Origin: a virus
IMG/VR virus record: IMGVR_UViG_3300046522_000201
Span: 1-42,517 of that record
DNA: 42,517 nucleotides
Reading direction: 5' to 3' (one strand)
In this document: positions 1-42,517 of the stretch, one piece after another
How the letters are laid out: each line of letters starts with the position of its first letter
Position numbering within the stretch: the stretch's first letter is position 1
Notes under the pieces: model-generated
The model's input: only the letters and a program-made list of their open reading frames with translations
What the model was told of the DNA's origin: nothing
Database searches by the model: none
Translations under genes and position numbers: made by a program

Positions 1-204
1 TGCTTATCGATGCAGTCGAGGCAGATTCGGTATTCACCCCAAAAGCTGCGGTCGACCAGGGCTCGCTCATATCGGTGCCGCTGCCCCTTAGTGATTGCGT
101 GGTCTTGCTTACCGTCTAGGCTGAAGCACACGTGTTCCTTAGCCGCGGTGCGGATCGCTACCGTGCGGCAGGACAGGTCGGCTTCCTCGCCGAAAAACGG
201 ATCG
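1..204. repeat. Terminal direct repeat, left copy (circular overlap)
   Basis: Bases 1..204 match 42314..42517 with one difference: G at 77, A at 42390. Nothing in the repeat resembles a transposon end. It cuts through a minus-strand gene that reads intact only when the two ends are joined. I infer a circular molecule of about 42,313 bp reported with an assembly overlap; a true terminal redundancy of the virion is the alternative. Confidence 0.9.
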
Positions 205-239
205 GTGCCGATGTACTCCTCGTCGTTATGGCGCGCCAT
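1..239 (-). CDS. Small Cys-containing phage protein (continues across the window ends)
   Basis: The start codon at 239 overlaps the stop of the upstream gene (TGATG). The frame is open to base 1. Joined through the repeat it ends at the equivalent of 42295, giving 85 residues. Cys38 (HVC) and a C73-x2-C76 pair (ICLDC) with an intervening KGQRHRYE stretch resemble small zinc-ribbon-like phage proteins, usually of the form CxxC..(30 aa)..CxxC. Here the first pair is incomplete: Cys24 and His36 are possible substitutes. The single difference between the two copies of the repeat changes codon 55, His in this copy and Tyr in the right-hand copy. It belongs to the leftward early operon. Function unknown. 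Confidence 0.7.
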   Translation of the reverse strand, partial: MARHNDEEYIGTDPFFGEEADLSCRTVAIRTAAKEHVCFSLDGKQDHAITKGQRHRYERALVDRSFWGEYRICLDCIDK

Positions 240-574
240 CACGTACTCCCTTTTTCTGGGCGGGCCTGCCGGTCGCCGTCGAACTCGCCCGCTTTGCATC
301 GCAGGAAGATATTCAAGCGCACATCCTCAGGCTTCGCGTCGAGCCTGTAGACGGCAGGGATCATGCGCTCGACCATGGCATTGCTGTTGCGTTGCTCCTC
401 AGTGTTGCTGACGTACTGCGCGCGCAACTGCGACGCCACGGCCGCCTGCGGGATGCCCGCCGCCTTGTGCTCGGCGATGTTTGCGGCCAACTCGGCCAGG
501 CCGGTGCACTGGTCGGCAGCAGCTGCCGGCAGGGCCAGCAGCGCGGCTGCTGCGATTGCGATGACGTGCTTCAT
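239..574 (-). CDS. Small secreted or periplasmic protein
   Basis: A 111-residue protein. Residues 1-20 form a classic Sec signal peptide (MKHVIAIAAAALLALPAAAA) with likely cleavage after AAA/ADQC. The mature part is mostly helical with two cysteines (DQCTG and FLRCKAG) that could form a disulfide. Its start overlaps the stop of the preceding gene (ATGA) and its stop overlaps the next start. I do not recognise a family with a known job. An exported protein inside an early phage operon is unusual; possible roles are surface or exclusion functions, which is inference only. Confidence 0.75.
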   Translation of the reverse strand: MKHVIAIAAAALLALPAAAADQCTGLAELAANIAEHKAAGIPQAAVASQLRAQYVSNTEEQRNSNAMVERMIPAVYRLDAKPEDVRLNIFLRCKAGEFDGDRQARPEKGST

Positions 575-1704
575 TTGACTGATCCTTCGGTGTTAGGGGT
601 TGCCGGAGCGGCGGACGGCTTGTTGGCGTTGAGGCGGTCAAGGCGGTCGATCTCAGCCAGGATCAGGGCGCCGGCTTTAACGAGGTTGCGGCGGTCGTCG
701 GCGGGCTTCCACCAGCCGCCATCCCAAGGCCAGTCGTTGGGGATTCGCTCAGGGCCGGTGCAATCGCCGTAGGTGGCGTAGCAGGCGGCAGCAAACGAGA
801 GTTCGCCCCCGTCGTACTGGTCGTCGTTCTCAGGCGTCCAGCCTTCCTGCTCGACCTGACGGCGGCGCTCGGCCAGCACATCTCGCGCGGCTTGGGTCTG
901 ATCGTCTGCCGGTGCCGCTGCGCTCTCGGTAGACGCAGCAAGTGCCTTGTACCGTTCGATGCAGGCGTCAGCAGCTTTCAGTTTCTCGGACACTTCGCAG
1001 TAGGCGACGTACCACTTGCTCGGGTGCTCTTCTTTTACCGCTACCAGTGCGCCGCCCACAGCAGGCAAGACAGGCTTGGCGGGATGGGTGGCGAACATGC
1101 GGCGCGCCTCGGCGCGAATGTCGTTCATGACGACGCGGCGGGTGCGGTGGTCGCCCAGCAGCGGCGTGTTTCCGTACTCGCGCACCAGCTTTTCGAGATC
1201 ATCAGCCGCTTGCACTGCGCTGCCCGCCGCCTCGACAGCCTGGTCAGCCAGGGCAGAGCGCAGCACTCCGATCGCTGCGGGTACCGCCAGCGGCACCTTC
1301 GTGGAATCCAGTTCGGCCAGCATGTCCGCAGCGATCGTCGCTGCCCTGGCCAGTCCCGCTTCCGGGCAACCGGCGGCGTGCCGGGCGTCAGCCCGTGCAT
1401 GGCATGCGCTGCAGCGGAAGCCCGTCGACGTGGTCAGGGCTTGATCGTTCGGCGTGATCGCAGGTGCAGGGTCGCCAGGCAGAGTGTGGGCCTGAGCCTT
1501 CGACAACAGCCACTCTTCCCCCTCGTCGGACGCATCGAAATAGGCCTGATCCTCAGTCACCTCTTCGGTAGCCGGGAAAGCACCGCCACCGACTTCTATC
1601 CCAGCTTCGAGCAGCTGGAGTTTCCACCCACCGCCGACACTCTGATCGCGTGGAGTGATCATGTACGAGTAGTGTGGCGCGTTGGTATTCACCTTTTCCA
1701 TCAC
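571..1704 (-). CDS. Phage hypothetical protein with conserved C-terminal WPW/WWKP domain
   Basis: A 377-residue protein. The C-terminal ~95 residues (about 268-360) carry a motif set seen in many phage proteins: ERRRQVEQEGWTPENDDQ, AAACYA, WPWDGGWWKP, then RRNLVKAGALILAEIDRLDR. That domain has no role I can name. Residues ~90-115 hold a CxxC...H...C cluster (RCSACHARADARHAAGC) that could bind zinc. The middle is low-complexity, Ala-rich and helical, so the protein may be a mosaic of two phage modules. It overlaps its neighbours on both sides by ATGA junctions, which suggests translational coupling in the leftward early operon. Confidence 0.75.
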   Translation of the reverse strand: MMEKVNTNAPHYSYMITPRDQSVGGGWKLQLLEAGIEVGGGAFPATEEVTEDQAYFDASDEGEEWLLSKAQAHTLPGDPAPAITPNDQALTTSTGFRCSACHARADARHAAGCPEAGLARAATIAADMLAELDSTKVPLAVPAAIGVLRSALADQAVEAAGSAVQAADDLEKLVREYGNTPLLGDHRTRRVVMNDIRAEARRMFATHPAKPVLPAVGGALVAVKEEHPSKWYVAYCEVSEKLKAADACIERYKALAASTESAAAPADDQTQAARDVLAERRRQVEQEGWTPENDDQYDGGELSFAAACYATYGDCTGPERIPNDWPWDGGWWKPADDRRNLVKAGALILAEIDRLDRLNANKPSAAPATPNTEGSVK

Positions 1705-2501
1705 GCAGCCTCCTGCTGACCACCGTGCATCTGCGGAGTCGGCGCCGGCGTGCTCGAATTGAAGTTGCCCATGTCCAGGCCGTGCAGCAAGTAGTGGCGG
1801 AATGCCTCGACGCCGCCATGGGCAACCTCGTGCAGCACGGCGTGATAGAACTCGATCGCTCGGGCGGGCGGGACGTCAATCACGGTGAAGCGGCGGCAGC
1901 ACATGTCCAGTGGCAGGAAGTCGGCTGCGTGGCTCAGGTAGATGAAGTTGAGCGTGTTTGGGACGGTGCGCGCTTCCCGGCCGCGGCTCTCGATGGTCAC
2001 GGAGTTGTTCGTGATGTATGACTTCATTCGGGCGAGGTGCCGCGGTGACACTGGACCTTCGACGATGACCAGGCCGCCGTCACTGGCCCAGTCGTTGAAG
2101 ACGTTGTGCAGCTGGTCGGCGCGAATCCAGGGCGCGTCGTCATTGAAGAGCTGTGCGACGACGTACTTCAGGAAAAGGCGCTTTCCGGAGTGGCGGCCGC
2201 CATTGAAGATCAGCGCGGTCGACATCTTGGCGCGAGGGTTGCGCAGCTGGTAGGCCAGCCAGCGGCACAGCCAGATGCGCATGTTCTCGTCCCAGTCGAC
2301 CAGGTGCGAGAGCAGGGCCATGATGTTCCCGAATGGAGCAGGGCTGGTGTCGACCGGGGTCAGGCATGTGCGCTGCAGGCCTGCGCGGATGCTCCGGACA
2401 GCTTCTACAACGATCGCTGACCAGCGGCGTACTCCAGCGACGAATACGGCGATGCTGCCGGCGAATTGTTCTTCTATTTTTTTCATGTCGGTCCTGTTCA
2501 T
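1701..2501 (-). CDS. Degenerate SF3-helicase-like (DUF5906-type) protein
   Basis: A 266-residue protein resembling the C-terminal NTPase part of phage/plasmid primase-helicases. Residues ~70-200 show the order expected for that fold: a P-loop-like GGRHSGKR, the sequence WIRADQLHNVFNDWASDGGLVIVEG in the Walker B position (positions ~127-151), KSYITNNSVTIESRGR as sensor/polar region, and RRFTVIDV near the end. The P-loop lacks the Ser/Thr that should follow GK (Arg is there), so ATP hydrolysis is doubtful. No primase domain is present. A full primase/helicase is encoded at 7597..10125, so this may be a regulatory relic or an accessory. ATGA overlaps on both sides. Confidence 0.6.
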   Translation of the reverse strand: MNRTDMKKIEEQFAGSIAVFVAGVRRWSAIVVEAVRSIRAGLQRTCLTPVDTSPAPFGNIMALLSHLVDWDENMRIWLCRWLAYQLRNPRAKMSTALIFNGGRHSGKRLFLKYVVAQLFNDDAPWIRADQLHNVFNDWASDGGLVIVEGPVSPRHLARMKSYITNNSVTIESRGREARTVPNTLNFIYLSHAADFLPLDMCCRRFTVIDVPPARAIEFYHAVLHEVAHGGVEAFRHYLLHGLDMGNFNSSTPAPTPQMHGGQQEAA

Positions 2502-2773
2502 AGCTCTCTCGGGATTCTCGGGGTGGGTAAATTGTTCGAAATCAGGGGCCAGTCGTTGTGCTGCTTGATCCAGGGTGCTCGGCCCTCGGCCAGCTCGACC
2601 AATGCGGCCGTGTTCTCCTGCAGCTCGCCGGCGAGCGCGGGCATCGGGTCAAATCCGAGCCGGATGCTCGCGGCCCGCTTTTTCCAGAAGTCGATGCTCT
2701 CCGACAGATCGCGGCGATCCTTGATAAGGGCGCGGACGATCCCACTGATTGCGCCCTCGCTGAACGCAGTCAT
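2498..2773 (-). CDS. Small hypothetical early protein
   Basis: A 91-residue, mostly alpha-helical, charged protein (IVRALIKDRRDLSESIDFWKKRA), without signal peptide or cysteines. No family recognised. It is tightly coupled: its start overlaps the stop of the ParB-like gene and its stop overlaps the next start, both as ATGA. A helper of the ParB-like or helicase-like neighbours is possible from position alone. Confidence 0.65.
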   Translation of the reverse strand: MTAFSEGAISGIVRALIKDRRDLSESIDFWKKRAASIRLGFDPMPALAGELQENTAALVELAEGRAPWIKQHNDWPLISNNLPTPRIPREL

Positions 2774-4758
2774 GCCGCGGCCGCAGGGTCGGTCAAACAG
2801 CTGCTAGAAGTCGGGTACGGCCATGAGGTGCCGGCGTATGCCGCTGCCGGCGCCTTCCCGTCCGCCACGGCGTCCAGCTCGGCTTGCTTGGCTGTGCGCC
2901 AAATGCCGCCATATGGGACGTAACCGAGTCGCTCAGCGACCTCCACGAACTCGGCCGCCAGGCCGTCGGTGCCGCGGGCGATGACGGCTCTGGCCAGGTC
3001 GTTGATCCGACCGCCGTTTTGTTGAATGAATTCCACCAGGTGATGCCGCTTCATGGACGAGACATCGATCCAGTCCGCCGGCAGGGGCTGCGGGGCTGCA
3101 GGTGCGGCTGGGGTAGCCTGTGCCGTTTTCTTCGTGGCAGGCTTCTTCTTGTCTTTTTTCGCCTGGGCCTCGGCGTCGACCTCAGCACGGATCCTCTTCG
3201 CGTCGACCTTGGTCCGTGCTGCAAAGGCGAGCATGTTCTCGGGCTTCGATTTCGACTCGGTATAGACGTTGATCTCGAGCTCCCGGCACAGCGAACAGTC
3301 GCGAATGAACTGGTTCAACTGGGCAGGGGTGAGCGCGTCGACGGCCGCCTTGATGTTCGCGCGGCGTGGATAATCGAATGTTGCCTCAGTCCAGCCATAC
3401 AGTTCGATCAGGAATTTGGTCGGGATCGTTCCCCATGGCAGGTTCTCGAACATCTGCACGGCGACCAGGCGAAGATCGTCGTTGACCAGGTTCATCATCA
3501 AGGACGCATCGTGCATCGCGCGCAGCAGGCGCTTCCGGTACTCGCGCTCGAGCTTGGCCGCAGCCTCCATCTCGCGCTCGCGCGCGCTGCTCGAGGTGAC
3601 CTTTTCCGGTACCGGCAACCCTTTCGCCTGGAGAGCCGGGCCCAGCACGTCCATCTGGATCACGTAATGAAGCGAATTGTCGTGCGGGCTTATTAGTAGC
3701 GTCGGCTGCGGCAGTTTCGTACCAAGCATCTGGCGGTACGTGCGGTGCTTTTTGTCTGACCAAACTTCCTTGTCGACGGAAACAAATCCGCCTTTGAGGT
3801 CGCTGTAATAGGTAGGCATGACCTTTTTGGCAGCATCGCCTGACAGGACTGCAGTGCCAGCTTCTTCCGCCTCCAGCTTGGTACGCTCGACGTGGCGTTC
3901 GCCCTTGGCCTTGAAGCAGGATGGGTCAGTGCAAACGTCTGCACTTATGTCGGCAAATACTTCCGGCTGGTTGCCGGCTCGCTTCGGGCACGTAGTGCAA
4001 GGTCCGGCTGCCGGCAGCAGAGTCGCATCGATGATCTCGAACACGGCCTTTTTCAGGTCGAGCATGTAATTCGACTCGATGTGCCTGGCGGCCGCACGGA
4101 AAGACATGGTGCCTTGCCATCCGCCCGTGATCTCCAGTACGCATTTCTCCTGCAGGGCTTTCACAGGAATGCGAGCGATAAGCAGGGCGATCGACGCTGA
4201 GATCTTGTTTTCGAAGAATTCGTCGCGCGCCAAGTTGGTCAAGGCGCACAGCTTCAACCGGCCATAGATGTACGAGCGGCTCTTGCTGACCTCCTCGGCC
4301 AGCTGGTCGGCGTTATACCCGTGCTGCTGCATCAGCAGCTGGTAGCCCTCCGCCTCCTCGATCGGGTGAGGGTCTTCGCGCTGCAGGTTCTCGAGGATGC
4401 GGATCTTCGCCGCGTCCAGGTCGCTCAGGTTGCGGCACAGGGCCGGGATCGTGGCAAGGCCTGCGATGATCGAGGCGCGGTAGCGGCGCTCGCCGGCGAC
4501 GATCTCGTATTCCTCCGGCGCCTCGACTGTCGGCGTGACCGGGCGGATCAGGATCGGCTGGGCGACGCCCATCGCCTCGATGCTGGCGGCCAGTTCCTGC
4601 AGCGCGGCCTCATTGAATCGCTTGCGGTTGTCGGGCGAGCGGCGCATGCGCGCCAGTTCGTACAGCCCGTACACGCCCTGGTCGGTGACGAGCTCGTCGG
4701 CGACGATGCGTTGTTCGGTCGGCACCGATGCCGCGATGTCAGTAGTAATGGTAGTCAT
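2770..4758 (-). CDS. ParB/RepB/Spo0J-family DNA-binding protein
   Basis: A 662-residue protein. The N-terminal ParB domain covers residues ~35-130, with the CTP-binding motif GERRYR at 89-94 and the ENLQRED..PIEEAEGY signature at 123-139. A helix-turn-helix follows (DQLAEEVSKSRSYIYGRLKL, 151-170). ParB proteins bind a palindromic parS site and slide as CTP-dependent clamps. A Cys cluster (CTTC at 254-257, CTDPSC at 276-281) may bind zinc. The long C-terminal half is helical with a Lys/Ala/Pro-rich linker (~530-560). At 662 residues it is about twice the size of chromosomal ParB. No ParA ATPase gene is visible anywhere in the circle, so a classical partition role is doubtful; gene regulation or a packaging/replication role are alternatives. 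First large gene of the leftward operon. Confidence 0.88.
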   Translation of the reverse strand: MTTITTDIAASVPTEQRIVADELVTDQGVYGLYELARMRRSPDNRKRFNEAALQELAASIEAMGVAQPILIRPVTPTVEAPEEYEIVAGERRYRASIIAGLATIPALCRNLSDLDAAKIRILENLQREDPHPIEEAEGYQLLMQQHGYNADQLAEEVSKSRSYIYGRLKLCALTNLARDEFFENKISASIALLIARIPVKALQEKCVLEITGGWQGTMSFRAAARHIESNYMLDLKKAVFEIIDATLLPAAGPCTTCPKRAGNQPEVFADISADVCTDPSCFKAKGERHVERTKLEAEEAGTAVLSGDAAKKVMPTYYSDLKGGFVSVDKEVWSDKKHRTYRQMLGTKLPQPTLLISPHDNSLHYVIQMDVLGPALQAKGLPVPEKVTSSSAREREMEAAAKLEREYRKRLLRAMHDASLMMNLVNDDLRLVAVQMFENLPWGTIPTKFLIELYGWTEATFDYPRRANIKAAVDALTPAQLNQFIRDCSLCRELEINVYTESKSKPENMLAFAARTKVDAKRIRAEVDAEAQAKKDKKKPATKKTAQATPAAPAAPQPLPADWIDVSSMKRHHLVEFIQQNGGRINDLARAVIARGTDGLAAEFVEVAERLGYVPYGGIWRTAKQAELDAVADGKAPAAAYAGTSWPYPTSSSCLTDPAAAA
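3929..3944. repeat. 16-bp palindrome, copy in the ParB-like gene
   Basis: GTGCAAACGTCTGCAC, one mismatch to the palindrome at 21456, in the stretch coding the Cys cluster of the ParB-like protein. Confidence 0.75.
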
Positions 4759-5129
4759 GCGTGCTCCAGGCTAGGTTTCCGTGTCTTCTTTGGCGGCTTG
4801 CCGGTATGTGCAGCGTTGGGGGTGTAGAACCCGATGTCGAACTCGGCGCCAGGCACGCGGATATGCGCCAGCCAGCCCGTGAAACCTGGCCTCGGCTGAA
4901 GAGGGGCTCGAGCTGGCTGGGAAACGTCATAGCCGCGGGCGCGCATCAGGTCGAAGACGCGTGGGAGGTCGAGTTGACGGCAATCGGTCGACACGTCGGT
5001 CGGCGAGCAACCCATCGAAGCGCAGAACGCGTTCAACGCAGCTAGGTCGCGTGCGGCCTCCAGCGCGCAGTGCAGCTCGCCAGTACCAAGCGGCGTAGCC
5101 CGAGCAGGTAATCGAGTGGCCGTGGTCAT
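4755..5129 (-). CDS. Hypothetical early protein
   Basis: A 124-residue soluble protein of unknown function, with ATGA overlaps to both neighbours. The middle (LDLPRVFDLMRARGYDVSQPA, ~53-73) could form a small helical DNA-binding-like fold. It is followed by WLAHIRVPGAEFDIGFYT, a beta-rich stretch, and a basic Lys/Pro tail. This may be a small winged-helix-type protein, but that is only a shape argument. Confidence 0.65.
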   Translation of the reverse strand: MTTATRLPARATPLGTGELHCALEAARDLAALNAFCASMGCSPTDVSTDCRQLDLPRVFDLMRARGYDVSQPARAPLQPRPGFTGWLAHIRVPGAEFDIGFYTPNAAHTGKPPKKTRKPSLEHA

Positions 5130-5269
5130 GCTGGCCTCACGGTAATCCCGCAGGGCTGGTCTCCTTGCGCTTCAGCTGCCGACTCGTGCGCAAGGGCCGC
5201 TGAATGCGCAATGGCGTAGTAAGACAGGTGTTCGGTTTCGGTCCGGACCGTTACATAAAAGCAGCGCAT
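5126..5269 (-). CDS. 47-residue phage protein, first gene of leftward operon
   Basis: Starts MRCFYVTVRTETEHLSYYAI and ends GITVRPA, with the stop overlapping the next start (ATGA). Small proteins with an N-terminal MR-x-F-x-VTVRT and a C-terminal V-x-VRPA are common early genes in related phages, which supports a real gene despite the size. A purine-rich GGGGGA ribosome site precedes the ATG at 5269, and the putative leftward promoter lies just upstream. Function unknown; the alternating pattern predicts a small beta-alpha-beta fold. Confidence 0.75.
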   Translation of the reverse strand: MRCFYVTVRTETEHLSYYAIAHSAALAHESAAEAQGDQPCGITVRPA

Positions 5270-5275
5270 GCTTTC

Positions 5276-5293
5276 CCCCGCAAAAGTGAATAG
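5276..5293. promoter_or_regulatory. Possible third left operator (weak)
   Basis: The right half TGAATAG (5287-5293) matches the operator half-site exactly; the left half matches only at its outer C and at CA. It sits 23 bp from the neighbouring site, the same step as between the other operators. It would lie in the leader of the leftward transcript. Confidence 0.35.
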
Positions 5294-5297
5294 GGGA

Positions 5298-5325
5298 ACT
5301 ATACACGAATGAATAGATGATGCAA
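5298..5325 (-). promoter_or_regulatory. Leftward early promoter (PL-like)
   Basis: On the minus strand, TTGCAT (5325-5320) and TATAGT (5303-5298) are separated by 16 bp. The hexamers are identical to those of the cI promoter. The predicted start is near 5291, leaving a ~20-nt leader before the ATG at 5269. The -10 box overlaps the operator at 5299..5316, so repressor binding should shut it off. Confidence 0.7.
5299..5316. promoter_or_regulatory. Left operator site 1 (CI/Cro-like)
   Basis: CTATACACGAATGAATAG fits the dyad CTATnCAnnnnTGnATAG at every conserved position. The same 18-bp element occurs at 6509..6526 in inverted orientation. It covers the -10 box of the leftward promoter. Confidence 0.75.
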
Positions 5326-5340
5326 TACGCGAATGGATAA
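5323..5340. promoter_or_regulatory. Left operator site 2 (CI/Cro-like)
   Basis: CAATACGCGAATGGATAA is the same dyad with one outer mismatch in each half. It starts 24 bp after site 1 and overlaps the -35 box of the leftward promoter, the arrangement seen at lambda OL. Confidence 0.65.
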
Positions 5341-5390
5341 ATTGTGGCGTGGGTTATACGTGCGCGTCTGACGTTCGCGAACTGAGGGCG

Positions 5391-5416
5391 AAAAAAAACC
5401 CCGACATGCGGGGTTT
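5391..5416 (-). terminator. Rho-independent terminator of the repressor operon
   Basis: The inverted repeat aaaccccg (5396-5403) / cggggttt (5409-5416) has a 5-nt loop. On the minus strand it is followed by a run of eight U (A-run 5391-5398). It lies just past the gene ending at 5454 and separates the cI transcript from the leftward promoter region. Confidence 0.85.
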
Positions 5417-5453
5417 CCGAGGGGAGTGCCTCTTGGCACGTTGCTGAGCGTTT

Positions 5454-5744
5454 CTAAAACGGGGGCGGCTCATCCCTACAGGGGGGAGGGCTGTTCAGAT
5501 CGATTTCGCGAAACTCCAAGATTTCGAGTTGCATCAGTGCCAGGAGCCGGTGTGTTTGAAACGGAGCGTACGCACGAAAGCCATTTGGCTCGATCGACAC
5601 GAGCATGACGCCGGCCGTTGGGAAGTAGGGTTGTAGTCGCCGGAGCAGCTGGTCTCCAGGTCCTGCCAAGGTGTACATCGAATCAACCAGCCCGATTCCG
5701 ATCGGGGCGCCGTAAGGGTCGATTTCAGCTATCTGAACCCTCAA
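5454..5744 (-). CDS. Hypothetical protein co-transcribed with cI
   Basis: A 96-residue soluble protein of unknown function. Its start overlaps the cI stop (ATGA) and a terminator follows its own stop, so it is the second gene of a two-gene repressor operon and should be made in the lysogen. Features: a beta-rich N-terminus (MRVQIAEIDPYGAPIGIGLVD), a helical middle and a Pro-rich tail (SPPPCRDEPPPF). Superinfection exclusion or repressor modulation are possible only by position. Confidence 0.65.
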   Translation of the reverse strand: MRVQIAEIDPYGAPIGIGLVDSMYTLAGPGDQLLRRLQPYFPTAGVMLVSIEPNGFRAYAPFQTHRLLALMQLEILEFREIDLNSPPPCRDEPPPF

Positions 5745-6445
5745 ATGAAGTCTACTTGCATCCGCACAACGCGGCCTACAATCTCTGTATCTTCCTCGAC
5801 TGGGCGACGGCTGTAGGCCGGTAGTCTATTATCGGACGCCAGGTACCAAATGCCGCTCTCACGCTCCAACCGTTTTACCACTGGCTTGTGGTGATGGTTT
5901 ACTGCGAACAGATCGCCGTCAACAGGCTCGCGATCGCCGGTGTTCACGATGACGACGTCGCCCTCACGCATCGTTGGATACATACTCTGGCCCTTCACTT
6001 TAAGCGCTACCAGTTTTGCCGGGTCCAGGCGCTTGGCATGTACCCAATCTAGCGGCAGGCTTAGGGCAATGCCATCGTCGTATTCGAAATCACCATCAAC
6101 ACCATCCACGCCCGCGTGGAGCACCCGCGTAAGCATCCGCACCCCTACAAACTTCTCACTGTCTTTATCGTCGACCGAGATCCGGAGCATTTGTGCCGGC
6201 GTCTCATCGCTATCCTGTTTCGATGCCCGCTTCATGGGCCCGGTTCCTTCAAACAGCCACTGGAACGCTACGTTGCACGCTTCAGCCAAGGGCTGGACGG
6301 TATGAGCTTCAGGCCCTTTTTTGCCGACCCCTTTGAGAATGCGGTTAATCGTCGGTTGCGGCACGCCTGAAAGACGCGCAAGCGCGTTTTGCGACGGTAT
6401 GCCTGCCGCTTTCATCGCTTCGTCGAGTCTATTCGAGATAGTCAT
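5741..6445 (-). CDS. CI-type phage repressor, S24/LexA-like autopeptidase
   Basis: A 234-residue protein from the ATG at 6445; a longer frame to 6493 exists but would start inside the operator region. The N-terminal helix-turn-helix (XRE type) covers ~residues 5-60 (QNALARLSGVPQPTINRILKG). The C-terminal S24 domain has a cleavage pair Ala111-Gly112 (LHAGVDG), catalytic Ser154 (KGQSMYPT) and Lys191 (VVKRL), all present, so RecA-stimulated self-cleavage and SOS induction are expected. No Shine-Dalgarno precedes the start. The -10 box ends 6 nt before the ATG, so the mRNA is probably leaderless as for lambda cI from PRM. It faces a cro-like gene across three operator-like sites. Confidence 0.92.
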   Translation of the reverse strand: MTISNRLDEAMKAAGIPSQNALARLSGVPQPTINRILKGVGKKGPEAHTVQPLAEACNVAFQWLFEGTGPMKRASKQDSDETPAQMLRISVDDKDSEKFVGVRMLTRVLHAGVDGVDGDFEYDDGIALSLPLDWVHAKRLDPAKLVALKVKGQSMYPTMREGDVVIVNTGDREPVDGDLFAVNHHHKPVVKRLERESGIWYLASDNRLPAYSRRPVEEDTEIVGRVVRMQVDFI

Positions 6446-6451
6446 CTGAAG

Positions 6452-6481
6452 ACTATACGCAGACGTATATGTTGTATGCAA
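6452..6481 (-). promoter_or_regulatory. cI promoter (PRM-like)
   Basis: On the minus strand, TTGCAT (6481-6476) and TATAGT (6457-6452) are separated by 18 bp. Only six nt (CTTCAG) lie between the -10 box and the ATG, so transcription should begin at or next to the start codon. The -10 box overlaps the operator at 6453..6470, which would allow autoregulation. Confidence 0.7.
6453..6470. promoter_or_regulatory. Right operator site nearest cI
   Basis: CTATACGCAGACGTATAT is a near-perfect dyad of the form CTATnCRnnnnYGnATAG with one outer mismatch. It overlaps the cI -10 box. Confidence 0.65.
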
Positions 6482-6485
6482 GTCG

Positions 6486-6503
6486 CTATTCATTTAGGTA
6501 TTG
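6486..6503. promoter_or_regulatory. Right operator, middle site
   Basis: CTATTCATTTAGGTATTG has an exact left half and a right half with two mismatches. It starts 23 bp before the site at 6509 and 33 bp after the site at 6453. Confidence 0.5.
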
Positions 6504-6527
6504 CGCACCTATCCATTCGTGTATAGA
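6501..6527 (+). promoter_or_regulatory. Rightward early promoter (PR-like)
   Basis: The -10 TATAGA is at 6522-6527. A weak -35 (TTGCGC, 6501-6506, 15-bp spacing, or TATTGC two bases upstream at 17 bp) precedes it. The ATG follows the -10 box by eight nt with no ribosome site, so this mRNA too may be leaderless. Confidence 0.55.
6509..6526. promoter_or_regulatory. Right operator site nearest cro
   Basis: CTATCCATTCGTGTATAG fits the consensus at every conserved position. Its reverse complement differs from the left operator at 5299 at one base. It covers the -10 box of the rightward promoter. Confidence 0.75.
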
Positions 6528-6535
6528 CTGCGTGC

Positions 6536-6763
6536 ATGGACAAAGACCCTTCGACCCTTCTCAAAGAGATCAAAAGCGCGACAGGCTGGAGCGAACCCCG
6601 TATTGCAACGGAGCTCGGAACTTCACAGCCCACGGTAAATCGCATTTTGAGAGGTCAACCTGACTGCAAGGTAAAAACCTTTCGCGCAATTACCGCGCTA
6701 CATGCCCGTGCGGTCGAGGGGCCTAACGCCGCTGGGTTTCCCGTCAAGGAAGCGCTGACTTAG
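6536..6763 (+). CDS. Cro-like helix-turn-helix repressor
   Basis: A 75-residue protein, almost entirely one helix-turn-helix: IATELGTSQPTVNRILRG (residues ~24-41) resembles the recognition region of the CI protein (QPTINRILKG), so both probably bind the same operators. It is first in the rightward early transcript, divergent from cI. Small size without an oligomerisation domain and the position fit a Cro role: turning down early promoters and cI. YdaS/CII-type regulators are the alternative. Confidence 0.8.
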   Translation: MDKDPSTLLKEIKSATGWSEPRIATELGTSQPTVNRILRGQPDCKVKTFRAITALHARAVEGPNAAGFPVKEALT

Positions 6764-6830
6764 CGTTAGCGTCAGCTTCCTGCTAATCAAAACTGCTGAG
6801 TTGGCAAGCGAGCCGTGGGATTCGTACGCC

Positions 6831-6854
6831 AAAAAAATTTCCATCAGGAAATTT
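6831..6854 (-). terminator. Possible leftward terminator between cro and the YmfL-like gene
   Basis: AAATTTCC (6835-6842) / GGAAATTT (6847-6854) has a 4-nt loop. On the minus strand the hairpin is followed by U residues from the A-run 6831-6837. The stem is AT-rich, so the strength is uncertain. It could stop antisense transcription into the immunity region. Confidence 0.45.
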
Positions 6855-6932
6855 CCCAGTTGAATTTTGTTTTCGTATTGCAATAGTAGGGGCCTGTTAA
6901 TAAACCGGCAACCACAAGAAAAGGAGTTCACT

Positions 6933-7391
6933 GTGGACATTAAGAAATCGTATCTCGCAATGATCAAAGCCTTTCCGGGGGGATGGGACGCGATCGCAGG
7001 CGCTCTCGGCATGAGCCGTGATGCGGTCGAAAACCGCATCTACGAACGCAAGGGGCAGGGCGTGCTGGTCGAAACCGCGCTGCAGATGCAAAAGTTCTCG
7101 GGCACTACTCACTTTGCCGAGGCGGTTGCGGCGGTCAGTGGCGGCACGTTCGTCAAGCTGCCCGACGTCGAGGTCGAGAACGTTGACATCCTACGGAAGT
7201 TCAACGAGCTGTATGCCGAGCTGGGCCGTTTCTCGAGCGACTTCAACCAGGCCACGGCCGACGACGAGATCGACCGCAGGGAGGAAGCGGTGCTTCGTGA
7301 CGACGCCGACCGGATGCACAAGGCGCTGTCCGAGCTGGTCGCGCTGACGATACGTGTGTATGGCAAGCCGGCAGGCCAGGAGGGCGCATGA
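6933..7391 (+). CDS. YmfL-family putative regulatory protein
   Basis: A 152-residue protein. I chose the GTG at 6933 because AAGGAG (6921-6926) lies seven nt upstream; a longer frame from 6867 has no ribosome site. The N-terminal half (SYLAMIKAFPGGWDAIAGALGMSRDAVENRIYERKGQ) has the helix-turn-helix typical of YmfL-type prophage proteins, which occupy the lambda cII position. The C-terminal half is helical (LRKFNELYAELGRF...). Position right after cro and before the replication genes supports a CII-like regulatory job, which is not proven for the family. Confidence 0.8.
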   Translation: MDIKKSYLAMIKAFPGGWDAIAGALGMSRDAVENRIYERKGQGVLVETALQMQKFSGTTHFAEAVAAVSGGTFVKLPDVEVENVDILRKFNELYAELGRFSSDFNQATADDEIDRREEAVLRDDADRMHKALSELVALTIRVYGKPAGQEGA

Positions 7392-7600
7392 AACTCGGTG
7401 CAACGCTCGCAGAACTGGTCGACCTGGCGGAACTCGCCACGGCGCCGACCTCGGTAGGACCTGCAGCCGTGATGTTGCCCCTCGCCGAGCGTAACCGCCC
7501 ACGGGTACGCGTGATGCGCGAAGGTGCTCTTGACTACCAGACGATCCCGTCCCGTATGGGCGACGTCCTGGTGCCGCATAAGGTAAAGGCAGCTGCGTGA
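7388..7600 (+). CDS. Small hypothetical protein upstream of primase
   Basis: A 70-residue protein with ATGA overlap to the YmfL-like gene; its stop overlaps the GTG start of the primase gene. It has an Ala/Leu-rich helix at the N-terminus (LAELVDLAELATA) and a basic middle. No family recognised. The tight coupling suggests it is a real translated gene that may help load or start translation of the primase. Confidence 0.65.
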   Translation: MKLGATLAELVDLAELATAPTSVGPAAVMLPLAERNRPRVRVMREGALDYQTIPSRMGDVLVPHKVKAAA

Positions 7601-10125
7601 CGCTCGACGATTTTGCTTCAGTTGGGCGCGCAGCGCTCAACTCAATTGAAACGCTTCTCGCCGGATGGTTCCCGCAAGGTGTGCGGCAGGGCGTCGAGTT
7701 CTGCATCGGTTCCAGGTCGGGCGAAGCTGGCCAGTCCCTGCGCATTCGCCTCACCGGCGAAAAGGCCGGGGTTTGGTCCGATTTTTCTGCCGACGGCGAA
7801 GCCGGTGGCGACCTGATCTCGCTTTATGGCTATATCCACGACCTACGCCCTGGACAGGCCTGCGCAGCCCTCGCCGAGCAGCTCGGCGTCCAGTTGACCA
7901 AGTCGGACGGCCTGCGCAACCCATCACGGCCGATTTCCATTTCGGCGAAGCCTAAAACCTCGCTAAACCCCGCGCCAGCGCAAGCGGGCAAAGGGGTAGA
8001 AGCACCTGCCGGCGATAAAAAAACACGTACGCCCTGGGCACCGATGTTGCCCGTTCCGGCCGATGCCGGGCCGTACCCGAAGGCTCACGTCGTGCGCGGC
8101 AAGCCCGAAGCACTGTGGGAGTACCGCGATACCGAAGGCCAGCTCCTGGGCGTGATCTATCGGTTCATTCGGTCCGACGGCAAGGGCAAGGAGGTCCTAC
8201 CGTGCATGTTCGCGCGCCACCCGGACACGGGCGCGCGCGAATGGCGGTGGATGGCCTTTCCGGAACCGCGGCCGCTGTATCTGCGCGGGCCATTCCGGCC
8301 GGATCTGCCCGTCCTCGTGCTCGAGGGTGAGAAGTGTGTCGACGCGGCAGATGCGCTGCCGTTGATGCACGAGTCCTTCGATGTGGCCTCGTGGCCGGGT
8401 GGCGGCAAGGCCGTCGGTAAGGCCGACTGGTCGCAAATCCGGGACCGTGACGTCATCCTGTGGCCCGATGCCGATGCAAAGGTTTACAAGGAAGGCCATG
8501 AGCATGCTGGCCAGGTGATGCCCGAACACCAGCAGCCGGGTATGGTGGCCATGAACAAAGTCGCCGAGATCGTTCGTAGCCAGAACTGTCGCGTGTTCTT
8601 CGTCGACATCCCTGCACCTGGCGCCGTGCCAGACGGATGGGACGTCGCCGACTTGATCGAGGGCGGCGCCGGTGCCGACGAAGTCTTTGCCTGGGCGACG
8701 AAGCTCCGTGCCGCGCCGGTAGAAGTTGAAGATGACCTGATCGCCCCGATGCAGGATGACGCCGTGCCGGCTTGGATGGACGAGCAAGGCGCCGCGCAGT
8801 TCGATGCGGCTTCTACCCCACGTCCTGCTAGCGCGGGCAAGCGGCCACCGAAGAACCTGCGGGACATGCTGATCCAGACCGGAAACGGTGGCGTAAAGGG
8901 ATGCCGCGAAAACGTGTATACGGTGATGGAGAACGACGAGCGCCTGATCGGCCTGGTCGGGCTGGACCAGTTTTCCGGCCTGCAGGTGAAGCGTCGCAAG
9001 ACGCCGTGGCCGAGCGAACCGGGCGAATGGACCGAATCGGACGACTTCCGCCTGGGCATGTACATGGCGAGCAAGCACAGCCTGCTGCTGGCATCGATTG
9101 GTGACATCGAGCGCGGCGTCGCCCAGGCCGCCCGCGAGCACGCCTTCAACCCGGTTGTCGAGTATTTCGACCGCTGTGCCGGGATGTGGGACGGCCAGCC
9201 GCGGGTGGCAACGGCGCTCAGCACCTACTGGGGCGCTGCCGACTCCGAGTACCTGCGCCTGGTGGCCACGATGTTCTTCATCGGGATCGTGGTGCGGGGT
9301 TACCGGCCAGGCGTGAAGAACGACCACGCCCCGGTGTTCGAGGGCGGGCAGGGCCGAGGCAAGTCGACGGCACTGAAGGTGTTAGGCGGCGATTGGTTCG
9401 CCGACACGCCTTTCCGCATGGGCGAGAAGGATGGCTACTTGAGCATCCAGGGCGTGCTGCTGTACGAGGTGGCCGAGCTCGAGCAGTTCAACCGATCGGA
9501 GGTCACCGCGATCAAGGCGTTCATGTCGTCCACGGTCGACCGCTTCCGCGAGCCGTACGGCCGCCGGATGAAGAACATGCCGCGCCGCTGCGCCTTCGCG
9601 GCCACGACCAACGAGGACGCCTACTTCAAGGACTCGACGGGCAACCGCCGCTTCTGGCCGGTCGAGACAGGCCGCCTGGACATCGACGCTTTGATTGCCG
9701 ACCGCGACCAGCTGTTCGGCGAAGCGATCGCGATGATGAACGCCGGCGTGCAGTGGTGGCCAACGTACGAGCAGCAGGTGCGCCTGATCAGTCCGATGCA
9801 GGAAAGCCGCGAGATTCCGGACCCGTGGCATGGCCGGATCTGGGAGTACCTGGAGGGCACAGACGCCGACGGCAAGGCCACCCTGGCATTGAAGATCCAG
9901 AAGGTGACGGCCCGTGAGCTGCTCACCAGGGCACTGCATTTCGAGCTGTCGAAGATGGGCCCAGCGCGAGCGGAAACCATGCGTATCGGCGCCATCATGC
10001 GCAAGCTCGGCTGGACGAAGGGCCGTGAGACGGAGGGCGCGCGCGAGTACTTCTACGAGCGCCCAGCGAAGGCGCAGGCCGTCGAGGCTGCACCAGGGGA
10101 GGCGGATGATGATCTGCCGTTCTAA
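7597..10125 (+). CDS. VapE-type replicative primase/helicase
   Basis: An 842-residue replication protein starting with GTG. The N-terminal part (1-110) has a primase-like fold (GVEFCIGSRSG, GVWSDFSADGEAGGDLISLY). A TOPRIM-like segment follows, with LVLEGEKCVDAADAL near residue 240 and ILWPDADAK near 290. The C-terminal virulence-associated-E/SF3-type ATPase begins around 480 and contains the Walker A motif GGQGRGKST near 583-591, the Walker B-like LLYEVAELEQF, and the arginine-containing STGNRRFWPVE. This order matches phage primase-helicases that open and prime a nearby origin, and a large inverted-repeat structure lies directly downstream (10262..10467). It should be the main replication initiator, in place of lambda O/P. 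Confidence 0.9.
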   Translation: MTLDDFASVGRAALNSIETLLAGWFPQGVRQGVEFCIGSRSGEAGQSLRIRLTGEKAGVWSDFSADGEAGGDLISLYGYIHDLRPGQACAALAEQLGVQLTKSDGLRNPSRPISISAKPKTSLNPAPAQAGKGVEAPAGDKKTRTPWAPMLPVPADAGPYPKAHVVRGKPEALWEYRDTEGQLLGVIYRFIRSDGKGKEVLPCMFARHPDTGAREWRWMAFPEPRPLYLRGPFRPDLPVLVLEGEKCVDAADALPLMHESFDVASWPGGGKAVGKADWSQIRDRDVILWPDADAKVYKEGHEHAGQVMPEHQQPGMVAMNKVAEIVRSQNCRVFFVDIPAPGAVPDGWDVADLIEGGAGADEVFAWATKLRAAPVEVEDDLIAPMQDDAVPAWMDEQGAAQFDAASTPRPASAGKRPPKNLRDMLIQTGNGGVKGCRENVYTVMENDERLIGLVGLDQFSGLQVKRRKTPWPSEPGEWTESDDFRLGMYMASKHSLLLASIGDIERGVAQAAREHAFNPVVEYFDRCAGMWDGQPRVATALSTYWGAADSEYLRLVATMFFIGIVVRGYRPGVKNDHAPVFEGGQGRGKSTALKVLGGDWFADTPFRMGEKDGYLSIQGVLLYEVAELEQFNRSEVTAIKAFMSSTVDRFREPYGRRMKNMPRRCAFAATTNEDAYFKDSTGNRRFWPVETGRLDIDALIADRDQLFGEAIAMMNAGVQWWPTYEQQVRLISPMQESREIPDPWHGRIWEYLEGTDADGKATLALKIQKVTARELLTRALHFELSKMGPARAETMRIGAIMRKLGWTKGRETEGAREYFYERPAKAQAVEAAPGEADDDLPF

Positions 10126-10261
10126 ACACTCGGGCGGCCTCGTGCCGGCGAATCACCAGGGATCGTGGGCGCCATGCGCGCAGGCGGAAAAGGTGCGTTC
10201 GTCGACAAAGGGCGCAGCTCGTTTCGTCCAACGTCGTCCAGCCGTCCAACCTCGCGATTTT

Positions 10262-10467
10262 GAGGATAGACGGCTGGAACCCGCATGGATATTGGGTTTC
10301 CTAACCTCCCAACCTCGCCAACCTGCACGTACGCATGCACACCCGCGTATACGTGCGCGACGGGTCCGGCAACGGCTCGGTGCTTCTGGTGAAACTTTAA
10401 AACAGGTTAGGAAGGTTAGGAGGTTAGGAAGGATCAGCATCCATGCGGGTTCCAGCCGTCCAACCTC
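10262..10467. other. Large inverted repeat with iterons, candidate replication origin
   Basis: The perfect 22-bp arms 10269..10290 and 10439..10460 face each other. Pairing continues outward (GAGG 10262 / CCTC 10464) and inward through the repeats CCTAACCT/CCAACCT (10300-10324) against three copies of AGGTTAGG (10403-10428). The loop contains a second hairpin, GCACGTA (10325-10331) / TACGTGC (10350-10356). No gene fits in 10126-10512. It follows the primase/helicase gene directly, as origins often do. Other readings: a structured RNA or a transcription attenuator. Confidence 0.6.
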
Positions 10468-10512
10468 TCCGCTGACCTTTCAAGGGTTGGACGAATTGAG
10501 AAAGGACCAGGT

Positions 10513-10752
10513 ATGAGCAAGGGCAGCATGAGGGATCAAATGCCGACCGTCGCAGCTTGGATCGACGGGATGCGGGAAGCGTTCGGCAAGGATCACATCG
10601 ACCGGCAGATACGGGCCGGCATGAAGGGGCAGCCCGTGTTTTACGCCAGCGAGAACGGGCACGCGGTGGGGACGAAACCGAAGCGCGGCTGGCGGGTGCT
10701 GAAGGATGAGCGAGGGAATCCGACCAGGGTAGTGGACGGCGAGGGCAAGTGA
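10513..10752 (+). CDS. Conserved small phage hypothetical protein
   Basis: A 79-residue, basic, soluble protein (MRDQMPTVAAWIDGMREAFG ... YASENGHAVGTKP ... GWRVLKDERGN) with ribosome site AAAGGA upstream. Proteins with this pattern (short helical start, then FYASENG and a C-terminal basic strand) are frequent in phage early regions, but no role is known to me. It lies between the candidate origin and the Q-position gene. Confidence 0.7.
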   Translation: MSKGSMRDQMPTVAAWIDGMREAFGKDHIDRQIRAGMKGQPVFYASENGHAVGTKPKRGWRVLKDERGNPTRVVDGEGK

Positions 10753-10803
10753 AATCGATGCGTGGACGGTGGAACCGTCTCGAAACTTAAAGGGGCAGGG
10801 CGA

Positions 10804-11577
10804 ATGGGAGTGGCAAACGTGGGACAGGAACAGCAGAGTATTTTTAAGAGCGCGGGGCAAGCGGTACATGTCGCCTTCGTGGTGATGGGGCAGGAGGCGT
10901 CGCACGGGGCGCCGTTCAGGGCGGCGCTGCTGCGGGTCATGGAACAGGCCACCCTGGAGACTGAGCAGCAGCGACACTGGCTCGACCAGCTGCGCGGCAA
11001 GTTGTCGGGTACGGTGAACTTCGCAGGCCTCAGCACGCTGGATGTGCGGGCACAGTGCGCGCTGATCGCGCAGGCGATCCGGACGAAGCTGCCCGAGGCC
11101 GAAATGTGGGTGTTGCAGGCAAAGTACGGGAAGACCGACTTCGAGGATGTGGATGGCGTGCGCCGGTTCGCTTTCTCGGCAGAGCGTATCGCGGCCATTC
11201 AGGGGCTGTCGAAGTGGATGGCGCCGGCCTTCTCACGCATCAAGCCATTGGCACTTGACTGCATGCTCGGCCGAATGTTCGCCAACCACAAGAAGATCGA
11301 CATCAGCGCGCGTGACCTGGCTGAGCAATTCGGCGGCAGCCATATGAAGTACGTCCGTGCATCGTACAAGATGAAAAATCTCCTACGAATCCTTGAGGAC
11401 CAGGCCATTGATCGCCTTGAGCCGTACTTCGCCCAGCATGGCCTGATTGCCCACCAGGTGGCTGATCTCGACCGCGTGCCGCGTGCTCCCTTTGTGGTGG
11501 GTTCGCGCACGGTGATCGAGATTACCCCGACGCGTGCCTACAACGCTGAACGACAGATCCTTGACTGCTGTCAATAA
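10804..11577 (+). CDS. Putative late-gene regulator in the lambda Q position
   Basis: A 257-residue protein from the ATG at 10804 (ribosome site AGGGGCAGGG); an in-frame GTG at 10762 would add 14 residues. The N-terminal third (HWLDQLRGKLSGTVNFAGLSTLDVRAQCALIAQAI) and the C-terminal ISARDLAEQFGGSHMKYVRASYKMKNLL, which looks like a sigma-type helix-turn-helix, suggest a DNA-binding protein. No family with known function recognised. Evidence for a Q-like job is positional: last early gene, with a strong promoter overlapping its 3' end that runs into tandem terminators before the late operon. An alternative is a direct transcription activator. Confidence 0.6.
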   Translation: MGVANVGQEQQSIFKSAGQAVHVAFVVMGQEASHGAPFRAALLRVMEQATLETEQQRHWLDQLRGKLSGTVNFAGLSTLDVRAQCALIAQAIRTKLPEAEMWVLQAKYGKTDFEDVDGVRRFAFSAERIAAIQGLSKWMAPAFSRIKPLALDCMLGRMFANHKKIDISARDLAEQFGGSHMKYVRASYKMKNLLRILEDQAIDRLEPYFAQHGLIAHQVADLDRVPRAPFVVGSRTVIEITPTRAYNAERQILDCCQ

Positions 11578-11581
11578 TGCG

Positions 11582-11610
11582 TTGACGAAAGTGTTCCACG
11601 AGGATATATT
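11582..11610 (+). promoter_or_regulatory. Strong late promoter (pR'-like)
   Basis: TTGACG (11582-11587) and TATATT (11605-11610) with exactly 17 bp spacing, near-consensus sigma-70. The predicted start is near 11617, about 20 nt before a terminator hairpin. The promoter begins five bp after the stop of the Q-position gene. Confidence 0.75.
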
Positions 11611-11637
11611 TTCGCCATGCTCGCAGTCAATGTAAGC

Positions 11638-11662
11638 AAAGCCCGCTGATGCGGGCTTTTTT
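11638..11662 (+). terminator. Terminator 1 of the late leader
   Basis: AAGCCCGC / GCGGGCTT stem (11639-11658) with loop TGAT and a run of T to 11662. Close behind the strong promoter, it would stop late transcription early unless antiterminated. Confidence 0.88.
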
Positions 11663-11708
11663 GCGTTTACAGCCTGCATCGCAGCGTCCAGGCCCTGCGT
11701 CTCCCCTC

Positions 11709-11763
11709 GCACCCTCGGGTGCTTCCAGCCCTGCCAGGCATTGCGCCGGCTGGGCATTTTTTT
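11709..11763 (+). terminator. Hairpin plus terminator 2 of the late leader
   Basis: A tight hairpin GCACC-CTCG-GGTGC (11709-11722) is followed by a CCAGCC (11725-11730) / GGCTGG (11748-11753) hairpin and seven T (11757-11763). The first could be a recognition hairpin and the second a terminator; the loop of the second is long, so its strength is uncertain. Confidence 0.55.
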
Positions 11764-11859
11764 GGGAGGCCGTGCCACGCAAGAATTTCAACGACGAAAG
11801 GTGGTGGTCCTATCTCGATCCGCGGGAAAGCGGGGGATACAACGCTTCATGTTCGTTTC

Positions 11860-11882
11860 GCCCGGTCATCCCGGGCTTTTTT
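11860..11882 (+). terminator. Terminator 3 of the late leader
   Basis: GCCCGG / CCGGGC stem (11860-11876 including the loop TCATC) followed by a T-run to 11882. With the two hairpins upstream it gives three stops between the late promoter and the first late gene. No gene is visible in 11578-11997. Confidence 0.8.
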
Positions 11883-11968
11883 ATTCGCAGGGCACGGCGC
11901 CATCTTAGATCGAACGGCGTCGTACCCCAAGCAATTTGTTGGACGGAACTCAGCCGAAAGTTGTGGCT

Positions 11969-11984
11969 GTGTAGACGTCTGCAC
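11969..11984. repeat. 16-bp palindrome, copy upstream of first late gene
   Basis: GTGTAGACGTCTGCAC, one mismatch to the palindrome at 21456. It ends 13 bp before the ATG at 11998. Confidence 0.75.
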
Positions 11985-11997
11985 TCAGGAGAACCCC

Positions 11998-12753
11998 ATG
12001 GCCGTTGACGTACGCGATGCGGTCAGGCAGATCACGGCAGGCATGCTGGTCGAGGAGAAGCAGGTCAAGTTCGCCACGCGTGTCGCCCTGACCCGTGTCG
12101 CCAAGGTGGCCGAGGGTGCCGAGGTGAAGGAGATGCGCGACATCTTCGATCGCCCTACACCTTTCACGATGTCGGGCCTGTTCGTGCGCCCGGCTACCAC
12201 CACCAACCTCACGGCTGAGGTAAAGCTGAAAGACTTTGCCGGCAAGAGCAGCTCGCCGGCGGCCACCTACCTGGCGGCGCAGATCAAGGGCGGCATGCGC
12301 GGCGAGAAGCGTTTCGAGCGTGCGCTGCGGTCGGTCGGTGCACTGCCACCTGGCTACCGTGTGGTGCCTGGGACCGGTGCAGAGCTGGATGCATACGGCA
12401 ACATGAATCGCGGCCAGATCGTCCAGATCCTTGCGTACTTCAGAGCATTCCCGGAAGCGGGCTACAAGGCGAACATGACCGACAAGAAGCGAGCAGCCCT
12501 TGAGCGTGGTTCGAAGACGAAGCAGGGCATCTCCTACTTCGCCGGCAGGCCTGGCGATCGCCTCCCGTGGGGCATCTACCAGCGCGTGCACTTCGCGCGT
12601 GGTACCGCCCTCAAGCCTGTGATGATCTTCGTGCGCAGCGTGCAGTACCAAGCCATCTTCGACTTCGAATACGTGGCGGAGTCTGCCGTCGAGATGAACT
12701 TCCCGGCGGAGTTCACCCGCGCCTTGGCCGAGGCTCGGGCCACCCAGCGTTGA
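11998..12753 (+). CDS. Conserved phage protein, first late gene (possible tail-completion protein)
   Basis: A 251-residue protein from the ATG at 11998 with a good ribosome site (AGGAGA, 11987-11992); the open frame extends upstream through the terminators but has no start signal there. Features: N-terminal helix with FATRVALTRVAKVA, then EMRDIFDRPTPFTMSGLFVRPA, a central MNRGQIVQILAYFR and a C-terminal LKPVMIFVRSV. The pattern recalls minor tail/tail-completion proteins of the lambda gpZ type, but that is a weak shape match. It lies upstream of the terminase genes and of the possible cos site. Confidence 0.65.
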   Translation: MAVDVRDAVRQITAGMLVEEKQVKFATRVALTRVAKVAEGAEVKEMRDIFDRPTPFTMSGLFVRPATTTNLTAEVKLKDFAGKSSSPAATYLAAQIKGGMRGEKRFERALRSVGALPPGYRVVPGTGAELDAYGNMNRGQIVQILAYFRAFPEAGYKANMTDKKRAALERGSKTKQGISYFAGRPGDRLPWGIYQRVHFARGTALKPVMIFVRSVQYQAIFDFEYVAESAVEMNFPAEFTRALAEARATQR

Positions 12754-12795
12754 GTCTACGCAACATTCTTCCACCAAGAAATTTCCAAGGTACTC

Positions 12796-12845
12796 CCGGG
12801 AGGGGGGCCTGCAAGGGTAATTCGAACCCCGAGTTTTCTCTAGTC
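12796..12845. other. Possible cos (cohesive-end packaging) site
   Basis: The 117-bp gap before the small terminase gene holds a G-run followed by CGAACCCCGAGTTTTCTCTA (12823-12842). It resembles the lambda cosN core (CGACCTCGCGGGTTTTCGCTA) in content and in position directly upstream of the nu1-like gene. The resemblance is by eye only; the nick positions cannot be read. Confidence 0.45.
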
Positions 12846-12870
12846 ACAGACCCATCCTAAGGGGGTTGTA

Positions 12871-13395
12871 TTGTCCGACCTTGATCTCACCAAGCCCATG
12901 ACGCAGGCAGCCTTCGGCTCGCTCGTCGGTGTCAGCCAGCAGGCGATCGGCAACCTGGTCGGACGCGACATCCTCGAAAAGAGCATGACCGGCCACCAGC
13001 TGCTGCAGGCGTACTGTTCGCACCTGCGCGAGCAGGCGGCCGGCCGCGCGAGCAATGGCGATCTCGACCTGGCCACCGAGCGTGCCGGCCTGGCCAAGGC
13101 CCAGCGCGAGCGGATCGAAATGCAGAACGCGGTTACCCGTGGCGAGCTGGCACCAGTAGTGCTGATCGAGGAGGTGCTGTCGAAAGCCGGCGGCAAAATC
13201 GCCGGCGTCCTCGAGGCGATCCCCGGCGCCGTGAAACGCCGTGTGCCGTCGCTGTCCGCCGACGAAATCAAGGCCATCGCCGGCGAGATCGCGCGCGTGC
13301 GCAACATCGTCGCCGGCATGTCGCTCGACGACCTGCGCGAGCCGGACGAAGACGACGACTCGCCTCCGGCCGAGGACGAGGAGATCGACGCATGA
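12871..13395 (+). CDS. Terminase small subunit (Nu1-like)
   Basis: A 174-residue protein starting with TTG at 12871, preceded by AAGGGGG. The N-terminal helix-turn-helix (MTQAAFGSLVGVSQQAIGNLVGRDIL) would recognise the packaging site. A central coiled coil follows (ATERAGLAKAQRERIEMQNAVTRGEL), then a helical region and an acidic C-terminus (DEDDDSPPAEDEEID) that probably contacts the large subunit. Its stop overlaps the start of the large terminase gene. Together they cut concatemeric DNA and load it into the prohead. Confidence 0.88.
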   Translation: MSDLDLTKPMTQAAFGSLVGVSQQAIGNLVGRDILEKSMTGHQLLQAYCSHLREQAAGRASNGDLDLATERAGLAKAQRERIEMQNAVTRGELAPVVLIEEVLSKAGGKIAGVLEAIPGAVKRRVPSLSADEIKAIAGEIARVRNIVAGMSLDDLREPDEDDDSPPAEDEEIDA

Positions 13396-15470
13396 GCAAC
13401 ATGTACGAGGTCGTGCACTGGAAGTCGCCCGAGCTGGCCAAGACCTTGACCCGCGGCCTGGGCACCTTCGGCGTGCCGCCGCCGATGACGCTCGAGGAGT
13501 GGGCACGCGAGCACTTCTACCTGTCGAAGGAATCGTCGTACGTCGAGCAGAACTGGGTGCCGTGGCCGTTCCAGCGCGCGATCCTGGCTTGTATCGGTAA
13601 CGACGATATCCGCGAGATCGACTTCAAGAAGTCGGCCCGGGTCGGCTACACGAAGATGCTGCTGGCGGCGGTCGGCTACTTCGCCGAGCACAAGCGTCGC
13701 AACCAGGCGCTCTGGCAGCCGACCGACGGCGACAGCGACGAGTTCGTGAAGACCGAACTCGACACCATGCTGCGCGACGTGAAGGTGATGCGCAAGGCGA
13801 TGCCGGCGCACATCTCCCGGCACAAGGACAACACGCTCGCGCAGAAGAAGTTCCTGGGCTGCCTGCTGCACACGCGCGGCGGTACCGCTGCGCGGGCCTA
13901 CCGCCGGATCTCGGTCGACGTTGCTCTGCTGGACGAGCTGGACGCGTTCGACCGCGACGTCGAGAAAGAGGGCGACCCGGTCACGCTGGCGGCGAAACGC
14001 GTCGAGGGTGCGACCTTCCCGAAGCTGGTGGTCGGGTCGACGCCGGGGTTGGCGGGGTTCTCGCTGATCGACGAGCGTTCGCAGGCTGCGGACCTGCGCG
14101 TCAAGTACGCGGTCCCGTGCCCGGAGTGCGGCGAGTTCCATGTGCTGTCCTGGGGCGGCAAGGACGAGACCACCGGCTTCAAGTGGCTGAAGGACGATCC
14201 GGAGAGCGTGCGCCATGTGTGCCCGCACTGCCATTCGATGATCGACCAGGCGCAGTACCTGGCGGTGGCGGACCAGGGCCGCTGGCAGAACGCCGATGCG
14301 AGTGTGACGATCGATGCTGCAGGCGTGTTCCGTAACGCGGCCGGCGACGTGATCGCGGCGCTGTCGCATGTTGCCTTCCACGTCTGGACCGCGTACAGCC
14401 CGCTGGTCGCGTGGTCGAAGCTGGTCGAGGAGTTCATCGACGCGTACGAGCGTGCGCAGGCCGGCGACATCACGAAGCTCAAGGCATTCACCAACACGAC
14501 GCTGGGCGAGACCTGGGCGCTGGAGCAGGAGAAGACCGACGCCGACCAGCTGAAGGACCGTGCGGATGGGTACAAGTTCGGCACCGTGCCGATGGGGTGC
14601 GTGCGGCTGCTGGCCAGCGGCGACACCCAGGACAACCGGGTCGAGATCACGGTGTGGGGTTACGGTCGCGGCTGCCAGAAGTGGCACATCGAGCACAAGA
14701 TTTTCTACGGCAACCCGGACGAAGACCAGGTGTGGCAGGACGTGGCCGAGTACCTGTGGGAGACCGAGTTCGAGCACGCGGGTGGGAGGAAGCTGCAGAT
14801 CTACGCTGCGGCGATCGACTCGGGTGGCCACAAGACGCAGGCCGTGTACAGCTTCGTGCATGCGCAGGCGGCACTGGGGCGCAAGGTCTACGCGGTGCGC
14901 GGGCGGTCGGGCCGCGAGAAGCACATCAAGGATGGGGCGTCGAAGGTCGAGATCAACTGGCGCGGCAAGACCATGAAGCGAGGCCTAATCCTCTGGCAGG
15001 TCGGCACCAACCTGGCCAAGGACCTGATCTACGGCCGGCTGCAGATCACCAAGCCCGGGCCGGGCTACATGCACTTTTCAAAGGATGCGAGCGATGAATG
15101 GTTTGCACAAATGGCAGGCGAAGCACGAGTGGAGCGCGCTACCGCCAACGGAAAGGAATCGCGCTGGACGGCGCTGCGCAAGCGTGTCGAAGCATGGGAC
15201 TGCACGGTCTATGCGGTCTGGCTGGAGACGCACCTCGAGCTGGGGAAGAAGACGGCGAAGTGGTGGGACATGCTGGAAGCGGAAGTGCAGCCAGTGATCG
15301 GCGACCTGTTCAGCGTGCCGGCGCCGGCGCCGATGCCTGAACCGGTCAAGCCTGCGGAGAAAGCGCCGCAGCAGCAGAAGCAAGAAAAGGCCGCGCCACC
15401 GGCGCCGCCACCCAGGAGCGGAGGAAACCCCTTCGCATCGGATGATTGGTCGAGTAGAGGGTTTGGATAA
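13392..15470 (+). CDS. Terminase large subunit (GpA family)
   Basis: A 692-residue packaging motor/nuclease. Residues ~30-80 carry MTLEEWAREHFYLSKESS. The ATPase motif KSARVGYTKMLL (~residues 77-88) is the Walker-A-like signature of GpA terminases. VDVALLDELDAFDRDVE is the Walker B region (~175-190). Two CxxC pairs (CPECGEF and CPHCHSM, ~240-280) look like a zinc ribbon. The C-terminal nuclease domain is followed by a Pro/Ala-rich tail (residues ~625-675) that may dock on the portal. Length matches lambda gpA (641) plus the tail. Confidence 0.95.
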   Translation: MSNMYEVVHWKSPELAKTLTRGLGTFGVPPPMTLEEWAREHFYLSKESSYVEQNWVPWPFQRAILACIGNDDIREIDFKKSARVGYTKMLLAAVGYFAEHKRRNQALWQPTDGDSDEFVKTELDTMLRDVKVMRKAMPAHISRHKDNTLAQKKFLGCLLHTRGGTAARAYRRISVDVALLDELDAFDRDVEKEGDPVTLAAKRVEGATFPKLVVGSTPGLAGFSLIDERSQAADLRVKYAVPCPECGEFHVLSWGGKDETTGFKWLKDDPESVRHVCPHCHSMIDQAQYLAVADQGRWQNADASVTIDAAGVFRNAAGDVIAALSHVAFHVWTAYSPLVAWSKLVEEFIDAYERAQAGDITKLKAFTNTTLGETWALEQEKTDADQLKDRADGYKFGTVPMGCVRLLASGDTQDNRVEITVWGYGRGCQKWHIEHKIFYGNPDEDQVWQDVAEYLWETEFEHAGGRKLQIYAAAIDSGGHKTQAVYSFVHAQAALGRKVYAVRGRSGREKHIKDGASKVEINWRGKTMKRGLILWQVGTNLAKDLIYGRLQITKPGPGYMHFSKDASDEWFAQMAGEARVERATANGKESRWTALRKRVEAWDCTVYAVWLETHLELGKKTAKWWDMLEAEVQPVIGDLFSVPAPAPMPEPVKPAEKAPQQQKQEKAAPPAPPPRSGGNPFASDDWSSRGFG

Positions 15471-15749
15471 ATGCAGAGCGAGCACATTGACGTTGTTGGC
15501 TATTTGATCGGGTTGGTGGGCGCGACTCTCGGGATGGAGATATTCCCGCCCGAGAAACAGAGGCAGGTCGACAGCCTGGTGCGCCTGCAGTGGGGCGGCC
15601 AGGAGGTGTATATCAAGAAGAACGACGTGGATGCCGAGGCGCGTTCGGTGGCGATCCGCGCGAAGTTCAACGGCCGAAACCGGATCGAGCTGCAGACTGA
15701 GTACGGCATCGGCAGAACGCAGTTTTACAGGATCATCAAAGGCAGTTGA
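15471..15749 (+). CDS. Mor-like helix-turn-helix protein within the late operon
   Basis: A 92-residue protein starting at the base after the terminase stop. The C-terminal half (AIRAKFNGRNRIELQTEYGIGRTQFYRIIKG) matches the helix-turn-helix of Mor/C-type phage activators, and the N-terminal half (MEIFPPEKQRQVDSLVRLQWGGQEVYIKK) fits their dimerisation region. Mor proteins activate middle promoters of Mu-like phages. Its place between terminase and portal genes is unusual for a regulator; it may control a late promoter in this operon, or be a passenger. Confidence 0.7.
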   Translation: MQSEHIDVVGYLIGLVGATLGMEIFPPEKQRQVDSLVRLQWGGQEVYIKKNDVDAEARSVAIRAKFNGRNRIELQTEYGIGRTQFYRIIKGS

Positions 15750-15796
15750 GCAGCGTCATCGCGGCCGCGCCGTGCGGCCAGAGCGGCCACACAAAA

Positions 15797-15820
15797 TCCC
15801 ATTTCCCCCTAGAAATGGGA
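15797..15820. repeat. Conserved hairpin element, copy 1
   Basis: Perfect stem TCCCATTTC (15797-15805) / GAAATGGGA (15812-15820) with loop CCCCTA. No T-run follows, so it is not a standard terminator. It lies in the gap before the gpW-like gene and is the same as the copy at 35869 and, but for one base, the copy at 18150. Confidence 0.85.
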
Positions 15821-15865
15821 CGGCCCGAACGATAGTGTTGGGCCTCCAAATCACCGGGGGGTCCC

Positions 15866-16099
15866 ATGTCCACATCAGCATCCGAAATGCTCGCTAAATA
15901 CCTTGAGGCCGAGGCGGCCGTCCTGGCCGGTAAGTCCATCACGTTCCAGGGCCGGTCGATGAGCATGGAAAACCTGAACGAAATCCGCAGCGGCCGCCGC
16001 GAGTGGGAGCAGCGCGTGAACCAGCAGGCAGGCCGGACGGCCGGGCGTCCCTCGATCGGCGGCATGCCCTTTTCCGTCGCCAGTTTCAACCGGGACTGA
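15866..16099 (+). CDS. Head-tail joining protein (gpW/DUF6148-like)
   Basis: A 77-residue protein: helix (MLAKYLEAEAAVLAGKS), short beta hairpin (ITFQGRSMSM), then helix (ENLNEIRSGRREWEQRV). This order is the gpW/DUF6148 fold that joins head and tail. GGGGGG ribosome-site-like bases precede the ATG. Direct position before the portal gene, as with lambda W, supports the call. Confidence 0.8.
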   Translation: MSTSASEMLAKYLEAEAAVLAGKSITFQGRSMSMENLNEIRSGRREWEQRVNQQAGRTAGRPSIGGMPFSVASFNRD

Positions 16100-16101
16100 G
16101 C

Positions 16102-17646
16102 ATGGAATCAAAGTCCAAGATTCATCTCAATCCCTTCGACCGCGTCGTCGGCTGGTTCTTTCCCGGAGCAGGCGTCCGCCGCCTGGCCGCGCGTCAGCTC
16201 CTGAACCAGTACGAGGCGGCGAAGCCATCCCGCAATCGCAAGGGAGCGAAGGACAACCGGCCGCCGAACGCCCAGGTGCAGCAGGGCGCCGTGGCCCTGC
16301 GTGGCTTGGCGCGCCACCTCGAGCAGAACCACGACATCGCGCGCGGCGCCCTGCGCGTCCTGGTCAACAACGTCGTCGGTCCGAACGGGATCGGCATCGA
16401 GCCGCAGCCTCGGCGCAAGGACGGAAGCATCCACGAGGAATATGCGGCCGCGCTGCGCAACGCCTATCGCGACTGGCAGCAAAAGCCGGAGGTCACGCAC
16501 CGGCACACCTGGAGCAAGGTGCAGCGCCTGGTGGCCAAGACGTGGATGCGCGATGGCGAGTGCTTCGCACAGCGGCTGATCGGCGCGGTGCCGCTGCTGG
16601 ACCATGGCACGAAGGTGCCGTACTCGCTCGAGTTGATCGAGCCGGACATGATCCCGCTGGACTACCACGATCTCGCGCACGGCATCCAGCAGGGTATCGA
16701 GCGCAACACCTGGGGCAAGGCCAGCGCCTACTGGGCCTACAAGCAATTCCCGGGCGAGTCGTGGACCAAGGGGAGCTACGACCTGAAGCGGATCGAAGCC
16801 AGCCGCATGCATCACGTCGCATCGGTCGACCGCATCGGCCAGATGCGCGGCGTGTCGGAGTTCGCCAGCGTGATCACACGGCTCGAAGACATCAAAGACT
16901 ACGAGGAGAGCGAGCGCGTGGCGGCCAAGGTGGCGGCGTCGCTGACTGCCTACGTCAAAAAAGGCGCGCCAGAACAATTCCCTGATGGGCCAGATGGCAC
17001 CCCAGCCGGCCAGCCGCGCGAGCTGCACTTTTCACCGGGCATGATCATCGACAATCTCGGGGTCGGCGAAGAGATCGGCATGATCGATTCCAACCGGCCG
17101 AACCCGAATCTGGTCACGTTCCGCCAGGGCCAGCTGCGCGCCGTCGCCGCAGGCCTGGGCGGCAGCTACTCGAGCATCGCGCGCGACTACAGCGGCACGT
17201 ACTCGTCGCAGCGGCAGGAGCTGGTCGAGCAGTGGATTCATTACGCGGTCCTGTGCGACGAATTCGTGGGCCAGTTCGTGCAGCCGACGTGGAACGACTT
17301 CGTCCAGGCCGCGCACCTGTCCGGTGCCGTGCCGATCCCGCGCGACGTCGACCCCGAGACCGCTGACGATGCATTGTTCGTCGGCCAGTCGATGCCGTGG
17401 ATCGACCCGCTGAAGGAGGCGCTTGCCTGGCATTCGCTGGTCGAGGATGGCTTCGCGAGCGAAGTGGAAGTGATGCGCAAGCGCGGTGCCAACCCGCGCG
17501 ATGTACTCGAGCAGATCAAGGCGCACCGCGACGAGTGCGCGGCGAAGGGCCTGGTGTTCGCTTCCAACTTCGCCAACAAGAACAAAGCGGTTCCAGCTGG
17601 AGCTCCGTCAGGGGAGGAAAAGCCTGATCCGGAAAAGACGGAATGA
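16102..17646 (+). CDS. Portal protein (lambda gpB family)
   Basis: A 514-residue protein from the ATG at 16102, right after the gpW-like stop. Signatures of the lambda-type portal family: LEQNHDIARGALRVLVNNVVGPNGI near residue 72, DWQQKPEVTHRHTWSKVQRL, WMRDGECFAQ, and LGGSYSSIARDYSGTYSSQRQ near residue 352. It forms the dodecameric ring through which DNA enters and leaves. Length is typical for the family (about 530). The C-terminus is Lys/Pro-rich. Confidence 0.95.
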   Translation: MESKSKIHLNPFDRVVGWFFPGAGVRRLAARQLLNQYEAAKPSRNRKGAKDNRPPNAQVQQGAVALRGLARHLEQNHDIARGALRVLVNNVVGPNGIGIEPQPRRKDGSIHEEYAAALRNAYRDWQQKPEVTHRHTWSKVQRLVAKTWMRDGECFAQRLIGAVPLLDHGTKVPYSLELIEPDMIPLDYHDLAHGIQQGIERNTWGKASAYWAYKQFPGESWTKGSYDLKRIEASRMHHVASVDRIGQMRGVSEFASVITRLEDIKDYEESERVAAKVAASLTAYVKKGAPEQFPDGPDGTPAGQPRELHFSPGMIIDNLGVGEEIGMIDSNRPNPNLVTFRQGQLRAVAAGLGGSYSSIARDYSGTYSSQRQELVEQWIHYAVLCDEFVGQFVQPTWNDFVQAAHLSGAVPIPRDVDPETADDALFVGQSMPWIDPLKEALAWHSLVEDGFASEVEVMRKRGANPRDVLEQIKAHRDECAAKGLVFASNFANKNKAVPAGAPSGEEKPDPEKTE

Positions 17647-17739
17647 CCGAGCTTAGGCCATGGGTCTCCTGCCTGCCATTAACCCCAAGCCGCCCGGGAA
17701 CGAGGGCGGCAACCCAGTAGTACTACCAATGGAAAAACA

Positions 17740-18033
17740 ATGAGCTATTCGTTCAACATCAAAGCAATTAGTAAAGCTGCAGCCATGGCCGCCGTTGCAT
17801 CGAAGGTCGATGAGATCGTTGCCACACAGCCGATCCATGCGCGTGACCGCCCAGCAATTCTGGCTAATGCAAACTCGATTATCGATCTGCTGGCCGATGA
17901 CGACACGAAGGACGTGTCGGTCTCCTGCAATGGCTATGTGACTTGGAACGGTGCTGGCACCTTCTCACCTGAAAGTGCGGCATTTGGTGGTGTGTCGATC
18001 GGTTGTTCGGCGGGCCACGTCGCCCGTTCGTAA
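17740..18033 (+). CDS. Small inserted gene (moron-like), function unknown
   Basis: A 97-residue soluble protein (MSYSFNIKAISKAAAMAAVASKVDEIV ... ANANSIIDLLADDDTKDVSVSCNGYVTW), lower in GC than its neighbours. The start has only a weak ribosome site. A strong terminator (18098..18126) follows and the conserved hairpin comes next, so the unit sits as a separate cassette between portal and capsid genes. Proteins with this DVSVSCNGYVTW pattern occur near structural genes of other phages, but I know no function. Confidence 0.65.
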   Translation: MSYSFNIKAISKAAAMAAVASKVDEIVATQPIHARDRPAILANANSIIDLLADDDTKDVSVSCNGYVTWNGAGTFSPESAAFGGVSIGCSAGHVARS

Positions 18034-18097
18034 CTGGCAGGAGTATCCGTACTGCGCTTTCCCGAAGCGTGGGCCGTCTGGTAGACCCTATTCACCC

Positions 18098-18126
18098 AAA
18101 AAAACCGCCTGCAGGCGGTTTTTTTT
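18098..18126 (+). terminator. Bidirectional terminator inside the late operon
   Basis: ACCGCCTGCAGGCGGT-type self-complementary stem flanked by A7 and T8 (18098-18126). It would stop transcription in both directions unless late transcription is antiterminated. It follows the inserted 97-residue gene. Confidence 0.88.
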
Positions 18127-18149
18127 CGGCCGTGCCTCTTGGAAAACTG

Positions 18150-18173
18150 TCCCATTTCTCCCTAGAAATGGGA
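18150..18173. repeat. Conserved hairpin element, copy 2
   Basis: Same stem as at 15797 and 35869, with loop TCCCTA (first loop base differs). The closing pair extends to GTCCC/GGGAC (18149-18174). It lies 60 bp upstream of the protease-capsid gene. Confidence 0.85.
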
Positions 18174-18232
18174 CGCCATCAGAAACACACTACAGGCTTC
18201 AAACACGAACAGCAATCGACAAGGACCTGACG

Positions 18233-20275
18233 ATGGCAGCACCGACAGACGACAAGAACAAAGCGCCGCAGTGGTACACCATCCGTGCCAAGGCGGGCGT
18301 CCAGGCAGCCGCCGGCGGCGTCGCCACGGCGGCCGCGGCCGAGATCCTCATCTACGGCGACATCGGCGAGAGCTGGTATGGCGACACCATCGCTGCCAGC
18401 AGCTTCGTGCGCGAGGTGGCAGCGCTCGACGTGGAGCAGATGACCGTGCGTATCAACAGCTACGGCGGCTCAGTCACGGACGGCATCGCCATCCATAACG
18501 CGCTCAAGCGTCACAAGGCACACGTCACGACCGTGGTCGACGGCATTGCCGCTTCGATCTCCAGCCTGATCGCAATGGCTGGCGACACGGTCGAGATGGC
18601 CGAGAACGCACAGCTGATGATCCACGCTCCCTGGGGCTGGAACTCGGGCAACAGCACCGCCATGCGCGAATACGCCGACATGCTCGACAGCTGGGCCGAC
18701 GCGATGTCGACGACCTATGCGTCCAAGACCGGCACCGACAAGGCCGAGATGCTGGCCCTGCTCACGGACGGCAAGGACCACTGGTACACGGCCGAGCAGG
18801 CGCTCGAGGCGAAGTTCGTCGACGCCGTGATTACGGGCCTGCCAGTCGCGGCCATGGCCCACATGAAGGATTCCATTAAGGCGCGGTACGCATCGCTTCC
18901 GCAGCCGACCACCCCGGCGGCATCGGCCGCGCCTCAACCCCAAACGAAGGAGAGCAACACCATGACCGAAGAAGAGAAGAAGGCCGCCGCCCAGGCTGCC
19001 GCGAAGGCCGCCCTGGATGCCGACAAGGCACGCCGTTCGGGCATCGCCGCAGCGTTCGCAAAATTCACCAACCAGACCGGCGTGACCGCGCTGCTGGCGA
19101 CCTGCTCGGACGATCAGGAGTGCACCGTCGACCAGGCGAGCCAGAAGCTGCTGGCCCACCTGGGCAGCGGCGCTGCTCCAGTCGCAGGCAACTACATCGT
19201 GACCCTGGAAGACGAGCGCGACAAGTTCCGCGCCGGCGCCCAAGCCTCGATGCTGGCCCGCGCGAGCATCGCCAAGGACGACGCCGCCAACAACTACCGC
19301 GGCTTCTCGGTGATGGACCTGGCCCGTGAATGCCTGGCCCACGCCGGCGTCAACATGCGCGGCATGGGCAAGATGGACGTGGTCGCGGCCGCGTTCACCC
19401 ACACCAGCTCGGACTTCCCGTTGCTGCTGTCGGCTGTCGCCAACAAGGCGATGCTGAAGGGCTACGAAGAAGCGGACGAGACCTTCCAATCGTGGACCTC
19501 GCAGGGCAGCCTGGGCGACTTCAAGCCGGGCAAGCGCCTCGACCTGAACACTTTCCCTGGTCTGGACAAGATCCAGGACGGCGGCGAATACAAGTACGCG
19601 AGTATCGGCGAACGCGGCGAGACCGTGCAGCTGGCCACCTACGGCAAGATGTTCTCGCTGACCCGCCACACCATCATCAACGACGACCTGGACGCGTTCA
19701 CCAAGATCCCACGCCGCATGGGGCGTGCCGCGATCCGCACCATCGGTGACCTGGTGTACGCGATCCTGACCGGCAATCCGCTGATGGCCGATGGCAAGGA
19801 GCTGTTCCATGCGGACCACAAAAACCTGCTGCCTGGCCTGGGCATCAACACTGCCGGCGTCGACGCGATGCGTGTGGCGATGGCGAGGCAGACCGATGGC
19901 ACCGCGAACGCGCTGAACATCCGCCTGGCAAAGCTGCTGGTCCCTGTCGCGCTCGAAGGCACAGCCAAGGTCGTTCGCGACAGCGAGTTCGAGGTCGGCG
20001 CAGCTGTCAAGAACAACACGGTGCCGAACTCCGTCAAGGGCACCTTCGAAGTCATCAGCGATGCGCGCCTCGACGCGTCTTCGTCGACGACCTGGTATGG
20101 CACCGCCGACCAGAACATCCAGGATACCGTCGAAGTGCAGTACCTCGACGGCAACACCGCGCCGACTCTCGAGCAGCAGGACGGTTGGACGACTGACGGT
20201 GTCCAGTTCAAGGTCCGCATGGATGCCGGCGTAAAGGCGCTCGACTTCCGTACCTTGGCTGCGGCCGCCGCGTAA
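18233..20275 (+). CDS. ClpP-like prohead protease / major capsid protein fusion
   Basis: A 680-residue protein from the ATG at 18233. Residues ~35-215 are a ClpP-type serine protease: INSYGGSVTDGIAIHNAL, nucleophile in DGIAASISSLIAMAGD, and His in MIHAPWG. A linker rich in Ala/Lys/Pro follows (~225-265, MTEEEKKAAAQAAAKAALDADKARR) and could act as scaffold. The remainder is an HK97-fold major capsid region (ASIGERGETVQLATYGKMFSLTRHTIINDDL, GRAAIRTIGDLVY). The protease must release itself after prohead assembly. An internal in-frame ATG at 18961 may also give a separate scaffold-capsid product, as lambda Nu3 lies within C. A DUF2190 protein gene follows. Confidence 0.92.
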   Translation: MAAPTDDKNKAPQWYTIRAKAGVQAAAGGVATAAAAEILIYGDIGESWYGDTIAASSFVREVAALDVEQMTVRINSYGGSVTDGIAIHNALKRHKAHVTTVVDGIAASISSLIAMAGDTVEMAENAQLMIHAPWGWNSGNSTAMREYADMLDSWADAMSTTYASKTGTDKAEMLALLTDGKDHWYTAEQALEAKFVDAVITGLPVAAMAHMKDSIKARYASLPQPTTPAASAAPQPQTKESNTMTEEEKKAAAQAAAKAALDADKARRSGIAAAFAKFTNQTGVTALLATCSDDQECTVDQASQKLLAHLGSGAAPVAGNYIVTLEDERDKFRAGAQASMLARASIAKDDAANNYRGFSVMDLARECLAHAGVNMRGMGKMDVVAAAFTHTSSDFPLLLSAVANKAMLKGYEEADETFQSWTSQGSLGDFKPGKRLDLNTFPGLDKIQDGGEYKYASIGERGETVQLATYGKMFSLTRHTIINDDLDAFTKIPRRMGRAAIRTIGDLVYAILTGNPLMADGKELFHADHKNLLPGLGINTAGVDAMRVAMARQTDGTANALNIRLAKLLVPVALEGTAKVVRDSEFEVGAAVKNNTVPNSVKGTFEVISDARLDASSSTTWYGTADQNIQDTVEVQYLDGNTAPTLEQQDGWTTDGVQFKVRMDAGVKALDFRTLAAAAA

Positions 20276-20330
20276 TCACCACATCAGGCGCCGCGCAGTC
20301 GGCGCCACCTCACTCTGGAAGGAAATTAGC

Positions 20331-20657
20331 ATGGCGAAGAATTATCAAGGTGAAGGCGACGTGCTCGACTTTACCGCTGGTGCAACACCTGTCGTATCGG
20401 GTGCGGCCGTCTTGATGGGCGCTCGCCTGGGCATTGCTCTGGCCGACATCCCAGCCCTCGAAACGGGAAGCGTTGCGGTGACGGGCGTGTGGTCCGTGCA
20501 GAAGGCGGCCGGTGCCGTTGCTCAGGGCGCGCTCGTGTACTGGGACCAAGCTGCGGAGCAGCTGACCACGGTCGACGAAGGCAACACGTTGGCCGGCTTC
20601 GCGGCGGCGCCTGCAGCAGCTGGCGCGGCCGACGTACGCATCAAGATCAACGCCTGA
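20331..20657 (+). CDS. Capsid decoration protein (DUF2190-like)
   Basis: A 108-residue, beta-rich protein (MAKNYQGEGDVLDFTAGATPVVSGAAVLMGARLGIALADI ... VTGVWSVQKAAGA ... ALVYWDQ) typical of DUF2190/cement proteins that bind the capsid lattice after expansion. Ribosome site GGAAGG upstream. The place directly after the capsid gene fits lambda D. Function inferred from family pattern. Confidence 0.82.
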   Translation: MAKNYQGEGDVLDFTAGATPVVSGAAVLMGARLGIALADIPALETGSVAVTGVWSVQKAAGAVAQGALVYWDQAAEQLTTVDEGNTLAGFAAAPAAAGAADVRIKINA

Positions 20658-20659
20658 CC

Positions 20660-20959
20660 GTGTTCGCCGAGCTCGAGGCGCGACTGAACCGCCTGGCGAT
20701 GGAGCGCCTCGCCAACGCCACCGCCGTGATCAACGGCGAGGGCGTCCCTGTCATCTTCGACGCCGAGTACCAGGCCGGCACGGTCGGTGTCGGGATGGGG
20801 GCGTCGATGCCGCAGATGGTGATTGCGAACAGCCGGGTCCCTGTGGACTTTGCCGACACCCGGATCACCGTCAACGGCGCCGCTTGGATCGTGGCTGACC
20901 GCCAGAAGGACAGCGACCTTCCGGCCGGGCTGAGCCTCGTGATTCTGGAGAAAGCATGA
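20660..20959 (+). CDS. Head-tail connector (FII-like)
   Basis: A 99-residue protein starting with GTG at 20660, two bases after the previous stop. An N-terminal helix is followed by beta strands (GEGVPVIFDAEYQ, RITVNGAAWIVADRQ, LSLVILEKA), the shape of lambda FII and related stopper proteins that close the filled head and dock the tail. Its stop overlaps the next gene (ATGA). Confidence 0.65.
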   Translation: MFAELEARLNRLAMERLANATAVINGEGVPVIFDAEYQAGTVGVGMGASMPQMVIANSRVPVDFADTRITVNGAAWIVADRQKDSDLPAGLSLVILEKA

Positions 20960-21402
20960 CAACCCAGCACCTGGCGATCGTGACCGCAATCACCGACCGC
21001 CTCAAGGAAGCCGCACTGGCAGGCGGGCGCGTTTATGCAAATCGCTCCCGTCCGCTGAGCAGCGATAAGGACTCGGCCATCATCGTCCGTCTTGGCCGCG
21101 CAGCATCGCAGGAAGTACGGCAGCTGGGCGGCCGTACCACTTGGAACACGTTGATCGAGATCGAGTGCTACGGGCGCGATGGGGCCGATGACGTCCCGGG
21201 AACGGCCGCCGACCTTGTGCTCGAGCTGACATTCGAAAACCTCGCATCCGCATCGGATCTCGGCTACGGCGTCATGGATATCGAGCCCCTCGCCGGCGAC
21301 ACGCTGGCCTGGGACTTCGAGCAAATCGACACCACGGTCGCATGCGTCGTGGCGCGCTTCGTAGTGAAACACCAAACCAATGGGAGAACCCTGAAGGCAT
21401 GA
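20956..21402 (+). CDS. Tail terminator protein (gpU-like)
   Basis: A 148-residue protein. The pattern of an N-terminal helix (AIVTAITDRLKEA), then strands (SAIIVRLGRA, NTLIEIECYGR) and ADLVLELTFENLA is that of tail terminator proteins, which cap the growing tail tube and join it to the head. Position between the FII-like and tail tube genes agrees with this. Confidence 0.7.
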   Translation: MTTQHLAIVTAITDRLKEAALAGGRVYANRSRPLSSDKDSAIIVRLGRAASQEVRQLGGRTTWNTLIEIECYGRDGADDVPGTAADLVLELTFENLASASDLGYGVMDIEPLAGDTLAWDFEQIDTTVACVVARFVVKHQTNGRTLKA

Positions 21403-21590
21403 AAAACCCGACCGACACGAAAGACGCTGCGGCGTCGACGACCACGCCGGCCACCGTGCAGACGTCTGCACAACCCGAAGCCGAGGTGCTGCACAAGCAA
21501 CCGAGCACGGGTGGCAGCTACACCCGTAACCCCGCAACCGGCGATCTGGTCAAGAACGGCCCGCCAGTTGCCGCAACCGATAAGGAGTAA
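21399..21590 (+). CDS. Small tail-region protein
   Basis: A 63-residue, low-complexity, Thr/Ala-rich protein (TTTPATVQTSAQPE), probably disordered except for a C-terminal GGSYTRNPATGDLVKNGPPV segment. ATGA overlap with the upstream gene and three bases from the next start. The exact 16-bp palindrome (21456..21471) lies inside its Thr/Ala-rich part. Small proteins of this form are common before tail tube genes; function unknown. Confidence 0.7.
   Translation: MKNPTDTKDAAASTTTPATVQTSAQPEAEVLHKQPSTGGSYTRNPATGDLVKNGPPVAATDKE
21456..21471. repeat. 16-bp palindrome GTGCAGACGTCTGCAC (reference copy)
   Basis: Perfect 16-bp palindrome. Near copies with one mismatch lie at 3929..3944, 11969..11984 and 37663..37678; a two-mismatch copy is at 35955..35970. 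Confidence 0.85.
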
Positions 21591-21593
21591 CCC

Positions 21594-22568
21594 GTGTCAC
21601 GCCTGATTAACAAGACGGTCATTCTGGCCAAGCTGGAGGAGATTTACGGCCAGGACGCCGGCCCGGACGGTGCCGCAAATGCGCTCGTCGTCAGCAACCT
21701 CAGCATCAATCCCCTGAACGCTGAATACATCGCGCGCGGCATCATCCGCGACTACCTGGGCGGTTCCGAGGAGCTCCCGGGCGCACGCTACATGGAGTGC
21801 GGCTTCGACATCGAGCTGGTCGGCTCGGGCCAAAACGCGGTTGCGCCGGCGTGGGGGCCGCTGATCCGCTCCATCGGCTTTGCCGAAATCATTACGCCCG
21901 CCGTGCGCGTCGACTACGTGCCCATCTCCGGCAACTTCGAGTCGTCCACGGTCTACTGGTACGACGACGGCGTGCTGCACAAGCTGCTGGGCGTTCGAGG
22001 GACCGCGACCATGGATCTGGGCGTCGGCAAGAAGCCCGTCATCAGCTTCAAGTTCATGGGTGTCGACGGTGGCACCGTTGTGGCGCCAGTGGTGGCCACG
22101 ACCCTGACCGCCTGGCGCGTGCCGCAGATCGTGCTCGATGCGAACTCGGGACAACTGACGTTCGGCGCTACCCACGCTACGACGACCGCTCCCGCGTTGG
22201 TCGGCGGCACCAAGTACCCGAGCGATGGCCTGACGATCGACCTGGGTATCAAGGCCCAGTTCCAGAAGCTTCTCGGTGGCGAGTCCATCGGCATTTCCGA
22301 GCGTGACGTCACCGGCGCGGTGAAGCTGCAGGTGACTGCGGCGCAAGAGGTCGCGTTCCTGAACTCGATCAAAGCCGCTGCTCTCACCTCGATCGGCCTC
22401 ATTCACGGCACCGTCGCTAATGACAAGGTGGGCGTTTTTGCGCCGGCCGTGCAGATGAAGGAACCGACCAAGGAAGAGCTGAACGGCGAGCGAATGATCG
22501 GCTACAAGCTTGGCATGAAGCCGAAGCTCGGTAACGACGAGATCCGCATCTTCACCAGCTTCGCGTAA
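21594..22568 (+). CDS. Major tail tube protein
   Basis: A 324-residue protein starting with GTG at 21594, after a GGAG ribosome site. Features: MSRLINKTVILAKLEEIYGQD start, ARYMECGFDIELVGSG, then WGPLIRSIGFAEII and GATATMDLGVGKK-like strands with a C-terminal ERMIGYKLGMKPKLGNDEIRIF. It is longer than lambda V but follows the same gene order (terminator, tube, G, GT, tape measure). It should assemble as stacked hexamers around the tape measure. Confidence 0.85.
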   Translation: MSRLINKTVILAKLEEIYGQDAGPDGAANALVVSNLSINPLNAEYIARGIIRDYLGGSEELPGARYMECGFDIELVGSGQNAVAPAWGPLIRSIGFAEIITPAVRVDYVPISGNFESSTVYWYDDGVLHKLLGVRGTATMDLGVGKKPVISFKFMGVDGGTVVAPVVATTLTAWRVPQIVLDANSGQLTFGATHATTTAPALVGGTKYPSDGLTIDLGIKAQFQKLLGGESIGISERDVTGAVKLQVTAAQEVAFLNSIKAAALTSIGLIHGTVANDKVGVFAPAVQMKEPTKEELNGERMIGYKLGMKPKLGNDEIRIFTSFA

Positions 22569-22611
22569 TCACCCCGGGGCTTCGTGCCCCGATAAATCCA
22601 CAGGAAAAATC

Positions 22612-22956
22612 ATGGCAAAAAAATTCAAGATTGCAGTCAGCAACACCGTGGCTGTGTCGGTCAAGGCGACCATCGCCGACGAAGGCGGTAAGCCCGTTAC
22701 GCATAAATTCAAGCTGATCTGCGAACGCCGTGGCGCCGAAGAGATGAAGGACCAGCTTGAAGGCAACTTCAACGTCAAGGCGTTCATGAAGGAAGTGACC
22801 ACCGGCTGGGAAGACCAGCGCTTGGTGCTCGACGAAGACAACAAGCCGGCGGAATTCGAGGCCGATGCGCTCGATGCACTGCTCGACATCAGTGGTCTGG
22901 CGATGGTCTGTTTCGTCGCATACGGCAAGGATGCTGCTGCCCAGGCAAAAAACTAG
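22612..22956 (+). CDS. Tail assembly chaperone (gpG-like)
   Basis: A 114-residue protein (MAKKFKIAVSNTVAVSVKATIADEGG ...), the short form of a frameshifted pair. It ends in GCA AAA AAC TAG, so the last sense codons form a slippery heptamer. Chaperones of this type coat the tape measure during tail assembly and leave before maturation. Lambda gpG is 140 residues. Confidence 0.9.
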   Translation: MAKKFKIAVSNTVAVSVKATIADEGGKPVTHKFKLICERRGAEEMKDQLEGNFNVKAFMKEVTTGWEDQRLVLDEDNKPAEFEADALDALLDISGLAMVCFVAYGKDAAAQAKN

Positions 22957-23312
22957 AAGAGGTCGCGCGCTGCGCGGCCCTTGGTCTGATCGTTGACGAA
23001 TCGCAGGAGGCGACTGCAGCGACAACGGTCGACGAGGCTGCCGCCGCGTTCGGCCTCGTTCCCGTCTACGAAGAAGAGCAGGTATGGCCGGTCTACCTGT
23101 GGCCCGAAAACTTGCTGTCCTGGGCGTTTTTCAATGCTGTATCGAGCCAGTGGGTTGCCGGCCCAGGTGGAGTTGTCGGCCTTAACTACCCGGGCGTGGA
23201 AGTAGTCCGCCGCGCTTGGCAGATTAAGCAAAAGGACTGGCCCCGTTTGTTTTCGGATGTTCAGGTGATGGAGCGCGCCACCTTGAAGGCGTGGAGAGAA
23301 AAGAAAAAATGA
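22612..23312 (+). CDS. Frameshifted tail assembly chaperone (gpG-T-like fusion)
   Basis: A -1 shift at A AAA AAC (22947-22953) joins the G frame to the frame ending at 23312, i.e. 22612..22953 followed by 22953..23312 (233 residues). The added part starts LEEVARCAALGLIVDE, contains WPVYLWPENLLSWAFFNAV, and ends REKKK. It has no start codon and ribosome site of its own near its 5' end, so frameshifting is the likely route. In lambda about 4% of ribosomes shift; the rate here is unknown. Confidence 0.9.
22947..22953 (+). promoter_or_regulatory. Programmed -1 frameshift slippery site
   Basis: A AAA AAC in the X XXY YYZ form, one codon before the TAG stop of the G frame. Slippage places the ribosome in the T-like frame. 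Confidence 0.88.
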
Positions 23313-26300
23313 CCACATCCAGAGTTGTTATCACTGCCGAGATTGCCCAGGCGCTGCGCGAGTTTCAGCGGTTCCGTGCTCAGGCCACCAACGCGCTCGA
23401 GGCGGTATCAAGTGTCGGCGGAAAGCTGAGTGGCATGCTCGGCGCCATCGGGGTTTCGCTGTCGGTGGCTGCGTTCGCAGGCTGGATCAAGGGCGCGATC
23501 GACGCTACGGATGCGGCCAGCGACCTTTCCCAGAAAACCGGCATCGCCATCAAAGACCTCGCCGGCCTGGAGCTGGCGTATCAGAAGGGCGGCATGGAAG
23601 CCGAGGCCCTCGCCACCACGCAGGCAAAGTTGTCGAAGGCGATGGTCGACGGCAACGAGGGCCTGGAAAAACTCGGGATCAGCGCGAAGAACCTGGACGG
23701 CTCGTTCAAGAGCAACAAGCAGGTGATGTACGAGATCGCCGACCGTTTCTCGCACATGGAAGATGGCGCCGCCAAGACGGCGCTCGCCATGACGATCTTT
23801 GGTAAGACCGGCGCCGACATGATCCCGATGCTCAATGAGGGATCTAACGGCATGCGCGAAATGGACGAGTGGGCCGCGAAGCTCGGTCTCACTCTCAGCG
23901 ATGAGACTGTCGAGCAGGCCGGCGCATTCAACGACACGCTTGACCTGTTGAAGCTGGGCGGCCAGGGCGTCGCTCGAGGCATTGCTGCCGAGCTGCTGCC
24001 AACGCTCACGTCGCTTGCTGGCTCCTTCCTGACCACAATGACGCAAGGCGACCGGCTGAAGAAAACAGCCGAGTTCCTCGCCAACGTATTGAGGATTCTG
24101 TACACGGTCGGGGTCGGCATCGTCGAGGTTTTCTCAACGGCCGGGAAGACGCTCGGCGCCGCCGGCGCCCAGCTCGTAGCGATGCTCAGCGGCGACTTCA
24201 AGTTGGCCGCGCAGATCGGGCGAGAGTGGGCAAAGGATATCGGCGCCGACTGGTCGAGTACCGCCAAAGCGATCTCGGACGCTTGGAGTACCTCCGGAGA
24301 CTCGACGGTAGCCGCGATGGCGAAAGTCGTCGGGGCTACGACCGTTGTCGGCGTCAGCGCCGCAGAGGCGCGGAAGCAGGCCGCTGCCGCCGCCAAGGAG
24401 CAGGGAGAGCAGGCGAAGATCCTGGCCGAGCTGTCGGGCGTGACTGCCACGTATATGGACGACTTGTCGCGCCTGGACGGCATGCACCGCAAGGGCAGCA
24501 TCAGCCTCGAGCAATACATCGACCTGGTCACCCAGTTGATCGCGAAGCAGCCAGGTGCGAAAAAGGAGATGGACGACGCGGCCAAAAGCTTGGCTGAATA
24601 CAACAAAGGAATCGCGTCCGCGACTGCCGAGCTGCAGGGGATCAACGAGCAGGTCCGGGACCAGGAGCGCGCCAACGAGATGATCGGCCTCGGGGCGGTC
24701 GCGCTGGCTGCACTGCAGGTTGCTCGAGTCGAGAATCTCGCCGCCCAGAAGGACGAAACCGCCGCGGCACTGGAGGCGATCGAGCCAGGCAGTGCACTTG
24801 CAGCAAAGTATCGCGAACAGGCCAAAGCCCTGCGCGACCTCGCTGCCGCAAAGCGGGCGGGCGACACAAAGCAGGCGGAGGCCGACAAGCTTGAGCAGGG
24901 ATCGGACGTCGCGAAAGCGAAAGAGCTGCTCGACATCATGACGGCCTTGGACGAGGTGACCAGGTCGGCCGCTGCCGGCATGGCTGAATCGTTCGGCAGG
25001 GTTGGCTCGGCAATCGGTGACTTGACTACCGCGCTGAGCGGATACGGTCGCACACAGGCAGCGATCGCGGCCCAGCTGGCGGCCGATAAGCGTGACGCCA
25101 AGAGCGACCCCGTCAAGCTCAAAGCGGCCGAGATGAAAGCGTCGGACGCGGCAGCGGTCGCGCAGGTCCGCCAGTACGGCGACATGGCAAAGGCGGCAAA
25201 AGGATTTTTCAAGGAATCCACGACGGGCTACAAGGTGATGGAAGGCGCCGAGAAGGCGTTCCGTGCCTACGAGATGGCCATGTCGGTCAAGAGCATGATG
25301 GAGAAGAGCGGACTGCTCGCGGCGTTTACAGGCCTCTTCGTCGCCTCCAAGGCTACCGAAACGGCTGTCGAGGGGGCGACTACAGCTGCATCCGTGACAA
25401 TGGCCGGCACACAGGCAAGCGCTTGGGGCATCACGGCGGTGGTCAAGGCCATCGCGTCGCTGCCGTTCCCCTGGAACCTTGCTGCCGGCGCCGCAACGCT
25501 TGCCGCCGTCGTGGCGGCCGGCGCGGCCATGATGGGCAGCGTCGGGAGCGCCAGCTCCGTCAACGTGAACTCCGCGGAGGAGCGCCAGAAAGTCCAGGGC
25601 ACTGGCACGGTGCTGGGCGACCCGACTGCCAAGTCTGAGTCGATGGCGCACTCGCTCGAGATCATGGAAAAGTACGCCGAGCTAGGCCTCGGCTATCAGA
25701 ACTCGATGCTTACCGCGCTGCGCAACATCGAGACGGCGCTTGGCGGCGCCGCGAAGGGGATCCTGCAGACGACGGGCATCACCGGCGGCAGCGCTTTTGG
25801 CACGCATGCATCGAGCGACGAATCGTTTTTCGGCGCGTCGCACACGAAGGACATCACAGACAGCGGCGTCAAGTTTTCGGGTTCGTTCGGTGATCTGCGC
25901 AGGGGCGCCGGTTCTGGCCGTCAGTACGAGGACGTGTTCACCACCAGCGACGGCGGCATGTTCCACTCCGGTTGGGAGCGTACCGACACGAACTACAAGG
26001 AACTCAGCGCCGAGGCAATGAAGCCGTTCACCCAGATTTTCGACAACATGGGCGACCTGATGGTCGACGCCGGTGCGAAGCTCGGCTACGACAGTGCGAC
26101 ATTGAATTCCGCGATCAACAGCATGGGCATTGACTTCGCAGTCAGCCTGCGTGGCCTGACCGGCGACGACCTGACCGATGCGCTGAACGCTGGTGTCGGT
26201 GTCACGATGGACCGCGTGGCGATGAAGATCTTTCCCGGTATCGAGAAATTCCAGGAGATGGGCGAAGGCTTGGGCGAAACGCTCGTTCGCGTGGCGGCCG

Positions 26301-27550
26301 ACGTGCAGGCTGTCGACAGCGTGTTTGCCGGAATGGGAAAGGCCGCGAGCATGTCGTTCGAAGCGAAAGAGGCGCTCGTGCAGGCCGCCGGCGGCATGGA
26401 AAAATTCGCCGACAGCGCTTCTTCGTTCATGAGCAATTTCTACTCGGACGCCGAGCAAATGGCGATGACGAAGGCGCGCCTTTCTCCGGTCCTGGCGTCG
26501 GTCGGTCTCAGCACCGAAGGCGCCGATGCGCAGAAGATGTTCCGCGACTTCGTGGTCGGCCTGGACACCTCGACCGAAGCAGGCGCGAAAACCTACGCCA
26601 TGCTGATGGACGTGCAGCAGGCATTCAAGGACGTCACCAGCGCCGCGGCAGACGAGCGTGCCGACCTGCTGGCCGAATGGGACGACTTGACGCTGACGGA
26701 CGCCCAGAAGCGCGCCAAGGAGCGGCTCGCGATCGATCCGACGAACCAGGCGCTGTTCGATCAGATCACCCTGCAGCGCGAGCTGAAGTCGGCGACCGAC
26801 GGTGCGTCGGACGGGCTCCAGGGGATGGTCGACAGCCTGACCGCGACCAAGACCAGCACGATGGCGTATCTCGATTCCCTGGTGCTGGGGAGCTTGTCGA
26901 CCCTGACGCCGATGCAAAAGTACCTGGAGACGCAACGCCAGTACAACACTGCCGTCAACAAGGCCATGGCCGACCCGACCGACTCGGCAGCTGCGTCGGC
27001 CGCCCAGACCGCCGCGACCACCTTCCTGACCGCCAGCCAGGTGATCAACGCCTCCAGCGCCGCGTTCATTGGCGACAAGTCGAAGGTGATGAGCGACATG
27101 GATCGCCTGGCCTCCTTCGCCGGGGCGCAGCTGACCGACGCCCAGCGGCAGCTGTCGGCGCTCGACAAGCAGACGGCCGGTATCACCCAGCTCAACGGCA
27201 CCGCGGCCGCGATCGAGCAGGCCATCCTCAATCAGGGCGTACCTGCTCCGATCGCCGCGGCGTCGTCGTTCGATATGCAGCGGTACGCCGCCAGCTCGAG
27301 CGCCTCCGCCGACGTGCTGGCCGCCGAGGTGAAGGCGCTGCGCACAGAGGCCGCGGCGCAGCGCGAGATCAATGCAGCGCTACTGGCCGAAATGAAGCTG
27401 CTGCGCGCGGACGCGAAGCGTAATGCGGACGACATCGTCGACGCGACCGAAGGCGTGGGCGAGACGGTGTCGAAAGAAGTAGGGGAGGCGATTGAGCAGG
27501 CAACCTACCGCGTGAACAATCCAACCAGAGTAGCCCCACGGGGCATGTAA
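23309..27550 (+). CDS. Tail tape measure protein
   Basis: A 1413-residue protein from the ATG at 23309, overlapping the stop of the T-like frame (ATGA), with GGAGAG upstream. The N-terminal part has the tape-measure pattern (ATNALEAVSSVGGKLSGMLGAIGVSLSVAAF, DAASDLSQKTGIAIKDLAGLELAYQ, AGADMIPML-like). A long Ala/Lys/Glu-rich coiled coil covers ~450-700. Hydrophobic segments near residues 710-760 (AAGAATLAAVVAAGAAMMGSV) may enter the host membrane during DNA ejection. By the lambda rule of about 1.5 angstrom per residue the tail would be near 200 nm long; that is a rough estimate. Confidence 0.95.
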   Translation: MTTSRVVITAEIAQALREFQRFRAQATNALEAVSSVGGKLSGMLGAIGVSLSVAAFAGWIKGAIDATDAASDLSQKTGIAIKDLAGLELAYQKGGMEAEALATTQAKLSKAMVDGNEGLEKLGISAKNLDGSFKSNKQVMYEIADRFSHMEDGAAKTALAMTIFGKTGADMIPMLNEGSNGMREMDEWAAKLGLTLSDETVEQAGAFNDTLDLLKLGGQGVARGIAAELLPTLTSLAGSFLTTMTQGDRLKKTAEFLANVLRILYTVGVGIVEVFSTAGKTLGAAGAQLVAMLSGDFKLAAQIGREWAKDIGADWSSTAKAISDAWSTSGDSTVAAMAKVVGATTVVGVSAAEARKQAAAAAKEQGEQAKILAELSGVTATYMDDLSRLDGMHRKGSISLEQYIDLVTQLIAKQPGAKKEMDDAAKSLAEYNKGIASATAELQGINEQVRDQERANEMIGLGAVALAALQVARVENLAAQKDETAAALEAIEPGSALAAKYREQAKALRDLAAAKRAGDTKQAEADKLEQGSDVAKAKELLDIMTALDEVTRSAAAGMAESFGRVGSAIGDLTTALSGYGRTQAAIAAQLAADKRDAKSDPVKLKAAEMKASDAAAVAQVRQYGDMAKAAKGFFKESTTGYKVMEGAEKAFRAYEMAMSVKSMMEKSGLLAAFTGLFVASKATETAVEGATTAASVTMAGTQASAWGITAVVKAIASLPFPWNLAAGAATLAAVVAAGAAMMGSVGSASSVNVNSAEERQKVQGTGTVLGDPTAKSESMAHSLEIMEKYAELGLGYQNSMLTALRNIETALGGAAKGILQTTGITGGSAFGTHASSDESFFGASHTKDITDSGVKFSGSFGDLRRGAGSGRQYEDVFTTSDGGMFHSGWERTDTNYKELSAEAMKPFTQIFDNMGDLMVDAGAKLGYDSATLNSAINSMGIDFAVSLRGLTGDDLTDALNAGVGVTMDRVAMKIFPGIEKFQEMGEGLGETLVRVAADVQAVDSVFAGMGKAASMSFEAKEALVQAAGGMEKFADSASSFMSNFYSDAEQMAMTKARLSPVLASVGLSTEGADAQKMFRDFVVGLDTSTEAGAKTYAMLMDVQQAFKDVTSAAADERADLLAEWDDLTLTDAQKRAKERLAIDPTNQALFDQITLQRELKSATDGASDGLQGMVDSLTATKTSTMAYLDSLVLGSLSTLTPMQKYLETQRQYNTAVNKAMADPTDSAAASAAQTAATTFLTASQVINASSAAFIGDKSKVMSDMDRLASFAGAQLTDAQRQLSALDKQTAGITQLNGTAAAIEQAILNQGVPAPIAAASSFDMQRYAASSSASADVLAAEVKALRTEAAAQREINAALLAEMKLLRADAKRNADDIVDATEGVGETVSKEVGEAIEQATYRVNNPTRVAPRGM

Positions 27551-27568
27551 AACCAGTAAAGGCAGACG

Positions 27569-28966
27569 ATGTCATTTAAGAATCTCGTAAAAGAAACAAC
27601 GACCACAACTGGCACTGGACCGTTTGTCCGGGGCGGCGCAGTAGACGGCTTCCGGGCCTTCACGCCGGCGTATGCGATCGGCGAGGTGGCGCGTTACTGC
27701 TGCCGCATGGGCACGCAGTATGAGTTCGGCAGCGGCAAGGTATCGGCCACGACGATCGAGCGCGGCAACGTGACCGATAGCTCGAATGGCGGCGCCCTGG
27801 TTCCGTTTACTGCCGGGACGAAGGAGCTGTATGTGGCCGTCGATGCGGACCTCCTGAACGGGGAGACCATCGGCGACTTGGCGACAGCGCCGTCGATTCC
27901 TGATACCTACGTGATGGAGCTATTCGATCCGGCAACCGGATCGTCGCTCAAGGCGACTGTCGCGGCCCTGCGCGCAATTTTTGGCGGCACCGCACCCGCA
28001 CCCGCCACCGTCACGACCGTCACCGTATCCCCATCGGCGCCAAGCGTCACGGGCGGCGCAACGCAGACCTTCACGGCAACTGTCACCGGCACCAATTCGC
28101 CCGCGCAGACTGTCACCTGGACGGCCAGCGCGGGGAGCATCACGGCAGGCGGCGTGTTCACCGCACCTGCTGCGACCGCATCGGCGCAAACGATTACCAT
28201 CACCGCGCGCAGCACCGTGGACACGACCAAGACCGGCACTGCGACCGTTACCGTGGCCGCTACTGGAACTCCGGCCCCAACGGTTTCCGGCGTCACCGTT
28301 AGCCCATCGACGGCGACCGTGGCTGGCAGCGGCACTCAGCAGTTCAGCGCCACCGTTGCTGGCACCAACTCGCCTTCCCAGTCGGTTACGTGGACGGCAA
28401 ACGCGGGCACTATCAACAGCAGCGGCTTGTTCACGGCCCCTTCCGCAACTGGTTCATCGCAGACCATTACCATCACAGCCACCAGCGCGGCCGATGCAAG
28501 CAAGTCTGGAACAGCCACTGTCACGATCGCAGCGGTGGCGATGACTGCCTACACCATCACAGGCTATGGCTCTCCAGCCAATGCGGTCAAGTCGTCCTAT
28601 AGCACGACAACTAGCGGCACGGAGGCAAACGCAAATCTAGCAGACCGAAAAGGTTATACCTACGTCAAGCTGTGCGCATCTCAGTATTGGACCATTACGC
28701 CGACCCCTGCCACGGCGACGACGCTCTCTGGATGGGGCGATTCGTCAACTGTGCCACCAGCAGAGGTTACGGTTGCGCAAAACACGACCTACTCAGGGAC
28801 GAATGGTATCAATGGCCTGATCCCGATGACCAAGCCAGGGGCATTCTCTGACAACTCGTGGTGCTGGATTCCAAATTCGCCTGGCACATACTCAAGGTCG
28901 CTGTGGATCAGGCCGGATGGCGGCGTGGCGCAGTGCGTCGGCACGATCAATATCACGGTGACCTGA
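27569..28966 (+). CDS. Tail protein with two bacterial Ig-like (Big) domains
   Basis: A 465-residue protein. Residues 1-140 are a virion-attaching part (GVKAFTPAYAIGEVARYCCRMGTQYEF-like). Two Ig-like repeats of about 90 residues follow (each starting TVSPSxxxVxGxxTQxFxATVxGTNSPxQxVTWTAxAGxI), then a C-terminal domain (TAYTITGYGSPANAVKSSY ... WCWIPNSPGTYSRSLW) likely exposed. Ig-like domains on phage tails are thought to help weak binding to cell surfaces. The repeats share long identical stretches. It may be a tail-tip decoration or minor tail tube protein. Confidence 0.8.
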   Translation: MSFKNLVKETTTTTGTGPFVRGGAVDGFRAFTPAYAIGEVARYCCRMGTQYEFGSGKVSATTIERGNVTDSSNGGALVPFTAGTKELYVAVDADLLNGETIGDLATAPSIPDTYVMELFDPATGSSLKATVAALRAIFGGTAPAPATVTTVTVSPSAPSVTGGATQTFTATVTGTNSPAQTVTWTASAGSITAGGVFTAPAATASAQTITITARSTVDTTKTGTATVTVAATGTPAPTVSGVTVSPSTATVAGSGTQQFSATVAGTNSPSQSVTWTANAGTINSSGLFTAPSATGSSQTITITATSAADASKSGTATVTIAAVAMTAYTITGYGSPANAVKSSYSTTTSGTEANANLADRKGYTYVKLCASQYWTITPTPATATTLSGWGDSSTVPPAEVTVAQNTTYSGTNGINGLIPMTKPGAFSDNSWCWIPNSPGTYSRSLWIRPDGGVAQCVGTINITVT

Positions 28967-30603
28967 TGGGGGCGCGCTTTTCAAACGGCAGGCTGCGCCT
29001 GCGCAACGGAGTGCTGGCCATGATCGCTTCTATCCCGGCGGCGCCTGCTGATCCCGGTCCGTCGGCAGATGGCACGGTCACGGTCGCCGCCGAGCGTCAG
29101 GCGCGCTGGATTTATCAGCGCGTCGGCGTGAGCAAGGCAGTTGCGGTGTCCGGCACCTGTACGGCGCCGGCCGGCACCACCATCGAGGCGCGCGCTGTCG
29201 ATGAAACAACCGGCATCGCCATCGGTAACTGGGCCGTTGTCGGCACGGTGGCGGCTGACGGCACCTATGCCGGCACCTTCGTCGCTCCGCAGGGGAAATG
29301 GTATCGGCGCCAGGTGCGCATCGCCAACTCTAGCACCGCAATTGCCACCGAAACCAACTCGTTCGGCGTGGGCATCGGTATTGCCGAGCTGGGCCAGTCG
29401 AACATGGCGAACTTCAAGACGTCGGGCAATTTCTACCCGCTTGGCGACCCGAACGCCTACGAATACAGCGCTGCCGGCGTGCTGCGCCGCCTCGGCAACA
29501 TCAGCAAAAAGAACGCCAGCGGCGCGGACGTTTATCCGCCGAACACCCTGATCCGCAATGCCACGTTCACGCCGACCGGCTACACCGACTACCTGAATTC
29601 CACGGCGGGCGGAGGCACCAACTCGGACGGTTATGTGTACGTCGCCAACCTTGTGGCCGAAACGACTGGCCTGCCGGTTTTCGTCATCAACCTAGCGGTG
29701 GGCGGCACCTCGATCGAGACCTACTGGAAGACCGGGCAGAAGGGCTGGACTGACTTCTCCGCAGCACTCAATTCGATCGGCGGTGACTGCGAAATAGCGA
29801 TCTGGCTGCAAGGCGAGAACAACGCCATCGCCATGTCGGGGGCGACTTATCAGGGACACCTGGCCGACATTCAGGCGCAGTTCCACACGCTCACCGGGCG
29901 CAACGCGACCAACTTCAAGTTCGGCGTCATTTCGCTGGGGCCGACCAGCACCGGCGTGACCGGCAACCTTGGCTACGCCGGTACCGACCCGCAAAGCTTT
30001 GGGAAGATGCGCATCGCGCAACGCGACTGGGCGTACAGCACGCCAGGCGCGTTCTATGTCGGCGGCGTGCACGACATGGATCTGACCAGCGCGGCCGACA
30101 ACATCCACATCACCGGAGAGGGCTTCAACACGCTCGGCCGCCGTTACGCCAAGTCGATCAATGCGGCACTCGGGTTCGGGACGACATCGGCCGGCCCGAA
30201 GATGGTCAGCGCCTCACGCAGTGGCAACATCGTCACCGTCAATGTGCAGCATACCGGCGGCACTGCCTTGCAGGACGGCGCCGGCGGCACCGGCACAGCG
30301 CTGGGCGGCTTCATCTTCAAGGATGGCGCGGGCGGCGAAGTGGCGATCACGGCCACGCAGATCACCAGCCCGACGACCGTGCAGCTGACCCTGGCGAGCG
30401 CACCGACGGGCGCCTGCACGCTCTCGTATGCGATGCAGAACTCGCCCTACACGGTCGACCCGAACAACGTAAAAAGCGGTTTTTCGGCGGCAGCCGTCCT
30501 GCGCGACAATGCCCTGTACTACTCGGCCATTATCAAGAACAACGACAACCCGCTCGGCTCGCCGATGCAGCCGTGCGCGGCAATCACCGTGACCGGAGGC
30601 TGA
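28966..30603 (+). CDS. Tail-associated SGNH-type carbohydrate esterase
   Basis: A 545-residue protein from the ATG at 28966, overlapping the previous stop by one base. After an N-terminal beta-rich part (~35-135), the SGNH/sialate O-acetylesterase blocks appear in order: GQSN with Ser145, GGTSIETYW, QGENN (282-286), and D378-N-I-H381 as Asp/His of the triad. Such enzymes remove acetyl groups from surface polysaccharides. A beta-sandwich C-terminus follows (SASRSGNIVTVNVQHTGG). Its place among tail-tip genes suggests receptor or capsule modification during infection. Substrate unknown. Confidence 0.85.
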   Translation: MGARFSNGRLRLRNGVLAMIASIPAAPADPGPSADGTVTVAAERQARWIYQRVGVSKAVAVSGTCTAPAGTTIEARAVDETTGIAIGNWAVVGTVAADGTYAGTFVAPQGKWYRRQVRIANSSTAIATETNSFGVGIGIAELGQSNMANFKTSGNFYPLGDPNAYEYSAAGVLRRLGNISKKNASGADVYPPNTLIRNATFTPTGYTDYLNSTAGGGTNSDGYVYVANLVAETTGLPVFVINLAVGGTSIETYWKTGQKGWTDFSAALNSIGGDCEIAIWLQGENNAIAMSGATYQGHLADIQAQFHTLTGRNATNFKFGVISLGPTSTGVTGNLGYAGTDPQSFGKMRIAQRDWAYSTPGAFYVGGVHDMDLTSAADNIHITGEGFNTLGRRYAKSINAALGFGTTSAGPKMVSASRSGNIVTVNVQHTGGTALQDGAGGTGTALGGFIFKDGAGGEVAITATQITSPTTVQLTLASAPTGACTLSYAMQNSPYTVDPNNVKSGFSAAAVLRDNALYYSAIIKNNDNPLGSPMQPCAAITVTGG

Positions 30604-30604
30604 C

Positions 30605-30958
30605 ATGCTGGGCTTTTATCCTGTAGGCAGTGAGCCGCTCGGCGGCGACGTGGCAGCAGCATCCGAGACGCCACCAGGCGGCGAAACCGGTACCAACTAC
30701 ATTCGCTGCACGCTGGCCACCCACGATGGCGTGCCGCAGGCGAATCTGGCCACCCTGTGCTGGGCGCTGTTCTCGCAGCTGTCGCCGGCGCAGTTCGAAG
30801 CGCCCGTTGCGAAGGGCAAGTACACGATGACGCCCGGCTCGGCTGACGTAAAGATCGCGGTGCCGGCCGCGACCGTTCCGTCCGGCTGGTACTTTCTGGT
30901 CCTGTCCGATGAGGACGGAACTACGGCCCTGGCCGCTCCGATCCTGGTGGGTCCATGA
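30605..30958 (+). CDS. Small tail-region hypothetical protein
   Basis: A 117-residue, beta-rich protein with GGAGG just upstream. It reads NYIRCTLATHDGVPQANLATLCWALFSQLSP then GKYTMTPGSADVKIAVPAATVPSGWYFLVLSDEDG, an Ig-like strand pattern. Its stop overlaps the next start. No family recognised; probably a virion or tail-tip component by position. Confidence 0.6.
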   Translation: MLGFYPVGSEPLGGDVAAASETPPGGETGTNYIRCTLATHDGVPQANLATLCWALFSQLSPAQFEAPVAKGKYTMTPGSADVKIAVPAATVPSGWYFLVLSDEDGTTALAAPILVGP

Positions 30959-32526
30959 CCGCGCTCGTCTTCGACACCACCCGTAGGCCCGATGGTAGCC
31001 TGGTCCTCGACGCCCCGACAGTAGCCGAGCAGCAGCCGGCCGCGCGCACGATCACGGACGCGGACTTCGCCGCCTGGCTCAAGAGCAACGATGCGATCAC
31101 GAACATCCTGGTCGAGACCTGGGCGCTCGTGAACGGCGTGCGCACCAAGTTCTGCTGGTCGACCAACGGCTACACGACCGAGGGGACCAATAACCCGGTG
31201 TTCTATGCGCCGGTCATCTCGGTCAGCATCCCGCTCACGGAAGCGCTATCCCTGACGTCGGCCGCATCGCTCTCGGCCGGCGACATCGAGATCGACAACA
31301 CGAACGGCGTGAACGAGGCCTACGCCAGCTATATCTGGGCGGACGAGCTGACGGCCGTAGTGGGGGACCAGACCTGGTCGCGCGCCGACTATCGCGACAT
31401 TCTCGTCGGCCACGCCGCAGGCCTGGTGCGCAAGGGCAGGGGCAAGTTCGCCCTGCGCCTGCGCGACATGATGGCGGGGCTGGACTATCCGCTCAGCGAA
31501 CGCAAGTTCGGCGGTACCGGACCGAACGCCGACCGGCTCATCCCTCTGACTTTTGGCGAAGCGTTCAATGCCTCGGGCGAGTGGAGCGACGCCAACGCGC
31601 TCGAGCGGCAGTGGCACGACGGACCGATCGAGGGCATCCCGGAGACCCGCGCGAATGGCCTGCCGATCACCGAGGAAGTCCTCGCTTCCGACAGCACCGG
31701 CAAGGCGAAGCTTTCCGTGAACAACGGGAGCGCGACGATCACCGCGACGGTACAGGGCGACAAGTTCGGCGGCGTCTTCCGCAAGACGATCGCGACCCTG
31801 GTGCAGCGCTTCATCACGGGCTACGGCAAGTATGCCGATCGCTATTCCCTGGCCAACATCGACGCTGCCAACTTCGCGGCGTTCGACGCCGCGCACCAGC
31901 AGCCAGTCGGGCTACACGTGCGAGAAAGCCTGAACGTCATCGCCGCCTGCGCCATGCTCGCCAGCAGCGTGGGCGCCCAGCTCGCGCCGTCGCTGAACGG
32001 AAAGCTGCAGCTGATCCAGATCGCGCTGCCGGCGGCCGGGCCCGCGACCGAGATCCGTGCCGAGCACATGGTCGACGGTACCCTGAAGCATGTCGAGCAC
32101 ATCGATCCGGTGGCGGCCGTCAAGCTGGGCTATTGCAAGAACTGGACGCCCCAGCCGGACCTGCAGAGCAATTTGCCAGCTGAGCACAAGGCGCTGTTCG
32201 AAAAGGAATGGCCACTGACCGTGACCCGGACGAATCCGGACGTGATGCGCGACTACAAGCTGCCAGGCGACGCGACGATGCGAGCGACCATGCTGCTCGA
32301 TGGCGACGACGCCGGCGGCGAAGCCGATCGCGAGATTGTGCTGTGGGGGCCAGGCCGCGACATCTATGAATTCGAGGGCGTCCCGGAGCTGCTGTTGCTC
32401 GCGAAGGGCGCACGCCTGATCGTCTACCACGAGCTCGACGGCATGATCGCTGGTGTCGAGGCCCAAGTACTCGAGATCAAGCGCGACTGGTGGACCCGCA
32501 AAGTTACCGTGAGGTTCCTGAAATGA
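30955..32526 (+). CDS. Tail hub/baseplate-like protein
   Basis: A 523-residue protein. The first ~200 residues (VETWALVNGVRTKFCWSTNGYTTEG, SVSIPLTEALSLTSAASLSAGDIEIDNTNG, IWADELTAVVGDQTWSRADY) resemble distal tail/hub components; ADRLIPLTFGEAFN begins the second part and VRFLK ends it. In many siphophages a hub protein of this size precedes the J-like tip protein, as here. Not a confident family assignment. ATGA overlap on both sides. Confidence 0.65.
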   Translation: MTALVFDTTRRPDGSLVLDAPTVAEQQPAARTITDADFAAWLKSNDAITNILVETWALVNGVRTKFCWSTNGYTTEGTNNPVFYAPVISVSIPLTEALSLTSAASLSAGDIEIDNTNGVNEAYASYIWADELTAVVGDQTWSRADYRDILVGHAAGLVRKGRGKFALRLRDMMAGLDYPLSERKFGGTGPNADRLIPLTFGEAFNASGEWSDANALERQWHDGPIEGIPETRANGLPITEEVLASDSTGKAKLSVNNGSATITATVQGDKFGGVFRKTIATLVQRFITGYGKYADRYSLANIDAANFAAFDAAHQQPVGLHVRESLNVIAACAMLASSVGAQLAPSLNGKLQLIQIALPAAGPATEIRAEHMVDGTLKHVEHIDPVAAVKLGYCKNWTPQPDLQSNLPAEHKALFEKEWPLTVTRTNPDVMRDYKLPGDATMRATMLLDGDDAGGEADREIVLWGPGRDIYEFEGVPELLLLAKGARLIVYHELDGMIAGVEAQVLEIKRDWWTRKVTVRFLK

Positions 32527-34298
32527 TTCCGTTCCTGAACGACATCGACCGCCTGCTGCAGGCGGCGCCATCCCGCTTCGGCGAGGCATACGACCGTCGT
32601 CTCGCGCTCAGTGCCAGCGCACGTGCCTTCGAGGTCGCGCTCGATGCGACCGTTTCCCCGGCAGCCATCGTCTTCATTGCGAGCCGCGTGGGCTTCAGCG
32701 GCGGTACGGTCGAGTTCTCGACCGACACCGGCACGACCCTCACGGTCGACGGCGACGTGGCCACCCTGGTGGGCGTCGACCTGAAGGCCTCCGGCTGCGA
32801 GATCACGGCCACTGTCACCTACCAGGGCGAGCAGTACGAGGCCAAGCAGTCGATCGTCAAAGTGCTCGGCTTCGATTCGTCGACGCCACCCGCACCCGCG
32901 AACCTGCACACGGCCGGCACACTGGCCAGCATCGAGCTGAGCTGGGACCCGACGAACAACCCGAACATCGGCGCAGTCGAGATCTGGCGCGCCCTGACGA
33001 ACGACCTGTCCGCCGCAGTTGCCGTGGGCTCGACGTCGGGCCTGGCGCGCACCTACGTCGATGGCATCGGCGCCGGCGGCTCGTTCTTCTACTGGATCCG
33101 CTACATCTCGAAAGCGAACGTTGTCGGCCCGTTCAACGCGGTCGCCGGGACGCTCGGCACCGCGGGCACCGATGCCGAGTACCTGCTGGCCCTGCTGCAG
33201 GGAGAGATCACCCAGTCCCAGCTGCACGATGATCTCGGTGCAAAGATCGACCTGATCACTGCCGATGGAGAGACAGGAGGCAGCGTAACTCAGCGCATCG
33301 AACAAGGCGACAAGGCTAACGCCAAACTGATCGATCAGGTGCAGGCGATCGTGAGCGACCCGGTAACCGGTCTGGTGGCCAAGTACGCTGCCGTCAAGCT
33401 CACCGCCGAGGCTGCTGTATCGGACCTCGGAAAGGTCCAGGCCAAGTACGCTGTCAACGTCGACGTCGACGGGGTAGCGGGTGGGTTTGGCATTATCGGC
33501 ACTGAGGACGGCCTGACCAGTACGATCGATTTCGGTGTGCGCGCGAGCACCTTCTTCGTCGCGGCGCCGGCCGGAGAGGGTATTCCATCACAGGTGCCGT
33601 TCGTGGTGCGCACGACCTCGACCGAAGTCGGCGGCCGCTCGTATCCGCCGGGGGTATACATGGACAGCGCGTTCATCTATGACCTCCACGCGGAGCGCCT
33701 GCGAGCCTCCACAATTACGGCGCGCGAGATTGCAACCGATGCAATCACGTCGGACAAAATCAAGGCTGGGGCAGTCTCGACCGACGAGCTGGCGGCCAAC
33801 GCAATCACATCCGCCAAGCTCTCAACCGACGAACTTCTGACCGAGTCGGCGCAGATCGCTGACGGCCTGATCGTCAACGCAAAGATTGGCACGGCTGCCG
33901 TCGATACTCTGAAAATCGGCGCCAACGCGGTGACCGTGCCAAGCTACGTGACCGGCACTGGCGGCGATCTGATCAACTCGGGCGGTGCGCGAACCTGGAT
34001 CGGTTCGGTCACGCTGACCTTTGCCGATACGGCGCGCCTGGCCATCATCGCCAACTGGCAGTCGGCCGTGCCTGGCGGCGGCACCAACACCGGCATCGTG
34101 GTCAAGAACGGCAGCACTGACCTGCTCTGGTCGTCGGACTCGGCCATGAACAATCTGACTACTTCGCACTCGGCTTCGGCCAGCACTTCGCTCGCTGCCG
34201 GCACCTATACCCTGGACGTGTACGTGTTTAACGACTGGAGCTCCGGCTCCTTCACCCTGCGCAACTGGGGTGTTCTTTTTATTGGAGCAATGCGATGA
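32523..34298 (+). CDS. Central tail tip protein (J C-terminal/DUF1983-like)
   Basis: A 591-residue protein from the ATG at 32523 (overlap with the previous stop). It has a fibronectin-III-like domain at ~125-210 (PAPANLHTAGTLASIELSWDPTNNP ... VEIWRALTND), then a DUF1983-like region (AEAAVSDLGKVQAKYAVNVDVDGVAGGFGI, ~305-385). An alpha-helical trimeric stalk of repeats follows (ATDAITSDKIKAGAVSTDELAANAITSAKL, ~405-450), and a C-terminal beta-sandwich head. The C-terminal head likely binds the receptor and should vary most between relatives. Confidence 0.82.
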   Translation: MIPFLNDIDRLLQAAPSRFGEAYDRRLALSASARAFEVALDATVSPAAIVFIASRVGFSGGTVEFSTDTGTTLTVDGDVATLVGVDLKASGCEITATVTYQGEQYEAKQSIVKVLGFDSSTPPAPANLHTAGTLASIELSWDPTNNPNIGAVEIWRALTNDLSAAVAVGSTSGLARTYVDGIGAGGSFFYWIRYISKANVVGPFNAVAGTLGTAGTDAEYLLALLQGEITQSQLHDDLGAKIDLITADGETGGSVTQRIEQGDKANAKLIDQVQAIVSDPVTGLVAKYAAVKLTAEAAVSDLGKVQAKYAVNVDVDGVAGGFGIIGTEDGLTSTIDFGVRASTFFVAAPAGEGIPSQVPFVVRTTSTEVGGRSYPPGVYMDSAFIYDLHAERLRASTITAREIATDAITSDKIKAGAVSTDELAANAITSAKLSTDELLTESAQIADGLIVNAKIGTAAVDTLKIGANAVTVPSYVTGTGGDLINSGGARTWIGSVTLTFADTARLAIIANWQSAVPGGGTNTGIVVKNGSTDLLWSSDSAMNNLTTSHSASASTSLAAGTYTLDVYVFNDWSSGSFTLRNWGVLFIGAMR

Positions 34299-34645
34299 CT
34301 GTGGACTTTGTGAAGCATGACGCCGCCGGTCGCATCCTGTTTTGCGGCGGCGTACCCGAGGCGATGATCGAGCTGCAGGGGCAGGACGTGTGGGTCGGCA
34401 AGGCAGATCCCCGCTATCACTATATCGCGGGCGGTGTGCGTCTGGACCGCCCTGTGAACCCGGCAAAGCTCGCCGGGGCGCGCCTGTCGAAGCTGCCAGT
34501 GCCCTGCGTCATCACGATCAACGGCACGCGCTACGACTGCGCAGACCAGAGCGCCGACCTCGATTTCACCTATTCCGGCACCTACACCATCGGCGTCGAG
34601 GCCTTCCCCTACCTTGACGCCGAATTTACCGTGACCGCGCCATGA
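34295..34645 (+). CDS. Small tail-associated hypothetical protein
   Basis: A 116-residue protein: MTVDFVKHDAAGRILFCGGVPEAMIELQG then YHYIAGGVRLDRPVNPAKLAG and a C-terminal beta domain (CVITINGTRYDCADQSADLDFTYSGTYTIGVEAFPYLD). Similar short proteins follow tail fibres in many phages and may assist fibre folding. ATGA overlap with both neighbours. Role inferred by position. Confidence 0.65.
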   Translation: MTVDFVKHDAAGRILFCGGVPEAMIELQGQDVWVGKADPRYHYIAGGVRLDRPVNPAKLAGARLSKLPVPCVITINGTRYDCADQSADLDFTYSGTYTIGVEAFPYLDAEFTVTAP

Positions 34646-34815
34646 AGATCATCCACACCGAGGACGTGACGCGGCTGCGCAAGCAGGAATACCCACCGGT
34701 CGAGGACCTGGCCGATGCCCTGTACTGGCAAAGCCGGGGCGATCCCAGCAAGATGACCGCCTATCTGGCCCGGGTTGACGCCGTGAAGAAGAAATTTCCG
34801 AAGAAGCCTGAATGA
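34642..34815 (+). CDS. 57-residue phage tail-region protein
   Basis: Begins MKIIHTEDVTRLRKQEYPPV and ends KKKFPKKPE, with EDLADALYWQSRGDPSKM in the middle. Short proteins with this RLRK-x-YP-x-VEDLADALYW pattern are frequent after tail fibre genes. Start and stop overlap the neighbours by ATGA, which supports translation. Function unknown. Confidence 0.75.
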   Translation: MKIIHTEDVTRLRKQEYPPVEDLADALYWQSRGDPSKMTAYLARVDAVKKKFPKKPE

Positions 34816-34997
34816 TGTCTTGCAGAATTGCCAGTCCAGTCAGTGCTGTCACGCTGACCTGTGCCGACAACTCGGTCGTGCAGCTGACTGGCCTCTACCT
34901 GATCGCGATGGGCGCCGCTATCCACGCGCGCGGGCGCACCCTGTGCTGCCTGGGCGACAACGCCTCAACCCCCGCCGGGGCGCGCGGCTACAAATGA
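34812..34997 (+). CDS. Small hypothetical protein
   Basis: A 61-residue protein (MMSCRIASPVSAVTLTCADNSVV) that overlaps the previous stop by ATGA. Four cysteines. A second ATG one codon later is equally possible. No homology recognised; accepted because of the overlap and the dense late operon. Confidence 0.5.
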   Translation: MMSCRIASPVSAVTLTCADNSVVQLTGLYLIAMGAAIHARGRTLCCLGDNASTPAGARGYK

Positions 34998-35007
34998 GAA
35001 TAATTCG

Positions 35008-35838
35008 ATGCCAAATTTGAAAATGATGATCGACAATGCTGCCGCTCGAGCAGCGCTGTCGGCCGCGCCCGTGGCTGCCGGTATGTCGGCGGCGGTGATG
35101 AAGAACGATACGAAATCGAACGTGTGCCGTGCCACCGGTACCGACATCGAGATCGTTATGACCTGGGATGTCGCCGAGCGCATTGGGGGCGTGCACTTCC
35201 CATGGTGCAACGGCTCGCCGTCGACCACGATCGAGGTGCTCGGCTATTCCGACAAAGCCGGCGTCACGAAGGTGCTCGACACCGGCGTGCGTCCTGCGTG
35301 CCCAGCTCGAGTGCGCCCGCTGCGCGCGCCCTGGACTCCCGTCAGCGCGGCCAGCGCGTACGCCTGGGGCGGCGGCGCCCACGCCTTCGCCTGGTTCGAG
35401 AATACCAGCGTCAAGCGCCTGGTCATCCGGCTCAAGGATCCCGGCAGCCTGCAGGGCTACCTGGAGGTGTCGCGCGTGTTCGTCGGCGAGTCGTTCACTC
35501 CCGATGAAAACGCGTCGTACGATCCCGGCCTGACCCCAGTGAACACCGGCAGCCAGTTCCGCACGGACGCAGGCGATCGCCGTTTCGTGCCCGGCACCAA
35601 GAGCTCGAAGTTGGCGATCGAACTGGAGAGCATGACGGAGCGTGACCGCTCGTTCATATGGGACATGTTGGTCGCCAACGGCCTCGAGGTACCCATCATC
35701 GTCAGCCTTTACCCGGGCGACGCATCACCAGAGCGCGAGCGGGACCATCAGATGTATGGCGCCCTGGTGCAGACCGCAGCAATGCGCCGGCCGAATTTTG
35801 CCCAGCACGCGACGTCGATGGAGTGGGAAAGCATGTGA
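35008..35838 (+). CDS. Tail structural hypothetical protein
   Basis: A 276-residue protein. The first ~170 residues are a beta-rich binding-type domain (GTDIEIVMTWDVAERIGGVHFPWCNGSPSTTIEVLGYSD, FENTSVKRLVIRLKDPGS), similar in shape to galactose-binding/F5-8 type modules. The C-terminal part has FRTDAGDRRFVPGT and FIWDMLVANGLEVPIIVSLYPGD, typical of virion proteins. Last gene before the lysis block; probably a tail-tip protein that contacts the host surface. Confidence 0.6.
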   Translation: MPNLKMMIDNAAARAALSAAPVAAGMSAAVMKNDTKSNVCRATGTDIEIVMTWDVAERIGGVHFPWCNGSPSTTIEVLGYSDKAGVTKVLDTGVRPACPARVRPLRAPWTPVSAASAYAWGGGAHAFAWFENTSVKRLVIRLKDPGSLQGYLEVSRVFVGESFTPDENASYDPGLTPVNTGSQFRTDAGDRRFVPGTKSSKLAIELESMTERDRSFIWDMLVANGLEVPIIVSLYPGDASPERERDHQMYGALVQTAAMRRPNFAQHATSMEWESM

Positions 35839-35868
35839 CGTGGGAATTCTGCACATCCGATTGAAGAG

Positions 35869-35892
35869 TCCCATTTCCCCCTAGAAATGGGA
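35869..35892. repeat. Conserved hairpin element, copy 3
   Basis: Identical over 24 bases to the copy at 15797. The closing pair extends to 35868-35893. It lies between the last tail gene and the holin-like gene. Confidence 0.85.
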
Positions 35893-35954
35893 CAGGGCGG
35901 TTGTTAACGTTGGAACGCTGTTCAACTCAACAACTGTCCACACCGAAATCAAAT

Positions 35955-35970
35955 GTGCAGACGTATCCAC
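35955..35970. repeat. 16-bp palindrome, degenerate copy upstream of lysis block
   Basis: GTGCAGACGTATCCAC, two mismatches to the palindrome at 21456, between the tail genes and the holin-like gene. Confidence 0.6.
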
Positions 35971-35987
35971 TAAAGATGAAAGAACCC

Positions 35988-36416
35988 ATGTCCCTCGAAA
36001 CCACAGCCGCCGGCGGCGCCCTCATCAAGATTTTCGGAGTACCTGTGCTGGCCGGCGCCGCAGCTGCCGCGCTGGGCTTTCTCATCATGTGGCCGCGCAC
36101 GCTCAAGGAAGCGTTCATCCGACTGGCGTGCACGATCATGACCTCCGCGATCGCTGGTCCGCTGCTGGTGATCGTGGTGCACTCCTGGTGGCCGAGTCTG
36201 TTTGCGTCAGCCGGCGAAGTGGCAGCGCTGTCGGGAACTGGCCGCGAGATGGGTTTCCTCTTTGTCGCTTCGCCGTTTCTGGTGATTGCTGGCCTGCCGG
36301 CCTGGTGGCTCGTTGGTGGCGTCGTCCGTTGGCTGGACAAGCGCCGAGGGAAGGACATCGCCGAGATCGTCCAGGACGCGGCAGAGGCTGTGCGTGATGT
36401 GCGAGGTGCGCTGTGA
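35988..36416 (+). CDS. Holin-like membrane protein
   Basis: A 142-residue protein from the ATG at 35988 (another in-frame ATG at 35976 would add four residues). It has three hydrophobic segments: ~10-32 (IKIFGVPVLAGAAAAALGFLIMW), ~40-62 (LACTIMTSAIAGPLLVIVVHSWW) and ~86-108 (FLFVASPFLVIAGLPAWWLVGGVV), and a basic/acidic C-terminus. It lies directly before the endolysin gene (overlapping GTG), which is the usual holin place; two nearby starts could give holin and antiholin as in lambda S. No signal-type enzyme motif. Call is by topology and position. Confidence 0.7.
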   Translation: MSLETTAAGGALIKIFGVPVLAGAAAAALGFLIMWPRTLKEAFIRLACTIMTSAIAGPLLVIVVHSWWPSLFASAGEVAALSGTGREMGFLFVASPFLVIAGLPAWWLVGGVVRWLDKRRGKDIAEIVQDAAEAVRDVRGAL

Positions 36417-37060
36417 GGCTCGATCAGCTGATAGCCATCGGCCACGTACGGCCAAGCACGGCCGCGCTCTTTATTGATCCGCTGAACAATGCGATGGCGC
36501 GCTTCAGCATCAATACGCCGAAGCGCCAGGCGGCGTTCGTCGGCCAGCTGCTGCACGAGTCTGAAGGCCTGAGCCGGATGATCGAAAACTTGAACTACCG
36601 ACCGGACGCACTGATGACCGTGGACGGATTCAAGGGCCGGTTTACCCGTCAGCAGGCCGATCGCTTCGGCTACATTCCTGGCGTGCAAAAGGCCGACCAG
36701 GAGATGATCGCCAATATCGCGTATGGCAGCCGACTCGGCAACGGGCCGATTCACTCGGGCGATGGCTACCGCTATCGCGGGCGTGGCCCGATCCAGCTCA
36801 CCGGCAAGGACAACTATCGACGGTGTGGTGCCGCTATCGGCTACGACCTGGTGACATCGCCCGATCTGCTCTCGCGGCCAGATGTCGGCTGTCTCGCCGC
36901 GGCCTGGTTCTGGCATGAGGGCAACCGTACCGGGTGCAGTCTGAACCCGCTGGCGGACGCCGGCAAGATTGCCGCAATCTCGCGCGTCGTGAACGGGGGC
37001 GACACTGGCCTAGCTGAGCGCTGCAGCATCACGGACAGCTTCCTCGCGGTGATGGCATGA
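36413..37060 (+). CDS. Endolysin, glycoside hydrolase family 19-like
   Basis: A 215-residue protein starting with GTG at 36413. GH19/chitinase-type motifs: AAFVGQLLHESEG with Glu49 (and Glu51), ENLNYRPDALM, NIAYGSRLGN, YRYRGRGPIQLTGKDNY, and a C-terminal VVNGG. Such phage enzymes cut peptidoglycan glycan strands. There is no signal sequence, so it needs the holin. The stop overlaps the next gene. Confidence 0.92.
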   Translation: MRLDQLIAIGHVRPSTAALFIDPLNNAMARFSINTPKRQAAFVGQLLHESEGLSRMIENLNYRPDALMTVDGFKGRFTRQQADRFGYIPGVQKADQEMIANIAYGSRLGNGPIHSGDGYRYRGRGPIQLTGKDNYRRCGAAIGYDLVTSPDLLSRPDVGCLAAAWFWHEGNRTGCSLNPLADAGKIAAISRVVNGGDTGLAERCSITDSFLAVMA

Positions 37061-37461
37061 GCCAGTTCCTCACCCGATGTGCGCTTGAAGCCGCGAGCGA
37101 TCAAGACGACGGCCGCTGGATCCTGTGCAAGCCTCTCGTCTATCAGTCGGACGTGGCCAAGCAGACGTTCACGGTGCCTGAAGGTTTCGAAACCGACTTG
37201 GCATCGGTGCCGCGCTTACCCGTGGTGTACCTGCTCACGGGCGATACCGCGAGGGCTGCTGCCGTCGTGCACGACTACCTGTACAGCGAGCGAAAGGTGT
37301 CGCGCAAGGTGGCTGACGCGGTGCTGCGGGAAGCGTCCGAAGTTAGCGGCGTGCCGGCGTGGCGGCGATGGGTAATGTGGGTCGGGGTGCGCATCGGCGG
37401 GTCCAGCCATTACGCACCTGCAGCGGCACAGGTCGAGTCCGAAACCAAGGCGGTGCCGTGA
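37057..37461 (+). CDS. DUF1353-like protein in the lysis block
   Basis: A 134-residue protein containing TFTVPEGFETDLASVPRL and AAAVVHDYLYSERKVSR, the conserved core of DUF1353. These are frequent next to phage lysis genes but their role is unclear; a His-Asp pair (VVHDYLY) could be catalytic. The ATGA overlap follows the endolysin gene. Confidence 0.85.
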   Translation: MSQFLTRCALEAASDQDDGRWILCKPLVYQSDVAKQTFTVPEGFETDLASVPRLPVVYLLTGDTARAAAVVHDYLYSERKVSRKVADAVLREASEVSGVPAWRRWVMWVGVRIGGSSHYAPAAAQVESETKAVP

Positions 37462-37652
37462 TGATGGAGTTCTTCGCGATTACGACAACCAAGACGGTTC
37501 AGGACGCGACGACGCACACCCGAACCAGGATGGTGAAGGTCATGAGTGCGGACAACGGCAGGCTGGTCCCCGAGGCGCTCGCGCCGCTTGAGGTGATCGA
37601 AGACTTGACCGAAAGCTCCAGCCCGGAAGTCGCGTTGGCAGAGCAGTTCTAG
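37461..37652 (+). CDS. Small late protein after DUF1353 gene
   Basis: A 63-residue protein (MMEFFAITTTKTVQDATTHT ... VEV-like acidic end SSSPEVALAEQF) that overlaps the DUF1353 stop by one base; an in-frame GTG at 37458 is possible. It lacks the signal peptide, transmembrane helix or lipobox expected of Rz/Rz1 spanins. Last gene of the late operon. Function unknown. Confidence 0.6.
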   Translation: MMEFFAITTTKTVQDATTHTRTRMVKVMSADNGRLVPEALAPLEVIEDLTESSSPEVALAEQF

Positions 37653-37662
37653 TACCGCCACT

Positions 37663-37678
37663 GCGCAGACGTCTGCAC
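37663..37678. repeat. 16-bp palindrome, copy after lysis block
   Basis: GCGCAGACGTCTGCAC, one mismatch to the palindrome at 21456, between the last late gene and the terminator. Confidence 0.75.
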
Positions 37679-37690
37679 AGCGGCGGCATG

Positions 37691-37736
37691 AGGAGCCTCC
37701 TTACACCAGGTCTGGTGGGGGAGGCTCCTTTTTTTT
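37691..37736 (+). terminator. Late operon terminator
   Basis: AGGAGCCTCC (37691-37700) / GGAGGCTCCT (37720-37729) with an inner CACCAG/CTGGTG pairing and a T-run to 37736. It ends the late transcript. Part of it (37701-37736) is also the 3' coding end of the minus-strand immunity-like gene. Confidence 0.9.
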
Positions 37737-38090
37737 GCAGGTTGCCACGGCCAACAAGGCTTGCTGATCGGTATCTTGGCGTCCCATTCCCCTGATCACC
37801 AAGTCGCAGGCAGTAGTCATTGGGGCGAGCTGGATCCACGCTTCAGGTCGGCGACCGCCATACTGACACACCAGCCACCCCGGCACTTCGTCTGGAAGGC
37901 CGAAGTGTATGTTCGCTCCTCCGTTGACCTGGTCGACGTCGCCGTGCAGCGCATGGGCGCCGTTCCGCGGCCCGATGCGTATCTCGGCATTGGTCAGTGC
38001 GCTGCCGGCGTCCTTGGCTGGACATTTGTAGACCTGGGCATTGGCGGTGGCACAGACCAACACCAATGTTGTGAAGATGATCCTGTTCAT
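37701..38090 (-). CDS. Secreted immunity-like protein (STY0300-like) for the T6SS amidase
   Basis: A 129-residue protein from the ATG at 38090; a longer frame exists but has no signal. Residues 1-18 (MNRIIFTTLVLVCATANA) are a Sec signal peptide with cleavage ANA|Q. The mature part has paired cysteines (YKCP, VCQYG, TACDL) and strands WIQLAPM and LVIRGM, resembling STY0300-type periplasmic proteins, which I recall beside T6SS amidase genes. It should protect the producer's periplasm from the neighbouring effector; that is inference. Start overlaps the effector stop (ATGA), and the C-terminus (KKKEPPPPDLV) is coded within the late terminator. Confidence 0.72.
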   Translation of the reverse strand: MNRIIFTTLVLVCATANAQVYKCPAKDAGSALTNAEIRIGPRNGAHALHGDVDQVNGGANIHFGLPDEVPGWLVCQYGGRRPEAWIQLAPMTTACDLVIRGMGRQDTDQQALLAVATCKKKEPPPPDLV

Positions 38091-38593
38091 GGCACCGCCA
38101 CGACGAAGTATTCGGAAGCGTCGTTCGCTGGGGTTCCCTTGTCGGGGTGGGCCTTCTTCCACTCTGGCGTCAGGGTTGCTACGCCTCGCATGGAAGCCGG
38201 CTTCCCCGGGAATTGATCGAACATCGAGAACAAGCATGGCAGTCCGTTCACCATCATTGCCCCACGCCAGAATTTACCAAACAGGCCGACGTGCCAGCCG
38301 TGCTGATTCGGGAACGTGGGGCGGCCGCCGATCTCCTTGAAGTTCGCGATCACGGTCCCAGGAAGAAGAAATTCAAGGTCGATTACGCGCGGGCCCGGGC
38401 GCCACCGCCCCGTATAGCCCACGTCCGTCAGGAACTGCGGAAGTGCCACGCACTCATGATTGCGACCAAGGAACTGCCCGGCGCCTTCCATCCTGAGCTT
38501 GTCGTATTTGTCGGCCAGGTCTTCGAAGTGCAGACCTTGGAACGTGCCTTGGTAGATCACGTTACGGGTAGGGAGGTCGTCCAGGGCGCCCAT
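38087..38593 (-). CDS. T6SS amidase-like effector (BPSL0067-like, Cys/His)
   Basis: A 168-residue protein without signal peptide. The core GRNHECVALPQFL (Cys48) and PNQHGWHVGLF (His98/His101), plus MFDQF (Asp126), fit the Cys-His catalytic pattern of NlpC/P60-related BPSL0067-type peptidoglycan amidases, several of which are T6SS effectors. DLEFLLPGTVIANF matches the region between. Its gene starts 11 bp after the hcp stop and overlaps the immunity-like gene, giving the standard Hcp-effector-immunity order. It would be carried in the Hcp ring and cut peptide cross-links in a rival's periplasm. The activity is predicted, not shown. Confidence 0.75.
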   Translation of the reverse strand: MGALDDLPTRNVIYQGTFQGLHFEDLADKYDKLRMEGAGQFLGRNHECVALPQFLTDVGYTGRWRPGPRVIDLEFLLPGTVIANFKEIGGRPTFPNQHGWHVGLFGKFWRGAMMVNGLPCLFSMFDQFPGKPASMRGVATLTPEWKKAHPDKGTPANDASEYFVVAVP

Positions 38594-38604
38594 AGCTGCT
38601 TACC

Positions 38605-39096
38605 TCAGACGCACTTGTTTGCGGCACAGTCCCAACCACCGGAGCTGTTGCCTTCGGTGCCGCCGCGGATGCTTTGCTTGGTGTACTTCCACTTCATCTT
38701 AGAATAGGCCAAGAAGACTTGCTCCGTGAGGAGTCCACTCTCTCCGCTGGTCGGGTTGACCCCGCCAATCATGACGTTCTCCAGCTCGACGGTGAAGTAG
38801 CAGATCGCCTTGCCGTCGCCGTCGGCACGCATGAATTCGAACTTTGCCTTTGGGATCGTCTTGCCCATCGCGCAGTGCTGCTGCAGCACGGGCGATGCAA
38901 CATCGGCTAGCTTCTTGAACGAGACGTCGGACAGCGACGCTCTGCCAGCAGTGAGGCCGCCGGCCGTCGATGCCGTCGAGGCCCTGGGCTGGTGAACGCT
39001 CCAGGCGACATGCGACACCTCGATCCAGTCCTTGTGTCCCGCGTCCGCTGACTCACCCTTGATGCCGTCGATCTGCATATATACGTCGGTTGCCAT
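38605..39096 (-). CDS. Hcp family type VI secretion tube protein
   Basis: A 163-residue protein. It begins MATDVYMQIDGIKGESADAGHKDWIEV, continues with SLSDVSFKKLADVASPVLQQHCAMG, and has KAKFEFMRADGDGKAICYFTVELENVMIGGV: this matches the Hcp1-type pattern along its whole length, including the C-terminal WDCAANK that replaces GWD-x3-NK. Hcp forms hexameric rings that make the T6SS inner tube and carry small effectors. A strong ribosome site (AAAGGAGG) lies upstream, partly within a hairpin. No other T6SS gene is visible in the window, so it depends on a host apparatus. Confidence 0.93.
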   Translation of the reverse strand: MATDVYMQIDGIKGESADAGHKDWIEVSHVAWSVHQPRASTASTAGGLTAGRASLSDVSFKKLADVASPVLQQHCAMGKTIPKAKFEFMRADGDGKAICYFTVELENVMIGGVNPTSGESGLLTEQVFLAYSKMKWKYTKQSIRGGTEGNSSGGWDCAANKCV

Positions 39097-39097
39097 A

Positions 39098-39122
39098 TAG
39101 CCTCCTTTATGTGGTGAGGCTA
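39098..39122 (-). promoter_or_regulatory. Leader hairpin covering the hcp ribosome site
   Basis: On the transcript, TAGCCTC (39122-39116) pairs with GAGGCTA (39104-39098) with an 11-nt loop. The second arm includes four bases of the AAAGGAGG ribosome site. A possible promoter lies upstream: TTGCAG near 39146, then 17 bp, then a weak -10 (CAATAG). The hairpin could lower hcp translation until opened. Confidence 0.55.
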
Positions 39123-39159
39123 TTGTGAAACTCTTATGTTTACTGCAACTTATCGAACG

Positions 39160-39342
39160 TCAACGACTTGTCCCGAGCGCATCAAGAGGACCAACTACTG
39201 GCCGGCGCCGCTGCTCCGGGCAATACAGCACGCGATAGATATCCTCAAACCGGACGCCTCGGTCGATCAACGACTTCGCGGCCGCACGCGTGCCGCGCGT
39301 TAGCCGAATGGCGAGGGCGGCTTCTATGAGGTGAGCAGTCAT
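39160..39342 (-). CDS. Short possible gene
   Basis: A 60-residue frame from the ATG at 39342 (MTAHLIEAALAIRLTRGTRA ... VRFEDIYRVLY), helical with an Arg/Pro-rich tail. No clear ribosome site. Longer starts at 39363 and 39396 exist. The helical pattern with RAAAKSLIDRGV looks protein-like, so I list it with low confidence; it could be a small regulator of the adjacent hcp operon. Confidence 0.4.
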   Translation of the reverse strand: MTAHLIEAALAIRLTRGTRAAAKSLIDRGVRFEDIYRVLYCPEQRRRPVVGPLDALGTSR

Positions 39343-39478
39343 ACGATCGCGGCGGAGTTCCATGCGTGGATGATGCAGCCGGCCCGCCAAGCGCACTTGA
39401 GGTCAGCCAATGCAGAATCACGAACAAGCAAATTTACCTTGGAGTATTATTCCATTTTGATAACGAAATGGATCGGTA

Positions 39479-39766
39479 ATGAAAAAGCTTGTCTTGATGT
39501 CCCTGGCCGCGCTCGTTCTCTCAGCTTGTGCAGTGGGAACGCCTATCAACTGGAACAAGGCCCGGCAGGTTCAGGTCGGTATGACCGAGGCCCAAGTCGT
39601 TGCTCTGATGGGGCGGCCGTACATGGTGGCGTCTCGCCCAGAGGGGCAGCGGTGGGTCTGGAGTCTTGGGACGTCCTTTGGTGGGGCGGAGTCCATGTCG
39701 ATCACGATGAAGGAGGGCAAAGTGGTCGAGGTCCCACCTATCCCGGCCTCCTTCGGTGCGAAGTAA
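39479..39766 (+). CDS. SmpA/BamE-like outer membrane lipoprotein (lysogenic conversion gene)
   Basis: A 95-residue protein. Residues 1-17 are a lipoprotein signal with lipobox LSAC (Cys17). The core QVQVGMTEAQVVALMGRPYMVASRPEGQRWVWSLG follows the SmpA/OmlA/BamE repeat seen in envelope lipoproteins. Residue after Cys is Ala, so outer-membrane sorting is expected. AT-rich DNA upstream (39424-39478) and its own unit outside the late operon suggest expression in the lysogen. It may alter the envelope or block superinfection; that is inference. Confidence 0.8.
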   Translation: MKKLVLMSLAALVLSACAVGTPINWNKARQVQVGMTEAQVVALMGRPYMVASRPEGQRWVWSLGTSFGGAESMSITMKEGKVVEVPPIPASFGAK

Positions 39767-39837
39767 GGCAGTTGCCAGAGGCTGTCATTTTGCTGTCATT
39801 CCGAAGCCAAAACAGCCCCATCCAGCCCCATAAAAAG

Positions 39838-39868
39838 ACAGCCACTTATTTCTAAGTGGCTGTTTTTT
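39838..39868 (+). terminator. Bidirectional terminator next to attP
   Basis: The 11-bp stem ACAGCCACTTA (39838-39848) / TAAGTGGCTGT (39853-39863) is followed by T6 on the plus strand, and on the minus strand by U residues from the A-run 39832-39836. It ends the lipoprotein gene transcript and could terminate the tRNA restored at the attachment site. Confidence 0.88.
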
Positions 39869-39878
39869 AAGGATTTGT

Positions 39879-39907
39879 TGGTGGAGGCGGCGGGAATCGA
39901 ACCCGCG
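39879..39907 (-). other. attP core: 3' end of a tRNA gene
   Basis: On the minus strand this is a T-stem/loop (GCGGG TTCGATT CCCGC) followed by seven acceptor bases CGCCTCC, A and CCA. The rest of a tRNA is absent. Integrases of this class use such tRNA ends as crossover sites; insertion would restore the tRNA. The acceptor suggests tRNA-Ser, but this is uncertain. Confidence 0.85.
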
Positions 39908-40027
39908 ACATCTGAGCATCCATGCGGGTTTTAAGAGATACGTTGTCTGGAGGCTGTCATTTCCCTTTCCTGCAAATGCTCGCTTAGCTCTAGGCATGCC
40001 GTAAAATGTTGCCAAAAAGGAGGTGGC

Positions 40028-40561
40028 ATGCCGGACGGTTTTTGGGTGGATGCAGCGCAGATTATTTCTGCTGTCGCGACAGCAGCGTCTGTAGGGGTAT
40101 CGTTGTGGTTGGCCCGCCGAAGCGAAACGCCGCGCTTACGCTCTTTTCCTGGGTGGAGGACGAGTCTTACAGTCGGCCCTGTACCGCGCAGTGCGAGGGA
40201 CGCAGTCTCGACCGAATTGACTTTGACTGTTGTGAACAGCGGTGTCCTTCCGGTTCGGGTTCGGATGGTGTCGCTGGATTGCTGGTTTGGGTCGAGAAGA
40301 GGCTGGAGTGGCCGGATGGAGTGCTACGTGGATGAGCGCACTGCCATCCTGCCCTTAACGCTTCAGCATGGTGAAGAGGCGACGTTCAGGCTGCCGATTC
40401 AGCGAGCCGAGTCACCGTGGACTCAACTCGCTAACGACTGGTGGGGATGGCGGAAAATGAAATTTGAGGTTTGGACAAGTCTCGGTGCTAAACACCACCG
40501 AATGTCTCGGAAGGAATTCCATCAGCTTCGGCGGCATGTCCTGAACATTCAGGCGGCCTGA
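40028..40561 (+). CDS. Membrane-anchored accessory protein between attP and int
   Basis: A 177-residue protein with a strong ribosome site (AAAGGAGG). Residues ~9-29 are a hydrophobic anchor (AAQIISAVATAASVGVSLWLA), then a beta-rich domain (LTLTVVNSGVLPVRVRMVSLDCWF, LPLTLQHGEEATFRLPI). It reads toward the integrase gene and overlaps its 3' end by 13 bases. Typical of lysogenic-conversion proteins of unknown role. Confidence 0.7.
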   Translation: MPDGFWVDAAQIISAVATAASVGVSLWLARRSETPRLRSFPGWRTSLTVGPVPRSARDAVSTELTLTVVNSGVLPVRVRMVSLDCWFGSRRGWSGRMECYVDERTAILPLTLQHGEEATFRLPIQRAESPWTQLANDWWGWRKMKFEVWTSLGAKHHRMSRKEFHQLRRHVLNIQAA

Positions 40562-41739
40562 GATCCCGTGGTAGGGTCCTTAACTGCCTTCTGTTTCGGG
40601 CCAAACACCAGTTCAGCTTTGCTGCCTGCGAGCTGGTCAGCATCCGGCATCCACTTCCCGTAAGTTCGAGCGATCATGGTCCAGTCCGCATGTCCCATCT
40701 GTTTTGCGACCCACATCGGATGCTCGCCTGCTGACAGCATCATGCTGGCGTAGGTGTGCCGGGTCTGGTACGGATAGCGGTAGCGAACTCCGCCGCGCTT
40801 CAAGGCCCACGTCCACAGCGTCTTTCGAATCGGCTGGTCGCCGGCCCATCGTTTCCCTGTCTGCGGGTTCTGGAATATCTCGGCGCCGGCGAGCCAGGTG
40901 TGCGGCTTCTGTGCTTGGAGCGCCTCGAGCGCGCTGGCCAGGAGCTTGACCTCGCGCCGGCCGGCGTCGGTCTTCGGCACCTCCGCCGTCTTCGCTGTCT
41001 GTGTTTTTGCCCGTGATACGACGACGACGCCGCGGACGAAGTCTACGTCGCCCCAGTCGAGCGCGACCAGCTCCGACGTACGCAAACCCGTCCAGAATGC
41101 GAACTGAATCAGGTTACGGCCTTGGCCTTCCAGGTTCTGCAAAATGACCGATTGCTCGTCCTTCGTAAAGGGGTCGATCGCCTCGCCTTTTCGCAACTCT
41201 TCTTTTTTGGCATAGCACCATCCATGAAGCGGATTCACTTCGATCAGCTCATCGTCGACAGCATCCTGCAGGGCCTTTCTGAGGACGCTTTGGATGTTGG
41301 CTAATGTCTTATTCGCCGCGTTGACCTTCGCCAGTTGCTGCTTCACATCCTTTTTTCCGACCGCTGACACATGCAGGTGCCCGAACCATGGAATTAGCTT
41401 TCCCATGACGATCTTACGGTAGCCGTTGTATCCGCTGGTTTTGAGGTGCTGCTTTTGGGCGTCTAGCCACTTGTCCAGGTAGTTCTCGAGCAACTCCACG
41501 TCGCCTTTTTGTGTGGCGAATTTCGCGGCGTTCGTCGAGTTGGGGAAGGTGGCCGCGTAGTCGAAGCTGTCGGTGGCGATCGCGTGAAGGATGGCGGAGC
41601 GGTGGTTCTCCGCGCGTTTCAGGTTAGCGGACGTGGGCTTGAGCGGGATCCTTTCCCTGCACCTGGTGCCGCGATACATGAAGGAGATTTCGATGCTGCT
41701 CTCCGATGCAGCTTTAACACCTCGGCCGTCTCGACCCAT
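40549..41739 (-). CDS. int: Tyrosine integrase
   Basis: A 396-residue recombinase. N-terminal arm-binding domain (GVKAASESSIEISFMYRGTRCRERIPLKPT), a core-binding SAM-like domain (~100-190), and a catalytic domain with Arg in TGLRTSELVALDWGD, the H-x-x-R-like QTRHTYASMML, GHADW, and a candidate nucleophile Tyr in ARTYGKWM. It inserts the phage at the host tRNA site and removes it with the excisionase. Its start lies inside the excisionase gene (about 120 bases overlap). Confidence 0.95.
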   Translation of the reverse strand: MGRDGRGVKAASESSIEISFMYRGTRCRERIPLKPTSANLKRAENHRSAILHAIATDSFDYAATFPNSTNAAKFATQKGDVELLENYLDKWLDAQKQHLKTSGYNGYRKIVMGKLIPWFGHLHVSAVGKKDVKQQLAKVNAANKTLANIQSVLRKALQDAVDDELIEVNPLHGWCYAKKEELRKGEAIDPFTKDEQSVILQNLEGQGRNLIQFAFWTGLRTSELVALDWGDVDFVRGVVVVSRAKTQTAKTAEVPKTDAGRREVKLLASALEALQAQKPHTWLAGAEIFQNPQTGKRWAGDQPIRKTLWTWALKRGGVRYRYPYQTRHTYASMMLSAGEHPMWVAKQMGHADWTMIARTYGKWMPDADQLAGSKAELVFGPKQKAVKDPTTGSQAA

Positions 41740-41897
41740 TCTTGATAACCCTCTACATTGATTAAGATCCGGCCGTCAGGTGCCTTCTTCCATACTTGAT
41801 CCTCCCCCCATATTCCGTCCCGGATTTTGGTCCGAATGGCGTCCTCGGTATAACCCGACTCCAGGGCAAACTTTGAGATAGTGACGTAGCGTAGCAT
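41619..41897 (-). CDS. Excisionase-like protein
   Basis: A 92-residue protein from the ATG at 41897 (a TTG at 41924 would extend it). YVTISKFALESGYTEDAIRTKIRDGIW is a winged-helix/MerR-like excisionase pattern; APDGRILINVEGYQEWVE completes it. The last 40 residues are coded in the overlap with int and look unstructured. Next to int in the same direction, so it probably directs excision. Confidence 0.85.
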   Translation of the reverse strand: MLRYVTISKFALESGYTEDAIRTKIRDGIWGEDQVWKKAPDGRILINVEGYQEWVETAEVLKLHRRAASKSPSCIAAPGAGKGSRSSPRPLT

Positions 41898-41948
41898 TTC
41901 GTTTCTGAGCGTTTTGGACGGCAATCAATGCCGGCCGGTGGTTGTTAT

Positions 41949-42260
41949 TTACTGCGGGCTGTGCTTGGCTTCGGACGGCCGCTTGCGGCGTCGGCCCGAG
42001 CGTTTTCTCAGCAGCCTGTCGCGGACGATCCGCTCAAGGGCATCCCCGAGCGTCATGTCTTTGAACTGGATGAACTTCATGAGTGCCTGCTGCACTTCAA
42101 GTGAGACCACCGCCTGGGGCAATATGGCTTTGCCCTCGGCAGCGAGTTTTGCGAAGCGGCGGGCCTGCCGATCGGATCCGCTCAGCGCTTTTCCGGTCGG
42201 TGGCCTGCCTCGCTTCTTTGCGCCCTTCGTTGCCCCTGCTGTCGTGTCGATAGCTGTCAT
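41949..42260 (-). CDS. Basic CopB/RepB-like regulator
   Basis: A 103-residue protein from the ATG at 42260. KKRGRPPTGKALSGSDRQARRFAKLA is an AT-hook-like basic segment of the kind found in plasmid copy-number regulators; AILPQAVVSLEVQQALMKFIQFKDMTLGDALERIVRDRLLRK is a ribbon-helix-helix-like pattern. It should bind DNA, perhaps as a repressor of early or int genes. The longer frame to 42383 overlaps the small Cys gene and is unlikely. Confidence 0.6.
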   Translation of the reverse strand: MTAIDTTAGATKGAKKRGRPPTGKALSGSDRQARRFAKLAAEGKAILPQAVVSLEVQQALMKFIQFKDMTLGDALERIVRDRLLRKRSGRRRKRPSEAKHSPQ

Positions 42261-42294
42261 GCTCTTTTCTCGCCTCAGGAATAAGCGTGAAATT

Positions 42295-42517
42295 TCACGA
42301 AAATTCCTCGATGTGCTTATCGATGCAGTCGAGGCAGATTCGGTATTCACCCCAAAAGCTGCGGTCGACCAGGGCTCGCTCATATCGGTACCGCTGCCCC
42401 TTAGTGATTGCGTGGTCTTGCTTACCGTCTAGGCTGAAGCACACGTGTTCCTTAGCCGCGGTGCGGATCGCTACCGTGCGGCAGGACAGGTCGGCTTCCT
42501 CGCCGAAAAACGGATCG
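42295..42517 (-). CDS. Small Cys-containing protein, 3' part (second copy through the terminal repeat)
   Basis: Same gene as at 1..239; this copy carries Tyr at codon 55 where the left copy has His. It gives the true C-terminus (ICLDCIDKHIEEFS) with stop at 42295. The 5' part is outside the window end but present at 205..239. Confidence 0.75.
   Translation of the reverse strand, partial: DPFFGEEADLSCRTVAIRTAAKEHVCFSLDGKQDHAITKGQRYRYERALVDRSFWGEYRICLDCIDKHIEEFS
42314..42517. repeat. Terminal direct repeat, right copy
   Basis: Copy of 1..204 with A instead of G at 42390. Confidence 0.9.

Follow-up and report, generated by a model that had tools for sequence, protein, structure and literature searches.

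A probable replication origin of inverted iterons 3′ of a VapE-type primase-helicase gene in a temperate phage

Origins beside initiator-helicase genes

In phage P4, the crr region lies 3′ of alpha, a TOPRIM primase-helicase gene, and carries 8-bp type 1 repeats (TGTTCACC), two forward at 9-bp spacing and then inverted, around a central segment that is AT-rich. It is made up of two direct repeats of 120 bp; a separate ori1, which shares the crr iteron, is required by P4 as well. In SaPI/PICI elements, the origin is found 3′ of rep, the initiator-helicase gene, and two iteron sets flank a putative AT-rich melting region. The SCCmec helicase Cch2 binds, through its C-terminal domain, direct and inverted repeats located 3′ of its gene. 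Replication of pRN1 requires a 100-bp stem-loop 3′ of orf904, and for phage BIP-1 the proposed origin is likewise a stem-loop, located after the replication gene (PMC4234260). Given the P4 crr, PICI and pRN1/BIP-1 parallels, the class of mechanism is already known; by analogy, the locus described here is a phage variant of it with an alternating, Z-prone centre. A literature search found no description of such an origin layout in this phage group.

The 42.5-kb DNA analyzed comes from an IMG/VR virus record; the whole of it is called the window below. Its plus strand encodes an 842-aa VapE-type primase-helicase, followed by TerL, portal, protease-capsid and tail genes, while the minus strand carries genes for a CI-type repressor (5741–6493) and a ParB-like protein (2770–4758). 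The source virus is a temperate tailed phage, since its genome encodes a CI-like repressor. With capsid and tail genes in the window, the rep-ori arrangement does not belong to a satellite of the PICI/SaPI type. A 266-aa P-loop protein encoded beside the ParB-like gene (1701–2501, minus strand) is a second, separate relative of the DUF5906/VapE-like primase family, on the strand opposite to the main primase-helicase.

The gene of the predicted initiator (7597–10125, plus strand) matches the Pfam VapE-like domain (E=4e-69) and is annotated by PHROG as DNA helicase/primase; the Toprim and CHC2 Pfam models match weakly in some homologues. An AF2 model (mean pLDDT 76) comprises an N-terminal CHC2-like and TOPRIM part, a VapE/SF3-like AAA+ helicase and a C-terminal winged helix. 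The closest solved structure is that of Staphylococcus aureus PriRep1 with dsDNA (PDB 7pds), at E=1e-42 by sequence and 3e-24 by fold; for the N-terminal part, the match is the Aquifex DnaG primase 2au3. Together, the AF2 model, Pfam and the DnaG fold place TOPRIM primase, SF3 helicase and C-terminal winged helix in one protein, as in P4 alpha; a direct comparison with P4 alpha gave no hmmsearch match and an hhalign probability of 0.5%. The helicase is homologous to PriRep1 of the SaPI/PICI systems, but the present protein has a TOPRIM rather than an AEP primase and is encoded by complete phages. pRN1 and BIP-1/BPP-1 likewise differ in having an AEP-type primase, as well as different iterons, and the pRN1 host is archaeal. 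Cch2 is another member of the helicase family (Primase_Cterm/D5_N) and has only three AAGTG iterons.

Inverted iterons around an alternating centre

The primase stop codon at 10125 and the next plausible start codon, an ATG at 10513, are separated by a gap of 387 bp that is crossed by spurious open reading frames. Two nested inverted repeats occupy 10262–10467 within this gap, directly 3′ of the initiator gene, the position of the origin in the SaPI/PICI elements. The outer arms, 10269–10290 and 10439–10460 on the plus strand, pair perfectly over 22 bp and extend to 29 nt with 93% complementarity (10262–10290/10439–10467). The inner pair, 10298–10325 with 10403–10430, is 28 nt long and 86% complementary. 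Inside it, the left triplet of iterons (10299–10324, plus strand) is formed by CCTAACCT at 10300, CCCAACCT at 10308 and GCCAACCT at 10317. The right triplet (10404–10429, minus strand) is inverted relative to the left and contains AGGTTAGG three times, at 10404, 10413 and 10421, so that three CCTAACCT-like units face three AGGTTAGG units, at 8–9-bp spacing on both sides. A preliminary description of this DNA had reported the perfect 22-bp arms, the three inner repeats per side, the nested second hairpin and the gene-free gap, all of which hold.

All four occurrences of CCTAACC in the window fall inside the hairpin, in contrast to P4, where ori1 and crr share the iteron. Folded as single-stranded DNA, the 271-nt region reaches −75.3 kcal/mol, compared to −40.2 ± 3.6 kcal/mol for shuffled sequences (z = −9.8), and none of 200 shuffles was as stable. 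Mini-hairpins built of the same unit flank the giant hairpin on both sides. The left one (10237–10278), with two inverted iterons, CGTCCAACC and GATAGACG, is kept in the alignment; the right one (10457–10493) has the iterons CGTCCAACC and GGTTGGACG.

The segment between the repeats holds an alternating purine-pyrimidine tract, of up to 59 bp, and an A-rich patch. The tract is prone to Z-DNA formation, and its runs of 19 and 16 bp (10324–10359) rank first and second in length among the strictly alternating runs of the window. Transition bias in the tract is 0.68 versus 0.40–0.53 in the spacers, values that come from non-independent pairs, and the right iterons are similar at 0.71. The patch, 10391–10403, adjoins the right iterons, is A-rich in the alignment too and is a candidate melting site. 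The locus differs from the SaPI/PICI origins in its alternating centre, in the greater length of its continuous dyad and in carrying an additional folded element, which we call element E (10154–10195). The mini-hairpins, alternating centre, A-rich patch and element E had been missed in the preliminary description.

We conclude from comparison with relatives and known systems that 10262–10467 is very probably the replication origin of the phage, bound by the C-terminal domain of the helicase. Recognition by the VapE-type primase-helicase, which the preliminary description had proposed, is strongly supported by the strict linkage to the helicase gene, the concerted change of the iterons, the crr/PICI plan and the homology to PriRep1. 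In the proposed mechanism, the C-terminal winged helix of the 842-aa protein would bind the units at their 8–9-bp spacing, and the two inverted triplets would seat two helicase rings face to face. Binding, together with negative supercoiling, would open the alternating and A-rich centre. The helicases would then load and travel outward, the TOPRIM domain would lay the first primers and a host polymerase would take over. The giant hairpin itself would be mainly a by-product of mirror-image binding sites, with the dyad apparently maintained beyond single units. Promoter and terminator scans of the region were empty, and cumulative GC skew has no turning point at the dyad, which counts against an origin and is uninformative.

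Conservation and concerted change of the dyad

Searches at the DNA level found nothing similar to the region in phage or plasmid collections, and the comparison was therefore made through the protein, with 28 viral relatives of the primase and 13 from bacterial genomes. In each of the 23 close IMG/VR relatives, the dyad comes directly after the VapE gene; a close relative with the same protein that lacks the region was looked for and not seen. Nearly every homologue examined, to protein identities as low as about 30–40%, has the layout immediately 3′ of its VapE-type gene. A conserved motif just upstream of the dyad occurs in 46 viral contig stretches, 45 of which have a VapE gene directly adjacent; the remaining contig begins 76 nt ahead of the motif. 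Scanning with nothing but a dyad motif returned 19 contig stretches, every one of them beside a VapE gene, and 200 genomes drawn from the order yielded further, more distant VapE loci with inverted arrays. The same plan with other units is seen in Pseudomonas phages U5 and LPPA36, Marinobacter phage PS3, a Comamonas phage-plasmid and Bordetella phage BPP-1; the module is carried by complete phages of Betaproteobacteria, Pseudomonas and Marinobacter.

Breadth was assessed with 29 representatives (<75% C-terminal identity), ranking the downstream 600 nt within each locus. Inverted 8-mer pairs placed these 600 nt in the top 5% in 23 of 29 representatives, and the length of the longest alternating run did so in 22 of 29. 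Signals are weak or absent in the most divergent representatives (VarioGold, Aval, L103, L110, L116 and Mica), while L034 fails for alternation only. In genome G092 (L101/L099), a run of N lies exactly over the dyad after the VapE gene, which suggests either that the hairpin breaks the assembly or that the stretch was masked.

This fixed neighborhood also bears on the idea that the array is a DNA packaging site (cos/pac) or is bound by terminase. The terminase genes lie about 2.4–3 kb downstream and iteron-like terminase sites exist in lambda, but the dyad adjoins the VapE gene rather than terminase and the annotated cos end of VarioGold is elsewhere. Moreover, the genes just downstream vary: the 79-aa gene at 10513–10752 (plus strand), outside the origin, is swapped for other genes in several relatives. 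We consider a packaging role highly improbable. A ‘minor tail protein’ gene (PHROG 1924; 11719–12753) sits between the origin and the terminase genes, and a like-named gene is found in the same place in U5 (L094 5526–6263), an odd location for a tail gene.

We give as little credence to a parS site or repressor operator array bound by a phage ParB-like protein or CI. Genes for both proteins are present in the window, but no match to the ParB-like gene was found in either the complete U5 genome, which has the dyad, or the L012 contig, which also has it and may be a fragment. In addition, no CCTAACC occurs near the repressor gene.

Within one phage the iteron units match on both sides of the dyad, while between phages they differ. 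The units include GTCCAACC/CCTAACC, GTCTAACC, GTCCAACAT, GTCCTACC, GTCCGACC, TTCCATACC, TTCCACACC, TTCCTAACC, GTCCCATT, GTGACCACC and GGTCACCCC. Examples are TTCCATAC in L039 and TCCATACC in L102, each with 12 copies, and GTCTAACC in L048 and CGTCCCAT in L106, each with seven. In BPP-1, which is near-identical to BIP-1, the stem after the primase gene (L131 608–711) is composed of inverted 9-bp iterons, TTGCCTCGT. This make-up is not remarked upon in the accessible part of the stem-loop paper (PMC4234260), and the BIP-1 stem-loop, read in BPP-1, can be recast as the same iteron plan.

In the inner iterons, plus-strand mismatches are more often A.C (97) than G.T (46). The non-iteron part of the outer arm has 47 G.T and 34 A.C mismatches, close to shuffled values. 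This pattern argues against a plus-strand RNA stem, and the dyad appears to vary as inverted double-stranded protein sites would. An RNA structure in the 3′ UTR of the primase transcript, whether an attenuator, a processing hairpin or a protein-binding hairpin, is accordingly very unlikely. It would fit the orientation of the region, which is that of the next genes and probably leads to co-transcription into them, and the upstream element E does behave as a plus-strand fold. However, A.C mismatches in the giant dyad are as frequent as G.T or commoner, no terminator-like site was found, and distant homologues retain iterons and alternation, not a stem sequence. Rfam returned nothing above threshold for the dyad or element E, with one chance miRNA match (E=0.59).

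The preliminary description had named arm conservation with compensatory changes as a check. Outside the iterons, the outer arm shows 33 two-sided changes in an alignment of 42 distinct dyads, versus 15.4 in shuffles (0 of 500 as high), figures that are supportive and not probabilities because the shuffles do not remove relatedness. The position pair 10277/10452, on the other hand, varies independently. A cruciform or single-strand hairpin might itself be recognized, on the model put forward for the pRN1 stem-loop. This would explain the two-sided changes at non-iteron arm positions, and replication of pRN1 requires an intact stem-loop (PMC4234260). For the present dyad, covariation is only suggestive of such a need for stem integrity. 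Because some position pairs vary independently and distant homologues lose the perfect arms but keep the inverted iterons, we regard this explanation as unlikely, if less so than the others. The ‘cruciform regulator’ of the preliminary description is not needed, as inverted protein-binding sites explain the pairing best; extrusion under supercoiling may nonetheless occur.

Binding of the iterons by the helicase is also consistent with the phage U5 of Pseudomonas aeruginosa. Its N-terminal part is divergent (21% identity to the present protein), yet the helicase (41%), the C-terminal domain (36%) and the origin layout persist, which points to the helicase–C-terminal module as the probable reader of the iterons. 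The recognition-helix region differs in L048/L063 and L085, as do their iterons, representing one or two events. A tie between iteron change and single C-terminal-domain residues is suggestive at best, and domain-wise comparison of the homologues found no clean C-terminal swap. Indirect support for autonomous replication by such a segment comes, by analogy, from Comamonas odontotermitis ‘plasmid unnamed2’ (NZ_CP083453.1; L134/L135). This circular 36.9-kb phage carries the VapE module with integrase, capsid and terminase genes and no other annotated replication-initiator gene, and its iterons, TGTTCACC, are identical to the P4 type 1 repeat.

The comparison yields a testable rule for origins in a large, mostly unstudied phage group: the origin would lie directly 3′ of the VapE helicase gene, where inverted iterons surround an alternating tract.

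Element E and the proposed opening of the origin

Element E is a 42-nt sequence between the primase stop codon and the dyad (10154–10195, plus strand), with the form CACC-AGGGAT-CG-variable stem-CG-GAAAA-GGTG. No variation is seen in its strands AGGGATCG and GCGGAAAAGG across 35 distinct sequences, most of which were gathered with these strands as the search pattern; the close relatives found via the protein all carry them too. The stems covary (0.297 versus 0.160 shuffled, 0 of 500), and the score collapses if they are slid by 1–3 columns. Sixteen G.T mismatches compared to one A.C indicate that the plus strand folds, as RNA or single-stranded DNA. Single-sequence folding was unremarkable, so that the support for the element comes from covariation.

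In Acidovorax phage Aval, the loops are kept by eye and the closing stem is wholly changed, to GAGC/GCTC; a covariance model of element E did not recover this copy. When 399 Burkholderiales genomes were searched with a model of the element, two copies turned up, each located 3′ of a VapE gene, and the element is linked only to such genes. It is absent from the Nitrosomonas relatives and U5, and is therefore not essential to the origin plan.

The alternating tract and element E look new, and both are concrete targets for studies of origin melting and priming. Element E may be a priming signal or an origin-linked RNA. We propose only tentatively, as a joint reading that is possible but rather doubtful, that the origin opens at a long, selectively maintained, Z-DNA-forming alternating tract and that element E is either an origin-linked RNA or a specific single-strand signal at which the TOPRIM primase begins priming. 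One contig (L059; IMGVR 3300044475_000179) carries element E duplicated in tandem, at 3327–3364 and 3501–3538.
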